Source: Aquisalimonas sp. (lineage in GTDB: Bacteria; Pseudomonadota; Gammaproteobacteria; Nitrococcales; Aquisalimonadaceae). Taken from it: a stretch of 64,000 nucleotides of DNA. Each line of letters starts with the position of its first letter. Position 1 is the first letter of the stretch. The stretch spans positions 1-64,000 of the forward strand of contig NZ_SKOG01000145.1 of NCBI RefSeq assembly GCF_007120195.1, written 5' to 3'. A model generated the notes under the pieces. It saw nothing but the letters and a program-made list of their open reading frames with translations. It did not search any database and was not told the origin of the DNA. Positions 1 through 64,000 of this stretch are shown in pieces. Both the position numbers and the translations under genes were made by a program.

Positions 1-2
1 CC

Positions 3-269
3 TGGCCATTGCACCCGCGCTGGCACGTGCTCGGGGGATGGCGCTTTTCCATGCTCGAGGATCGAACACTGGAGAGCTTTGGCGGTCTACAATATCGCGA
101 TTGTTGCTGGAGTGTTAGGGTGCTGGGGCGGTATTTTCGGGAGGAGCCGAACGTCGACGCAGAGCGCTCCATCATGGTGCAGTTCGAACTGCGCGGCCTG
201 GGTTCGCTGGGAGACGACATCCAGGGCTTTCTTGAGGACTCCATCTTCGGATATGGCAGGGGGAGGTAA
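3..269 (+). CDS. lptD: LPS-assembly protein LptD, C-terminal fragment (truncated by window edge)
   Basis: Partial ORF ending ...RSIMVQFELRGLGSLGDDIQGFLEDSIFGY, directly upstream of surA as in the conserved lptD-surA-pdxA-rsmA order. Confidence 0.8.
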   Translation, partial: WPLHPRWHVLGGWRFSMLEDRTLESFGGLQYRDCCWSVRVLGRYFREEPNVDAERSIMVQFELRGLGSLGDDIQGFLEDSIFGYGRGR

Positions 270-274
270 CGGCG

Positions 275-1591
275 TTGAATGACAGGCAAGGCGCGCTTCG
301 GCCAACGGGGCTGGGGCTGATTGTCATGCTGCTCACGGCGGTGCTCCTGACCGGCGCGCCACCTGCGGCCGCACAGACGCTCGAGCGCATCGTCGCCGTG
401 GTGAACGAGGACGTGATTCTGGAATCGGAGCTGCGGGCTGAAGTGGCGAACGTAGAACAGCGCATGCGGGCACAAAACCGCCAACCGCCACCCCAGGACG
501 CGCTGGTGAATCAGGTTATGGAACAGCTGATCATGGAGCGGCTGCAGCTCGCTCACGCAAACCGCATGGGCATTTCGGTGGACGACAACACGTTGAATGC
601 GGCCATGCAGCGGATTGCCCAGCAGAACAACATGACGCTGCTTCAATTCCGCCAGGCTGTGGCCCAGGAGGGCATCGACTTCTCCCGTTTTCGCGAAGAT
701 TTGCGGACCGACATCAAACTGCAGCGCCTGCATCAGCAGCAGGTGCAGCGCCAGATCGACGTCACGTCGCGGGACATCGAGGAGTTCCTGGAAAGCCGTG
801 TGGGACGCGAAGACGATACCGAATTCCGCGTCGCCCACATTCTGATCAGCCTGCCCGAGGCTGCCGCGCCGGAGGAGGCCGAGGCGGCGCAAGAGCGCGC
901 GGAGGCGATTGTAAGCCGCTTGCGCGACGGCGAGGACGACTTCGCCAGGGTGGCCGCCGAAGTCTCCGATGCCCAGGATGCACTGGAAGGAGGCGACTTG
1001 GGTTGGCGCCAGGCCGGCGAGCTCCCCAGCATGTTTCAGGACGAGGTCATGAGCCTTAGGAGCGGCGAGATCGCGGGCCCGATCCGCAGTTCCAGCGGTG
1101 TCCATATCGTGAAGCTGGTGGATACCCGTGCGGCCGACCAGGAGATCGTTGAGCAGACCCGCGCCCGGCATATCCTCATACAGCCCAGCGAAGTCGTCAG
1201 CCGGCAAGACGCGCGCACGCGTCTTGAGAATCTGCGCGAGCGTATCGACCAGGGTGAGTCCTTCGGTGATCTGGCGCGCGCCCACTCCGATGATCGCGGC
1301 ACGGCCTCTCAGGGTGGGGAGCTGGACTGGATCAACCCCGGGCAGCTGGTCCCCGAGTTCGAGGAGGTCATGGACAGTCTGGAGCCCGGCGAGATCAGCG
1401 AACCCTTCGAAACGCAATTCGGCTGGCACGTCGTGCAGGTCGAAGAGCGCCGCGAGCACGACGGTACTGCAGAGCGGCGACGAGCCCGGGCCGCCCAGCA
1501 GATCCGGGAACGCAAGAGCGAAGAAACCCTGGAGAGCTGGCTGCGGCAGCTGCGCGACGACGCCTATGTGGAAGTTCGTCTTGGTAACTGA
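275..1591 (+). CDS. surA: Periplasmic peptidyl-prolyl isomerase/chaperone SurA
   Basis: Signal peptide, SurA N-terminal region (RIVAVVNEDVILESEL), two PpiC/rotamase repeats; synteny with pdxA/rsmA. Confidence 0.95.
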   Translation: MNDRQGALRPTGLGLIVMLLTAVLLTGAPPAAAQTLERIVAVVNEDVILESELRAEVANVEQRMRAQNRQPPPQDALVNQVMEQLIMERLQLAHANRMGISVDDNTLNAAMQRIAQQNNMTLLQFRQAVAQEGIDFSRFREDLRTDIKLQRLHQQQVQRQIDVTSRDIEEFLESRVGREDDTEFRVAHILISLPEAAAPEEAEAAQERAEAIVSRLRDGEDDFARVAAEVSDAQDALEGGDLGWRQAGELPSMFQDEVMSLRSGEIAGPIRSSSGVHIVKLVDTRAADQEIVEQTRARHILIQPSEVVSRQDARTRLENLRERIDQGESFGDLARAHSDDRGTASQGGELDWINPGQLVPEFEEVMDSLEPGEISEPFETQFGWHVVQVEERREHDGTAERRRARAAQQIRERKSEETLESWLRQLRDDAYVEVRLGN

Positions 1592-1597
1592 CCTCTG

Positions 1598-2611
1598 ATG
1601 ACCCGACAAGCCGTGATCGCATTGACTGTGGGCGAGCCTGCCGGCATCGGTCCGGATCTGGTGGTGATGTTAGCCGCCCGGGGTGGGTTATCCGACGTGG
1701 TCGCCGTCGGCGATCCGGACGTGCTGGCCTGCCGGGCTCGACAGCTCGGCATCGGTCACGTGCGGATTCGCACCCTGGCGACACCTGGGGAGGTCGGCGC
1801 GCCGGGAGCGCTCAATGTCCTGCCGGTCCCAGTTGCGAACCCGGTGTGTCCGGGGACCCTCGATTCGGCGAACGGACCGGCGGTGGTGGACATGCTCCGC
1901 CTGGCCGCAGAGGGGGTCTGGCAAGGCCAGTACGACGCGCTCGTCACTGCGCCAGTCCAGAAAAGCGTCCTCAACGACGCCGGAATCGCCTTCTCAGGCC
2001 ATACCGAATTCCTTGCTGCCCTCACGGGCGCACCCATGCCGGTGATGATGCTGGCGACGCCGGCGCTGCGCGTCGCCCTGGTTACAACGCATCTCCCATT
2101 ACGCGACGTGGCCGATGCCATCACCGTGGACCGTCTGACCCAGGTCACCACAATCCTGGCGCGTGATCTGCGCCGGACCTTCGGTCTCGCGCAGCCACGC
2201 ATTCTGGTCTGCGGTCTCAACCCCCATGCGGGGGAGCACGGGCACTTGGGACGTGAGGAAATCGAGATCATCACCCCCGTGCTGGACGCCCTGCGCAACC
2301 AGGGACTGGACCTGAGGGGCCCGCTGCCGGCGGACACACTGTTCACCCCAGACAACCTCGCGCGGGCCGACGCCGTGCTCGCCATGTATCACGACCAGGG
2401 GCTGCCCGTGCTCAAGCACGCGGGTTTCGGCGAGGCGGTCAACGTCACGCTGGGACTCCCCATCATCCGCACCTCCGTCGACCACGGCACAGCGCTGCCG
2501 CTCGCCGGAACCGGCACCGCGCGCACAGGAAGCCTGCAAGCAGCCGTGCGTATGGCCCGTGAGCTGGTCGAGCGGGCCCGGCACGACAAGGCCATCGAGG
2601 CATCGTCATGA
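1598..2611 (+). CDS. pdxA: 4-hydroxythreonine-4-phosphate dehydrogenase PdxA
   Basis: GEPAGIGPDL, SGHTEFLA, GLNPHAGEHGHLGREE, YHDQGLPVLKHAGFGEAVNVTLGLP motifs. Confidence 0.95.
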   Translation: MTRQAVIALTVGEPAGIGPDLVVMLAARGGLSDVVAVGDPDVLACRARQLGIGHVRIRTLATPGEVGAPGALNVLPVPVANPVCPGTLDSANGPAVVDMLRLAAEGVWQGQYDALVTAPVQKSVLNDAGIAFSGHTEFLAALTGAPMPVMMLATPALRVALVTTHLPLRDVADAITVDRLTQVTTILARDLRRTFGLAQPRILVCGLNPHAGEHGHLGREEIEIITPVLDALRNQGLDLRGPLPADTLFTPDNLARADAVLAMYHDQGLPVLKHAGFGEAVNVTLGLPIIRTSVDHGTALPLAGTGTARTGSLQAAVRMARELVERARHDKAIEASS

Positions 2612-3438
2612 CCAGCACACACCGGCCCCGCAAGCGGTTCGGGCAGAATTTTCTGCACGACCGCGGCACTATCGGGCGCGTTATCGGCGCGATTGCGCCG
2701 ATGCCAGACGACCCGCTCGTGGAGATTGGACCAGGCCGCGGCGCGCTCACGGTCCCGCTCTTGCAGGCCTGCGGACGCGTGGAAGCGATCGAAATGGATC
2801 GGGACCTGCTCGACGGCTTGCGGGAGGTGTGTGCGCCGCACGGCGACATTGTGCTCCACCAGGGGGACGCCCTCACGTTCGACGTGGCCCAATGCCACCA
2901 GGGCGCCGGGTTGAGGCTCGTTGGCAACCTGCCTTACAACATCTCCACGCCGCTGATCTTTCGCCTGCTGGAGCAGGCCGAGCTCATCCGTGACATGCAC
3001 TTTATGCTACAACGTGAGGTCGTCGACCGCATGATCGCGCCACCCGGGAGCCGGACATACGGCCGCCTGTCGGTCATGACGCAGTACCACTGCCAGGTCA
3101 AGCGGCTGTTCACGGTCGCCCCGGGTGCGTTTCACCCCGTACCGGCTGTGGAGTCCGCTATCGTGCGGCTCACACCCCATGCCCCCGGCCTCACCAGCCC
3201 CGAGGAAGCGGTGCAGTTGGCTCGCGTGGTTACGGAGGCCTTTGGCCAGCGCCGCAAGACCCTGCGCAAGACCCTCCGTGAGCTTGTGCCGCCCTCGGCA
3301 TTTCCGGCTTGCGGCATCGACCCCGGTGCACGGCCGGAGCAACTCAGCCTTGCGGCATTCCGCTGCCTCGCGGCGGCACTCCGCGATGCGGACAGCCCAG
3401 AGCATTACACTGGTGCATGGAACCGTGACGGGAGATAA
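2608..3438 (+). CDS. rsmA: 16S rRNA (adenine1518/1519-N6)-dimethyltransferase RsmA/KsgA
   Basis: RKRFGQNFLHD, EIGPGRGALT, NLPYNISTPL motifs; overlaps pdxA stop. Confidence 0.95.
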   Translation: MTSTHRPRKRFGQNFLHDRGTIGRVIGAIAPMPDDPLVEIGPGRGALTVPLLQACGRVEAIEMDRDLLDGLREVCAPHGDIVLHQGDALTFDVAQCHQGAGLRLVGNLPYNISTPLIFRLLEQAELIRDMHFMLQREVVDRMIAPPGSRTYGRLSVMTQYHCQVKRLFTVAPGAFHPVPAVESAIVRLTPHAPGLTSPEEAVQLARVVTEAFGQRRKTLRKTLRELVPPSAFPACGIDPGARPEQLSLAAFRCLAAALRDADSPEHYTGAWNRDGR

Positions 3439-3440
3439 CG

Positions 3441-3881
3441 GTGACGCCGTACAACACCATTCTCCTGGCTGTTGATTTTTCGGCGGACGCAAGTCTCATC
3501 GCCGCACGCGCGCGCGCGCTCGCCCACGCCAGCGAGGCGACGCTGCACCTGGTGCACGTCGTCGAAACCGTTCCCATCGATGTCGCGGGAGAATTCCTCG
3601 GGTCGCCGCAGAGCGACCTCCACGAGGAAATGATGGCAACGGCACGGGAGCGCCTGCGCACGTACACGCACAGCGAGCAACTCGGCCATGCGCAGCAGCA
3701 CGTGGCCGCCGGTTACACCAAACAGGCGATTCTCGAGCACGCGGAGGCGATCGGCGCCGATCTCATCGTTGTCGGCAGCCACGGCCGCCATGGCCTGGCA
3801 CTATTGCTCGGGTCCACCGCCAACGCCGTGCTGCATGGCGCCCCGTGCGATGTTCTCGCGGTGCGGCTCAACAACCCGTGA
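3441..3881 (+). CDS. Universal stress protein, UspA family
   Basis: N-terminal ILLAVDFS and C-terminal GADLIVVGSHGRHGLALLLGSTANAVLHGAPCDVLAVR signature. Confidence 0.9.
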   Translation: MTPYNTILLAVDFSADASLIAARARALAHASEATLHLVHVVETVPIDVAGEFLGSPQSDLHEEMMATARERLRTYTHSEQLGHAQQHVAAGYTKQAILEHAEAIGADLIVVGSHGRHGLALLLGSTANAVLHGAPCDVLAVRLNNP

Positions 3882-4148
3882 TCCGCACCCCGACGCTTCC
3901 ACCCGAACGAACAGCGGATCGGCCCGCGGGAGACGACCCGAGGGCGCCTGCTGTTACCGAAACAGGCACCCCCAGGGTGGCTCATTGATTGTTTGACGCA
4001 TTCGGATTTCGAGTTTTGCGACTTGGCGCCGAGTCCCGGCTCTTTTTGGAGGGCGCGCAAACCGTTAGACTAGCGGATGCGGGAATGGCCGGACTTCAAT
4101 TCCGGGAACCCAATCGCGACACTGATCCATTGAGGCAACAGCGTCCCC

Positions 4149-5252
4149 ATGAGCACGAATTCGCTGAAACAGATTGGCCAGCTCGGGCAGAGCGTGTGGT
4201 ACGACAACATCCACCGTGACATGCTCGACGCAGGCGAACTCGCACGGATGGTCATGGAAGACGATCTGCGGGGCGTGACGTCCAATCCGACTATCTTCGA
4301 CAAGGCCATCTCCCGCGGTGACACCTACGATGCGGCCATAGCCCGGGCGCTCCAGGAGGAGCCATCGCTGTCGGCGGGGGAGCTCTTCAATCATTTGGCC
4401 GTGGCTGACATCCGCGACGCTGCGGATGTCCTACGCCCGGTATACGACCGCACGCAAGGCGTCGACGGCATGGTGAGCATCGAGGTCTCGCCAGCGCTCG
4501 CCCGTGACACCGACGCAACCATTGCGGAGGCGCGGCGGCTGTGGGCCTGGATCGATCGCCCGAATGTCATGGTCAAGGTACCCGCCACCAAACAAGGCGT
4601 GCCGGCGATCGAGACGCTGATTGCCCTCGGCATCAACGTCAACGTAACACTGCTGTTCTCAGTGCAACGCTACCTCGAGGTGGTGGATGCCTACCTGGCG
4701 GGGCTGCAGCAGCGCGCACGGCGCGGCGAGCGTGTGTCCCACGTGCGCTCGGTGGCGAGCTTCTTCGTCAGCCGCGTGGATAGCGCCATCGACCCGCAAC
4801 TCGACGACAGCCTGGCCGAGCTGCGCGGCACCGCCGCCATTGCCAACGCACAGCGCGCCTACGCGCATTTTGAAGACATCTTCGATGGCAGGCGTTTCGC
4901 CGACCTGCGCGACCTGGGTGCGCGAGAACAACGCCTGCTATGGGCCAGCACCGGAACCAAAAACCCCGACTACAGCGATGTCCTCTACGTGGAGGCGTTG
5001 ATCGGCGACCGCACGGTCAACACCCTGCCGCCGGCGACCTACGAGGCGTACAAGGACCACGGTGAGCCGCGGGCACGCATTCACGAAGGGATCGATCAGG
5101 CACCCCATATCCTCAAGCGCCTGGAGTCGGCTGGCATCGATATGGCTGCCGTGACGGCGCAGCTGGAGCGCGACGGCGTGCAGTCCTTCCTGGACTCATA
5201 CAACAACCTGCTCCGGAGCCTGGAGGAAAAGGCCAGATCCCTGGCGGCCTGA
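4149..5252 (+). CDS. tal: Transaldolase (about 367 aa)
   Basis: SVWYDNIHRDML, GVTSNPTIFDKAI, MVKVPATKQGVPAIETL, STGTKNPDYSDVLYVE motifs. Confidence 0.93.
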   Translation: MSTNSLKQIGQLGQSVWYDNIHRDMLDAGELARMVMEDDLRGVTSNPTIFDKAISRGDTYDAAIARALQEEPSLSAGELFNHLAVADIRDAADVLRPVYDRTQGVDGMVSIEVSPALARDTDATIAEARRLWAWIDRPNVMVKVPATKQGVPAIETLIALGINVNVTLLFSVQRYLEVVDAYLAGLQQRARRGERVSHVRSVASFFVSRVDSAIDPQLDDSLAELRGTAAIANAQRAYAHFEDIFDGRRFADLRDLGAREQRLLWASTGTKNPDYSDVLYVEALIGDRTVNTLPPATYEAYKDHGEPRARIHEGIDQAPHILKRLESAGIDMAAVTAQLERDGVQSFLDSYNNLLRSLEEKARSLAA

Positions 5253-5261
5253 ACCCGGCGG

Positions 5262-5666
5262 ATGAGCTCAATGATGGCGGAAATGACACAACACCAACGC
5301 TATAACATTGAAGTGGATGTGGAACCGGCTTACATGGATGACGAATCCGAGCCGGACGAGGAACGCTTCGTCTTCAGCTACACCGTCACCATTCGCAACA
5401 TGGGCGATGTCTCCGCGCGCCTGATCAGCCGGCACTGGATCATTACGGATGCCAATGGTGACGAGCGGGAAGTCCACGGCGAGGGCGTGGTGGGCGAGCA
5501 ACCGCATCTGGAGCCGGGCAAGGGCTTTCGTTACACCAGTGGCGCCATGCTGGAGACACCGATCGGCAGTATGCACGGGACTTACGAACTGCTCGCGGAC
5601 GACGGCGTGACGTTCACGGCGGAAATCCCGCCGTTTACGCTTGCCGGCCCGCGCACGCTGCACTAG
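5262..5666 (+). CDS. apaG: ApaG protein (start may be an internal ATG)
   Basis: FVFSYTVTIRNMG...SRHWIITDANG..VHGEGVVGEQPHLEPGKGFRYTSGA signature; adjacent to apaH. Confidence 0.95.
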   Translation: MSSMMAEMTQHQRYNIEVDVEPAYMDDESEPDEERFVFSYTVTIRNMGDVSARLISRHWIITDANGDEREVHGEGVVGEQPHLEPGKGFRYTSGAMLETPIGSMHGTYELLADDGVTFTAEIPPFTLAGPRTLH

Positions 5667-5680
5667 GGCCTGTTTGCGAC

Positions 5681-6523
5681 GTGGCCGTATACTGCATTGG
5701 AGACATCCAGGGCTGCAACTCCGAGCTACAGCGACTGCTCGCCCAGTTGCGCTTCAACCCGCTGGAAGACGTCATCTGGTTCGTGGGTGACATCGTCAAC
5801 CGCGGCCCGGAGTCACTCGACGCGCTGCGCTACGTCAAGTCCCTGGGCGATAGCGCCATCACCATCCTTGGCAACCACGATATCCACCTGCTTGCCGCGT
5901 GGCGCGGCCATGCCCAGCTCAAGCCGGCCGACACGCTGCAGGAGATTCTGGACGCCCCGGACGCAGATGAACTGCTGCACTGGCTTCGGTACCGGCCACT
6001 GCTGCACGAGGACCGCGAGCTCGGCTATGCCATGCTGCATGCCGGTCTGTACCCGCGCTGGACGCTGTCCGAGGCGAGGCCTCTTGCCCGGGAAGCGGAA
6101 ACCATCCTGCGGGCCCCGGAAGCGGAGTTCGACGCCTTCATGGCCAATCTCTACGGGGATCACCCCAATCGCTGGTCTCCGGAGCTCACCGGCTGGGACC
6201 GGCTGCGCTTTATCGTCAATGCCTTGACGCGCATGCGCTACTGCGATGCCGAAGGCCGCTTGCTCATGGATTACAGGGGCTCACCGGAAACCCGCCCACA
6301 CGGGCACGTGCCCTGGTTCCAGGTTCCCGGGCGCAAACCTGTGGGTGAGCCGCTGATCGTCGTCTGCGGCCACTGGTCCACACTGGGGTTCGCCGAAGGC
6401 GAGGGTTTCGTGGCCATTGACACGGGTTGCCTGTGGGGCGGCTGCCTAACCGCGCTGCGGCTCGATGGCAGCCGCGAACGAACCGCCTTCAAGTGCCCCG
6501 GCGCTTTGAAGCCCGGCGGTTGA
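5681..6523 (+). CDS. apaH: Symmetrical bis(5'-nucleosyl)-tetraphosphatase ApaH
   Basis: GDIQGC, WFVGDIVNRGPESLD, LGNHDIHLLA metallophosphatase motifs; GTG start. Confidence 0.94.
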   Translation: MAVYCIGDIQGCNSELQRLLAQLRFNPLEDVIWFVGDIVNRGPESLDALRYVKSLGDSAITILGNHDIHLLAAWRGHAQLKPADTLQEILDAPDADELLHWLRYRPLLHEDRELGYAMLHAGLYPRWTLSEARPLAREAETILRAPEAEFDAFMANLYGDHPNRWSPELTGWDRLRFIVNALTRMRYCDAEGRLLMDYRGSPETRPHGHVPWFQVPGRKPVGEPLIVVCGHWSTLGFAEGEGFVAIDTGCLWGGCLTALRLDGSRERTAFKCPGALKPGG

Positions 6524-6541
6524 CCGGGACCTCGGCAGCGA

Positions 6542-7123
6542 TCATCTCACCACGGCCGGACCTGCAGGGAGGCCTTGTCGCAGCCGCTCCCAGTCGAATG
6601 CCGGGCCGGGATCGGTCTTGCGCCCCGGCGCGATGTCACTGTGCGCCACGATGCGTTCCTGGGTGATGGCGGGAAACGCGGCCATGAGCCCCCGGCATAG
6701 CGGGCCGAGGACGTCGAACTGGGCATCGCTGTAGGGCGTCTCATCGGTTCCCTCCAGCTCAATGCCTAGGGAGTAGTCGTTGCAGGCGGGACGAGCGTGC
6801 CAGCTGGAGTGCCCGGCGTGCCAGGCACGCCGGTGAACAGGCACGTACTGGATCAGGGCGCCGTCGCGGCGCAGAAACAGATGGGCACTGACACGCATGC
6901 TGGCAATCCCCGCATAGAAAGGGTGGGCCGCGGGATCCAGACAGTTCGTGAACAGCGCGTGCACACCGCCGCCCCCGAACTCGCCCGGAGGCAGACTAAT
7001 GCCGTGGAGGACAAGCAGATCGGGGACCACCCCCGCCGGCCGAGCGTCCTGATTCGGTGAGTGGGCCTGCAGTGCCCCGACCACCAGGCCTGTTTCGCGG
7101 TTTACCACCAGTCGATTCGGCAT
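6542..7123 (-). CDS. ampD: 1,6-anhydro-N-acetylmuramyl-L-alanine amidase AmpD
   Basis: VLHGISLPPGEFGG, RAWHAGHSSW, SLGIELEG, IVAHSDIAPGRKTDPGPAFDW motifs. Confidence 0.93.
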   Translation of the reverse strand: MPNRLVVNRETGLVVGALQAHSPNQDARPAGVVPDLLVLHGISLPPGEFGGGGVHALFTNCLDPAAHPFYAGIASMRVSAHLFLRRDGALIQYVPVHRRAWHAGHSSWHARPACNDYSLGIELEGTDETPYSDAQFDVLGPLCRGLMAAFPAITQERIVAHSDIAPGRKTDPGPAFDWERLRQGLPAGPAVVR

Positions 7124-7216
7124 GCAGCCACTCCCCCGCTCCGCCGCCCTGTGAAATGTTACCATCCCCATCGAGACCGGCCGCTATGGGAGCGTTGCAC
7201 CGCCGGCGGAGGATTC

Positions 7217-9250
7217 ATGAGAAGCAGCCAACGCAACCGTCTCGCCGGGGCAACCAGCCCCTACCTCCAGCAGCACGCGAACAACCCCGTGGAGTGGTAT
7301 CCATGGTGTGACGAGGCGCTGGAGCGCGCGCGCCGGGAAGATCGGCCGATTCTCCTGTCCATTGGCTATGCGGCGTGCCACTGGTGCCATGTCATGGCCC
7401 ATGAGTCCTTCGAAGACCCCGAGGTGGCTGCGGTGATGAACCGCCTGTTCGTGAACATCAAGGTGGACCGGGAGCAACGCCCGGACCTGGACCGCATCTA
7501 CCAGATTGCCCATCAACTCCTGACCCGTCGCGGCGGCGGCTGGCCGCTGACGATGTTCCTGACTCCGGACGATCAGGTGCCGTTCTTCGGCGGCACCTAT
7601 TTCCCGCGGCAGCCGCGCCACGGCCTGCCGGGGTTTGCCGATCTGCTGGAGCGCGTCGCCGCACTCTACCGTGACCGGCGCGACGCGCTGCGCGAGCAGA
7701 ATGCCGAAGTGCTCGCTGCGTTCCAGAAGATTAACGCCGCACCAGGCTGTGCCGACACCGAACTGGACGCGCATCCGCTCACCGAGGCACGCGAAGCGCT
7801 GGCCGCCGAGTTTGATGCCGACCACGGCGGCTTCGGTCAGGCGCCGAAGTTCCCGCAACCGAGCCTCTTGGACCGGCTGCTCAGGGACTACGCGGCGCAG
7901 CCGTCCGAGCGCCGGCAATCGCTGCACATGGCCTGCACCACGCTGCGCCGAATGGCCTTGGGCGGGATCAACGATCAGATCGGTGGCGGCTTCGCGCGCT
8001 ATTCCGTTGACGACTACTGGATGATCCCGCATTTCGAGAAAATGCTCTGTGATAACGGCCTGTTGCTGGCGCTGTATACCGACGCCTGGCAGGCCACCGG
8101 CGATCACCTGTTTGCGCGCACGGCCCAGGAGACAGCGGCATGGGCCCTGCGGGAGATGCGCGCCCCCGAGGGGGGGTTCTACAGCGCCCTGGACGCCGAC
8201 TCCGAAGGCGAGGAGGGCCGCTTTTACGTGTGGACGCGCGAGCAGGTGCGCGGGCTGCTCACGCCCGAGGAGTATGCCATGGTCGCGGCACGCTTTGGAC
8301 TGAACGATCCCCCGAACTTCGAGGGCCGTTGGCACTTCCACGTGCACGCCTCCATCTCCGAGTTGGCCAAAGAACTGCGCCAGCCCCAGCAGGTGATCCG
8401 CGAGCGGCTGGACAGTGCCCGGCACAAGCTCTATCGGTCCCGCGCGAAGCGCGTGTGGCCGCTACGCGATGAGAAAGTGCTGACGAGCTGGAACGCCCTG
8501 ATGCTCCGCGGGCTGGCCCGTGCCGGCCGACTGCTGGAGCGCGATGAGTACTCCCGCGCAGCCGCGGACGGCCTCGGCTTTATCCGCGTCGCGCTGTGGC
8601 GGGATGACCGCCTGCTGGCCAGTTGGCGCGACGGCACGGCAGAGCTGCCCGCCTACCTGGACGACCACGCCTTCCTGCTGGACGCCGTAATCGAGCTGCT
8701 CCAGTGCCGCTGGGAGGAAGACACCGCGGCGTTCGGCCACAGCCTGGCGCAACGCTTGCTCGACGGGTTCGAGGACCGCGAGCACGGCGGCTTTTTCTTC
8801 ACCGCCGACGATCACGAAGCGCTGATCACGCGCAGCCGCCCGCTCACTGACGATGCCCTACCCGCCGGCAATGGCATCGCCGCGCGCGCGTTGCTCCAGT
8901 TCGGCCACTTGACCGGCCACCCCGAGTACATCACCGCCGGCGAGCGCGCCGTTCGCGGTGCCTGGCCGGCCATCAGCCGGCTACCCCACGCCCACGCAAC
9001 CCTGCTCAGTGGCCTGGAGGCCGTGCTGCAGCCGCCGCGCATTATCGTTCTGCAGGGCGACGCTGACACCTGTCGCCGCTGGCAACAGGATCTCGAGCGG
9101 TCCTATGCCCCGAACCGGCTGATCGTCTGCGACCCGGGCGATCCGGGAACAGCGGTGACGGCGCAACTGTGTGAAGGATCGGTCTGCCAGGCGCCCATCA
9201 CATCACTGGAGAGCCTCCGTGAGCGCCTGCACGGCCCGGAGGCGTACTAG
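7217..9250 (+). CDS. Thioredoxin-domain DUF255 protein (YyaL/spermatogenesis-associated-20-like)
   Basis: NRLAGATSPYLQQHANNPVEWYPW, GYAACHWCHVMAHESFEDPEVA, GGWPLTMFLTPD motifs. Confidence 0.92.
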   Translation: MRSSQRNRLAGATSPYLQQHANNPVEWYPWCDEALERARREDRPILLSIGYAACHWCHVMAHESFEDPEVAAVMNRLFVNIKVDREQRPDLDRIYQIAHQLLTRRGGGWPLTMFLTPDDQVPFFGGTYFPRQPRHGLPGFADLLERVAALYRDRRDALREQNAEVLAAFQKINAAPGCADTELDAHPLTEAREALAAEFDADHGGFGQAPKFPQPSLLDRLLRDYAAQPSERRQSLHMACTTLRRMALGGINDQIGGGFARYSVDDYWMIPHFEKMLCDNGLLLALYTDAWQATGDHLFARTAQETAAWALREMRAPEGGFYSALDADSEGEEGRFYVWTREQVRGLLTPEEYAMVAARFGLNDPPNFEGRWHFHVHASISELAKELRQPQQVIRERLDSARHKLYRSRAKRVWPLRDEKVLTSWNALMLRGLARAGRLLERDEYSRAAADGLGFIRVALWRDDRLLASWRDGTAELPAYLDDHAFLLDAVIELLQCRWEEDTAAFGHSLAQRLLDGFEDREHGGFFFTADDHEALITRSRPLTDDALPAGNGIAARALLQFGHLTGHPEYITAGERAVRGAWPAISRLPHAHATLLSGLEAVLQPPRIIVLQGDADTCRRWQQDLERSYAPNRLIVCDPGDPGTAVTAQLCEGSVCQAPITSLESLRERLHGPEAY

Positions 9251-9294
9251 CTTCCGTTCACTCAGGTTCCCTTTGTTGGCGAATGCCTGAGGCG

Positions 9295-10590
9295 TTAAGG
9301 CGAGCTGCCATCGCGATCGATGGCGCGATGGCCGATGTCGCGCCGATAATAAACGCCGTCCCAGTGGATGGCTTCCGCCAGCCTATAGGCGTGGGCCTGA
9401 GCATCCTGCACAGTCGCTCCGAGCGCACAGGCAGACAACACCCGGCCACCGCTGGTCACGATGTTGCCGGCGGCGTCGCGGGCTGTACCGGCGTGGAACA
9501 CCTTGGCACGGGGCGATTCCCGCTCCGGCAACCCCTGAATTAAATCACCTTTGCGATAGCGACCTGGGTATCCGCCGGCCGCAAGCACGACGGCCAGGCT
9601 CGCCTCGGGCGTCCACTCCGGCGTTACGGTGTGCAGCCGGCCATCAATGGCCGCATCGCAGAGCTCCGTGAAGTCCGAGCGGAGCCGCATCAGCAGCGGC
9701 TGGGCTTCCGGGTCGCCCAGGCGGCAGTTGAACTCCAGCACCCTGGGCACGCCGTCGGGCGTAATCATCAGCCCGGCGTAGAGGAAGCCCGTGTAGGCAT
9801 GGCCCTCCCGGGCCATGCCTCGAACCGCCGGTTCTATGATCTCCCGCATGACCCGCTGGTGCACCGCCGGAGTAATCACCGGCGCCGGCGAATAGGCGCC
9901 CATACCACCGGTGTTCGGACCGACATCGCCGTCATCCCGCGCCTTGTGGTCCTGTGACGTAGCCAGGGGCAGCACGTGCTCACCGTCCACCAACACGATG
10001 AAGCTCGCCTCCTCGCCCTCCAGAAAGTCCTCCACCACCACGCGCGCGCCGGCATCACCGAAGGCGTTCGCGTCCAGCATGCGCTCCGCCGCCGCGAGGG
10101 CGGCATCAATGGTATGCGCCACCACGACCCCCTTGCCGGCGGCCAGGCCGTCCGCTTTTACCACCAAGGGCGCATCACGCTCGGCGATGTAGTGATGCGC
10201 CTGCGTGGAATCGGTGAAGGTGGCAAACTGCGCCGTGGGGATATCGTGGTGGCGAAGGAATTCCTTGGCGAACGACTTGGACCCCTCCAGCTGGGCCGCC
10301 GCCGTAGTGGGGCCAAGGCACCGCAGCCCGGCATCGCGGAACGCATCCACCACACCCGCAACCAGCGGCGCCTCCGGCCCGACCACCGCCAGATCCACGG
10401 CGTAGTCCCGGGCCAACGCCACGAGTGCCGGCACATCCTCGGCGCCCACCTGGACGTTGGTGCATTTCGGCTCCAAGGCCGTACCCGCGTTCCCGGGTGC
10501 GACGTACACCCGCTCCACACGCTCCGAACGGGCCGCCGCCCAGGCCAAGGCATGTTCACGACCGCCACCGCCGATAATGAGTATGTTCAT
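9295..10590 (-). CDS. purD: Phosphoribosylamine--glycine ligase
   Basis: ILIIGGGGREHALAWA, VVKADGLAAGKGVVVA, DHKARDDGDVGPNTGGMGAYSPAP. Confidence 0.96.
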   Translation of the reverse strand: MNILIIGGGGREHALAWAAARSERVERVYVAPGNAGTALEPKCTNVQVGAEDVPALVALARDYAVDLAVVGPEAPLVAGVVDAFRDAGLRCLGPTTAAAQLEGSKSFAKEFLRHHDIPTAQFATFTDSTQAHHYIAERDAPLVVKADGLAAGKGVVVAHTIDAALAAAERMLDANAFGDAGARVVVEDFLEGEEASFIVLVDGEHVLPLATSQDHKARDDGDVGPNTGGMGAYSPAPVITPAVHQRVMREIIEPAVRGMAREGHAYTGFLYAGLMITPDGVPRVLEFNCRLGDPEAQPLLMRLRSDFTELCDAAIDGRLHTVTPEWTPEASLAVVLAAGGYPGRYRKGDLIQGLPERESPRAKVFHAGTARDAAGNIVTSGGRVLSACALGATVQDAQAHAYRLAEAIHWDGVYYRRDIGHRAIDRDGSSP

Positions 10591-10637
10591 AGAGCGCCTG
10601 CGTCTACTTGCTCGATGGGTTCCGTACGCTTCGGCGG

Positions 10638-12224
10638 TCAGTGCCGAAAATGACGCATGCCGGTGAACACCATGGCCAGGCCATGCTCATCCGCCGCCGC
10701 AATGACCTCATCATCGCGCACGGAGCCGCCAGGCTGGATGACCGCGCGGATACCCGCCTCCGCCGCCTGATCGATGCCGTCGCGGAAGGGGAAGAAGGCG
10801 TCCGAGGCCATGACCGCGCCACGCACCTCGAGCCCGGCATCCACGGCCTTGTCACGCGCCAAGCGTGCGCTCCAGACGCGCGACATCTGCCCGGCACCAA
10901 TACCGATGGTCTGTCCATCGCGGCCGTAGACAATCGCGTTGGACTTGACGAACCGCACCACCTCCCAGACGAAGCGCAGGTCGCGCAATGTATGGGCGTC
11001 GGGCCCCACCTGGCTCACCACCTGCAACTGCGCATCGGCTACGCGGGCACTATCACTATCTTGCACCAGCAGCCCGCCCGTGACGCGCTTGAAGTCCTGC
11101 TGCCCTTGGCGTTGCGCCGGCCACTGGGCGCAGCACAGCAGGCGCACATTCTTGCGTGCGGCGACGATTCCGGGCACATCATCGGCGACCCCCGGGGCGA
11201 TGATCACCTCCACAAACTGGCGTTCGACGACCAGCCGGGCGGTGTCAGCATCGAGGGGCCGATTGAAGGCAATAATACCGCCGAAAGCGGATGTCGGATC
11301 GCAGGCGAAGGCGCGCCCGTAGGCGGTGCGCACATCCGTCGCCTCGGCGACCCCACAGGGGTTGGCATGCTTGACGATCACGCAGGCGGGCTGCTGAAAG
11401 CGCTTAACACACTCCAGCGCCGCGTCCGTGTCGGCGACGTTGTTGAAAGACAGCGCCTTGCCCTGGAGCTGACGCGCCGTGGCAACGCAGGGTTCAGCGG
11501 GCAGCTGCTCCCGGTAGAAGGCAGCGCGCTGGTGCGGGTTCTCGCCGTAGCGCATCTCCTGCGCCCGCAGGAACCGCAGGTTGAGCGTGGCAGGGTAAGC
11601 CTCCGGCGCCGGCTCCCGGTTCAACCGGGCCAGATAGGCGGCGATGGCGCCGTCGTACCCGGCCGTATGCTCGAAGGCCTTGACGGCGAGCTCGAAGCGC
11701 AGCGCAAAGGTCAGGCCGTCGTCGCGAGCCAGCTCCTCCAGCACCCGGTCATAGTCCCCCGGGTCCGTCACCACGGCGACGCCGTCATGGTTCTTGGCCG
11801 CTGCGCGGACCATGGCCGGTCCGCCGATATCGATGCTCTCCACGGCGTCGGCGAGGCTGCAGTCCGGCTGCGCCACGGTCTGCTCGAAGGGATACAGATT
11901 CACCACCAACAGGTCGATGGCAGCGATGCCGTGCTCGGTCATAACGGCGTCATCCGTCTCGCGGCGACCGAGTAGCCCCCCGTGGATCTTGGGATGCAGC
12001 GTCTTGACCCGGCCGGCCATGATCTCAGGGAAAGCGGTGACGTCCGCGACGTCCCGCACGGCCAGCCCGGCCTCCCGCAGGGCGCGGGCCGTGCCGCCCG
12101 TCGAGATGAGATCCACGCCGCGGCGAACCAGGGCACGGGCGAAATCGACAATGGCGGTCTTGTCGGAGACGCTGATCAGGGCGCGGCGGACGGGGCGCAG
12201 ACGGGGAGAAGCACTCATTCCCAA
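10638..12224 (-). CDS. purH: Bifunctional IMP cyclohydrolase/AICAR transformylase PurH
   Basis: [68 protein letters not shown]. Confidence 0.96.
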
Positions 12225-12286
12225 CGGAGTCCTCGCGGGTTGAACAGCACGGGGGTTGCAGTATAGCCGATCCGCAGGCGTCGGAA

Positions 12287-12589
12287 TCAGGTGCTGATGT
12301 CGTAGTGCAGAAGCTTCTTACGCAGGGTGCCGCGGTTCAAACCGAGCAGCCGCGCAGCGCGCGTTTGATTGCCGTGGCAGTATTCGAGAACGGCCCGCAG
12401 CAGCGGTGGCTCCACTTCCGCGAGCACGAGATTGTGCAGATCGCTGCATTCATGCCCATCAAGCTGGAAGAGATAATCCCGTACCGCGCCATCCACACAT
12501 GCCTGGATGGGCCCGACGCCGAGTTCCTCGTCGGCTTGCGCGTCGCCCTGCTGGAATCGACTGAGCTGCTCGTTCATTCCATCCATCAC
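12287..12589 (-). CDS. fis: DNA-binding protein Fis
   Basis: C-terminal [40 protein letters not shown] helix-turn-helix. Confidence 0.95.
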
Positions 12590-12694
12590 CTTGGATCACA
12601 CTCTCGGCTCGTGAGCCTAACGGGGGTCCGCATCATACCCCAAAGGCCTGCCCCGAGAAATGGCCGGCCACCCTCCGGGGCATGCGGTCCAACA

Positions 12695-13699
12695 TCAGCG
12701 CAGGTCGAACACGTACTGGTGTGCACCACTGCCCGGGTCTTCGAGCACCACTCGAACGCGCACCGCCACCCCTGGTACCATTCCGCGATGCCACCGATCG
12801 CGTTGCTCTGAATCCCCGAGGTAGTCCTCAGGATGGTACCAGCCTTCCCCGGCGACCTCCCGGCCATCATCCAGAAGCGTCAGCCCAAGCAACGGATAAG
12901 GTTGGCGGAAATCCGCTGCGTTGACCAGTGAGGCCGTGGCCACCAGCGCGCCCTCAATCTCCGCATGGGCGCTGACCTGCCCGTGCAGCAGCCGCAGCTG
13001 ACCCACGTCCCGCATGAGGGGCAGTTGGCAGCCGGCCACCGTGCAGAGTGTGTCCACCCAGGGCCGCCAGCGTGGATCCATGGCCAGATCCTCGCGTTTG
13101 ATGTAGGCCGCCTGCACAGCCAACGTGACCAGCAGCGCAACAATGCCCGCCAGCCAGAGCGGGTACCACCAGAGGCGACGCGGCGAGGCCGCAACCGGGG
13201 CGGCTTCGATCTCCTGGCGGTACAGCTCCTGCCAGTCCTCGGCGAGCCGGGCAGCGGTGTGCGCCGGCGCCTCCATAGGGTCATCGGCGGCCACAGCAGG
13301 GGCCGGCACGTCCGGCGTCTGGCCTGACGAGATGCGCGACGTGTCATCGGTACCGGGCGTGGCAGCCACACCGCGGCGGTGCGCATCGGCGTCACGCTCC
13401 TGCGGCCGGGGGGTTGAAGGCTGCGGGGGAGGCGCGCCGCGAGGGCGCCCGGGGACCACAGGTACCGGACCGGAGGTCCAGTCAATCTGCCGCTGCGGCC
13501 GGCGTTCGCGTGTCGCTGCCGGCTGCGGCAACCCGTCTTTCCCCGGCTCGGACCCCGGCTCGGAGGGGCCTGCTACCAGCCGGTCGCGGGCATCGAAGCG
13601 TTGTCGACAATGCCGGCAGCGCACCTGCGCGCTGGCCCCGGTGACCGCATCGTCCTCGATCCGGAACACCGTGGCGCACGATGGGCACTGCGTATACAT
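12695..13699 (-). CDS. DUF3426 / zinc-ribbon domain (MJ0042-type) membrane protein
   Basis: MYTQCPSCATVFRIEDDAVTGASAQVRCRHCRQRFDA zinc ribbon, one TM, conserved prmA/fis neighbourhood. Confidence 0.88.
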   Translation of the reverse strand: MYTQCPSCATVFRIEDDAVTGASAQVRCRHCRQRFDARDRLVAGPSEPGSEPGKDGLPQPAATRERRPQRQIDWTSGPVPVVPGRPRGAPPPQPSTPRPQERDADAHRRGVAATPGTDDTSRISSGQTPDVPAPAVAADDPMEAPAHTAARLAEDWQELYRQEIEAAPVAASPRRLWWYPLWLAGIVALLVTLAVQAAYIKREDLAMDPRWRPWVDTLCTVAGCQLPLMRDVGQLRLLHGQVSAHAEIEGALVATASLVNAADFRQPYPLLGLTLLDDGREVAGEGWYHPEDYLGDSEQRDRWHRGMVPGVAVRVRVVLEDPGSGAHQYVFDLR

Positions 13700-13738
13700 A
13701 CTAGTGTCCTGTAACCGCCCCGCTCGACCCGCGCCCGG

Positions 13739-14629
13739 CTACATTGCCCCGCTTCGCCGCACGCCCGGCAGTAATGTCCAGCCGTCCTTGAACCGAGGCC
13801 TGTCGAAGTCCACATGGTCGGCGTATGCGGCGGTGACGGCACCCGTCTGCTGTTCGAGAATACCGGACAGCGCCACCCGGCCACCGGGTCGTATGAGGGC
13901 CGTCAGGCGCGGCGCGAGTTCTATGAGCGTGCCCGAGAGGATGTTCGCCACCAGGACCTCCGCCACCGGCAGAGCAGGCTCCTCGGCACCGTGCAGAAAC
14001 AGACGCGCCGAAACACCATTGCGCTGCGCGTTGTCGCGACTGGCCAACAGGGCCTGGCGATCGTTATCCACGCCATGGGCTTGCGCAGCGCCCAGGAGGA
14101 GTGCCCCGATGGCGAGGATGCCCGAGCCGCAACCGTAATCGAGCACGCGCGCACCCTCAAGCTGCTGGCGATCGAGCCAACTGAGGCATAGGGACGTGGT
14201 GGGATGGCTCCCGGTGCCGAAGGCCAGCCCGGGATCCAGCCGGATGGTGATGGCTTTAGGGTCGGGGGGCGAATGGGTGCTGGGGCAGACCCACAGCCGC
14301 TTGCCAAAGCGCATGGGCTCGAAGGCATCCATCCAGGCACGTTCCCAGTCCTGATCCGGAATTGTCTCTTCGCGCCAGTCCCTGATGATACCGTCGCCGA
14401 GGGTCTCTTCGAGCCGGGAGCGAATATGCGAGACGTTGGCGTCACCGTCGAATAATGCCATCACCACCACGGTATCCCAGAGGGGATTAGTGCCGAGATC
14501 GGGCTCCAGGATGGGCTCGCCGCCCGGATCCTGCAAGGTCACCGCATACGCACCCTGGTTGAGGAGCACGGGTTCGACGAAGGCACAGGCCTGCGCGGGC
14601 AGCGTGCACCGAATCTGGCGATGTTGCAT
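13739..14629 (-). CDS. prmA: Ribosomal protein L11 methyltransferase
   Basis: LDPGLAFGTGSHPTTSLCL, VLDYGCGSGILAIGALLLGA, ANILSGTL motifs; start placed at MQHRQIRC. Confidence 0.94.
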   Translation of the reverse strand: MQHRQIRCTLPAQACAFVEPVLLNQGAYAVTLQDPGGEPILEPDLGTNPLWDTVVVMALFDGDANVSHIRSRLEETLGDGIIRDWREETIPDQDWERAWMDAFEPMRFGKRLWVCPSTHSPPDPKAITIRLDPGLAFGTGSHPTTSLCLSWLDRQQLEGARVLDYGCGSGILAIGALLLGAAQAHGVDNDRQALLASRDNAQRNGVSARLFLHGAEEPALPVAEVLVANILSGTLIELAPRLTALIRPGGRVALSGILEQQTGAVTAAYADHVDFDRPRFKDGWTLLPGVRRSGAM

Positions 14630-14637
14630 GGACCGTC

Positions 14638-14970
14638 CTATTCGCCGCGTGCCACCAGATCCGCCGCCTGGGCGCGGGTAAAGAATTCGCCCTCGCGCTC
14701 GAAACCCGCCTCGAGTGAGGCCTTGACGCAGGTCACGTGGCCGCTGCTCCCACGCTCTGTCACGACCTCCGCCGGAAGCCCGTCGAGGCAATGAAACGGG
14801 CAGGGCGAACCCTTGGCGTTCAGCGAAGGATAGATCTCCCCCGTTTCGCCGTCCTTGAATGCAGGACGAAACCCCAGGCCGCGGTTGTTCTCGCTCACGC
14901 CGCCGGTGGCTCGATACGCCCGGTTTTCCTCTTCAAGACGCCGCTTGCCCATGACCTCTGCTGTTGCCAT
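14638..14970 (-). CDS. Conserved hypothetical protein; paralog of the protein at 34704-35165
   Basis: GVSENNRGLGFRPAFKDGETGEIYPSLNAKGSPCPFHCLDGLPAEVV...VKASLEAGFEREGEFFTRAQA aligns with the second copy in this window. Confidence 0.75.
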   Translation of the reverse strand: MATAEVMGKRRLEEENRAYRATGGVSENNRGLGFRPAFKDGETGEIYPSLNAKGSPCPFHCLDGLPAEVVTERGSSGHVTCVKASLEAGFEREGEFFTRAQAADLVARGE

Positions 14971-15232
14971 GAAGCCAACTCCGCCTACCGAATTGTGGGG
15001 CCGTGAGTCCATTTGAAGCCTTTAATCACCATCAATATGTTGCACTGCACGATGGCGCCAATTATAGGCTTGCTATTGCTCATGTCCACCCCCTGCGAAA
15101 CTTTGTTCGCAGAACCTTCACCTCCCATGGCACCACAGCCGGCGACACAATGCACCCCCTCGATGGGGTCAATCACGCTCACTCGTGACCGCGGCCACAA
15201 ATCGCAAACGGGCCCGTGGGCCGCGCACGGCC

Positions 15233-15769
15233 CTACCCGGCCTTGCTGTTGTGGCGCTCCACGGCGTCACGCAGCTCCTGGCGGGCCGCTTCGGCGCCCT
15301 TCCAGCCCTCAATCTTCACCCACTTGCCTTTCTCCAGGTCCTTGTAGTGCTCGAAGAAGTGCGCAATCTGATCCAGCACCAGCGGTGGCAGATCGGAGGG
15401 CTCCTTCACGTGGTCGTACAGCGGCGTGAGCTTGCTCACGGGCACAGCGATAATTTTCGCATCCTCGCCTGCCTCGTCGCTCATCTCCAGCACGCCCACC
15501 GGGCGAGCGCTGATCACCGAGCCCGGGATCAGGCCGAACGGTGCAATCACGAGCACGTCGGCGGGGTCACCGTCGCCACATAGCGTGTGCGGCACGTAGC
15601 CATAATTGCACGGATAGTGCATGGCCGTGTACATGAACCGGTCGACGAGCAGCGCGCCGCTGTCCTTGTCCACCTCGTACTTGACTGGATCAGCGTTCTG
15701 CGGAATTTCGATGATCACGTTGATGTCGTCCGGGACGGACTTGCCAGCGGGGATATTGTCAACATTCAT
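15233..15769 (-). CDS. ppa: Soluble inorganic pyrophosphatase (family I)
   Basis: [52 protein letters not shown]. Confidence 0.95.
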
Positions 15770-15852
15770 AAGCGATTCCCTGTTGCGTCGTTGTCTCTAA
15801 GATGTGGACTGACGGCATGACCGTGGCAATTAACGAGTATTGTACAAAAAAC

Positions 15853-17115
15853 TCAGATGTCGAATGGTGTCCCCAGCCGTTTGGGCACGGACACATTCTT
15901 AAGCGTAACGTATTCAGGCAGACCGTCCCGGTATGGCGGGTAGTCCTCGCCCTGGATGAGCGGCTGCAGGTAACGGCGCCCAGCCTCGGTAATGCCAAAG
16001 CCGTCCTGGCGGATGTAGGAGGCGGGCATCTTGCGTTCGACGTTGGCCACCTCGCTCAATGGCACCTCACCGATGTCCCACTGGTACGGGTGATCGGCCA
16101 TGCGCACGATGGTGGGCATCACTGCATTGCGTCCGGCCAGCGCCATTTCCACGGCAGCGCGCCCGACGGCATAGGCCTGATCCACGTCCGTCTTGGAGGC
16201 AATATGGCGCGCCGCGCGCTGCAGGTAATCGGCGACGGCGCAGTGATGCTTGTAGCCGAGGGCATCTGTGCACATCCGCGCGATGACCGGGCCAACTCCA
16301 CCCAGTTGGGTGTGGCCAAAGGCATCCTGGCTGCCGGCGTCGGAAATGAACCGCCCCTGCTCGTCCCGCAGCCCCTCCGAGACGACCACCACGCAATAAC
16401 CAAAGCGCTCCACGCTATTCTTGACCGTGGCCAGGAAGGCATCGCGATCAAAAGGCACCTCGGGCAGGAGAATCACATGGGGCGGATCCCCCGGCTCCTG
16501 GGCGGCCAGCCCGGCAGCGGCCGCGATCCAGCCGGCATGGCGCCCCATAACCTCAAGCACGAAGAGCTTCGTCGAGGATTCCGCCATGGAGCGCACGTCC
16601 AGCCCAGCCTCACGGGTCGAGACGGCCACATACTTGGCGGCAGAACCGAACCCGGGGCAACAATCGGTGCCGGCCAGGTCGTTGTCCACCGTTTTGGGAA
16701 TACCCAGGCAGGTGATCGGATACCCCATGTGCTCGCCGAGCTGTGAGACCTTGAGCGCAGTGTCCTGAGAGTCCCCGCCGCCGTTATAGAAGAAGTAGCC
16801 GATGTCGTGGGCCGCGAACACCTCGATCAGGCGCTCGTATTCCAGCCGGTTTTCCTCCAGGCCCTTCAGCCTGTACCGGCAGGATCCGAATGCGCCGGCG
16901 GGTGTGTACCGAAGCGCGGCAATGGCTTCGACGGATTCCTGACCGGTGTCGATCATGTCTTCCCTAAGGGCACCCATGATCCCGTAGCGGCCCGCGTATA
17001 GGTGACCGATCTGGTCCGGATGCTGACGTGCGGCTTCGATCACGCCGCAGGCACTGGCATTCACAACGGATGTGACGCCACCGGACTGGGCGTACAAGGC
17101 ATTCCTTGGAGGCAT
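15853..17115 (-). CDS. pfp: 6-phosphofructokinase, probably pyrophosphate-dependent
   Basis: AQSGGVTSVVNAS, YFFYNGGGDSQDTALK, PKTVDNDLAGTDCCPGFGSAAKY, EVMGRHAGWIAA; adjacent to ppa. Confidence 0.9.
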   Translation of the reverse strand: MPPRNALYAQSGGVTSVVNASACGVIEAARQHPDQIGHLYAGRYGIMGALREDMIDTGQESVEAIAALRYTPAGAFGSCRYRLKGLEENRLEYERLIEVFAAHDIGYFFYNGGGDSQDTALKVSQLGEHMGYPITCLGIPKTVDNDLAGTDCCPGFGSAAKYVAVSTREAGLDVRSMAESSTKLFVLEVMGRHAGWIAAAAGLAAQEPGDPPHVILLPEVPFDRDAFLATVKNSVERFGYCVVVVSEGLRDEQGRFISDAGSQDAFGHTQLGGVGPVIARMCTDALGYKHHCAVADYLQRAARHIASKTDVDQAYAVGRAAVEMALAGRNAVMPTIVRMADHPYQWDIGEVPLSEVANVERKMPASYIRQDGFGITEAGRRYLQPLIQGEDYPPYRDGLPEYVTLKNVSVPKRLGTPFDI

Positions 17116-17407
17116 AGGCTGGCCCTCGCTGGCTTAAACTGAGCGAACTCTCCCTGGGCGCCACAACAAGCTCAGGCATCCCACGTACGACCTTAGCATG
17201 GCAGCGTCGCGAGCATGAGTGGTAGCCCCGCAGACACTGGAAGCGCCGCAAGGATAGCTCAAACCGCAGCCTTGTCGAAATCCGGCCGGTCAAGCCATTA
17301 GCGGCTACGCTCTTGAGCAAAGGCCGGCACGATTCCGGGACACCGCCCGCGAACACTGCAGACGGCCCGTGAGAAGGTCGCCGAAAAGACGTCAACCGGG
17401 AACCGCA

Positions 17408-17890
17408 ATGATGCAACTTGTCCACACCCTGATCCGTATTTGTCTGTTTCAGGAAGGACCGCAGGCCCTTCCCGCTGCCGCTGGCCTGTTGGCGGCGCTG
17501 GTCGCGCTGGGCTGGACCGCCAGTGTGCTGCTGCTCGACCAACTGGTCCCGGAAGGCATGGTGGCGGTGGAGGTCACCCTGGCGACGGGCTTCGCCCTGC
17601 TGTTCACGTGGCTGGCGCTAAGCCTGCGTGGCGGCACAGCGCGGTTTGTACAAACGGCGTCCGCGCTGTTTGGCACCGACCTGGTGGTGCTCCTGCCGGC
17701 GGCACCGCTGTTGCTCGCGACCGCCGATGGTGATTCGCCGGCCCTCCAGTTGGCGCTGCTGATTCTGTGGCTGTGGAGCATCGCCATCAAGGGGCATATC
17801 TTCCGCCATGCGCTGAACCTGCCCTTGGCCGGAGGTGTGCTGGTGGCGGTTGTCTATACCATGCTGTCACTGCTGGTCACCGGCCGCTGA
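17408..17890 (+). CDS. Small integral membrane protein of unknown function
   Basis: Several hydrophobic helices (LPAAAGLLAALVALGWTASVLLL; VEVTLATGFALLFTWLALSL; LALLILWLWSIAIKG); immediately upstream of mpl. Confidence 0.7.
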   Translation: MMQLVHTLIRICLFQEGPQALPAAAGLLAALVALGWTASVLLLDQLVPEGMVAVEVTLATGFALLFTWLALSLRGGTARFVQTASALFGTDLVVLLPAAPLLLATADGDSPALQLALLILWLWSIAIKGHIFRHALNLPLAGGVLVAVVYTMLSLLVTGR

Positions 17891-18037
17891 GCCCGCCCTT
17901 GCGGGCGCTCTACCCAAGGCATGACAGCTCCGGTAGCCTCTAACACGGGCGGCGACGAGCTATTTTTGCCGGCGCGCCACAGGCACCTCATGACGCCCAG
18001 GCTTGATGCACCCAATGCCACGGAGGCACGCTCCCCG

Positions 18038-19411
18038 ATGCACGTACACATTCTGGGCATTTGCGGCACGTTCATGGGCAGCCTGGCGCTGCTCGCGCGG
18101 GAGGCCGGGCATCACGTGAGCGGTTCCGACCGGGGCGTCTACCCTCCCATGAGCGACCTGCTGGCCACCCAGGGCATTGCCGTTGAGGCAGACGATGATC
18201 CGGGACAGCTGGAGCCGGCGCCGGATTGTGTCATCATCGGCAACGTCCTCTCCCGCGGCCATCCTCTGGTTGAGTCCGTGCTGGACCGCCGCATTGCGTA
18301 TACCTCTGGACCGCAGTGGCTTGCCGACCACCTACTGCGGGGCCGCTGGGTCCTGGCCATTAGCGGCACCCACGGCAAGACCACCACGGCCGGAATCCTG
18401 GCCTGGCTGCTGGAAAACGCGGGGCTGGAGCCTGGGTTTCTCATCGGGGGCGTCCCCGGGAATTTCGATGTCTCCGCACGGCTGGGCGGCGGCCCGTTTT
18501 TTGTCGTCGAAGCGGATGAATACGATAGCGCCTTTTTCGATAAGCGCTCCAAATTCGTCCACTTCCGGCCACAGACACTGGTGATCAACAATCTGGAGTT
18601 CGACCACGCGGACATCTTCCCCGATCTCGCAGCCATCCAGCGCCAGTTCCACCACCTGGTGCGCACCGTCCCGCCGAGTGGCCGCATCATCGCCCCGGTG
18701 CAGCATCCCGGCGTGCGCCCCGTGCTGGATATGGGCTGCTGGAGTGAGCTGGAAGCATTGGATGACCCCGCCGGCTGGCACCTGCAAGCCGCGGATGGCG
18801 GCTACGCGGTAGCCCAAGGGGAAGTCCTCCACGCCCCGATGCGGTGGTCACTTCACGGCCGCCACAACGCATCCAACGCCCTGGCCGCGCTGCTCGCCGC
18901 GCGTCACGCGGGGGTACCGCTCGATCAGGGGCTGAAATCGCTGGCCGGGTTTCGGGGCTTGCGCCGACGCCAGGAGCTGCGCGGGGAGGTCAACGGCATC
19001 CAGGTGCTGGATGATTTCGCCCACCACCCGACAGCCATTCGCGCCACGCTGGAGGCGCTTAAGCCGGCTCGGCCGGGCCGCTTGCTCGCCGTGCTGGAAC
19101 CGCGGTCGAACACCATGCGCCTGGGCACCCAGCGGCGCGCTATTCCGACGGCCATGGCAGCGGCGGACGCCGCCTTTTTGTTTCAGCCGCCGGGGATCGA
19201 CTGGTCGGTCAGCGAGCTGCTCGACGCCATGCCGATGCCCACAGCCTGGGCCACGGAGCTGGATACCCTGGTGATGCACATCGTCGACGCGGCGCGACCG
19301 GGCGATACCATCGTCGTCATGAGCAACGGCAGCTTTGGCGGCATCCACAACAAGCTCCTGGATGCCCTGGCCGCGTATCACCAATTGCCAGTGGAGCACT
19401 GCGGATCATGA
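18038..19411 (+). CDS. mpl: UDP-N-acetylmuramate:L-Ala-gamma-D-Glu-meso-DAP ligase
   Basis: [81 protein letters not shown]. Confidence 0.94.
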
Positions 19412-20037
19412 GGCTGCGCGAGCACGGCGTAACCCTGGCGTTCACCGGCGCATCCGGTGCGCAGTACGGCTTCCGGTTGCTGGCCTGCCTGCTGGCCGCG
19501 GATCGGCCGGTGCAACTGCTCATCTCGGATCCGGCCCGCGTGGTCATCGGCACGGAAACCAACGAACAGCTCCCGGGCCGCAACCGTGACGCCGAACGCC
19601 TGCTCACGCAGCGCTACGGCGCCCACGATGGACAACTGCGCGTGCTCGGGCAAAACGAGTGGACCGCCGCCTGCGCCTCCGGTTCCGGCGCACCGCGGCG
19701 CATGGTCATCTGCCCCTGCACCACGGGCACGCTGGCAGCCCTGGCCGCCGGCACCAGCAACAATCTCATCGAACGCTCGGCAGATGTCGTCCTCAAGGAA
19801 CGCGGCGACCTGATCCTCGCTCCACGGGAGATGCCGTTCTCCACCATCCACCTGGAGAATATGCTGCGGCTGAGCCGCGCCGGGGCCACGATCATGCCGC
19901 CAAACCCTGGTTTTTACCATCAGCCCCAGCGCATCGAGGATCTCGTGGATTTTGTCGTCGCCCGCATCCTCGACCACTTGCATATCTCCCAGGATCTCAT
20001 GCCACGCTGGGGCGAGGCACGGGGACCCACGCAGTGA
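19408..20037 (+). CDS. ubiX: Flavin prenyltransferase UbiX
   Basis: [67 protein letters not shown]. Confidence 0.94.
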
Positions 20038-20639
20038 CGCTGCAGCAGCCGGTGGTCCGGGACGCGGTGCCCATATTTCCCCTCAGAACGGTGTTGTTCC
20101 CCGGTGGCCCGCTGCCGCTGCGCATCTTCGAGGCGCGCTACGTGGACATGGTCAGCCGCTGCCTGCGTCAGGACACCACCTTCGGCGTGTGCCTGATTCG
20201 TGAGGGGAGCGAAGTGGGAGAAGCGGCCACGCCGCATCTGCTGGGCACGCTGGCGCACATCGTGGACTGGGAGCAGGGGCAGGACGGGCTGCTGGGTATT
20301 CTCGCCCTGGGCACCGAGCGATTTCGCATCAGCCGCACCTGGCTGGCACCTGACCGGCTGCGCCTGGCGGAGGTCCATGTGGCGCCGTCAGCGGCAACCG
20401 CGCCGCTACCCCCGCAACCCGAGGACATCACCATGCTCCTGGAGCGCATCATGGCCATGAGCGAGCTGGGCTACGATCACTGTACCCGCAACGATCAGGA
20501 CGCCGAGTGGCTCAGCGGGCGCCTGGCGGAGGCTATGCCGATCACACTGGGACGCAAACAGCAGCTCCTGGCCATGGACAACCCCATGGACCGTCTGCTT
20601 GCGCTGCGAGCGTTGCTCCCGCAGCTCTGCCTGCCGTGA
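20034..20639 (+). CDS. LON peptidase substrate-binding (LON N-terminal) domain protein
   Basis: [29 protein letters not shown]...[13 protein letters not shown]; likely GTG start overlapping ubiX stop. Confidence 0.88.
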
Positions 20640-20648
20640 ACCGCGGAA

Positions 20649-21935
20649 TCACCCCCGCAGCTGCTGAAACACCTTCGCCGCCATATCCAGCGTCAGCTCA
20701 ATGACACCGTCGTCATGGGCGGTGGAGACGAAGCTCGCCTCGAACGCCGCCGGCGCCATATACACCCCGTACTCCAGCATGCCATGAAAGAAGCGCCCGT
20801 AACGCGCCGTGTCGCTGTCCACCACCTGCTGATAGGTCCGCACCGGGCCATCCTCCGTAAAGAACAGGCCCAGCATGCTGCCCATCTGGTTGACCTGGAG
20901 CGCAATCCCGGTCTGCCCTGCCCGTTCCCGCAACCCCTCGGCCAGGGTACGCGTGCTGGTTTCCAACGCCTCGAAGGTGCCCGGCCGCGAGAGCACTTCC
21001 AGGGTCTTCAGCCCCGCCGCCATGGCCACGGGATTCCCCGATAGCGTGCCGGCCTGATAGACCGGGCCCAGGGGGGACAACTGTTCCATGATCTCCCGGC
21101 GCCCACCGAACGCCCCGACGGGCATGCCGCCGCCGACAACCTTGCCGAGACAGGTCAGATCGGGCGTCACGCCGTACCGGGTCTGGGCGCCGCCCAGATG
21201 CACACGGAACCCGGACATGACCTCGTCGAAAATCAGGACGCTACCGTTGCGGGTGCAGTGCGCTCGAATGCCCTCAAGGAATTCCGCCTCCGCCGGTACC
21301 AGATTCATGTTGCCGGCAACGGGCTCCAGGATGACGGCCGCGATGCCGTCACCGTATGCCTGAAATGCCGCCTTCACGGAGTCCAGATCATTGTAAGTGA
21401 GCGTGATGGTGTCGGCGACCACCGCCGCCGGCACACCGGGCGAGGTGGGGTTGCCCAGGGTCAGCGCCCCGGAGCCGGCTTTCACCAGCAGTGCGTCCAC
21501 GTGGCCATGGTAGTTGCCCTGGAACTTGATCACCTTGTCACGGCCGGTATAGCCGCGCGCCAGGCGCAGGGCACTCATCGTCGCTTCCGTGCCGGAGCTG
21601 ACCATGCGCAGCATCTCCATGGACGGGACATGGGCCTTGATCTGCTGCGCCATGCGCGTCTCGGCCTCGGTCGGCGCACCGAAACTCAAGCCGTGCGCCG
21701 CGGCCTGCTGCACGGCCTCTACCACTTCCGGATGCGCATGCCCGAGGATCATGGGCCCCCAGGAGCCGACATAGTCGATGTAGCGCTGGTAGTCTTCGTC
21801 GTAGAGGTAAGGGCCCTGGGCGCGTCGCATGAATACCGGCGTGCCCCCGACACCGCGGAAGGCGCGCACCGGCGAGTTCACCCCCCCGGGAATGTGCTGG
21901 CTAGCGGCCGCAAACAGGGTCTCGGAGTGTTTCAT
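20649..21935 (-). CDS. hemL: Glutamate-1-semialdehyde 2,1-aminomutase
   Basis: [60 protein letters not shown]. Confidence 0.96.
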
Positions 21936-22055
21936 GGGCTTGTCTTCCTCCCGCGCTGCAGCATTAAACGGCGAATCATCGGACCCAGGTCAGCCGGCCC
22001 GCTTGCCAAGGGCAGGCGCCCCCGGGAGGTCAGTGTATCAGGCATCGGATCGGGC

Positions 22056-22694
22056 CTACGGTTCCCGCTGGTACAACGCCGCAATCCGGCAAGCCGCAAT
22101 CTGGGGATCCGCGGCGGCGAAGACACCGCTGATCACCGCCAGGGCATCGACCCCCAGCGTCACCAGCGGCGCCGCATTGTCCGGCGAAATGCCTCCGATG
22201 GCCACCACCGGCTGGGTATAACGGGAGACCGCCGTCGCCAACGCCTCCCAGCTCACGGGCGGCGCATGTGGTTTCGTGGGCGACGGGTACACGCGACCGA
22301 ATGCGAGGTAGTCGGCGCCGGCGGCCGCCAGTCGATCGGCCCGCTCCAGCGAGCCGTTACAGGAGACGCCGAGGAGCACCCCCCGCCCGAGTCGGGCGCG
22401 CGCGGCCGCGAGCGGGGCATCACCCGCTCCGAGGTGCACCGCCCCCGCCCCGATGTCAGCGGCCAGCGCCACGTCGTCGTTGACGACGAACAGCACATCG
22501 TAATCCCGGCACAACGCTTGCAACGCCGCCGCCTCTCGAGCGCGGAGGGCGAGGTCCCCACCCTTGTCGCGATATTGCAAGACGGCCGCACCACCACGGA
22601 GCACCGATTCCACACGGGCCAACAGATGATCGGGCGGCTGCAGCCTGGCGTCGGTGATCGCGTACAGCCCCCGGATGGCGCTCGCCTCTGCCAT
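22056..22694 (-). CDS. thiE: Thiamine-phosphate synthase
   Basis: LYAITDA, VLQYRDKGGD, VFVVNDDVALAADIGAGAVHLGAGDAPL, GADYLAFGRVYPSPTKPHAP. Confidence 0.93.
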   Translation of the reverse strand: MAEASAIRGLYAITDARLQPPDHLLARVESVLRGGAAVLQYRDKGGDLALRAREAAALQALCRDYDVLFVVNDDVALAADIGAGAVHLGAGDAPLAAARARLGRGVLLGVSCNGSLERADRLAAAGADYLAFGRVYPSPTKPHAPPVSWEALATAVSRYTQPVVAIGGISPDNAAPLVTLGVDALAVISGVFAAADPQIAACRIAALYQREP

Positions 22695-22794
22695 GGTTCA
22701 CCTCGCGCAGTGCCCTGCACCTCGCCCGGGATTGGAGCAAGATGCCGGACCGGGTAGAGTATGCGCCCCTCACCCAAGCATCAGGGCGACAGCA

Positions 22795-22965
22795 ATGGAA
22801 TACAAGTCTTACATGTGCGTGGTCTGTGGCTGGATCTACGAAGAAGAAGACGGCCTGCCCGAGGAGGGCATTGCAGCAGGCACGCGCTGGGAAGACATCC
22901 CCGAGAGCTTCACCTGCCCCGAGTGCGGTGCGGGCAAGGAAGACTTCGAGATGATCGAGATCTGA
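22795..22965 (+). CDS. Rubredoxin
   Basis: 56 aa: MCVVCGWIYEEEDGLPEEGIAAGTRWEDIPESFTCPECGAGKEDFEMIE, two CxxCG knuckles. Confidence 0.95.
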   Translation: MEYKSYMCVVCGWIYEEEDGLPEEGIAAGTRWEDIPESFTCPECGAGKEDFEMIEI

Positions 22966-23007
22966 CGCAACCCCAGACGAGCCTGGTCGGGGCACCGTTG
23001 AAGACCG

Positions 23008-24198
23008 TTAAGACATGACTCCGAGATACCAGGCGCTGCCAGCGCCGAGCGCGCCCAACACGGTCAGGAGTGCAGCAACCGCCGGCCAGTGGCTTCGCCG
23101 GCGCACCACCGCTTGTCGCGACCTCCTCTCCTGAACCCGCGGCTGACGGGGCACTGGTGCGCTCGCACCCGTCGAGCCCAAGCGCGCCTGCTGCAACTCA
23201 GCCTCAGCAACCACAGCCGGTTTTGGCCGCGACGCGGCCACGTGGCGGCGGTGCTCCTCGGCTTGTCGCCGATCCTCTGCTTCCACCTGCTGCTGCAAGC
23301 GCTCGAGTTTGTGCCGATCCAGCGAGGTATCGGCCTGAATCAGGCGGAACTCATCGGCGAGATCCGCATCGAAGGCAAACGGACTCCCGGCCCACGCATC
23401 GGCCTCGGCCGTGTTGCCACTCTCCGCAGCAGATGACGCCTGCGCGCCACTGAGCACCGCATTGGCTTCGCTGAGGTCCACCTGGACCGGGTTGCTGGTG
23501 CCGCCCGAGTGCCCAGTCCGGCCACGGCTGAAGGCAGGCCTGTTCGGGACCTGCGGCTCGGCCTGCATCGTGACGAGTTTTTCGGCGAGACTCACTGCGC
23601 GCTTATGGGCCTGCTGGCGCCCGCGCTCGGAGAGGTTCAGGGCTTTCTTCAGGGCCGTCACTTCCCCCAGCAACGCCGCCTGTCGATCCTCTTCGCCCGC
23701 CCCTTCCAGGCTCTGCATACTCCCCAGGGTCTCCTCCAGCTGCCTGGAGCGCTCCTGCTCCTGCGCCAGGCCACGCCGCGCCTCCGACAGCTCGGCTTCC
23801 ATGGCTGCGAGTTCCTCTTCGGCGCTCTGCCAGGCATCTCTGGCGGCGATCCGCGTCTGGGCCACCTGCTCCTCGGCATTCAGACGGGCCGAAGCCTCCA
23901 GTAGCTGATACTGCCGATCGAGCTCCTCGTGCCGTCGTCGCAGGCGTTCGGCCTGCTCCCGCACCTGGCGCAATTCGCTCTGGGTTCGCGCAAGCTCATC
24001 CTCCACTTCACGGCGACGGGCAACCTCCTGGGCATGAACCCGGAGCTGCTCACCCTGCACACGCTGCCGAGTCGTTTCCGTCTGGGCCCGATAGTAGGCA
24101 ACCTCCTCCTCCAGGCGTTGCTGCACGGCAGCCAGCTCCCGCTTCAGCCGCTCGACTTCAACTCCGGCGTCCTGACGCCGCGCTTCCCTTGCGCACAT
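23008..24198 (-). CDS. Long coiled-coil protein with single C-terminal transmembrane segment (hypothetical)
   Basis: Heptad-rich E/R/Q/L sequence over about 230 aa; C-terminal HWPAVAALLTVLGALGAGSAWYLGVMS. Confidence 0.7.
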   Translation of the reverse strand: MCAREARRQDAGVEVERLKRELAAVQQRLEEEVAYYRAQTETTRQRVQGEQLRVHAQEVARRREVEDELARTQSELRQVREQAERLRRRHEELDRQYQLLEASARLNAEEQVAQTRIAARDAWQSAEEELAAMEAELSEARRGLAQEQERSRQLEETLGSMQSLEGAGEEDRQAALLGEVTALKKALNLSERGRQQAHKRAVSLAEKLVTMQAEPQVPNRPAFSRGRTGHSGGTSNPVQVDLSEANAVLSGAQASSAAESGNTAEADAWAGSPFAFDADLADEFRLIQADTSLDRHKLERLQQQVEAEDRRQAEEHRRHVAASRPKPAVVAEAELQQARLGSTGASAPVPRQPRVQERRSRQAVVRRRSHWPAVAALLTVLGALGAGSAWYLGVMS

Positions 24199-24298
24199 AC
24201 GCCCTCCATTCGCCCGCGCGCGCCCACCCTGCTACCGGGCCGGCATCCACCAACCACCCAACGGGCGGCTGGGTGTTACACCCCACCAATTGCCGCCG

Positions 24299-25120
24299 TC
24301 AATACCCCGCCACGCCGAGGTCCAGCCCGGCGGGCACCTCGTTCAGTCGCTCAACGCCGGTTTGTACGCTGCCATCAGGACTTAGCACCAGCCAACGGTA
24401 TCCAGGCGGGCGTGGATCGATACGGAAGTCATCGCTTTGCGGCTGAAACTGAACACAGGTACTCGGGCTCGCCAGCAATCTGACGCTGCCCCGCCAGCTG
24501 TCAAACTCCTGGTGCACATGCCCCCAGATCAGCGCGCGCACCGGAGTGTGCCGGTCCAAGACCTCGAACAAGGCATCGGCATTATCGAGCCCGATCCGGT
24601 CGATCCAGCCACAGCCCACGGGCAACGGCTGGTGGTGCAGACACACCACCGCGTGCCGGTCCGGGTACGCAGCGAGGCATCTGTCCAGGCGCACAAGCCG
24701 CTCGGCGGACAGATGGCCGCCGGTGGTCCCCGGCACCGTGGAATCCAGCATGAGGAACAGCCAGTCCCCGGCAATGAAATGATCGCGGCGCTGCACCGGG
24801 CCGTTGCGGAATACGCGCGCCAGTCGCTCGGCATCGTCATGATTGCCGGGAATCACCAACCCCGGCACACCCAGCCCATCGAATTGCCGCTTCGCCTCCC
24901 GGTAGGCGGCATCCGTTTCCGTGGCACCGTCGTGAACCAGATCGCCAGTGAGCAATAGCAGGTCAGTACACGCGGCGCGCTGACGCACAGCATCGATGAC
25001 GGCGCGGCATGTCGCCTCCGTATCCACACCGGCCAACCGCCCGCTATCCCCATACAGGTGGGTGTCTGTGATTTGCAGAACCCGCAAGGGCCGACCCCGC
25101 GGCAAGTCCGTGGACTCCAT
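24299..25120 (-). CDS. cpdA: 3',5'-cyclic-AMP phosphodiesterase CpdA-like metallophosphoesterase
   Basis: LQITDTHLYGD, LLLTGDLVHDG, VIPGNHDD, CLHHQPLPVGCGWIDRIGLDNAD, WGHVHQEFD. Confidence 0.9.
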   Translation of the reverse strand: MESTDLPRGRPLRVLQITDTHLYGDSGRLAGVDTEATCRAVIDAVRQRAACTDLLLLTGDLVHDGATETDAAYREAKRQFDGLGVPGLVIPGNHDDAERLARVFRNGPVQRRDHFIAGDWLFLMLDSTVPGTTGGHLSAERLVRLDRCLAAYPDRHAVVCLHHQPLPVGCGWIDRIGLDNADALFEVLDRHTPVRALIWGHVHQEFDSWRGSVRLLASPSTCVQFQPQSDDFRIDPRPPGYRWLVLSPDGSVQTGVERLNEVPAGLDLGVAGY

Positions 25121-25268
25121 ACTGGAATTCGCTCTTGGATGCTGCCATGCGCTGAGATTGCTATCATGCTAGCTTCGCGCTGTTTCGGCTAGTTTTCTGC
25201 CGCAGCCGTCACATATCGCCTTCCCGGGCCAGACCGCGTGCGCCATTACCAGCGCCAAGTACCGTCAC

Positions 25269-25934
25269 ATGACCGAACAAACATTACAGCTGGATTCAAC
25301 GCTCCATGACTACCTGCTCTCAATCGTGCCGGCTGAGACCCAGGTCGAGCAACGGTTGTGCGCACGCACGGCTCAATACGAGGCGCCGCAGATGCGCATT
25401 GGCCTGGAGCAGGCACGCTTCATGCGCGTTCTGGCGCGTGCCATGGGTGTGCGCCGCGCGCTTGAGGTAGGCACCTTTACCGGCTATTCGGCACTGGCGG
25501 TTGCCCAGGCATTACCACCGGACGGACGGCTTATCACGCTGGACAAGGATCCGCACAGCACAGCCGACGCCCGCCGATTCTGGCAGGAGGCCGGCGTTGC
25601 CGATCGCATCGAGCTGCGGCTCGAAGACGCAGCCGACGGACTCAGGGCCTTGTTGGAAGAATACGGAACGGGAACGTTCGATTTCGCATTTCTCGACGCG
25701 GACAAGGAAAACTACACCGTCTATTATGAGCTTGCTCTGGAGCTGATTCGCCCGGGCGGCCTGATCGCCGTGGACAATGTCCTCTGGTCAGGCGCGGTGG
25801 CGGACCCCAACGACGACCGGCCCAGCACCCAGGCCCTGCGGCGTTTCAATCAACGCCTGGCGGAGGATCCACGGGTCGATGTCAGTGTGGTACCCATCGG
25901 CGATGGCGTCACACTGGCGGCCAAGCTCCCCTGA
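25269..25934 (+). CDS. Class I SAM-dependent O-methyltransferase (caffeoyl-CoA OMT-like family)
   Basis: ALEVGTFTGYSALAVAQALP, FDFAFLDADKENYTVYYELALELIRPGGLIAVDNVLWSGAV. Confidence 0.92.
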   Translation: MTEQTLQLDSTLHDYLLSIVPAETQVEQRLCARTAQYEAPQMRIGLEQARFMRVLARAMGVRRALEVGTFTGYSALAVAQALPPDGRLITLDKDPHSTADARRFWQEAGVADRIELRLEDAADGLRALLEEYGTGTFDFAFLDADKENYTVYYELALELIRPGGLIAVDNVLWSGAVADPNDDRPSTQALRRFNQRLAEDPRVDVSVVPIGDGVTLAAKLP

Positions 25935-25984
25935 CGCGCCTATGCGACGCTCGATGCCCCAGGCAGGATACAACTCAACGGGAG

Positions 25985-26455
25985 ATGACACGGATGCAAA
26001 AGCTGTTCATGGCGCTTATGGCCGCCATGCTCCTCACCGCGTGCGCCGGAACGGGTGCGCCTGGCGATTCCGAGCGATTCAAACAGGGCCGAGACGCCTA
26101 CCTGAGCGGTGATTACGGTGAGGCCTTCGAACGCCTGATCACAGAAGCCGACGCCGGCAACCCCGACGCCCAATACACGATCGGCTACATGTACTACGAG
26201 GGCCTGGGCGTCAGCCGTGACGAAGAGCGGGCGCTGAGCTGGATCCGCCGGGCTGCGGATAACGGCAGCCGCAAGGCGCTCGACGCCTTGGGGGAACTCG
26301 CGAGCATGGGCGGCAACCGACCGGGCTCCAGGACTGAACCGGCCGAGGCACCCCCCGAGGGCAAGCAACCACTGCCTTCCGACCCGGTGCCAGATGCAAC
26401 CGAGGAGGAGATCCGCGATGAGCTACCCCGGGAATTGACCGACGACGAGACCTAA
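25985..26455 (+). CDS. Sel1-repeat lipoprotein
   Basis: Lipobox LTACAG; ADAGNPDAQYTIGYMYYEGLGVSRDEERALSWIRRAADNGSRKALDALG. Confidence 0.85.
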   Translation: MTRMQKLFMALMAAMLLTACAGTGAPGDSERFKQGRDAYLSGDYGEAFERLITEADAGNPDAQYTIGYMYYEGLGVSRDEERALSWIRRAADNGSRKALDALGELASMGGNRPGSRTEPAEAPPEGKQPLPSDPVPDATEEEIRDELPRELTDDET

Positions 26456-26508
26456 GCCCATTGCCTGACCGCGCGGGATCGTCCCCGTTGCCTTGCGAAA
26501 ACGCCGAC

Positions 26509-27843
26509 CTACTCCCCGAGCCGCAGTGCCTTGATAAAAACCTGGGACCGGCGTTTCAGATTATACAGTGACTGTCGCTCCACCGGGAGATCCTGCAGCC
26601 GGGCAGGCTCGAATCCCCGCTCCCTGAACCAATGGGCAGTGCGCGTCGTCAGCACGAACAGGTGCTCCAGACCCCGCGTGCGGGCCTCCCGCTCCACATG
26701 GCGCAATAGCGTATCGCCCCGGTTGCCTCCTCGGTACTCGGGGTGGATGACGAAACATTCCAGCTCGGCCATGCCGGCGCTGCGATGGGGGGACAGCGCC
26801 GCGGTGGCGATAATCATGCCGTCACGTTCCACCACCAGGTAGTCACCAATGCGCGTCTCCAGTTCTTCCCGGGAGCGACGCACCAGCACCCCTTCGCGCT
26901 CCAGCGGCTCGATCAACCGCAGAATCCCCCCCACATCGTCCGCGGTGGCGGGTCGCAGCGATTCAAACGGATCACCGGCGACCAGCGTGCCGACGCCGTC
27001 GCGGGTAAACAGCTCCAGCAGCAGCCCGCCGTCGCGCTCGCGATTAACCAGATGTACGCGTTGCACGCCCTGGCGACACGCACGCACCGCCGCATCCAAA
27101 AGGCGCAGCCGTGCGGTACCGTCGCATTGCCTCCGCAAGGCCTCCAGGTGCCATCCGGCCTCTTGGAGGTCCAACTCGCGGATCAACTCGCCGGCCTCGT
27201 CGAGCAGCACGTCGCCGTCGGTGAGATAAAGCAGCTTGTCCGCCGCGAGCGCGGTGGCCGAACACAACGCCACGTCCTCGGCGACCAGATTGAACACCTC
27301 CCCCGTGGGGGAGCACCCCAGGGGCAGGACGAGCACGATATTACCGGCGGCGAGGCGCTCGCGAATGGCAGTGGTGTCTATGCGGCGGACTTCACCCGTG
27401 TGCTGGTAGTCGACGCCGTCGCGCACGCCGAGTGGTTTGGCCGTGACGAAATTTCCGGAGGCGACGCGCAAGCGGAACCCAGCCATGGGCGAATTGGCCA
27501 GGCCCATGGACAGCAGTGCCTCGATTTCTACCCGCAGGGCGCCCACGGCTTCCTTGACCGCCTCGAGCGCCGCGGCGTCGGTAATGCGGTAGTCACCGTG
27601 GTAGCGCAGCTCCACGTTTCGCAGCCGCAGGCGTTCCTCAATCTGAGGCCGGGCACCCGGCACCAGCACCACGCGAACGCCGAGGCTGTTGAGCAGGGCG
27701 ATATCCTGCAGGAGCGCCGCCGCCCGCTCGCCTCGCAAGGCACCGCCGCCGACACTGACCACCATTGTGCGTCCGCGGTGGGCGTTGATGTACGGCGAGC
27801 TGCGCCGGAACCACTGGACGAAGGCAGCAGTGTCACGCGCCAT
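26509..27843 (-). CDS. argA: Amino-acid N-acetyltransferase (N-acetylglutamate synthase)
   Basis: AAK-like N-terminus (VVSVGGGAL, NSLGVRVVLVPGARPQI) and C-terminal GNAT (ELECFVIHPEYRGGNRGDTLLRHVE). Confidence 0.94.
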   Translation of the reverse strand: MARDTAAFVQWFRRSSPYINAHRGRTMVVSVGGGALRGERAAALLQDIALLNSLGVRVVLVPGARPQIEERLRLRNVELRYHGDYRITDAAALEAVKEAVGALRVEIEALLSMGLANSPMAGFRLRVASGNFVTAKPLGVRDGVDYQHTGEVRRIDTTAIRERLAAGNIVLVLPLGCSPTGEVFNLVAEDVALCSATALAADKLLYLTDGDVLLDEAGELIRELDLQEAGWHLEALRRQCDGTARLRLLDAAVRACRQGVQRVHLVNRERDGGLLLELFTRDGVGTLVAGDPFESLRPATADDVGGILRLIEPLEREGVLVRRSREELETRIGDYLVVERDGMIIATAALSPHRSAGMAELECFVIHPEYRGGNRGDTLLRHVEREARTRGLEHLFVLTTRTAHWFRERGFEPARLQDLPVERQSLYNLKRRSQVFIKALRLGE

Positions 27844-29011
27844 GCGCCTGGCCTCCGCCAGCGACGCAAAAGCGGCGAATCAGCTGGCGCAGCAATTCCA
27901 CCGTCGGCTGCAGCCGGTCCACGTCAAGATACTCATTCGGCTGGTGCGCCTGATCGATATCTCCTGGCCCGAGTACCACCACATCCATACCCAACTCGCT
28001 GAAATACGGCCCTTCGGTCCCGAACGCCACGGCCCGTGACCGCGCGCCGGTCATCTCCTCGGCGGCCTGTACGATGGCCGCGTCAACCGGCGTTTCCATG
28101 GGGGGCAGTCCCGGGAACAGCGATTCCATCTCCACATCCAGCCCGGTTTCCCCGAGGACGCGGGGCAGGCGTTGCGCCAGGATGCCCCGCAGCTCCTCTA
28201 GACTCATGCCGGGCAAGGGTCGGATGTCGATATGCAGCTCGCAGTGCGCACAGATCCGGTTCGGATTGTCGCCACCGTGGATATAGCCCAGATTGAGCGT
28301 GGGCACGGGCACCTGGAAGCGCTTGTCGACGTTGCGCGACTGCAGCTGCTGACGCCAGGCCAGCACGTCGTTCAGCACCCGGTGCATCCCCTCCAGCGCG
28401 CTATTGCCAAGGGCCGGGTCACTGGAATGCCCGGAATGCCCCCGCACCCGGATCGCCTCCATCATCATGCCCTTGTGCAGATGGACCGGCTGCAAACCGG
28501 TCGGCTCACCGATCACGGCGTGACGGCCCAGGCGACGCTCGGCATCCACCAACGCCTTGGCGCCGGTCATACCACTCTCCTCGTCAGCGGTTGCCAGCAC
28601 CACCAGGGGTTGCTGCAAATCCTCCGGGCGCAGGTCCCGCACCGCCTCTACGATCAAGCCCAGGAAGGACTTCATATCCGCCGTGCCCAACCCGTAAAGC
28701 CGCCCAGCACGCGCGGTCAGTAAGAAAGGGTCCGTCTGCCAGCCTGTCTCGTCGTAGGGCACCGTGTCGGTGTGACCGGCAAGCACCAGACCGCCCTCAC
28801 CGCGGCCCAGAGTGGCGATGAGATTCGCCTTTGTCTGCTCGCCCGGCACGGGCTGGATCTCAACACCGAACCCGAGACCATCCAGCCATTCCGCGAGGCG
28901 ATCAACCACCGCCCGATTCCCCTGGTCCAGCATCGGGTTGACGCTGCTCACCGATGGCAAGGCGATGAGCTCCTCGAGCATCTGCATGAGCCTGGGCGGC
29001 TGTTGTGACAT
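27833..29011 (-). CDS. argE: Acetylornithine deacetylase
   Basis: LVLAGHTDTVPYDETGWQTDPF, YGLGTADMKSFLGL, ATADEESGMTGA, IGEPTGLQPV; overlaps argA. Confidence 0.93.
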   Translation of the reverse strand: MSQQPPRLMQMLEELIALPSVSSVNPMLDQGNRAVVDRLAEWLDGLGFGVEIQPVPGEQTKANLIATLGRGEGGLVLAGHTDTVPYDETGWQTDPFLLTARAGRLYGLGTADMKSFLGLIVEAVRDLRPEDLQQPLVVLATADEESGMTGAKALVDAERRLGRHAVIGEPTGLQPVHLHKGMMMEAIRVRGHSGHSSDPALGNSALEGMHRVLNDVLAWRQQLQSRNVDKRFQVPVPTLNLGYIHGGDNPNRICAHCELHIDIRPLPGMSLEELRGILAQRLPRVLGETGLDVEMESLFPGLPPMETPVDAAIVQAAEEMTGARSRAVAFGTEGPYFSELGMDVVVLGPGDIDQAHQPNEYLDVDRLQPTVELLRQLIRRFCVAGGGQAHGA

Positions 29012-29210
29012 GGGCGAATCTCCCGTTCTATTGCCCGATCTGGAGCGGCGCCAGAGCTAGCGACGCCGGACCTCCCCACCCCGGAAGGACGAGCGGCCTG
29101 GCACCAATGTTCAGGGCGTCGGCTTCAAGGATGGATTCTGGATAAACGCACGCCGGGGGGCAAACCGGTGAATACGGACGATCCGCGGCCCGATGCCGTC
29201 TAGCGTCCCG

Positions 29211-29936
29211 CTAGAGTCGACCGCTGCTCCAGCTGGATCGTCGACGCCAGCGCAGTCGCGGCAGGATCAGACCGGCGAAGATCCCCGCCGCCAGCACCGA
29301 CGCGCCGGCCACGAACCAGCGTTGGTCGTCGCGCTCGCGCAAGCGCTCACGCTCGTGCTCGAGATCCTGAATCGTGCGCTGCAAATCGATGACCTGCTTT
29401 TTAAGGTCCTCATTTTCCTGGTAGAGATCCAGACCCTGTTCGGCCTGCTCGATCCGCTGCTCAAGGGTCTCGCGCTCAGCCACGGAGGTGGCAAGTCGGC
29501 CCTCCAGCTCGTCGACGCGCTCACGGGCCTCGGCGAGACTTGTCTCCAGTTCCCGATTGTCGCTCTGGACATTCTCCAGCGCGCTCTCAGCGCGACTGAG
29601 CCGGGCACGGGCACTGGGCTGATCCGAGAGCAGGCGTGTCAACACCCAGCCCTCAAGTCCATTGTCCAACCGGACTTGGGTCCAGCCCGAGTCCTCACCC
29701 AGTACCTCCACGGGCGTGCCTGCGGGAACCATGCGCTGTATACGATACTGGTTACCCGGACCGCTACGCAGATCCAGGGCCAGCTCGTCGCTGATGTACC
29801 GCTCTTGAGCCATGGCGCCACCGCAGAGCAGCCAAACCATCAGAGCGACAATGGCGCAACATTTCGCAGCAACAGACACGAACCAGTCTCCAGTCAGGGG
29901 CAGGTCATTGCGGGCCGAGAATTTTAGCGCCAGCAC
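29211..29936 (-). CDS. SH3-domain/coiled-coil protein with C-terminal TM (TIGR04211 family)
   Basis: Signal peptide, ISDELALDLRSGPGNQYRIQRMVPAGTPVEVL SH3 domain, coiled coil, TM WFVAGASVLAAGIFAGLILP. Confidence 0.85.
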   Translation of the reverse strand: MLALKFSARNDLPLTGDWFVSVAAKCCAIVALMVWLLCGGAMAQERYISDELALDLRSGPGNQYRIQRMVPAGTPVEVLGEDSGWTQVRLDNGLEGWVLTRLLSDQPSARARLSRAESALENVQSDNRELETSLAEARERVDELEGRLATSVAERETLEQRIEQAEQGLDLYQENEDLKKQVIDLQRTIQDLEHERERLRERDDQRWFVAGASVLAAGIFAGLILPRLRWRRRSSWSSGRL

Positions 29937-30100
29937 CCGGATTCACAAGGGGCGCGGGCACACTGCGGAACCCATGGCGGATGTCAGCATAGCAGCATAC
30001 GCCGGCACCCCCCAGGCCCTCCGACCAGCAAGGCCCTAAGGCGTACCCGCTTGCTGTGCTGTTAGACTCTCGAGCCTGACCAGCCAGGGGGAAGCGGCCC

Positions 30101-31312
30101 ATGACCCAGACACCTTCACCCTTGTTCATGAAACGCGGCGAGGAGCGTCGCCTCCGGGCGGGGCATCTCTGGGTGTTCAGCAACGAGATCGACCGTGCAC
30201 GCTCCCCGCTCAAGGCGTTCACGCCAGGCGACCAAGTCATCCTGCGCGACCACAGCGGCCGCGCACTGGGAAGCGCCTACGTCAACCCGAACTCGCTGCT
30301 GTGCGCGCGCCTGATCAGCCGTGATGCCGAGCGGAACCTGGACACGTCATTGCTGGTGCACCGCCTCAACATGGCCCTGGCGCTGCGCGAGCGGCATTTC
30401 CCCACACCCCATTACCGCCTGGTGCACGGCGACGGCGACGGGCTCTCGGGACTGGCGATCGACCGTTACGGCGACACCTGCGTGGTCCAGCCCAATACCG
30501 CCGGCATGGACCGGGCCCAGGAGGCGATCGTGGACGCCCTGCAACGGGTGGTTCGTCCGGCACATATCCTGATCCGCGGCGACAGCCCCGTGCGCGGCCT
30601 GGAAGGCCTTGATCCCCGCGTGGAATGGGTGGGCGGCAACGGCCCCGATGAGTTGGACATCGTCGAGAACGACCTTGCCTTCCAGGTACCCGCCACCTCC
30701 GGGCAGAAAACCGGCTGGTACTTCGACCACCGGGCCAACCGCGCCCGTCTTGCCCCCCACGTCGCCGGGGGGCGCGTACTGGACGTATTCAGCTACGCCG
30801 GCGCCTGGGGCCTGCAGGCCCTGGCCGCTGGCGCGCGGCAACTGACCGCCGTTGACAGCGCCTCCCAGGCCCTGGACGCGCTGGCGACCAACGCCAAGCG
30901 CAACGGACTGGCCGAGCAGGTAACCGCCATCGAAGGCGATGCCTTCGAAGCGCTCCGCGCCCTGCGGCAGGAAGGCGAACGCTTCAACACCGTCATCCTG
31001 GACCCGCCGGCCTTCGTCAAGCGCAAAAAAGACCTAAAGGCCGGGCTGGCGGGCTATCGGCGCCTCAATCAGCTCGCCCTACAGGTCCTGGAGAAAGACG
31101 GCACCCTGATCACCGCCTCCTGCTCCGCCCACGTGGAGGAGAGCGCCTTGCTCAAAGAAGTTCTCGCCGCGTCCCGCCACGTCGACCGTTCTCTGCAGCT
31201 CGTCGAGCGCGGCGGCCAAGCGCCCGACCACCCGGAACATCCAGCCATTCCGGAGACTCGATACCTGAAAGCCTTTTTCATGCGCGTGGCCCCGGCATGG
31301 AGTACGCCGTAG
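30101..31312 (+). CDS. rlmI: 23S rRNA m5C methyltransferase, RlmI family
   Basis: N-terminal PUA-like region (RLRAGHLWVFSNEID), GWYFDHRANR, VLDVFSYAGAWGLQA, ILDPPAFVKRKKDL. Confidence 0.93.
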   Translation: MTQTPSPLFMKRGEERRLRAGHLWVFSNEIDRARSPLKAFTPGDQVILRDHSGRALGSAYVNPNSLLCARLISRDAERNLDTSLLVHRLNMALALRERHFPTPHYRLVHGDGDGLSGLAIDRYGDTCVVQPNTAGMDRAQEAIVDALQRVVRPAHILIRGDSPVRGLEGLDPRVEWVGGNGPDELDIVENDLAFQVPATSGQKTGWYFDHRANRARLAPHVAGGRVLDVFSYAGAWGLQALAAGARQLTAVDSASQALDALATNAKRNGLAEQVTAIEGDAFEALRALRQEGERFNTVILDPPAFVKRKKDLKAGLAGYRRLNQLALQVLEKDGTLITASCSAHVEESALLKEVLAASRHVDRSLQLVERGGQAPDHPEHPAIPETRYLKAFFMRVAPAWSTP

Positions 31313-31408
31313 TCTTGCTAACAGCACACGCTCCCCCATTGGACACACGGCCCACGGCCCTCGATGAGGACGTGCGGAGTTCCGATTGCATAGGTACCAT
31401 CGCAAATC

Positions 31409-32200
31409 ATGTTGACCTATCCTGACATTGACCCGGTCGCCATCAATCTGGGCCCCATCGCCATCCACTGGTACGGGCTTATGTACCTGGTGGGCTTTCT
31501 CGGCGCCTGGCTCCTCGGCCGCTGGCGCGCACGCCGCGACGACAGCCCCATCCGCCCCGAACACATGGAAGACCTGCTCGTATTCGGCGCCCTCGGCGCC
31601 ATCCTCGGCGGGCGCATCGGTTACGTCGTATTTTATGACCCCAACCTGCTCGCCACCGACCCGCTGGCGCTGATCCGCATCTGGGAAGGCGGCATGAGCT
31701 TCCATGGCGGGCTGCTGGGCGTGCTGGCTGCGCTGTGGCTATACAGCTGGCGCCGGGGCTGCGGTTTTCTGCGCCTCGCCGACTTCACGGCACCGCTGGT
31801 CCCGATTGGCCTGGGCGCAGGACGGATCGGCAACTTCATCAACGGCGAACTGTGGGGACGCACAAGCGACCTGCCCTGGGCCATGGTCTATCCACCCATG
31901 GGGCCGGATCCGCGCCACCCTTCACAGCTCTACCAGTTCTTGCTCGAGGGGGTGGTTCTGTTCATCGCGCTGTGGCTGTTCTCACGCAAGCCCAGGCCTA
32001 CCATGGCTGTCTCGTCCCTGTTCCTGATCCTCTACGGGTCATTCCGCTTCATCGTCGAATTCGTGCGCCTGCCCGATGAACAGATCGGCTACCTCGCCTT
32101 CGGCTGGCTTACCATGGGGCATGTGCTCTCGATTCCCATGATTATCCTTGGTGGTGTTCTTTTCTACCTTGCCTATCGCGGGCGTCGGTCGACCCGCTAA
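31409..32200 (+). CDS. lgt: Prolipoprotein diacylglyceryl transferase
   Basis: [67 protein letters not shown]. Confidence 0.95.
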
Positions 32201-32329
32201 GGGGGAGGGGACATTGCAGCACACTCGCCCGGAGTCACGCGCGGCCACCGCGATATCGGCGTGCGCAGGAACAACCGCATCGGGGCTGGCGCACCGTGCG
32301 TGTCGCCTTGCGAGCTGGAGGGCGAGGCC

Positions 32330-33169
32330 ATGAGGGCCTACTTGGACTTGTTACGGGATGTGCTGGATAACGGCTCCGACCGCGGCGATCGGACCGGTGT
32401 CGGCACACGGTCGGTATTCGGCCGGCAGGTGAGATTCGACTTATCGCGTGGATTTCCCCTCCTGACGACCAAGAAGGTTCACATCAGGTCGGTCATTTAC
32501 GAACTGCTTTGGTTTCTGCGCGGCGATACCAATACCGGGTACCTGAATGCCCACGGCGTGAGTATCTGGGATGAATGGGCAACCAAGGACGGAGACCTCG
32601 GTCCAGTGTACGGCAAGCAATGGCGTTCCTGGGGCGGTCCAAACGGCGAAACCATCGACCAGATTAGCGAAGTCATTCATTTGATCGCCACTGACCCTAC
32701 GTCGAGACGCCTGCTTGTCGGCAGCTGGAATCCCGCTGAACTCCCCCTCGACGGCCTCGCCCCCCAGGACAACGTCCGCCACGGTCGGATGGCCCTTGCG
32801 CCCTGTCACTGCTTGTTCCAGTTTTATGTGGACAACGGCAGGCTGAGCTGCCAGCTCTATCAACGCAGCGCGGACCTGTTCCTGGGGGTGCCTTTCAATA
32901 TTGCGAGTTATGCCCTTCTAACGCACATGATTGCCCAGCAGTGCAATCTCGAACTCGGAGAGTTTATCCACACGTTCGGCGACCTGCATCTCTACAGGAA
33001 CCATCTAACCGATGATATCGTCTACGAGCAGCTTCGTCGCGAACCGCGCCCGCCACCGCGCTTGACGATCAAGCGCAAACCCGTGTCGATATTTGACTAC
33101 GCATTCGAGGATTTCGCGTTTCACGGGTACGATCCGCATCCGGCCATCAAGGCTCCTATCGCCGTGTGA
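32330..33169 (+). CDS. thyA: Thymidylate synthase
   Basis: [62 protein letters not shown]. Confidence 0.96.
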
Positions 33170-33375
33170 CTGACCGGAAGACCGGGGCAGCGTCACCGCC
33201 TCAACACCACCGCTGTGCGGGGTTGGATTGGATCGGGCGCCGGTGCCATGCTGTCCCGCCAGCGTAGCCTCTTGCGTCCGCGCCCGCCCGAATCCGGCCA
33301 GGATGACGAAGAGCTGCCGGTGCCGCCCGTCGGATCCGGCCACGGCTGGCATACTATCCGTCCAAAACGGATGGT

Positions 33376-33441
33376 CGCATCAGTATTAGGTAATACCCGC
33401 ATCAATGTAGGGGAACACTCGTATCAATATGGGGGGATCCC
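33376..33441 (+). repeat. Three 22-bp imperfect tandem repeats upstream of the GGDEF gene
   Basis: CGCATCAGTATTAGGTAATACC / CGCATCAATGTAGGGGAACACT / CGTATCAATATGGGGGGATCCC at 33376, 33398, 33420 (exact 22-bp period). Confidence 0.75.
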
Positions 33442-33600
33442 GAATAATGAAACATGGTAGCATCGACGGATACAGGCTGGCGGACACTGCTCCCCTTGGC
33501 TTACGGGTGTCGTTCTGATCATCGCGGTGACTGGGCCGCCGGCTTGCGCGGGCAACGGACCGCCCTGGCCCGCAACTCGGCAATCTTGGCGGATGGGACC

Positions 33601-34707
33601 ATGCCGGATAAGCAACGCCCTCTCGACCCGCAACGGCTGTTGGTACTCCGGGCACTGCTCGTATTCACGGTTTTCGGCTGCCTGTTTTTCGCCATACTGA
33701 ACCTCTCGCGTGGCGTCTACCCGCTCGCTGCCATCGAGCTCGTCATCGCCGGCTTTTCGGCCTGGCTCTACTACTGGATCGAGCGCACGCCCGTTCCCCA
33801 GCGGTGGCTGATGATCTATCTGGTGCTGTTTTTCGGCACAATAATGGTCGCGATCGGTACCCCCAGCGGAACAGCGACCATCTTTGTCTGGGTGTTCCTG
33901 ATTCCGCTCATTGCTCACCTGCTGCTCGGGCGCGCGCGCGGTCTGGCGGTGTCGGTGGTGTTCCTGGCCCTGGCGGCGACCCTCTACTTCTATCGCATGC
34001 ACGGCCACAGTGAACTGATGGAGGTGATCGCGATCGCCAACGTGGTCATCTGCGCGTTCGTCATCACGGGCTTGTCGTACGCCTATGAAGCGGGGCGGGA
34101 GCAAACCGAGCGCCGCCTCCAGGAGTTGGCCTCCACCGACGCGTTGACCGGGTTGCCGAACCGCGGGGCGCTGGAGCCGATCCTGCGGCACAAACAGGCG
34201 GAAGCCCTGCGGGATGCGTCGGAGTTTGCCGTGTTGTCCATGGATCTCGACTATTTTAAGGCAATCAATGATGACTATGGTCATCAGGTGGGGGATCGCA
34301 CCCTGGTGGTATTCGCGGAGCTACTCAGGCAGCGGCTTCGAGCCAGTGATGTGCCGTGCCGCTGGGGTGGCGAGGAGTTCCAGGTGCTGCTCAGTGGCAC
34401 CGGGCGCGCGGGCGCGGCACGCATCGCCGAAGACATCCGCAATGCCCTCGCCACGACTGAGATCACGGCCGAAGACCACTGTTTTCGCATGACCATCAGC
34501 GTTGGCGTTGCCGTCTACCCAGAGGATGCCAGCGACACGCCGGAGTTGCTGCTCGTCGCGGATCGACGGCTTTATCAGGCAAAGACACAAGGCCGCAACC
34601 GGGTCGTCGACGGCAGCGCTGATGGACAGGCCAGGTACGTGCGCATGGGTGAGCCCCCTGGTGTCGATGCTCAGCGATCCCGCAAAAAAACCCTCAGGGC
34701 CCACTAA
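33601..34707 (+). CDS. Membrane diguanylate cyclase (GGDEF domain); ORF is open from 33454
   Basis: Multiple N-terminal TM segments; DALTGLPNRGALEP, FAVLSMDLDYFKAINDDYGHQVGD, RASDVPCRWGGEEF (intact active site plus RxxD I-site). Confidence 0.92.
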   Translation: MPDKQRPLDPQRLLVLRALLVFTVFGCLFFAILNLSRGVYPLAAIELVIAGFSAWLYYWIERTPVPQRWLMIYLVLFFGTIMVAIGTPSGTATIFVWVFLIPLIAHLLLGRARGLAVSVVFLALAATLYFYRMHGHSELMEVIAIANVVICAFVITGLSYAYEAGREQTERRLQELASTDALTGLPNRGALEPILRHKQAEALRDASEFAVLSMDLDYFKAINDDYGHQVGDRTLVVFAELLRQRLRASDVPCRWGGEEFQVLLSGTGRAGAARIAEDIRNALATTEITAEDHCFRMTISVGVAVYPEDASDTPELLLVADRRLYQAKTQGRNRVVDGSADGQARYVRMGEPPGVDAQRSRKKTLRAH

Positions 34708-35117
34708 CCCTTCAATACGTACGGCCAGTCATCAGCCGCCTGGGCGGCCTCTTCACGGGTATAGAATCGGCCCCGGCGGACGAATCCCGCGACAACTGAC
34801 GCCTTCACGGAAACCACTTTCCCCGTGTCGGAACGTTCCAGGACCCAGTCCTCGGGCAAGCCGTCAAGCAGGTGCATCGGTGCCGGCAAACCGTCCCTGT
34901 CGCGCGCGAGCGCCACGACACCCGAGGCCTCGTCCCGGAAGGCAGCCCGGAATCCCTGTTCCCGGTTATTTCCGCTAACGCCACAGCTGCCCATGTACTT
35001 GATGTTGTCCTGGATCAGTTGGTCTCCATCCAGCGGGCGAATCGCGGGCTGCGCGTTCTCGGAAGTGTCACATTGTTTTACATGCTGGCTGCCACCCGCA
35101 CCCAGCGACGTGCTCAT
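34704..35117 (-). CDS. Conserved hypothetical protein; paralog of the protein at 14638-14970 (ORF open to 35165)
   Basis: CGVSGNNREQGFRAAFRDEASGVVALARDRDGLPAPMHLLDGLPEDWVLERSDTGKVVSVKASVVAGFVRRGRFYTREEAAQA. Confidence 0.75.
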   Translation of the reverse strand: MSTSLGAGGSQHVKQCDTSENAQPAIRPLDGDQLIQDNIKYMGSCGVSGNNREQGFRAAFRDEASGVVALARDRDGLPAPMHLLDGLPEDWVLERSDTGKVVSVKASVVAGFVRRGRFYTREEAAQAADDWPYVLKG

Positions 35118-35393
35118 GCGCGGTTCTTTCATCGACAGGCCCATGGCAGGCCTCCTCCCACTCACACCGGTAATGCGCCCATGCTGAATATGAAAGCATC
35201 ACTCATGCCACATGCGTGAGCTCTCAAACCGCGCGCAGCCCCTTCGCGCACGCCCCGTCAACAGCGATCGGGCGGTCTGCCCGGCGCAACGGACCCGAGG
35301 CGGGGGGACGGCAACTGCGGTGACGCGACCCACGACTAAGTGGCACATATGATGCTTGTTTTTGTATGTCGCGACTTCATAGGTGGCTTCGTT

Positions 35394-35702
35394 ATGGACA
35401 AGACGCAGGACACGATCAAATTGCACGGAGGCGGTCCGAATATGCCGGAGGCCAGGGTTCAGCAATCAGCGTTCGATTTTTTGACGCTCACACTCGAAGT
35501 GAACCGGCACTGTATGGACGCTTGGTTCCAGGTGCTTCTATGGCCCTGGGGGTTGCAATGGACGCAACCCGCCGTCCCCGGGGAAAGCGATAATGTTATC
35601 AGACCGACCTTTGGTCGCCCCCAGTTCTGGCGACGACCGGGAGTGGCACCGGTGATCCCCTTTCGCTCCAAAACGAATCCGCGTCAAAGCGGTAGGCCTT
35701 AA
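35394..35702 (+). CDS. Orphan small protein of unknown function (about 102 aa)
   Basis: ATG preceded by AGGTGG; Trp-rich core FDFLTLTLEVNRHCMDAWFQVLLWPWGLQWTQ; no overlapping better ORF. Confidence 0.5.
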   Translation: MDKTQDTIKLHGGGPNMPEARVQQSAFDFLTLTLEVNRHCMDAWFQVLLWPWGLQWTQPAVPGESDNVIRPTFGRPQFWRRPGVAPVIPFRSKTNPRQSGRP

Positions 35703-35840
35703 GGGGCCTCGCACCGATCCCTGGCGCCGGCATGCTCAAGCCCCCTCGCTGCGTCAGGGTGTCGGGTGTCCATTGCAGTGCCGCGATGGCGCCGCCCCTC
35801 ATCACCTGCAACATGTGTGTCGGCGTGCTTTACACCGCAA

Positions 35841-35864
35841 GGGGTGCCTAGGGCATCCCTTTTT
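35841..35864 (+). terminator. Putative Rho-independent terminator
   Basis: GGGGTGCC-TAG-GGCATCCC stem (one G-U pair) followed by TTTTT. Confidence 0.6.
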
Positions 35865-36167
35865 CATGAGGCTTGACGTCAGCGTGGTCGAATGGACCAC
35901 ACCACCACAAGCGCAATCGCTAATGGCTTGGCAAGCGCCGTGAGGATTCGCGAATGGGTGTGGATCCTCCTGTCGGCATGACTCAGGCCTTCGGTTGAAC
36001 TCGAACATCGGCGCATGCCCGAATAGGCTGACAAAGTGATAGGCTACGTGACGTATTGCGAAAGCCGCGGAAGAGCTGCGAGCGGCGGAAGGGTTGTTTG
36101 TGTCTAGTCAATGGCCGTTCGCCGAGGCCGCGGGTTGAGGCGTCGCCGTGGTTGAGCCGTGGTTCGT

Positions 36168-36650
36168 ATGATTTCCATGATTGCCGCACTCACGCCGGGT
36201 TACGTCATCGGCCAGGGGAACGATCTGCCCTGGCGCATCCCCGATGATCTGCGTCACTTCAAACGCTCGACCCTCTGCAAACCGGTCATCATGGGTCGCC
36301 GTAACTATCGAGCCATCGGCCGGCCGTTACCGCACCGGCAGAACATCGTCATGAGCCGTCAGCCCGATTTCCAGGCCCCCGGCTGCCAAGTGGTTGGCGA
36401 CGCGCAAGCGGCGCTGGAGGCCACCGCAGAGGCACCCGAGATCATGATCATCGGCGGAGCCGAGATCTACCGCGTGTTTCTGCCGCGGGCGGACCGCCTG
36501 TATCTCACTTGGGTGGCCACCGAGCTTGTCGGCGACACCTGGTTTCCGAAGTTCGACCCCGAACTGTGGACCGTCACCGCCGAGCACTGGCAACCTGCCG
36601 GGGAGGGCACCCCCTACCCTCTGCATTTTCAGACGCTGGACCGCCGATAG
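36168..36650 (+). CDS. folA: Dihydrofolate reductase
   Basis: MISMIAALTPGYVIGQGNDLPWRIPDDLRHFKRSTLCKPVIMGRRNYRAIG, IMIIGGAEIYRVFLPRADRLYLTW. Confidence 0.94.
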   Translation: MISMIAALTPGYVIGQGNDLPWRIPDDLRHFKRSTLCKPVIMGRRNYRAIGRPLPHRQNIVMSRQPDFQAPGCQVVGDAQAALEATAEAPEIMIIGGAEIYRVFLPRADRLYLTWVATELVGDTWFPKFDPELWTVTAEHWQPAGEGTPYPLHFQTLDRR

Positions 36651-36704
36651 GGGCGCGCGCACCGGGACACCATCGGCGGCGGGTGCACAAGCAGAATAAA
36701 GTGA

Positions 36705-36719
36705 TACAATAGCTGTACA
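36705..36719 (+). promoter_or_regulatory. Candidate MerR/LitR-type operator: two TACA half-sites 11 bp apart
   Basis: tgaTACAatagctgTACAatc upstream of the MerR-family gene; TACA at 36705 and 36716. Confidence 0.35.
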
Positions 36720-36754
36720 ATCGGCGTGGCGATTCACCGCGGCGGCCCACAGGA

Positions 36755-37660
36755 GTGAGCGCATTGAGTAAAGGGCTTTACCCGATACGAACCATTTCAT
36801 CCATGACGGGGGTGAATCCGGTGACGCTGAGGGCCTGGGAGCGCCGCTACGGACTGATCCGCCCGGAGCGAACACCAAAAGGGCATCGTCTCTACACAGA
36901 GCGCGACATTGACCGCATCAAACAGATCCTTGTCCTCCTCGACCGCGGTATCCCCATCAGTCAGGCCCGCCAGGTGCTTGACGCGCACGAGCCCACCACC
37001 CCGGAACCCCACACCGGCGCAGGCACCACAGAGGCGGACGAGGATGTCTGGAGCGGGTTTTTGACACACATGCGCACGGCGGCAAGCGTCTACGATGACC
37101 AGACGCTCGACGAGGTGCTCGACGAGGCGCTGTCGTTATTCCCGGCGATCCAGGTGCAGCGGCGCCTCCTGGCGCCCCTTCACCGACGCCTCGCCGCTGC
37201 CGAGAGCGCGGACGACCGCGCCGTGCATGCATTCTTACTCGGGTGGCTGCGCACTGTGCTGTCCACCCGCTTACACCACCGCAGCCGCCGGGCCACGGGT
37301 CCGCGTTTGCTCATCGCCAGCCAGGACACCCCGGGGGACGACATTCCCTTGCTGCTGCTGGCGCTGGAAGCCATTGAACGCGGCTACCGCACGCTGCTGC
37401 TCGCCGGGAGCGTATCCGGCGAGGCGCTGAGCGCGGCGGCCCGTGACAGCGGCCCCGAGGGGTTGCTGCTGTGGAGCGAACAGCACGCGCCGCCTGGCGG
37501 GGTCTCTGCACCCGCGGTGCCGGAGGGGTTACCGGTATTCCTGGCCGGCGCCGCCGCGCAGTGGCGCCTGAACGCCACCAACACCACGGCCCTGGAAGGG
37601 GACACCGCGCAAATGCTCGATGGTGTCGACGCCCGCTATCGCGGCTGTCATACCGTATGA
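36755..37660 (+). CDS. MerR-family transcriptional regulator, LitR/CarH-like
   Basis: N-terminal YPIRTISSMTGVNPVTLRAWERRYGLIRPERTPKGHRLYTERDIDRI; C-terminal B12-binding-like fold region; overlaps phrB. Confidence 0.85.
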   Translation: MSALSKGLYPIRTISSMTGVNPVTLRAWERRYGLIRPERTPKGHRLYTERDIDRIKQILVLLDRGIPISQARQVLDAHEPTTPEPHTGAGTTEADEDVWSGFLTHMRTAASVYDDQTLDEVLDEALSLFPAIQVQRRLLAPLHRRLAAAESADDRAVHAFLLGWLRTVLSTRLHHRSRRATGPRLLIASQDTPGDDIPLLLLALEAIERGYRTLLLAGSVSGEALSAAARDSGPEGLLLWSEQHAPPGGVSAPAVPEGLPVFLAGAAAQWRLNATNTTALEGDTAQMLDGVDARYRGCHTV

Positions 37661-39081
37661 CACCGGTGGTGGTGTGGTTTCGCCGCGACCTGCGCCTCGC
37701 AGACAATCCAGCGCTGTGCGCCGCTGCCCAGGCAGGGCCTGTCCTTCCCGTCTACATTCACGCGCCGGAAGAGGAGCAACCCTGGCCCCCCGGCGGCGCC
37801 AGCCGCTGGTGGCTGCACCACAGCCTGATTGCCTTGGAGCGAAGCCTGGCTGAATACGCTCTGCCACTGATTACCCTGCGCGCCCCATGCAGCCTGGACG
37901 CCCTGCGGCGCGTCATCCGTGACACGGGCGCCCAACAGGTCGTCTGGAACCGGCTCTACGACCCGGCCATCACCGCGCGGGACAGCGCCATCAAAGAGAG
38001 CCTCCACAGTGAGGGGATCAATGCGAACAGCTACAACGGCGCTCTGTTATGCGAGCCTTGGGAGGTGGGCAAGGTTAGCGGCGGTCACTACAAGACTTAC
38101 ACCCCGTTCTGGCGCACGCTGCGCCGGCTGGTGAATCCCGCAAAGCCCCTGCGCGTGCCCGAGGTGCAACGGCCGGATAGCATCCCGGAACATGTCACCG
38201 TCGCCGATCTGGCGCTGCTGCCCCGCATCCCCTGGGACCGCGGTTTTCATCCCGTATGGTCACCCGGCGAGGCCGGTGCCCTGCAGCGCTTGAGCACCTT
38301 TCTGGCGGACCGCTTGCGTGGCTACGGCAATAACCGTGAGCTGCCTGCAGTTGCCGGCACGTCCGGTTTGTCGCCGCACTTGCATCACGGCGAGATCAGC
38401 CCGCGCCAAATCTGGACGGCAACGCAATCAGCCGCTGCGGCCGGCGAAGGCGATGACGCCGAGACCTATTTGAGCGAACTCGCCTGGCGCGAATTCGGCC
38501 ATCACCTGCTGTTCCATTATCCGGACATGCCGCACGACCCCATCGATACGCGCTTTCGGGCATTCCCCTGGAGCGCACACGCCGAAGAGGCCCTGGTGGC
38601 CTGGCGCGCGGGCCGCACTGGCATCCCCATTGTGGATGCCGGCATGCGCGAGCTCTGGACCACCGGCTGGATGCACAACCGCCTGCGTATGGTCGTGGGC
38701 TCGCTGCTTACCAAGAACCTGCGCGTTCCTTGGCAGCTGGGCGAGGCCTGGTTCTGGGATACCCTGGTGGACGCCGATCTCGCCAACAACAGCATGGGCT
38801 GGCAATGGATCCAAGGCTGTGGCGCCGACGCCGCGCCCTACTTCCGCATCTTCAACCCCGTGCGCCAGGGCCAACGCTTTGACCCCGACGGCGCCTACGT
38901 GCGCCGGTGGCTGCCCGAGCTCGCACACCTGCCGGCGCGGCACATCCACGCGCCTTGGCAGGCGCCGCCGGGCGTCCTCCACCAGGCGGGCGTACGCCTT
39001 GGTCGCACCTACCCCCGGCCCACTGTGGACCTGGCGGCGTCGCGAAAGGAGGCGCTGGAGGCATATCGCGCCATCCGGTGA
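37657..39081 (+). CDS. phrB: Deoxyribodipyrimidine photo-lyase (class I CPD photolyase family)
   Basis: [94 protein letters not shown]. Confidence 0.95.
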
Positions 39082-39157
39082 CCTACGGCAACCTTGGCGG
39101 ACCCCACGGCGGTTCCGGTATGATTTGCAAGCAGTCGCCCCTGAGTGGACCCCTGCC

Positions 39158-40054
39158 ATGACGCAGCCGCCCGCGAGGCTCTACGAGACCACACTGCAGA
39201 GCCTGCCCATGGTCCGGCGGGGCAAAGTGCGCGACATCTACGCCGTCGGCGACGATCACCTGCTGATCGTCGCCACCGACCGGCTGTCGGCCTTCGACGT
39301 CGTGCTGCCGGACCCGGTGCCCGGCAAAGGCGCTGTGCTGACGCGGGTCTCCAGTTTCTGGTTCCGCCGGCTCCGCTCCATAATTCCGAACCATATGGCG
39401 GCCGTTCCCCTGGCGGACGCGGTGCCGGACCGGGCAGACCGAGACCAGGTGGAGGGCCGCGCCGTGGTCGTGCGCCGGTTACGCCCGCTGCCGGTGGAGG
39501 CCATCGTGCGCGGCTACCTCAGCGGCTCGGGCTGGAAGGACTACCAGCGCAGTGGCGTGGTGTGCGGGATCCGCCTGCCCGATGGGCTGCGGCAGGCCGA
39601 ACAACTGCCCGAACCCATTTACACGCCCTCGACCAAGGCCGCCGTGGGCGACCACGATGAAAACGTCGCCTTCGACGTCACGGTGGAGGCCCTAGGTCAG
39701 CCGCTGGCCGAGCGGCTGCGTGCGGTATCTCTGCAGCTCTACCGTGAGGCGGCCGCCTACGCCGCCTCCCGCGGCATCATTATCGCCGATACCAAGTTCG
39801 AGTTCGGCCTGGATGAGAACGATCAAGCGACGCTCATCGACGAGGCCCTGACCCCGGACTCCTCGCGATTCTGGCCGGCGAGCGAGTACCGTGTCGGCAC
39901 CTCGCCCCCCAGTTTCGACAAGCAGTTCGTGCGGGATTACCTGGAGACGCTCGATTGGGACAAGACCGCGCCCGGCCCGCGGTTGCCGGAGGAAATTATC
40001 CGCAAGACAGCGGCCAAGTACCGGGAGGCGCAACGGTTGTTGGTGGGGGAATAG
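39158..40054 (+). CDS. purC: Phosphoribosylaminoimidazole-succinocarboxamide synthase
   Basis: [86 protein letters not shown]. Confidence 0.95.
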
Positions 40055-40139
40055 CGGGCGCCACGGACGTCGCAGCACCGTCAGCGCGATCAGTTTGGCG
40101 GCGGATCATGCCCGGATCATATGCACGAATCATGGAGGG

Positions 40140-40335
40140 GTCGTTCGGTAGCGGGGGTGTCCGGGGTGGGCTCCGGCGCTTCGCCTTTTTCCGTCCCTCC
40201 GGCCTGGCCGGCTTACAGCACATCCCTGTGCTGGGCGCCGGTGGCCGCATCCCTGCGACCACCCTTCGGGCCGGACGGCCTGCGGGCCGGAGCTCCGCGA
40301 GTCGCCCACCCCGGACACCCCCGCTACCGAACGAC
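40140..40335. repeat. 196-bp element bounded by a perfect 31-bp terminal inverted repeat
   Basis: GTCGTTCGGTAGCGGGGGTGTCCGGGGTGGG (40140-40170) and exact reverse complement CCCACCCCGGACACCCCCGCTACCGAACGAC (40305-40335); internal hairpin CAGCACatccctGTGCTG. Confidence 0.9.
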
Positions 40336-40432
40336 CGGCTTTGATGGACATGGTGCCTTCGTTCAAATGGTGGTACGGCCACGTAGACATCCTGATCCGC
40401 TGCCAAACCGATCGCGGCGACAGCACCCAGCA

Positions 40433-41614
40433 TCACACGGCGGCCCGTTCCTCGAGAATCGCCACCGCCGGCAGCACTTTACCTTCCAGGAACTCCAGAA
40501 ACGCCCCGCCCCCGGTGGAGATGTAGGAGATCCGGTCAGCAACGCCGTACCGCGCCACGGCGGCCAGGGTGTCGCCACCGCCGGCGATGGAGAAGGCGTC
40601 GCTCGCGGCGATGGCCTCGCTCACGGCACGGGTGCCGCCGCCGAACTGCTCGAACTCAAACATGCCGAGGGGGCCGTTCCAGACGACGGTGCCGGCCTGC
40701 CGCAGCAGGGTCGCATAGTGAGCCGCGGTCTGCGGGCCGATATCGAGGATCAGGTCGTCATCGTCCACCTGATCGACGCCCTTGGTGGTGGCCTCGGCGT
40801 CCTCGGCGCAAGTCTTGGCAGTGACCACGTCCGTGGGTACCGGAATCTCGCCACCCCGGGCGCGGGCAGCGTCCATCAGGCGCTTCGCCTCGTCCACCAA
40901 GGCCGCCTCGTACAGGGAGTTGCCGACGGGGTGCCCGGCGGCGGCGATAAAGGTGTTGGCGATGCCGCCACCGACGATGAGCTGATCCACCACGCCGGAG
41001 AGGGATCGCAGCACCGTGAGCTTGGTGGAGACCTTGGAGCCGCCGACGATGGCGATCATGGGACGCTCCGGGGCCTCCAGGGCCTTGCCCAGGGCATCCA
41101 GCTCCGCGACCAGCAGCGGGCCGGCGCAGGCCACCGGAGCGTACCGCGCGACGCCGTGGGTCGAGGCCTGGGCGCGGTGGGCCGTGCCGAAGGCGTCCAT
41201 GACAAAGACGTCGCACAGGGCGGCCATGCGCTGCGCCAGGGCATCGTCATTGGCCTTCTCGCCGGTGATAAAGCGCACGTTCTCGCACAACACCAACTCA
41301 CCGTTCTCCAGGGCAACGCCGTCGAGCCAGTCCGTGGCCAGCCGCACGGGCTGGCCCAGCAGCGCACCCAGACGCTCCGCCACGGGTGCCAGCGAAGCCG
41401 CGGGATCCGGCACCCCCTCCTTGGGCCGACCGAGATGGCTCATGAGCATCACCCGCGCGCCGGCGTCGAGGGCATGGCGGATCGTCGTCAGGCAGGCGCG
41501 CAAGCGCGTGTCGTCGCTGACGCGCCCGCCAGCGTCGACGGGCACGTTGAGGTCTTGTCGAATCAGGACGCGCTTGCCGGCCAGATCGAGGTCGGTCATG
41601 CGGAGCACGGGCAT
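40433..41614 (-). CDS. pgk: Phosphoglycerate kinase
   Basis: [95 protein letters not shown]. Confidence 0.95.
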
Positions 41615-41694
41615 CGGTCATTTCCTTCCAGGTTGCGGTAACACAGGCCAAAGTTCGCCGGGCCAAAGCGCGAAGCGCTGGCGCCTGGCCGGAC

Positions 41695-42711
41695 TCAGCA
41701 CGCCATGCACCAGCGTTCCGCCACGTCGAGCATGCGGTTGGCGAACCCCCATTCATTATCAAACCAGAGCATCAGGTGGGCGAGATCGCCACTGACCCGC
41801 GTCTGCGTTCCGTCGACGATGCCGGAGCGCGGATCGTGGTTAAAATCACACGAGGCATGGGGTTGCTCGCTGTAACCCAGAACGCCTGCGAGCGAGCCCT
41901 CCGCGGCGTCATGGAACAGCGCGTTGAGCGCCTGCACATCGCCTCGGGCGCGCAGCTGCAGGCTCACATCCATGGCCGAGACATTGAGGGTGGGCACGCG
42001 CAGGTGCTGGGCATGAATGCGCCCGGCCATCTCCGGCATGAACCGCTCGATCCCGCGGGCGAGCCCGGTGGAGACGGGCACGATGGAACCCAGTGCCGAG
42101 CGGGTGCGCCGCAGGTCCCGGGCGTGGTAGCCGTCCACCAGCGGCTGGTCGTTCATCACCGAATGCACGGTGGTGACGCTTGCCGCCTCAACGCCGAAGT
42201 GATCCTGCATCACACGCAGCACTGGCAGCAGGCAGTTAGTGCTGCACGAGGCGTTGGAGACCAGCCGCTGCCCTGGGCCCAGGGCAGCGCCGTTCACGCC
42301 CAGGACCACCGTGAGATCCACGTCCAAGGCATCGCGCATGGGATGGGCGATCAACAGCCGCGGTGCGCCGGCGCCCAGGTGGCGCTCTGCCTCCACCCGC
42401 TCATCAAAACTGCCCGAGCACTCCAGGACCAGATCCACCCGGTGCGCCGACCAGTTCGCCCCCTCCGCGTCCCGGGCATGGCTGACGCTGATGCGGTCAC
42501 CGTCGACCAGCAGATCGCGCCCATCCACGCTCACGGCACCCGGGAACGGGCCGTGGGTTGAGTCGTAGCGGGTGAGATAGGCGATGCTCTCCAGGTCGGC
42601 GGGCTCATTGATCGCCACGATGGCCATGCGGTCCCTGCGCGCACCTTCGTGCAGCGCCCGGAGGATGCAGCGCCCGATCCGGCCGTAGCCGTTGATCGCC
42701 AGGCGCAGCAC
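41695..42711 (-). CDS. epd: D-erythrose-4-phosphate dehydrogenase / GAPDH-family dehydrogenase
   Basis: INGYGRIGRCILRAL, SNASCSTNCLLPVLRVM, YHARDLRRTRSALGSIVPVSTGLARGIERFMPE, CDFNHDPRSGIVDGTQTRVSG (Epd-like C-terminus); pgk-epd-tkt order. Confidence 0.85.
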   Translation of the reverse strand: MLRLAINGYGRIGRCILRALHEGARRDRMAIVAINEPADLESIAYLTRYDSTHGPFPGAVSVDGRDLLVDGDRISVSHARDAEGANWSAHRVDLVLECSGSFDERVEAERHLGAGAPRLLIAHPMRDALDVDLTVVLGVNGAALGPGQRLVSNASCSTNCLLPVLRVMQDHFGVEAASVTTVHSVMNDQPLVDGYHARDLRRTRSALGSIVPVSTGLARGIERFMPEMAGRIHAQHLRVPTLNVSAMDVSLQLRARGDVQALNALFHDAAEGSLAGVLGYSEQPHASCDFNHDPRSGIVDGTQTRVSGDLAHLMLWFDNEWGFANRMLDVAERWCMAC

Positions 42712-42712
42712 A

Positions 42713-44713
42713 TCAACTCCCCAGTACGGTGCGCGCCTGGGCGAGGACGTTCTCGGTGGTAAAGCCGTAGTACGCGAACAGATCGCCCGCCGGCGCGGAC
42801 TCGCCGAAACCGGTCATGCCCACGACGCGACCCTGGGGGCCGACAAACCGGTACCAGTATTCAGCGGCAGCGGCCTCAACGGCAACGCGTCGGGTGCAGG
42901 CCTGAGGCATAACGGCCTCCCGGTACTCCGCGTCCTGCGCCTCGAACACATCCACCGCCGGCATGGAGACAACCCGCGCGGGCACACCGTCGGCGCGCAG
43001 CTGGTCCCAGGCCTCCACGGCCAGAGCCACTTCCGCCCCGGTGGCGATCAGCAGCAACTCCGGCGTGGCGTCACAGTCCCGCAGAATGTAACCCCCACGC
43101 CGGATGGCCTCCAGCTGCCCGCTGGTGCGCTCCTGGTGAGGAAGGCCCTGGCGGCTCAATACGAGCGCCGTCGGGCCCTCCTTTCGCTCCAGGGCGGCAC
43201 GCCAGGCGACCACCGTCTCAACCGCGTCGCAGGGCCGCCAAAGACTCAGGTTGGGAATCATCCGCAGCGCGGGGAGGTGTTCTATGGGCTGATGCGTGGG
43301 TCCATCCTCGCCCAAGCCTATGGAATCATGGGTGTAGACGAGCACATTGCGCTGTCCCATCAGCGCTGCCATACGTACCGCATTGCGGGCATAATCCGAG
43401 AAAACCAGGAAGGTGCCTCCGTAGGGAATAAACCCGCCGTGGAGCGCCAGCCCGCTCTGGATGGCCGTCATGGCAAATTCCCGCACACCGTAGAAGACGT
43501 AGTTGCCATCGCCGTCGCGCGCCGTCACAGGGGTACACCCGGACCACTTGGTATTGTTGGAGCCGGTCAGGTCAGCGGAGCCGCCAATGAGTTCCGGCAG
43601 GTACGGGCCGAACCCCTCCAGGGCCTGTTGCGAGGCCTTGCGGCTGGCCACGGTTTCGCCGGCGTCGGCCGCCTTGCGCAGGAGCTCGTCGGCATGTTCT
43701 CCGAACGTGCGCGGCAGCTTACCCCTCATTCGGCGTTCGAACTCCGCCGCCAGTTCGGGGTGGGCGCGGCGGTAATCCGCCAGCACCTGCCGCCAGGCGT
43801 CCTCGGCGGCCACTCCCGCCTCGCGGGCATCCCACCCCCGGTAGATCGCCTCGGGGACCTCAAACGGCGCATGCTCCCACTTGAGAAACTCACGAGTCGC
43901 CTGAATCTCGTCATCCCCCAGCGGTGCACCGTGGACGCTGTGACTACCGCAGGCATTGGGCGCGCCGAAACCAATCACGGTCTTGCAACAGACCAGGGAG
44001 GGTGTATCCGTGACTTCGCGGGCCGCGCGGATGGCGGTATCGATGGCCTGACTGTCGTGGCCGTCCACATCCGCGATGACATGCCAGCCGTAGGCGCGAA
44101 AACGCCCGGGCGTATCGTCCGTGAACCAGCCCTCGACCTTGCCGTCGATGGAGATGCCATTGTCGTCGTAGAAGACCACCAGCTTACCCAGGCCCAGGGT
44201 TCCCGCCAGGGAGCAGGCCTCGTGGGAAATTCCTTCCATCAGGCAGCCATCTCCGGCGAAACAGTAAGTAAAATGATCAATCAACGTGTGCCCAGGGCGG
44301 TTAAACTGCGCCGCGAGCACCTTCTCCGCCAGCGCCATGCCCACGGCATTGGCGAGCCCCTGTCCGAGCGGGCCGGTGGTCGTCTCCACACCCGGGGTAT
44401 AGCCGTACTCCGGATGTCCGGGTGTGCGTGAGTGGAGTTGCCGGAACTGTCGCAGGTCATCCAGCCCCAGTTCGTAACCGCTCAGATGCAGCAGACTGTA
44501 CAGCAGCATGGAACCATGACCATTGGAGAGCACGAACCGGTCGCGATTCCACCAGCCCGGATTGGCGGGATTATGGCGCAGATAATCGTTCCACAGAACC
44601 TCAGCGATGTCCGCCATACCCATCGGCGCGCCGGGGTGGCCCGATTTCGCCCGCTGGACAGCATCCATGCTCAGGGCGCGGATGGCATTGGCAAGTTCGC
44701 GACGAGAGGGCAT
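42713..44713 (-). CDS. tktA: Transketolase
   Basis: [65 protein letters not shown]; start placed at MPSRREL. Confidence 0.95.
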
Positions 44714-45381
44714 CGGTGATGGTCTCCGGGTAGCAAGTAGGGACGGCAGCAGCTGTGGCGGCCGCCGGGCGCTCTGAAAGCCGTGAATTGTCCCGAAATT
44801 TGATGGCTCCGGCAAGGCGGCCCCGGGCCCGCCGACCGGCCGCCGGATGGAGTGAAATCTCCATGGCGGATTGGCGTCGCAGGGGCAAAGAAGGTTGAAA
44901 TCCTCGCAGAACACGATACGTTAGGGGGAAGCAAATGACGCGGAGCAGCACGTAAAGATAGAGATGTCGCAAGCCTTTCGCCCCGCACTGGCGCTCGTCA
45001 TAGCACCTGACGTCCCGTGCGTGGGCTCAACGCACCGCATTGGCAAGGCAATGGCGTTGCGTGCCTTCGGGCCGCCGGAGTCGGATAACCTGCATCCCCA
45101 GGTGTTCTCATCCTTCTCTGCGGCCAACTAACCAAGAGTTCTTGTAGTGCGGTTGGCTTCTAGCATGAAGCACCGTGAAATGTCCGCAGACTGCACACCG
45201 CCAGCGCAGTCTGTGCCACGTGCTGTGCAGCTGCTGCAAGGCGAGTCTGCAGGTTGGAGGATGACGAGATGTGCTCCAAACGCTCCGGACCGAGGGCTGG
45301 CTACGGGCGCCAAGATCATCGGGACGGCCGGGCTCGGGCGTGCTGCGCGTACTTTATCCCTGGACGGTGGGAGGTAACACC

Positions 45382-46191
45382 ATGGTTTCAACAGCAACAG
45401 ATCAGTCTTTCGGCCCGAGGCCGGAGGAGTGTCGTGACACAGACCATTACGTTGAAGAGTACAATTACGGCTTCGTCGACAAATGGGATGACCTGATCGA
45501 CTGGGACAGCCGCGCCGAGAGCGAGGGCGACTTTTTCATCCAGATGCTCAAGGAGCGGGGCGTCAAGCGCGTCCTCGACGTCGCCACCGGCACCGGCTTC
45601 CACTCCGTGCGCCTGATCGAGGCGGGCTTTGACGTGGTCAGTGCCGACGGCAGCGCGGAAATGCTGGCCAAAGCCTTCGAGAACGGTCGCCGCCGCGGGC
45701 ACATCCTGCGGACCGTACAGTCCGACTGGCGCCGTCTCAACCGGGATGTCCACGGCCGTTATGACGCCGTCATCTGCCTCGGCAACTCCTTCACCCACCT
45801 GTTTAGCGAGAACGACCGCCGCAAGTCGCTGGCGGAGTTCTACTCCGCACTCAACCACGACGGCGTATTGATCCTGGACCAGCGCAACTACGACTCGATC
45901 CTGGATCACGGCTACTCGAGCAAGCACACCTACTATTATTGCGGCAATGATATCTCGGTCTACCCCGAGTACGTCGATCCGGGGCTGACCCGTTTCCGCT
46001 ATGCCTTCCCGGACGAGTCCGTGTTCCATCTGAATATGTTTCCGCTGCGCAAGGCGTACACCCGCCGTCTCATGCGCGAAGTCGGGTTCCAGGATGTGCA
46101 GACCTACGGCGACTTCAAGGAAACCTACCGCGACAGCGAACCGGATTTCTTCATTCACTTCGCCGACAAGAGCTATACGGAGAACGCCTAA
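45382..46191 (+). CDS. Glycine/sarcosine N-methyltransferase (GSMT)
   Basis: Class I methyltransferase (VLDVATGTGFHSVRLIEAGFDVVSADGSAEML), YVEEYNYGFVDKWDDLIDWDSRAESEGDFF; directly followed by SDMT; RBS GGGAGG. Confidence 0.92.
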   Translation: MVSTATDQSFGPRPEECRDTDHYVEEYNYGFVDKWDDLIDWDSRAESEGDFFIQMLKERGVKRVLDVATGTGFHSVRLIEAGFDVVSADGSAEMLAKAFENGRRRGHILRTVQSDWRRLNRDVHGRYDAVICLGNSFTHLFSENDRRKSLAEFYSALNHDGVLILDQRNYDSILDHGYSSKHTYYYCGNDISVYPEYVDPGLTRFRYAFPDESVFHLNMFPLRKAYTRRLMREVGFQDVQTYGDFKETYRDSEPDFFIHFADKSYTENA

Positions 46192-47030
46192 TGAGTACCC
46201 AGAGCTATACCGGTGCCGTCGCCACGGCCCGGGAGTACTACAACAGCAACGATGCCGACCGCTTCTATCACAATGTCTGGGGCGGCGAGGACATCCACAT
46301 CGGCCTGTACGAGGACGACCAAGAACCCATCGCTGACGCCAGCCGGCGCACGGTGGCCCACATGGCCGATCTGCTGGGCGAGTTGGGGCCGGATCATCGC
46401 GTGCTGGACCTGGGTGCCGGCTACGGCGGTTCCGCCCGCTACCTGGCCACCACCTTCGGCTGCCCAGTGGTGGCGCTCAATCTCTCGGAAGTGGAAAATG
46501 AGCGCGACCGGGAGATGAACAAGGCGGTCGGCTTGGATCACCTGATCGAGGTGCTCGATGCCAGCTTCGAGGACGTCCCATATGCGGACGGTCACTTTGA
46601 CGTGGTGTGGTCGCAGGACTCCTTTCTGCACAGCGGCGACCGTGAAAAGGTCGTCCAGGAGGCGGCACGCGTGCTGAAACCAGGCGGCGTGCTGATCTTC
46701 ACCGATCCGATGCAAACAGACGACTGCCCGCAGGGTGTGCTGCAGCCCATTCTTGATCGCATCCACCTGGAGACCCTTGGCTCACCGGCCTTCTACCGCG
46801 AGACGGCGAAGAAGTACGGGCTGGTGGAAATCGGTTTCGAGGATCACTCGCACCAGCTACCGCGACACTACGGGCGCGTGCTGCAGGAAACCAAGGCCCG
46901 CGAACCCAGCCTCGAGGGTCTGATCTCCGCGGAGTATATTGAGCGAATGAAGACCGGACTGCAGCATTGGGTCAACGGTGGCAACAACGGTTACCTGGCA
47001 TGGGGCATCTTCCGTTTCCGCAAGGCGTAA
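46191..47030 (+). CDS. Sarcosine/dimethylglycine N-methyltransferase (SDMT)
   Basis: YYNSNDADRFYHNVWGGEDIHIGLYEDDQEPIADASRRTVAHMADLL, VLDLGAGYGGSARYLATTFGCPVVALNLSEVENERDREMN, WSQDSFLHSGDREKVVQEAARVLKPGG. Confidence 0.93.
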   Translation: MSTQSYTGAVATAREYYNSNDADRFYHNVWGGEDIHIGLYEDDQEPIADASRRTVAHMADLLGELGPDHRVLDLGAGYGGSARYLATTFGCPVVALNLSEVENERDREMNKAVGLDHLIEVLDASFEDVPYADGHFDVVWSQDSFLHSGDREKVVQEAARVLKPGGVLIFTDPMQTDDCPQGVLQPILDRIHLETLGSPAFYRETAKKYGLVEIGFEDHSHQLPRHYGRVLQETKAREPSLEGLISAEYIERMKTGLQHWVNGGNNGYLAWGIFRFRKA

Positions 47031-47038
47031 TGCCGCGG

Positions 47039-47068
47039 GGCGCGCCGGTGTTCCGGTGCCGGCGCGCC
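47039..47068 (+). promoter_or_regulatory. Perfect 10-bp-stem hairpin in SDMT-metK spacer
   Basis: GGCGCGCCGG-TGTTCCGGTG-CCGGCGCGCC. Confidence 0.6.
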
Positions 47069-47112
47069 ATGCTGGTTGTTTGTAACGGATCACTCACAAG
47101 AGAGGAGCGACA

Positions 47113-48273
47113 ATGAGCAAGTCCTTCATGTTTACCTCGGAATCCGTCTCCGCCGGCCATCCGGACAAGATGGCGGACCAGATATCCGACGCCATCCTGG
47201 ATGCCATCCTGGAACAGGACCCCCGCGCCAAGGTGGCCTGCGAGACGCTGACCACGACCGGCATGGTGATTCTCGCCGGGGAGCTGAAAACCTCGGCCAA
47301 TGTGCCTTACGAGGACATCACCCGCGCGACCGTCAAGCGCATCGGCTACACGTCCTCGGACATGGGCTTCGACGCCGAAACCTGCGCCTTTATTAATGCG
47401 CTGGGCAAACAGTCCCCGGACATCAACCAGGGCGTTGAGCGCAAGCTCCCCGAGGAGCAGGGTGCCGGCGACCAGGGCATTATGTTTGGCTACGCCTGCG
47501 ACGAGACCGACGTCTACATGCCTGCGGCCATCAACTATGCCCATCGCCTTGTGGAGCGGCAGGCCAAAGTGATGAGCAACGGCGCGCTTCCGTGGCTGCG
47601 CCCGGACGCCAAGAGCCAGGTGACCCTGCGCTACGAAGACGGCAAGGCCGTGGGGGTGGAGGCCGTGGTGCTCTCCACCCAGCACTCACCGGAGGTCAGC
47701 GATAACGAGATCCACGAGGGGGTTATCGAGGAAATCATCCGGCCGGTGCTGCCGAGCCAGTGGCTCAGCAAGCACACCCAGTATTTCATCAACCCGACCG
47801 GGCGCTTCGTCACCGGCGGGCCGTTGGGTGACTGCGGGCTGACCGGGCGCAAGATCATCGTCGACACCTACGGCGGCATGTCGCGCCACGGCGGCGGCTG
47901 CTTCTCCGGCAAGGACCCCTCCAAGGTGGACCGGTCCGCCGCCTACGCCGCACGTTACGTCGCCAAAAACATTGTCGCCGCGGGCCTGGCCGCGAAGTGC
48001 GAGATCCAGCTGTCCTACGCCATCGGCGTGGCCGAGCCCACCTCTGTCATGGTCGAGACCTTCGGCACCGCGAAGGTGGATGAGAGCCGCATCGAGCAGA
48101 TCGTGCGCGATCAGTTCGACCTGCGTCCCTACGGCATCGTCAACATGCTGGACCTGCTGCGCCCGATCTACTCCAAGACTGCGGCCTATGGTCATTTCGG
48201 CCGCGAGGAAGAGGAGTTCACCTGGGAGCGCACCGACCGTGCCGCTGCACTGCGGGATGCCGCCGGCCTCTGA
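47113..48273 (+). CDS. metK: S-adenosylmethionine synthetase
   Basis: [90 protein letters not shown]. Confidence 0.97.
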
Positions 48274-48404
48274 GCCGCGGCATTTCGAGCGCTCGCGGCT
48301 GCTGTGATGCACTGCCACAAGCGGGCACGCGAAGCTGTTAGTATCAACGTGTGGGGGCTTTGGGACCCCACCATGGACTGACCGGCTGCGCAAGCGGCCG
48401 ACGA

Positions 48405-48479
48405 TCCGGCTGAGGAGCGTTGCAACAGGCCCATGGTCTGCCAGGCTCAGCCGGATCCCAATTCACATCAACGGCGCTC
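48405..48479 (+). ncRNA. S-adenosylhomocysteine (SAH) riboswitch, leader of ahcY
   Basis: P1 TCCGGCTGA/TCAGCCGGA perfect pairing (48405-48413/48447-48455); conserved GAGGAGCGTTGCAAC...GCCAGGCTC core; 3' AACGGCGCTC (48470-48479) pseudoknot partner of GAGCG; located 23 nt before the ahcY start. Confidence 0.92.
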
Positions 48480-48501
48480 AGCGAAATCGGAGTCAGCACC
48501 A

Positions 48502-49908
48502 ATGAATGCCGTCGTAGAGAGTCAGAACGACTACATCGTGCGTGACATCGGCCTCGCTGAATGGGGCCGCAAGGAAATCGAGATTGCCGAGACCGAGATG
48601 CCCGGCCTGATGTCGGTGCGCGAGGAATTCCGTGCCAAGCAACCCCTGAAGGGCGTGCGTATTGCCGGGTCGCTGCACATGACCATCCAGACCGCCGTGC
48701 TCATCGAGGCCCTCGTGGAACTGGGCGCGGACGTTCGCTGGGCCTCGTGCAACATCTACTCCACCCAGGACCACGCCGCCGCCGCCATCGCCAAGCGCGG
48801 CGTGCCGGTGTTCGCCTACAAAGGCGAGACCCTGGACGAGTACTGGGAGTACATCCACCGCATCTTCGACTTCGACCAGGGCGCGAACTCCATCCTCGAT
48901 GATGGTGGCGACGCCACAACCCTGCTGACGGTCGGGGCCAAGGCCGAACAGGACCCCTCCTTCCTGGACCATCCGGGGAGCGAGGAGGAAAAGGCCCTGT
49001 TCACCAGTATCAAGGCGCGGCTTGAGACCAATCACGGCTGGTACAGCAAGCAGCTGAGCCAGATCCAGGGTGTCACCGAGGAGACCACCACTGGCGTTGC
49101 CAAACTGCTGCGCATGGAGCGGGCCAACGCGCTGCCGTTTCCGGCCATCAACGTCAACGACTCGGTCACCAAATCCAAATTCGACAACCTGTACGGTTGC
49201 CGCGAGTCGCTGGTGGACGGCATCAAGCGCGCCACCGACGTGATGATCGCGGGCAAGATTGCCGTGGTGTGCGGCTACGGTGACGTCGGCAAGGGCTCTG
49301 CGCAGAGCCTCAAGGCCATGGGTGCCACAGTCTGGGTCACCGAGATCGACCCGATTTGCGCCCTGCAGGCCATGATGGCTGGCCTCCAGGTCGTCACAAT
49401 GGACGACGTCGCCGACAAGGCCGACATCTTTGTCACCGCCACCGGCAACTACCACGTGATCACCCACGAACACATGCTACGGATGAAGCACAACGCCATC
49501 GTTTGCAACATCGGTCACTTCGACAACGAAATCGACGTAGCGAGCTTGCGCAACTACGAGTGGGACAACATCAAGCCGCAGGTCGATCACATCACCTTGC
49601 CGAGCGGCCACAAGATCCTGCTGCTGGCCGAGGGCCGCCTGATCAATCTCGGCTGTGCCACGGGCCACCCCAGCTTCGTAATGTCCAATTCGTTTACCAA
49701 CCAGGTGCTCGCACAGATCGAGCTGGCGCAGAATCGCGACAGCTACGAACATAAGGTCTACGTGCTGCCCAAGCACCTGGACGAGAAGGTGGCAGAGCTG
49801 CACCTGAAGAAGCTCGGTGCCAAACTGACGCAACTGTCCAAGGAGCAGGCCGAGTACCTTGATCTGGACGTGAATGGCCCGTTCAAGCCGGACACCTACC
49901 GGTACTGA
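48502..49908 (+). CDS. ahcY: Adenosylhomocysteinase
   Basis: [98 protein letters not shown]. Confidence 0.97.
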
Positions 49909-49975
49909 GCGAGCGCCTTTCGGTCCTTCGGCCCACCCGGCGCGGCGCTGGTGACAGCGCCCGGGACGGGTGGCG

Positions 49976-50010
49976 CGCCGGTGCGCGAACAACCCGCCCG
50001 CGCACCGGCG
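49976..50010 (+). promoter_or_regulatory. Perfect 12-bp-stem hairpin in ahcY-metF spacer
   Basis: CGCCGGTGCGCG-aacaacccgcc-CGCGCACCGGCG, 26 nt before metF ATG. Confidence 0.6.
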
Positions 50011-50035
50011 GTACTCGCGATACGGGGGTGATGAT

Positions 50036-50914
50036 ATGGAATCCCAGAAGAAACACTCACCGGTCTACAGTTTCGAGTTCTTTCCGCCCAAAAATGAGGA
50101 GGGCGAGGAGCGGCTGCGCCGGACCCGCGAGCGCCTCACCGCACTGGGGCCGCGGCTGTTTTCCGTCACGTTTGGCGCAGGCGGATCCACGCGCGAGCGT
50201 ACGTTCGAGACGGTTTTGACCATTCAGAGGCGCTCCGGCATTGATGTGGCGCCGCATCTGTCGTGCATTGACGCCACACCTGCGAGCATCCGTGAACTGC
50301 TGCAGCGCTACCGCGACAACGGCGTTCGGAATATCGTCGCCCTGCGTGGCGACATGCCCTCCGGCACCGGCGGTGGCCCCGGCCACTTCAAGTATGCCAA
50401 CGAGCTCGTGGAGTTCATCCGCCAGGAGCACGGCGACTACTTTCACATTGAAGTGGGCTGCTATCCGGAGATTCACCCGGACGCGAAGGACGCCTTTGCC
50501 GATCTCGAGAACTTCCGACGCAAGGTCAATGCAGGCGCCGACAGTGCGATGACCCAGTATTTCTATGCGCCTGAAGCCTACTTCCGGTTTGTCGACAGCT
50601 GCGAGAAGATGGGCGTCGACATCCCGATTGTTCCGGGCATCATGCCGATCGTCAATTTCAAGCAGCTGGCGCGTTTTTCCGACGCCTGCGGTGCCGACAT
50701 TCCGCGCTGGCTGCGCAAGCGGCTGGAAGCGTTCGACGACGACGACAAGGCGTCCATGCAGGCCTTCGGTATCGATGTTGTCACCCAGCTATGCTCGGAC
50801 CTCCTCGAGGCCGGCGCCCCGGGGCTGCACTTCTATACCCTCAATCAGGCCAAGGCCAGTGAAGCCATTTGGCATAATCTCGGCCTCACCCGGCGAATGG
50901 CCAAGGCCGATTGA
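50036..50914 (+). CDS. metF: Methylenetetrahydrofolate reductase
   Basis: YSFEFFPPKNEEGEERLRRT, SVTFGAGGSTRERT, NIVALRGDMP, ADSAMTQYFYAPEAYFRFVD, PGIMPIVNF. Confidence 0.95.
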   Translation: MESQKKHSPVYSFEFFPPKNEEGEERLRRTRERLTALGPRLFSVTFGAGGSTRERTFETVLTIQRRSGIDVAPHLSCIDATPASIRELLQRYRDNGVRNIVALRGDMPSGTGGGPGHFKYANELVEFIRQEHGDYFHIEVGCYPEIHPDAKDAFADLENFRRKVNAGADSAMTQYFYAPEAYFRFVDSCEKMGVDIPIVPGIMPIVNFKQLARFSDACGADIPRWLRKRLEAFDDDDKASMQAFGIDVVTQLCSDLLEAGAPGLHFYTLNQAKASEAIWHNLGLTRRMAKAD

Positions 50915-50948
50915 TCCGGCCCTGTCGGGGCGCTAAGGTGCCAGACGC

Positions 50949-50981
50949 GTTTTCGGGGGACGGCCCAATGCCCCCGAAAAC
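50949..50981. terminator. Perfect 11-bp inverted repeat after metF (possible terminator/attenuator)
   Basis: GTTTTCGGGGG-acggcccaatg-CCCCCGAAAAC. Confidence 0.5.
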
Positions 50982-51029
50982 CTCATCACGTTCAGCACCG
51001 TGGCGAAGCACGAAGCCGGAGTTGCCGTC

Positions 51030-52379
51030 ATGAACAATCGCGACATCATCGCCCGCGACCTCAATGCCGTCTGGCACCCCTGCACACAGATGAAGGACCA
51101 CGAATGGTTGCCGCTGGTGCCCATCAAGCGGGGCCAAGGGGTGTGGCTGGAGGACTTCGACGGCAATCGCTACATCGACGCCATCAGCTCCTGGTGGGTC
51201 AACCTGTTCGGCCACGCCAATCCACGGATTAATCAGGCCCTCAAGCAACAGCTCGACGAGCTGGAGCACGTCATCCTGGCCGGTTTTTCCCACAAGCCCG
51301 TGGTGGACCTCTCAGAGCGCCTGGTCGACATCACGCCCGCGCCGTTGAGCCGCTGCTTCTACACCGACAACGGCTCCAGTGCCGTCGAAGTGGCTTTGAA
51401 GATGAGCTACCACTACTGGAAGAATTGCGGCGATGCGGGCAAAACCAAATTCATCACGCTGAGCCAGAGCTATCACGGCGAGACCCTGGGCACACTGGGG
51501 GTCGGTGATGTCGCCCTTTACAAGGAGACCTACAAGCCGTTGCTGATGGAGGCCATTACGGTGCCGTCGCCGGACTGCTTCCATCGGGCGGACGGCGAGA
51601 GCTGGGAAAGCCATACCCGCCGAATGTTCGAGCTGATGGAGACGGCCCTTGAGGCCCACGCCCATGAGGCGGCGGCGGTTATCGTCGAGCCGCTGCTTCA
51701 ATGCGCCACCGGCATGCGTATGTACCACCCCGCGTATCTGGAGTTGCTCCGCGAGGCCTGTGATCGCCACGGCGTGCACCTGATTGCCGATGAGATCGCC
51801 ACGGGGTTCGGGCGCACGGGCACGATGTTCGCCTGTGAACAGGCCGCGATTTGCCCGGACTTCCTGCTGCTTTCCAAGGGACTCACCGCCGGCTACCTGC
51901 CGCTCGCCGTGGTGATGACGAATGACACCGTCTACCAGGCATTCTACGATGATTTCGCGACGCTGCGCGCGTTTATGCACTCGCATAGCTACACCGGCAA
52001 CCCCCTGGCCTGCCGCGCCGCGCTGGCAACCCTGGACATCTTCAAACAGGACCAAGTCATCGCGCGCAATCGCAGCCTGGCGGAGTACATGCGCCAGGCC
52101 GTGTCGCACCTGGAGAGCCACCCGCATGTGGGCGAGATCCGCCAGCACGGCATGGTGCTGGCCATAGAGATGGTGAAGGACAAGGCGAGCCGCGAACCAT
52201 TCCCCTGGCAGGAGCGGCGCGGGCTGCGTGTCTACCAGCACGCGTTGACCCGCGAGGCGTTGCTGCGACCGCTCGGCAATGTGGTCTATCTCATGCCGCC
52301 TTACGTCATCCACGAGGCGCAGATTGACCATCTGGCCACGGTCGCCAGCGAGGGTATCGAGCTGGCGACCCGAGATTGA
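51030..52379 (+). CDS. bioA: Adenosylmethionine--8-amino-7-oxononanoate transaminase
   Basis: WHPCTQMKDHEWLPLVPIKRGQGVWLEDFDGNRYIDAISSWWVNLFGHANPRIN, FYTDNGSSAVEVALKMSYHYW, LSQSYHGETLGTLGVGDVALYKETY, SKGLTAGYLPLAVV. Confidence 0.95.
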   Translation: MNNRDIIARDLNAVWHPCTQMKDHEWLPLVPIKRGQGVWLEDFDGNRYIDAISSWWVNLFGHANPRINQALKQQLDELEHVILAGFSHKPVVDLSERLVDITPAPLSRCFYTDNGSSAVEVALKMSYHYWKNCGDAGKTKFITLSQSYHGETLGTLGVGDVALYKETYKPLLMEAITVPSPDCFHRADGESWESHTRRMFELMETALEAHAHEAAAVIVEPLLQCATGMRMYHPAYLELLREACDRHGVHLIADEIATGFGRTGTMFACEQAAICPDFLLLSKGLTAGYLPLAVVMTNDTVYQAFYDDFATLRAFMHSHSYTGNPLACRAALATLDIFKQDQVIARNRSLAEYMRQAVSHLESHPHVGEIRQHGMVLAIEMVKDKASREPFPWQERRGLRVYQHALTREALLRPLGNVVYLMPPYVIHEAQIDHLATVASEGIELATRD

Positions 52380-52441
52380 AACGGGTCGTCGTGCTGGTGC
52401 TGCTCAACCGCGCCTGGGCGCCGCGCGCCGGCTTCGGCCCG

Positions 52442-53173
52442 TCACGCCAGATCCCCCCATAGCGTTTGTAACGCGGCGAGGACAGCGACACCGGCGGTCT
52501 CGGTGCGCAGCACGCGCGGGCCGAGACGCACGGGCTCGAACCCGTTCTCCCTGGCGCCGGAGGCCTCCCGCTCGTTGAGCCCACCTTCCGGGCCGATCAG
52601 CAATGTGCAGCCCGCCTCCCCGGGGGGTGGCAGATCACTGACCCGGCAGCCCCCCTGCGGATTCAGAAACAGCCGCACCCCGCCGGGGAATTCGGCCCAT
52701 CGCGAGGACAGGGGGCGGGCATCGTCCAGGGCCGGAAGGAGATTCCGGCCGCACTGCTCGCAGGCACTGATGACGATACTGCGCCAATGATCAACCTTTT
52801 TTTGCAGGCGGGCGGGTTCGGTGTTGATGACACTGCGGGCCGTGATCACGGGGATGATCCGGCTGACCCCCAGTTCCACCGCCTTCTGAATGGTCCAGTC
52901 CATGCGCTCGCCCTTGCTGATGCCTTGGATCAGCACGGTGTGCAGCGGCGATTCCACGCCGCCGTCGCGGGCCCCCGTCAGGAGGATTGCCACGCGCCGC
53001 CGCTCCACGGCAATGACCTGGGCATCATGACTGCCACCCCGACCGTCAAAGGCGACCAGGGGGTGGCCGGCGCGCAGCCGCAGTACCCGGAGATGGTTGG
53101 CTGCCGCCCCTTCCAGAGTCAGTTCCACTCCTTCCGCGAGCGGCCCCGGCACGTGGATCCGCGGGATTCGCAT
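52442..53173 (-). CDS. rsmE: 16S rRNA (uracil1498-N3)-methyltransferase
   Basis: MRIPRIHVPGPLAEG, HLRVLRLRAGHPLVAFDGRGG, KGERMDWTIQKAVELGVSRIIPVITARSV, LLIGPEGGLNEREASGA. Confidence 0.94.
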   Translation of the reverse strand: MRIPRIHVPGPLAEGVELTLEGAAANHLRVLRLRAGHPLVAFDGRGGSHDAQVIAVERRRVAILLTGARDGGVESPLHTVLIQGISKGERMDWTIQKAVELGVSRIIPVITARSVINTEPARLQKKVDHWRSIVISACEQCGRNLLPALDDARPLSSRWAEFPGGVRLFLNPQGGCRVSDLPPPGEAGCTLLIGPEGGLNEREASGARENGFEPVRLGPRVLRTETAGVAVLAALQTLWGDLA

Positions 53174-53256
53174 GGCGTAACCCTAACAGGATGCTGAAAA
53201 AAGGCCATCCTGGCGCTGTTCCAGCTCGCTGCGCCACGGCACATGTCCGCGAATTG

Positions 53257-53778
53257 CTAGTAGGCCTGCTCAAACGGATTCTCAGCGGGCTGCCAGTCGA
53301 ACAAGGCGCGGTGGGTCTGGGCCTCGATGTAATCCAGATCGGGGATCAGCGCCGGCTCGCCCTCGGCCAACACCGCCTGCCGCACGACCGGACCCTGACC
53401 TTCCGCTTCCTCCACCGGCTCCAGAGCCCGCCGATGGACATTCACCAGCCGCGGAATGCTGCGGGTGCGAACGGCGACGTACGGCATACCGGCGCGTCCG
53501 CCCACGGCCTTGAGCACCACGGTCCGGGCCCGTGAACCGGCATCCGCGACGGGCAGGCCATTCAGGGCCTCGAGGGCAACGCAGGGCAAGTGCTGCCCCC
53601 GCCACGGCACGAGTCCAAGCAGCCAGTGCGGCTGTTCGGCGTCCCTTGAGCCCTTGGGGGTGGTGTAGTCCACCACCTCCGCAACGATCGTCTCGGGGAG
53701 CAGCAGGTTGCTGTCTTCCAGGGGCAGCAGCAGACTGCGCATCGAGTCATCTGTGTCCGGCATCGATCCGTCTCTCAT
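53257..53778 (-). CDS. CheW-like chemosensory adaptor (ChpC-like)
   Basis: LLLPETIVAEVVDY...PHWLLGLVPWRGQHLPCVALEALNG CheW fold; downstream of cheB/chpA. Confidence 0.8.
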   Translation of the reverse strand: MRDGSMPDTDDSMRSLLLPLEDSNLLLPETIVAEVVDYTTPKGSRDAEQPHWLLGLVPWRGQHLPCVALEALNGLPVADAGSRARTVVLKAVGGRAGMPYVAVRTRSIPRLVNVHRRALEPVEEAEGQGPVVRQAVLAEGEPALIPDLDYIEAQTHRALFDWQPAENPFEQAY

Positions 53779-53819
53779 ACTCTTAGGCCCGTCGTGCGCG
53801 CGGACACGCGCAGACGCAA

Positions 53820-54806
53820 TCAGGCCTGTTGCTGTTCCGGGTGCGTGGAGTGCAGCAGCGCCCGGGCCAATTCCTCGGGGTTGCCGCGCCAAGCGACCAC
53901 TCCGGTTGCGGCAGCGCGATTCGGCATGCTGCTGATGGCACAGCTGGCCGCGTCCTGCGCCCAAACCGTGCCGCCCGCTGCAGCCACGGCCTGCGCCCCC
54001 TCGGTACCATCGTCTCCCATGCCGCTGAAAACGATAGCGCCCGCGCTCGGACCATAGACCCGGGCGACCTCTCGCATGACCCCATCGATGCTGGGGCTGC
54101 AACGCCGGCCAGGTGCTGGTTCAGCCCGGAGCTCGACCCGCTTCATGTCCGAGAGGTACAGGGCATGGTTCACCGGCATCACGTAGACCCTTCCGAGGTG
54201 CAGATCCACGCCCTCAGACAGGGGCTCGACATGTAACCGGGTGGCGCGGTCGAGCTGGGCGGCCAATAGATCGACGAAACCGACACCGATGTGCTGAACC
54301 ACAATGAGCGTGGCCTCCGGCACTACCGGAAAGGCGCCAAGAAAGCGCTTCACCGCCTGGGGACCGCCGACGGACGAGCCCAGCACCCACAAACGGGGGC
54401 CAGCCGCCATTTCCGGTACCGGTGTCTCGAGGGCAATGGCATCGCCGGTCGCGGCGGGCGCGACCATGCCCAAAATTTTTCCAGCAAGCCGGCGAATCCA
54501 GACATGCTGGTGATGCGCCGGGGCCTCCTCGTGGAAGAGGACGGGGGGAAGGTCCTCGCCATCCAGCAATGTATTGAGCGCATCCAGATCCCGATCTCCC
54601 GCAGTACGCATGTCCACGACAAGGGCCTGAAGGTCCGCTCGGGACAAACCCGCCAGGACGTTCGCGAGATCCGTTTCCAGGGCGACCTCGAGCCCGTGCT
54701 GCGCCAGCCCCTCCCGTAGCACGGCGCGCATGGCCACATCCGCGCCGACGAGCCCGACCCGTACCGCACCCCACCCGGGCCTTGCCAATGTATCAGTGGC
54801 CCCCAT
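53820..54806 (-). CDS. CheB-type methylesterase (ChpB-like) with degenerate receiver
   Basis: LWVLGSSVGGPQAVKRFLGAFP, IVVQHIGVGFVDLLAAQLDRAT, GAIVFSGMGDDGTEGAQAVAAAGGTVWAQDAASCAISSMP. Confidence 0.9.
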   Translation of the reverse strand: MGATDTLARPGWGAVRVGLVGADVAMRAVLREGLAQHGLEVALETDLANVLAGLSRADLQALVVDMRTAGDRDLDALNTLLDGEDLPPVLFHEEAPAHHQHVWIRRLAGKILGMVAPAATGDAIALETPVPEMAAGPRLWVLGSSVGGPQAVKRFLGAFPVVPEATLIVVQHIGVGFVDLLAAQLDRATRLHVEPLSEGVDLHLGRVYVMPVNHALYLSDMKRVELRAEPAPGRRCSPSIDGVMREVARVYGPSAGAIVFSGMGDDGTEGAQAVAAAGGTVWAQDAASCAISSMPNRAAATGVVAWRGNPEELARALLHSTHPEQQQA

Positions 54807-57800
54807 GGCGTGTTGTCAGCAACTCCTCCAGATTTCCGAGAAGATCCGACTCCTGGTAAGGTTTGCCCAGATACCGGTCGACGCCGAGATTGAGCGCGCG
54901 TTGGCGGTGCTTCTCGCCGGTGCGTGACGTAATCATCACAATCGGCACATCGCGCAGCCGGGCGTCATTGCGCATGTGCATGACCAGCTCGTAACCGTCC
55001 ATACGCGGCATTTCGATATCCAGCAACATGGCATCCGGGACCGTGTCCTGCAACTTGGCCACGGCATCCACCCCGTCGCTGGCCGTTACGACCTCCATGT
55101 GATTGCGCTCCAGCAACCGCGCCGCCACTTTGCGCATGGTGATGGAATCATCGACCACCATGACGAGTGGCTCCGCAGCCACGTCGAGCGCAGGCAGGCT
55201 TTCCGTACCGACATCCTCCAGGGCGTCGTCTGCAAGACCAGCCACCGCACCCTGGCGCATGAGAGCGCTCATCTCAAGAATGAGCACGACGCGACCGTCG
55301 GCGAGAATCGTCGCGCCGTAAATGCCGGGCACGGTGCTAATCTGCGGGCCGACCGACTTGACAACAATCTCGCGAGATCCGATCAGCTCATCGACATGCA
55401 TGGCCAGCCGGTAATCGCCACTGTGGAGCAGGACGAGGGGGACGTGATCGTCGTGCCCGGCCAGGCTGGGTTCGCCGTCGCCGAGCATCAGCGACAGTGC
55501 TGTCACCTGGTAGTCGTGACCCAAGTAGTGATACTTGGCCTCCTCGCCCTGGGAAAGATAGGTCCGCATCTGGTCACGGGGCACCCGCACCACACCGCTT
55601 ATGCTAGTCAGCGGGATGGCGTAGGTCTGCTCGCCGGTGGCACAAAGCAGTGCCTGGTTCATCGCGAGCGTAAACGGCAGGCGGACGATAAACCGTGTAC
55701 CTTTGCCGCGCTCGGATTCGATCTCGAGGGTTCCGCCAAGCTGCTTGATTTCCGCGTTCACCACGTCCATGCCGACCCCACGGCCGGCTACCTGCGTCAC
55801 TTCCCGGGCCGTACTGAAGCCTTGTTCCAGGACGAACTGCATCACTTCGCGATCCGTGAGCTCGCCGGCCTCCCGCAGCAAGCCGCGCTCATGCGCCTTG
55901 CGCCGGATAGCTTCCAGGTTCATGCCGGCGCCGTCGTCGGCCACCCAAAGCACCACTTCGGCTCCTTCCCGGTCCAAGGTCAAGGTGATCTGACCGGCCT
56001 CGGGCTTGCCGGCCGCCTGTCGCTCTTCAGGGGACTCGATCCCATGGGCAACGGCGTTGCGCAGCATGTGCTCGAGCGGCGCCACCACCCGATCCAGCAC
56101 GCTACGGTCCATCTCCCCTTGCGCCCCCTGGACCCGGATCTCGGCCTTGCGGCCCAGCTCGCCGGCAGTCTGGCGAACGATCCGCCGCAGCCGCGGCACC
56201 AGGCTGGCAAAGGGCACCATGCGGGTTCGCATGAGGCCGTCCTGGAGTTCGGTATTCACTCGGGATTGCTGCAGCAGCAGGGTTTCCGACTCGCGCGAGA
56301 GCTGGTCCAGCAGGGATTCAATGCTGGACAGGTCGTTGACCGATTCCCCCAGGCGCCGCGAAAGCTCCTGCATGCGCGTAAAACGATCGAGCTCCAGGGG
56401 ATCGAACCCTTCCTCCTGATCCTGACCGCCCGCCGCCGCCGACGCAACATCACCGGCGAGCTCCCGGTCGTAGCGGTAGGGGATCCGGGCTTCGGTTTCG
56501 ATCTCCAGGGTCCGCAGCTGCTCACGCAGCCGTTCGACGGTTTGATTGAGCTCACCCAGATTGAAACGGAACGCCCCCACCTGCCGCTCCAGTCGCGCAC
56601 GGTAGATGCTGACCTCACCGGCATAGCTCACCAGGCTATCGAGCAGGTCCGCACGCACGCGGATCTGCTCCTCCCGGGCGGTGCGGTTACCATCATCCTT
56701 GGACTGGACGGGTCGCTGCGCCGGCTCGATAACCGGCGTCCCCACGGCGCCGGTGTCGGCAACAGTCACGGCCCGATCAGCCCGGTCCTCCTCACCCGCC
56801 GGTTGCATCTGCTCGAGCTGGGTCAGAAGATCCGTGGCTTCCCCCAGGGGAATCCCGCTTGCGGCTTGCTCGCGCAGCCAGTGCAGACGATCATGGCTGC
56901 GGTCCAAGAGATCAAACAGCCGCGCGTCGGCGACGTGCTGGCCATCGCGAAACCGCACCAGCAACGACTCCAACGCGTGGCTCAGATTGGCCATCGGCCG
57001 ATACCCGGCCATCCGGGCACCACCTTTCAGGGTGTGCAACGCGCGCTCCAGATCCTGGACGAGACCCCGATCATCGGGCGTTTCCATCCATGCATGCTGG
57101 ACGGATTCGATGCCCTGCAGAATCTCGCTCGCTTCCTCCAGGAACAGGTCCATGAGTTCGCGTTCGCCTTCATCCTCGGGCGCTGTCGGCTCGCCGTCAT
57201 GGCAGCCGCTGGCGCCACGCAGCCGGTCGATGCGGCCGATAATGGCTTGCGCATCATCGCCTTCACCCGGCTCGCGAGCGGCATTGGTCAAACGCACCAG
57301 CTCATCGAAGGCATCGCGCAGGACCGTGAAGAACTCGTCGTCACCGGCAACACGCCCGCCCTCGAGATCGTTCACCAGGCTTTCCACGGCATGACAAAGG
57401 CCGGCGATCGCGTCGAAGCGCGCTAATCGGGCGCCGCCCTTGAGGGTATGCAGCGAGCGCTGGAGCTCCGACAATGATCCTTCGTGCTCGGGGTCATCCT
57501 CCCAGCGGGTCAGGGTGTCGTCGAGAAAGGCGAGGATGTCGCCCGCCTCTTCCAGGAACAACGCCACCAGATCCTGGTCAACGTCGTCCTGCGGCGACTC
57601 GTCGCCATCGGCCCATGATGCCTCTGGGCGCGGCTCGGGGCCGGTTGCCGCCAGCACGCGCGCTTCCTCAGCCGTGGCGCTGGAAGCAGCCAGTGAGGCA
57701 AGCTCGCGGCGCAGCTCGCTGGAATCGGGCGGAGTGTCGCCCTGGCCCAGCGATACCACCATCTGCTCGAGCAGCTCCGCGCCCTGGGCCATGAGGCGGC

Positions 57801-60714
57801 GTTCGTGCTCGTCCAGCCCCCGGCCTTCACCGCAGCGCGTGGTGGCATGGAGTTCCAGATCGCGCGCCAATGTCGCCACGGATTGCACATTCGCCATGCG
57901 CGCACTGCCGCTTAGGGTGTGCAGTGCGCGCAGAAAGTCCTCGCAGATCGGGACGTCCACGTGGCCATCACCGGCCGCAATGAAATCGCGGACCACGCGC
58001 AGGTGGCTCGCCGTTTCATTGCGAAAGATGTCATAAAGGGCAGCATCCATGCCCTGAGTGCCGGCGAACGCCGTATCCTGTTCGCACGCGCTACCGGCCT
58101 CCACGCCGCCCTCGTCCCCGCCCTGCTCGCCGACGAACTCGGCCTCCGCCGGCCCCGGCGCAGGGATGGGCACTTCAGTCGGCAGCGCGTCGTCCGGCGT
58201 TGCCAACCCGGGTGCCGATTCGGCCTCCACCTCCACGGCCTCTGCGGCGCCCTGCGCCTTGGCAGGCTCGCCGGTGCTGTCATCCGCTGCAAACGCTGCG
58301 AGCGATTCCGGCTCCGGGTCACCGTCCGCCAGGCGCACCGCCTCGCGCATCAGCGCCCGGACGTCCGCGGTCGGCGCCTGGCCGCTCTGGAGTTCCTTGA
58401 CCAGCTGGAGTACCGCGTCCTGCACATGATCGATCAACGAGAACACCTGCGGCCCGCTGGTCACGTAGCCGTCGATGATGCGGTTGAGCAGACGCTCCAC
58501 CGACCAGGCAAGCTCACCAAGCAACAGGGTACCGGCCAGCCGCCCGCTGCCCTTGAGGGTATGAAACGTGCGCCGGAGGGTCATCAGGGCGTCCGGCTGC
58601 CCCGTATCGGCGCGCCAGCGCGGGCAGCTCTCCCGGATCGACTCCACGCACTCGTAAACTTCTTCCAGGAAGATCTCAAGGATCTCCGGGTCCAGTTCCG
58701 CGGCTGTCACCGCGACATCGAAATCAACGCCGCCGCTCGATCCCGTCCATTCCGCCGGTGCTGGCGATGCGGCGATGTCGGTCCCGGCAGCCGGAGGAGG
58801 CACAATGCGTTGCGCGGGTTCAGCTGCCGCATCCGGTAGCGGCCCCGGTGTAGGCGCTTCGGTCACGGCCTCGCCCGCTGACCACTCGTCCCAATCCGGA
58901 GCCACCGTCGCGGCAGCGACCGCTCCCTCGGTCCCGGTTGCCAGCCCCGCTGCAACGGCGACCGGCTCCACCTCTCCCGAGGCCATGGATGTATCATCGC
59001 TGAGAGTGGCGCTCGCGTAGCCGAGCACACGGACACTCTCCTCGGCCACATCCAGGATGCGCTCACGCCCGCTACGATTTTCCAGCACGGCCTCGAGGTA
59101 GTACTCCAGGCTGGTGATGGCATCCGCCAGGCTGTCGAGGCGGTCCTCGGGCGGTAATTCCCCGGCCTCGATGATTTCCTCGCGGATGCAACGCCCGGCC
59201 GCGTTGAGCAACCCTCCCGCACGCACGAGGTCGAGCATCTCCAGGACACCCTGGAGTCGCCGCAGCAGCGGCTCCAGGTCGGCCGGTTGCGCTTCGCCAC
59301 GGCCTTCCGTCACCGCCACAAGGGCTGCTTTGATGGCGCCGAAATCAGACACGGCCTCGCGGATGGCGGTGAGATACACACCGCGGTAGTCGAGCTCGAC
59401 GAAATCCCTGTCCTGCAGTACGACCGGATCGCCGCCCATGTCCTTGTCAGATGCCTCGATGACCTCCGGAGCCCCGCCACGGTCGACTAAACCGTCCAGC
59501 GCTGACTCGACGTACAGCAGCGCCCGGGCGAAGTCCATGAGTTCCTGTTCGACGCCGGCCTGGCCCTCGGCAAGGCGCTCCACCAGTGGCACCTGCTCAC
59601 GTATCACGCACCGAGGCACAGCTAAACCGAGCATCCCGAGGGTGTCGGCGATACGCTTGAGCATGTCGTCCATGCCGCTCAGGCGGTCAGGTTCGGACTG
59701 ATTGCCGCGGACGTACAGGTCCAGCGCATCCTTGATGGTGGTGAGGTCCTCGCCCAGAGCGTCCGCGACACTTTGCAGGATGTCGGAGCCTGGTTGATAG
59801 CCGCCGATGTTTTCCGCATTGGCAGCCTGCGGCGTGTCGCCCAGGTCACCGCCAAGCGAGAACCGCCGCTGAATCTCGCCCAGTCGGCCAGTGCACACAC
59901 CGAGCTGCTCGATGTGGTCGAGCATGTTCTTGAACAGAGCCCGCGACGGCTCTTCCACGAGGGCGGATCCGCCGTGGTCGATCACCTGTCTGAGGTGCCG
60001 ATCCACTTGGCCAAGCAGGCTCTTCACAGCGGGGGTTGTCTCGAGTTCCTCAAGACGCAAGCCATCGACGAGACCGGCGGCAACCCACCAGAGTTCACCG
60101 CTGCCATCGTCGCCGGACGCGGCCTCGAGCTGCTCGAGAACGGTTTGCATGCGCTCGAGGCTGCGCTCCATCGACTCGCCGCGCAGGTAGGCCAGCAGTG
60201 CACGCTGATAGGCAGGGCGGTGCTGGCGCGCCACCCCGGCAATCGAGCCGGCACCCGGACGCTCGTGCCTGGGAGCACCCGGCCGTGCCCCCAGGTCCGG
60301 GGCCAAGAGGACGCCTTGTGTCAGCGGGCATGCACCGCGGAGGACGCGCAGATCATTGAGTAGCGGCAACACCAGTGCGGCGCTGTCACGCTGGCCACGC
60401 TGAACACGCTCCAGATAGTCAGCGACAGACAGGATACCCCGCATGAGAGTCTCTTCAGCATCTCCCGTCTGGGCGAGATCGCCGTTGATCAGGCCCTCCA
60501 AGACCCGCTCCATTTCCTGCACAAGCCGAGACAGCCCGTAGAGTTCCAGCATTTGCAGCGTGCCGTAAACCTGGTGCAGGTACGTGGCACAAAAGCGCAG
60601 CCGCGTGCGGTCGCTGGAGTCCTCGGCGTAGTCTTCCAGTGCTTGCCCCGCCTGCTGGAGGGTGGCCTCCAACTCCTTGCGAACCCAGCCCAGTGTACTC
60701 GTGTCCTGATTCAT
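54793..60714 (-). CDS. Hybrid CheA-type histidine kinase of type IV pilus chemosensory system (ChpA/PilL-like)
   Basis: 1973 aa; four HPt motifs (FHTLKGSGRLAG, LHTLSGSARMAN, LHTLKGGARLAR, LHTLKGGARMAG), HATPase (DDGAGMNLEAIR, GRGVGMDVV), CheW domain, C-terminal REC (VMVVDDSITMRKV...DAMLLDIEMPRMDGYEL). Confidence 0.93.
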   Translation of the reverse strand: MNQDTSTLGWVRKELEATLQQAGQALEDYAEDSSDRTRLRFCATYLHQVYGTLQMLELYGLSRLVQEMERVLEGLINGDLAQTGDAEETLMRGILSVADYLERVQRGQRDSAALVLPLLNDLRVLRGACPLTQGVLLAPDLGARPGAPRHERPGAGSIAGVARQHRPAYQRALLAYLRGESMERSLERMQTVLEQLEAASGDDGSGELWWVAAGLVDGLRLEELETTPAVKSLLGQVDRHLRQVIDHGGSALVEEPSRALFKNMLDHIEQLGVCTGRLGEIQRRFSLGGDLGDTPQAANAENIGGYQPGSDILQSVADALGEDLTTIKDALDLYVRGNQSEPDRLSGMDDMLKRIADTLGMLGLAVPRCVIREQVPLVERLAEGQAGVEQELMDFARALLYVESALDGLVDRGGAPEVIEASDKDMGGDPVVLQDRDFVELDYRGVYLTAIREAVSDFGAIKAALVAVTEGRGEAQPADLEPLLRRLQGVLEMLDLVRAGGLLNAAGRCIREEIIEAGELPPEDRLDSLADAITSLEYYLEAVLENRSGRERILDVAEESVRVLGYASATLSDDTSMASGEVEPVAVAAGLATGTEGAVAAATVAPDWDEWSAGEAVTEAPTPGPLPDAAAEPAQRIVPPPAAGTDIAASPAPAEWTGSSGGVDFDVAVTAAELDPEILEIFLEEVYECVESIRESCPRWRADTGQPDALMTLRRTFHTLKGSGRLAGTLLLGELAWSVERLLNRIIDGYVTSGPQVFSLIDHVQDAVLQLVKELQSGQAPTADVRALMREAVRLADGDPEPESLAAFAADDSTGEPAKAQGAAEAVEVEAESAPGLATPDDALPTEVPIPAPGPAEAEFVGEQGGDEGGVEAGSACEQDTAFAGTQGMDAALYDIFRNETASHLRVVRDFIAAGDGHVDVPICEDFLRALHTLSGSARMANVQSVATLARDLELHATTRCGEGRGLDEHERRLMAQGAELLEQMVVSLGQGDTPPDSSELRRELASLAASSATAEEARVLAATGPEPRPEASWADGDESPQDDVDQDLVALFLEEAGDILAFLDDTLTRWEDDPEHEGSLSELQRSLHTLKGGARLARFDAIAGLCHAVESLVNDLEGGRVAGDDEFFTVLRDAFDELVRLTNAAREPGEGDDAQAIIGRIDRLRGASGCHDGEPTAPEDEGERELMDLFLEEASEILQGIESVQHAWMETPDDRGLVQDLERALHTLKGGARMAGYRPMANLSHALESLLVRFRDGQHVADARLFDLLDRSHDRLHWLREQAASGIPLGEATDLLTQLEQMQPAGEEDRADRAVTVADTGAVGTPVIEPAQRPVQSKDDGNRTAREEQIRVRADLLDSLVSYAGEVSIYRARLERQVGAFRFNLGELNQTVERLREQLRTLEIETEARIPYRYDRELAGDVASAAAGGQDQEEGFDPLELDRFTRMQELSRRLGESVNDLSSIESLLDQLSRESETLLLQQSRVNTELQDGLMRTRMVPFASLVPRLRRIVRQTAGELGRKAEIRVQGAQGEMDRSVLDRVVAPLEHMLRNAVAHGIESPEERQAAGKPEAGQITLTLDREGAEVVLWVADDGAGMNLEAIRRKAHERGLLREAGELTDREVMQFVLEQGFSTAREVTQVAGRGVGMDVVNAEIKQLGGTLEIESERGKGTRFIVRLPFTLAMNQALLCATGEQTYAIPLTSISGVVRVPRDQMRTYLSQGEEAKYHYLGHDYQVTALSLMLGDGEPSLAGHDDHVPLVLLHSGDYRLAMHVDELIGSREIVVKSVGPQISTVPGIYGATILADGRVVLILEMSALMRQGAVAGLADDALEDVGTESLPALDVAAEPLVMVVDDSITMRKVAARLLERNHMEVVTASDGVDAVAKLQDTVPDAMLLDIEMPRMDGYELVMHMRNDARLRDVPIVMITSRTGEKHRQRALNLGVDRYLGKPYQESDLLGNLEELLTTRHGGH

Positions 60715-60881
60715 AAGTTCGCGTTACCTCCGAGGCCCTCTGCGTCGCCAGAGCAAGGCGCAATGACGACGGCGTAGCTTGGCTGCGCGTGGAGGCGCAA
60801 CGCAGCACCGGCGAAACGGGGGGCTACCCCGCACGAGCTCGTCAATCGGCACGCTCGCGTCATTGTCGCTGTAGCCGCGAT

Positions 60882-61766
60882 TCACGGCGTGCGCCGCCGG
60901 AATGCCAGCACTTGACCGGCGTCCGGGGCACGCTCGATTCCCTCCGGACACTCACGCACGAATTCACCGGCGCCAAGGAGCAGGATGCCTCCCGGGTGCA
61001 AATGGCCGGCGAGCCCCTCCACGATGGCCTGCCGCCGCGCGCGATCAAAATAGATCAACAGGTTCTGACAAAAAATCACGTCCACCTGACGGCTACTTGC
61101 CGGAAGGACGTCCAGCACATTCATGTGCGCGAAACACACCCGCCGGCGCAGTGCGGGTGCAATACGGAAACGCTCCCCGTCCGGCAGCACCTCGCAGTAG
61201 GCCAGGCGCTTCGTCTCCGGAATGTCACGCAACCGTCGAATCGGGTACTCGCCCTGACGCGCGACACCGAGGGCATGCAGACTGATATCCGTTCCCGTTA
61301 CACCAAAATGCGGGGGCCGCTCCTGGCGCTTGAGCGCATCCGTGATGGCCATGGCAAGGGTGTAGACCTCTTCTCCGGTGGAACACCCCACGCTCCACAC
61401 ATTGAGCTCGCGGGCGTTATCACGGGCCAGCGCCGGCAACACTTGGTCAACCAGGTACCCCACGGCCTTCGGATCACGGAAAAACCGGGTTTCATGCACA
61501 GTCAGTCGATCGACTAACGCGGCCCATTCCAGATTGCCGGCCACACCGGAGATGACATGCTGGTAATAGGATTCATAGTCCTCGAAACCGACCTCCCGCA
61601 TGCGCAGGCCCACATTGGTAACCAGAAACGATTTCCGTTCGGCGGGCATGGTCATCCCCGTGCGCCGCTCCACCAGTGCGATCCAGCGGCCGAACTCTTC
61701 ATCGTCCATGGCTGGCAGGCCAGAGGTGCGGTGGGAACCAAAAGCAGCCGCAGTCACGCGTGTCAC
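60882..61766 (-). CDS. CheR-family protein methyltransferase (PilK-like)
   Basis: VHETRFFRDPKAVGYLVDQVLP, NVWSVGCSTGEEVYTLAMAI, VDVIFCQNLLIYFD, LLLGAGEF. Confidence 0.92.
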   Translation of the reverse strand: MTRVTAAAFGSHRTSGLPAMDDEEFGRWIALVERRTGMTMPAERKSFLVTNVGLRMREVGFEDYESYYQHVISGVAGNLEWAALVDRLTVHETRFFRDPKAVGYLVDQVLPALARDNARELNVWSVGCSTGEEVYTLAMAITDALKRQERPPHFGVTGTDISLHALGVARQGEYPIRRLRDIPETKRLAYCEVLPDGERFRIAPALRRRVCFAHMNVLDVLPASSRQVDVIFCQNLLIYFDRARRQAIVEGLAGHLHPGGILLLGAGEFVRECPEGIERAPDAGQVLAFRRRTP

Positions 61767-63826
61767 CCTCGGGACGCGGGAAGCTTGAAGCCGGCGACCG
61801 ATTCGCGCAGCTCATTGGCCAGATCGGCCAGGTTCCCAATGGAGGTGGCTGTTTCGTTGGTACCGGCCGATGTTTGCGAGGTGATCTCCTGAATCACGTT
61901 CATGGTGTCGGAGATGTTTGCCGCCGCCTGGGCCTGCTGGCGCGCGGCGTCCGAGATATTCTGGATCAGCGCGGCCAGCTGCTGGGACGTGGACTCGATC
62001 TCCCGCAAGGCCTCGCCGGCCTCCTCTGCCTGATGCGCACCACGGACCACCCCAGTTGTGGACTGCTCCATGGAGATAACGGCCTCGTTGGTATCGGTCT
62101 GGATGGTCCTGACCAAGGCCTCGATCTGCTTGGTGGCATTGCCCGAGCGTTCGGCGAGACGCTGCACCTCATCGGCCACCACCGCGAAGCCGCGCCCTGC
62201 CTCACCAGCCATGGCGGCCTGGATGGAGGCATTGAGCGCGAGGATGTTGGTCTGGTCGGCGATATCGTTGATCAGCTCCACGATATTGCCGATCTCTTGC
62301 GACGACTCACCCAGACGTTTGATGCGCTTGGAGGTTTCCTGAATCTGCTCACGAATGGAATCCATACCGTTAATGGTTCGCCGCACGGTCTCCCCACCAC
62401 GGGCGGCAAGGTCCACCGAGCGCTGGGCGACATCCGCGGACTCTTCCGAGTTCTTGGATACCTGATCGATGGACACGGCCATGTCGTTAATTGCGGCCGA
62501 GGCCGCCGTAATCTGATGCGCCTGGTGGTCGGACGCCTCCGCCAGGTGCATGGCGGTGGCCTGGGTCTCCTGCGCGGCCGAGGACACCTGCACCGAGGTG
62601 TCGTTAATCGTGGTCACCAGGTTACGCAAGGCGTCGATGGAGTCATTGAAGGCGTCACCGATGGCGCCGGTGAACGCCTCGTCCACCGAGGCCTGCACGG
62701 TGAGGTCGCCTTCGGACAGCCCCTGGATCTCGTCGAGCAGATCGAGGATCGCCTGTTGATTTTGCTTCGACTGCTCATCAGCCCGGCGTTTCTCTTCTTC
62801 CGAAGCCTCCAGTTCCCGGCGCACATGGACTCGGGTGATGAATCCACGGGTTGCAAGCAAGACCAGCGCCAGGCCACCGAAGCCAAAACCGTACCATTCC
62901 TGCAGCGCCCGCTCTCCCGGGAGGTTGCGATAAACCCCGAGGAGGTGCTCCGTGGTAGCCTCGAGGCGGTCGGAGTTTGCGAAGATCCGCCCCGACGCCT
63001 CGTGCACCTCGGAGAGGCCGGGGGAGCCGGCAAGGATCGTGTTGATCTCCTGCTCCAGGCCGCTGAACAGACTATCGATTTCCTGCACGGACTGGAGCAC
63101 ACCCTGCTGCCTGACGCCCGCAACCGGCAGGTCACCCTCGCCGAGCAGAGAATCCAGAACCCCACGCATGGCATCCGTGCTGCTCTTCAGGCCCTCGGCG
63201 GCGTTGACGTTACCGGGACCGCCACGCACCATCTCACTGGCATAACGCCCGATGCGCTCGCCGTGAAGCATGAGCTGGCCGACGTAGAATCCCTGGGAGG
63301 AGAGGGCATCCGCCTCGGCGAGTTCGCCGGCCGCGCTACCGGCGAGCTCCTGGATCTGGGGCACAGTCCCGTAGAGGCGATCGGCCAGGTCACTCACCAT
63401 CAGGATCATCTCGCGTCGATCGAGGATGGCATCGACGTCCCGTTCGACGAGTTCCCAAGGGCGCATCACCATCGCCAGTGCGGAGGACGCCTCCCCGCTC
63501 GCTGCCTCCGTCGGCAGTAGACCGCGCGCCGGGTTCCCGTCCCTGAGCAGCGTCATGTGCCCCTGGAGTTCCCCGCGGGCCTCCTCCAGCAGCGAGAAGG
63601 CGTCGGTATTGCCATTGGTCGCTGCCGAGGCGTTCTTCGCCAGCTTCTGCGACAGCATACGGACGGTTTCGGCCCCCTCGATGTACTCCACGTCGAAGCG
63701 GGCATGGTAGGCCGCATAGGCAAAGCTCACGACCATGAGCACGATCGCGACGATAATGAGCCCGCTCAGAACGGTAACGGTCTTGCCGACCCCCGCTGCG
63801 GGCGCGGAATTCTGCGCACCTTTCAT
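61763..63826 (-). CDS. pilJ: Methyl-accepting chemotaxis protein, PilJ-like
   Basis: Two TMs, PilJ-type N-terminal region (AETVRMLSQKLAKNASAA), conserved MCP hairpin NDIADQTNILALNASIQAAMAGEAGRGFAVVADEVQRLAERSGNAT. Confidence 0.9.
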   Translation of the reverse strand: MKGAQNSAPAAGVGKTVTVLSGLIIVAIVLMVVSFAYAAYHARFDVEYIEGAETVRMLSQKLAKNASAATNGNTDAFSLLEEARGELQGHMTLLRDGNPARGLLPTEAASGEASSALAMVMRPWELVERDVDAILDRREMILMVSDLADRLYGTVPQIQELAGSAAGELAEADALSSQGFYVGQLMLHGERIGRYASEMVRGGPGNVNAAEGLKSSTDAMRGVLDSLLGEGDLPVAGVRQQGVLQSVQEIDSLFSGLEQEINTILAGSPGLSEVHEASGRIFANSDRLEATTEHLLGVYRNLPGERALQEWYGFGFGGLALVLLATRGFITRVHVRRELEASEEEKRRADEQSKQNQQAILDLLDEIQGLSEGDLTVQASVDEAFTGAIGDAFNDSIDALRNLVTTINDTSVQVSSAAQETQATAMHLAEASDHQAHQITAASAAINDMAVSIDQVSKNSEESADVAQRSVDLAARGGETVRRTINGMDSIREQIQETSKRIKRLGESSQEIGNIVELINDIADQTNILALNASIQAAMAGEAGRGFAVVADEVQRLAERSGNATKQIEALVRTIQTDTNEAVISMEQSTTGVVRGAHQAEEAGEALREIESTSQQLAALIQNISDAARQQAQAAANISDTMNVIQEITSQTSAGTNETATSIGNLADLANELRESVAGFKLPASRG

Positions 63827-64000
63827 GGATCCTGTCCCTCCAAAGAAATCCTGCTTCCCAAACCGGGCAACGCCATGTTCCCGTGCTGGTGCTACGGGGC
63901 TCCAAACGCCATAGCTGGAACGCCCCAACCTGCATGCGCCTTGGCCGAGCCGATCACCGACCGGTCGCCGCATTCCACGATGCAGTGCAAACCGCCTCCG

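Follow-up and report, generated by a model that had tools for sequence, protein, structure and literature searches.

It is highly probable that a 64,000-nucleotide stretch of DNA from the halophile Aquisalimonas sp. (the window) encodes a glycine/sarcosine N-methyltransferase (GSMT) and a sarcosine/dimethylglycine N-methyltransferase (SDMT) and that this gene pair is a derived insertion next to metK, the gene for SAM synthetase. The five genes gsmt-sdmt-metK-ahcY-metF lie on the same strand, in the order of the GMT-DMT-MAT-SAHase-MTHFR cluster for de novo synthesis of glycine betaine, a salt protectant (Table 1). The left flank consists of pgk, epd, and tktA, all on the minus strand; the right flank has metK, ahcY, metF, and bioA on the plus strand and rsmE on the minus strand. 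The original prediction had described these flanks as pgk-epd-tktA and metK-ahcY-metF-bioA-rsmE, and profile matches and strands agree with it. It did not contain the SAH riboswitch, an RF01057 aptamer above the gathering score that ends 15 bp ahead of the ahcY start, or the conserved noncoding element upstream of gsmt. The gap between sdmt and metK measures 82 bp. Searches of the window found no tRNA, and the edges of the insert showed no long inverted repeat. The GC content over the insert is 59-63%, close to that of the right flank, and the base composition gives no sign of a recent foreign origin.

Table 1 Features of the betaine locus in the window
Feature	Position	Strand	Evidence
tktA, transketolase, left flank of the insertion	42713-44713	-	TIGR00232 960.8 bits; start read from sequence
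tktA start and upstream region, inherited left flank, common to relatives without the insert	44705-44820	.	weak nhmmer matches and aligned block
Promoter-like TTGAAA-N16-TACGTT, possible cluster promoter	44895-44922	+	five-genome alignment
Conserved noncoding element	44973-45150		nhmmer-related sequence upstream of gsmt
Candidate hairpin RNA (model R1) in the putative leader of gsmt, with the hairpin itself at 45069-45125	45044-45131	+	
gsmt, glycine/sarcosine N-methyltransferase, 269 aa	45382-46191	+	NF051855 498.8 bits; 5gwx
sdmt, sarcosine/dimethylglycine N-methyltransferase, 279 aa	46191-47030	+	NF041675 486.2 bits; Halorhodospira abdelmalekii SDMT
10-bp GC hairpin between sdmt and metK (GGCGCGCCGG/CCGGCGCGCC)	47039-47068	+	no clear T-run
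metK, SAM synthetase	47113-48273	+	TIGR01034 618.7 bits
SAH riboswitch upstream of ahcY	48406-48486	+	RF01057 69.1 bits, gathering 37
ahcY, adenosylhomocysteinase, start after riboswitch	48502-49908	+	TIGR00936 612.5 bits
metF, methylenetetrahydrofolate reductase	50036-50914	+	TIGR00676 343.8 bits

The gsmt gene starts with ATG preceded by GGAGGT, and its stop codon shares one base with the start of sdmt at TAATG, which bears out the predicted tandem of methyltransferase reading frames overlapping at 46191. The proposed family identities also stand. In the search of curated family models, GSMT matched NF051855 over its full length (3.5e-150, 498.8 bits), exceeding the cut-off of 350. SDMT matched NF041675 over its full length (4.2e-146) as its best model by about 400 bits, with 486.2 bits against a cut-off of 550. 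Among the seven SDMTs that were scored, only that of Halorhodospira passes this cut-off (560), and five others from gsmt-sdmt pairs likewise fall under it (452-473, with Ectothiorhodospira haloalkaliphila at 452). The window SDMT shares 68% identity with the Halorhodospira abdelmalekii enzyme and is directly paired with GSMT, as SDMT also is in the GSMT loci compared. The closest solved structures are MpGSMT from Methanohalophilus (5gwx, 437 bits) for GSMT and a putative SDMT (2o57, 247 bits) for SDMT. The ligand-binding and catalytic residues of MpGSMT are Tyr26, Arg43, Asn134, His138, Arg167, Tyr185, Tyr206, and Met218 (PMC5146677). All eight are kept in the window GSMT as Y27, R44, N135, H139, R168, Y186, Y207, and M219, and they are invariant across 12 relatives. 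By family, then, the first gene is a GSMT and the second an SDMT, and the two enzymes are predicted to act on glycine, sarcosine, and dimethylglycine; the substrate range of SDMT is taken by analogy because the NF041675 cut-off is missed. A link of the same pathway with betaine synthesis and with tolerance to salt has been described for the related Thioalkalivibrio versutus (PMC9062515).

Comparison with relatives supports a derived position for the pair. The divergent tktA / metK-ahcY arrangement is uninterrupted in the family outside Aquisalimonas (nine of nine genomes), and families elsewhere in the order and class have it too. In contrast, gsmt-sdmt adjoins tktA in this gap in 5/5 Aquisalimonas genomes, in one of which the contig ends ahead of metK. 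This supports an interrupted order that is of long standing in the genus and, at family level, derived, so that the insertion next to metK holds against an ancestral order, the result that was to have spoken against it. Across the order, loci without gsmt-sdmt read tktA / metK-[SAH riboswitch]-ahcY-metF. Since the riboswitch is present both with and without the insert, it predates the insertion. The sequence from 44705 to about 44820 is related to the tktA upstream regions of relatives without the insert, the individual matches being weak, and the sequence from about 45022 to 45150 is related to that upstream of gsmt in genomes G013 and G005, where gsmt-sdmt is placed elsewhere. The left edge of the insert would therefore lie between about 44820 and 45022.

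The junction at which the insertion was predicted appears to have been reached by gsmt-sdmt more than once. In another family, three lineages also carry gsmt-sdmt before metK there, namely Arhodomonas, WFHF3C12, and an uncultured bin in which epd-pgk is present and tktA was not found at the junction. Such recurrence could be read as an ancestral gsmt-sdmt at tktA/metK that the relatives lost, which we regard as very improbable. Trees of concatenated GSMT-SDMT set all three lineages apart from Aquisalimonas, AU tests reject a single gsmt-sdmt clade of Aquisalimonas with each of them (p 6e-4, 1.4e-4, and about 1e-85), and the uninterrupted loci across the order mostly have a common metK promoter motif. 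The rejection of one origin for these separate lineages argues for convergent placement. Moreover, the metK at the junction in Arhodomonas and WFHF3C12 belongs to the cassette clade of Ectothiorhodospira and Halorhodospira, and a gsmt-sdmt-metK unit has thus probably replaced the resident metK in these two. That such a unit also replaced metK in Aquisalimonas, by recombination at the tktA/ahcY flanks, is possible but clearly less probable than a two-gene insertion. In G013, which also has a resident metK, a gsmt-sdmt-metK unit lies elsewhere (L107), by uvrA, and the metK of this unit is the sister of Aquisalimonas metK (98/94); the Aquisalimonas protein also begins with MSKSF like that of the unit and unlike resident starts. 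However, Aquisalimonas metK groups within the resident copies of the family (99/96), a position in the cassette clade is rejected by AU (p 0.012), and the contig with the G013 unit is 8 kb long, comes from a fragmented metagenome-assembled genome, and could be misbinned. Transfer between this unit and Aquisalimonas may have run in either direction. Aquisalimonas ahcY likewise groups with the resident copies (SH-aLRT 100).

The two-gene insertion appears to have displaced or removed metK's own promoter. Of 18 uninterrupted loci, 16 have a TACA(A/C)T motif and a -35-like partner no more than 160 nt from metK, against 0/8 loci with sdmt directly upstream; these counts are descriptive rather than a statistical test, the loci being related to one another. 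As the resident-type motif is missing where sdmt precedes metK, the sole metK probably now depends on transcription from gsmt, a reading that we favor somewhat over its alternatives; metK could also be driven by promoters other than the type scanned. One alternative treats the arrangement as an accident of synteny: gsmt-sdmt would have settled in a safe gap with transcription and termination of its own, and a metK promoter would lie in the gap after sdmt or within sdmt. A strong GC hairpin follows sdmt in 3/4 Aquisalimonas, and under the insertion reading too it could end or reduce transcription before metK. We consider the accident unlikely, as gsmt-sdmt stands directly before metK in several independent lineages, the resident-type motif is gone, and the hairpin has no clear T-run. 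The stems in the sdmt-metK gap are perfect over 10-13 bp and differ in sequence (they occur in 2/3 of the others besides the window). We rejected this hairpin as a special feature: comparable stems in the ahcY-metF and metF-bioA gaps indicate that it is not specific. The perfect hairpins in these two gaps (49909-50035 and 50915-51029) measure 12 and 11 bp, respectively, and exceed shuffled sequences.

The promoter-like sequence at 44895-44922 is conserved in the alignment of five Aquisalimonas and, by its resemblance to the consensus, may be the cluster promoter; a consensus scan did not pick it up. A role of the displaced metK promoter as the present gsmt promoter was also considered, and was neither borne out nor contradicted by an alignment of tktA-metK gaps.

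Downstream of this sequence, an 88-nt block (45044-45131) shows conservation across seven genomes, five of Aquisalimonas and one from each of two other genera. In the alignment of these seven sequences, 91.9% of the cells are paired in a common structure, compared with 37-51% in slid controls, and 11 cells show compensatory changes against a shuffled mean of 3.9, this evidence coming mostly from the one comparison of Aquisalimonas with G013/G005. On the plus strand, 6/6 hairpins tested were more stable than their shuffles (z -3.1 to -4.2), whereas 3/6 were not on the minus strand. Stability in all on the plus strand only fits an RNA read in the direction of gsmt. The covariance model R1 gave one strong match per genome in the seven genomes, always about 240-270 nt before gsmt, and weak matches only elsewhere in 144 genomes; in other families, the matches had E 0.0025 or worse, and none was shown ahead of gsmt. 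In G013 and G005, where gsmt-sdmt is placed elsewhere in the genome, the element accompanies the pair.

No Rfam model (4227 models) matched the leader hairpin in a search of 701 bases, where the only result was a chance miRNA match outside the hairpin (19.3 bits vs 100). A glycine riboswitch was considered since the reverse strand contains CCGAAGGA...GCAA, but Rfam gave no match even with E values of up to 5 admitted, and only the plus strand yields a fold that is stable in every species. A small open reading frame was discarded because of one-base indels within the conserved block, and the palindrome ACCTG-N6-CAGGT was unsupported as a regulator site, with few other occurrences, and these patternless, in 2.1 Mb of loci. 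On the simplest guess, the hairpin, which lies some 250 nt ahead of gsmt, probably regulates the betaine cluster in cis. A more tentative proposal, which we hold to be possible rather than likely, is that the element represents a novel cis-regulatory RNA governing betaine synthesis. As a riboswitch or another type of leader, it would respond to glycine, betaine, SAM/SAH, or ionic strength, would travel with gsmt-sdmt, and, after the promoter displacement, would also control the sole SAM synthetase gene.

The arrangement in Aquisalimonas is of an already published type, here joined by evidence for repeated placement, promoter displacement, and possibly a new leader RNA. The cluster of osmolyte and SAM-supply genes that had been predicted is indeed present, but it is not new, having been published for related genera (PMC7824335). 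Imhoff et al. 2020 described GMT-DMT-MAT in Ectothiorhodospira and GMT-DMT-MAT-SAHase-MTHFR in Halorhodospira, the latter given as the only Gammaproteobacteria with the full set in that study of phototrophic bacteria (PMC7824335). The five genes of Halorhodospira agree with those of Aquisalimonas in identity, order, and orientation. However, Halorhodospira ahcY and metK belong to other lineages than the resident-clade copies of Aquisalimonas, and a search of the Halorhodospira clusters yielded no SAH riboswitch. These clusters also lack an adjoining tktA, and in several species a second copy of metK is retained by epd, whereas in Aquisalimonas metK is single, the riboswitch is present, and tktA forms the flank. 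Based on these differences, the five-gene order was probably assembled separately in the two genera. In the Halorhodospira family (L084-L088), the second metK lies apart from the betaine cluster and is probably a remnant of the old tktA / metK junction. The GMT-DMT-MAT clusters of Ectothiorhodospira and some Thioalkalivibrio (PMC7824335) resemble Aquisalimonas in having metK directly after gsmt-sdmt, and their gsmt-sdmt falls in the same large clade (100/100); they differ in lacking ahcY and metF, in carrying a cassette-lineage metK, and in lying away from the tktA junction in the loci read. Likewise, sams-sahh-gsmt-sdmt of Methanohalophilus portucalensis, whose GSMT and SDMT have both been characterized, links the methyltransferases with SAM synthetase and SAH hydrolase (PMC3176816), but this organism is an archaeon with a different gene order and unrelated flanks. 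The position of RF01057 before ahcY-metF matches the SAH riboswitch regulon, which has ahcY and metF as its core (PMC4239095), except that the regulated genes here lie within a betaine cluster and the riboswitch is older than the insertion.

Among the best 80 GSMT loci in the genome collection, metK is in the same locus in 28 and directly after sdmt in 23 by hand count, a sample weighted towards close relatives; this recurrent link supports a functional tie. Several other arrangements were observed. In Alloalcanivorax profundimaris (L126 881-9640), gsmt-sdmt is placed beside methyl-cycle genes at the other end of the block, after tktA / metK-ahcY-metF. Genomes of the Halorhodospira family, WFHF3C12, and Arhodomonas encode a second protein resembling GSMT, with 42-48% identity, at sites separate from gsmt-sdmt (L094 4323-5057, L096 7604-8320, L095 8620-9321, L099 8592-9383, and others), with no SDMT or metK match in the loci read. 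One family member has a second, very divergent metK, 51-53% identical (L090, G006:C13 1640-2815).

The catalytic steps of GSMT, SDMT, MetK, AhcY, MetF, and MetH are known for their families, and SAH is a product inhibitor of many methyltransferases. The genome searched holds a single metK match, one metH on another contig, four BCCT transporters, and one full-length ectoine synthase along with fragments. The full-length copy is on C13, and the fragments (G000:C234 271-552 and C151 108-233) are possibly degraded or split copies. In the model that we propose, gsmt-sdmt would have entered between tktA and metK with its own leader region in an ancestor of Aquisalimonas. GSMT would convert glycine to sarcosine and dimethylglycine, and SDMT would convert sarcosine/dimethylglycine to betaine, consuming three SAM per betaine overall, with SAM supplied by MetK next door. 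The SAH released would open the riboswitch before ahcY-metF and raise AhcY and MetF, by which SAH would be removed and methyl-THF made for methionine regeneration, and MetH, encoded elsewhere, would close the cycle. With its own promoter displaced, metK would probably be transcribed from that of gsmt; the hairpins between genes perhaps set relative levels, and the leader hairpin would probably exert cis-acting control. We infer co-transcription, coupling by transcription, and salt regulation from this arrangement.

The repeated, independent placement of betaine genes before the SAM synthetase gene argues for SAM supply as a genuine bottleneck in betaine synthesis. In Aquisalimonas, an essential housekeeping gene, metK, has seemingly lost its promoter to an osmolyte cluster, and the conserved leader hairpin makes regulation of the betaine pathway testable.
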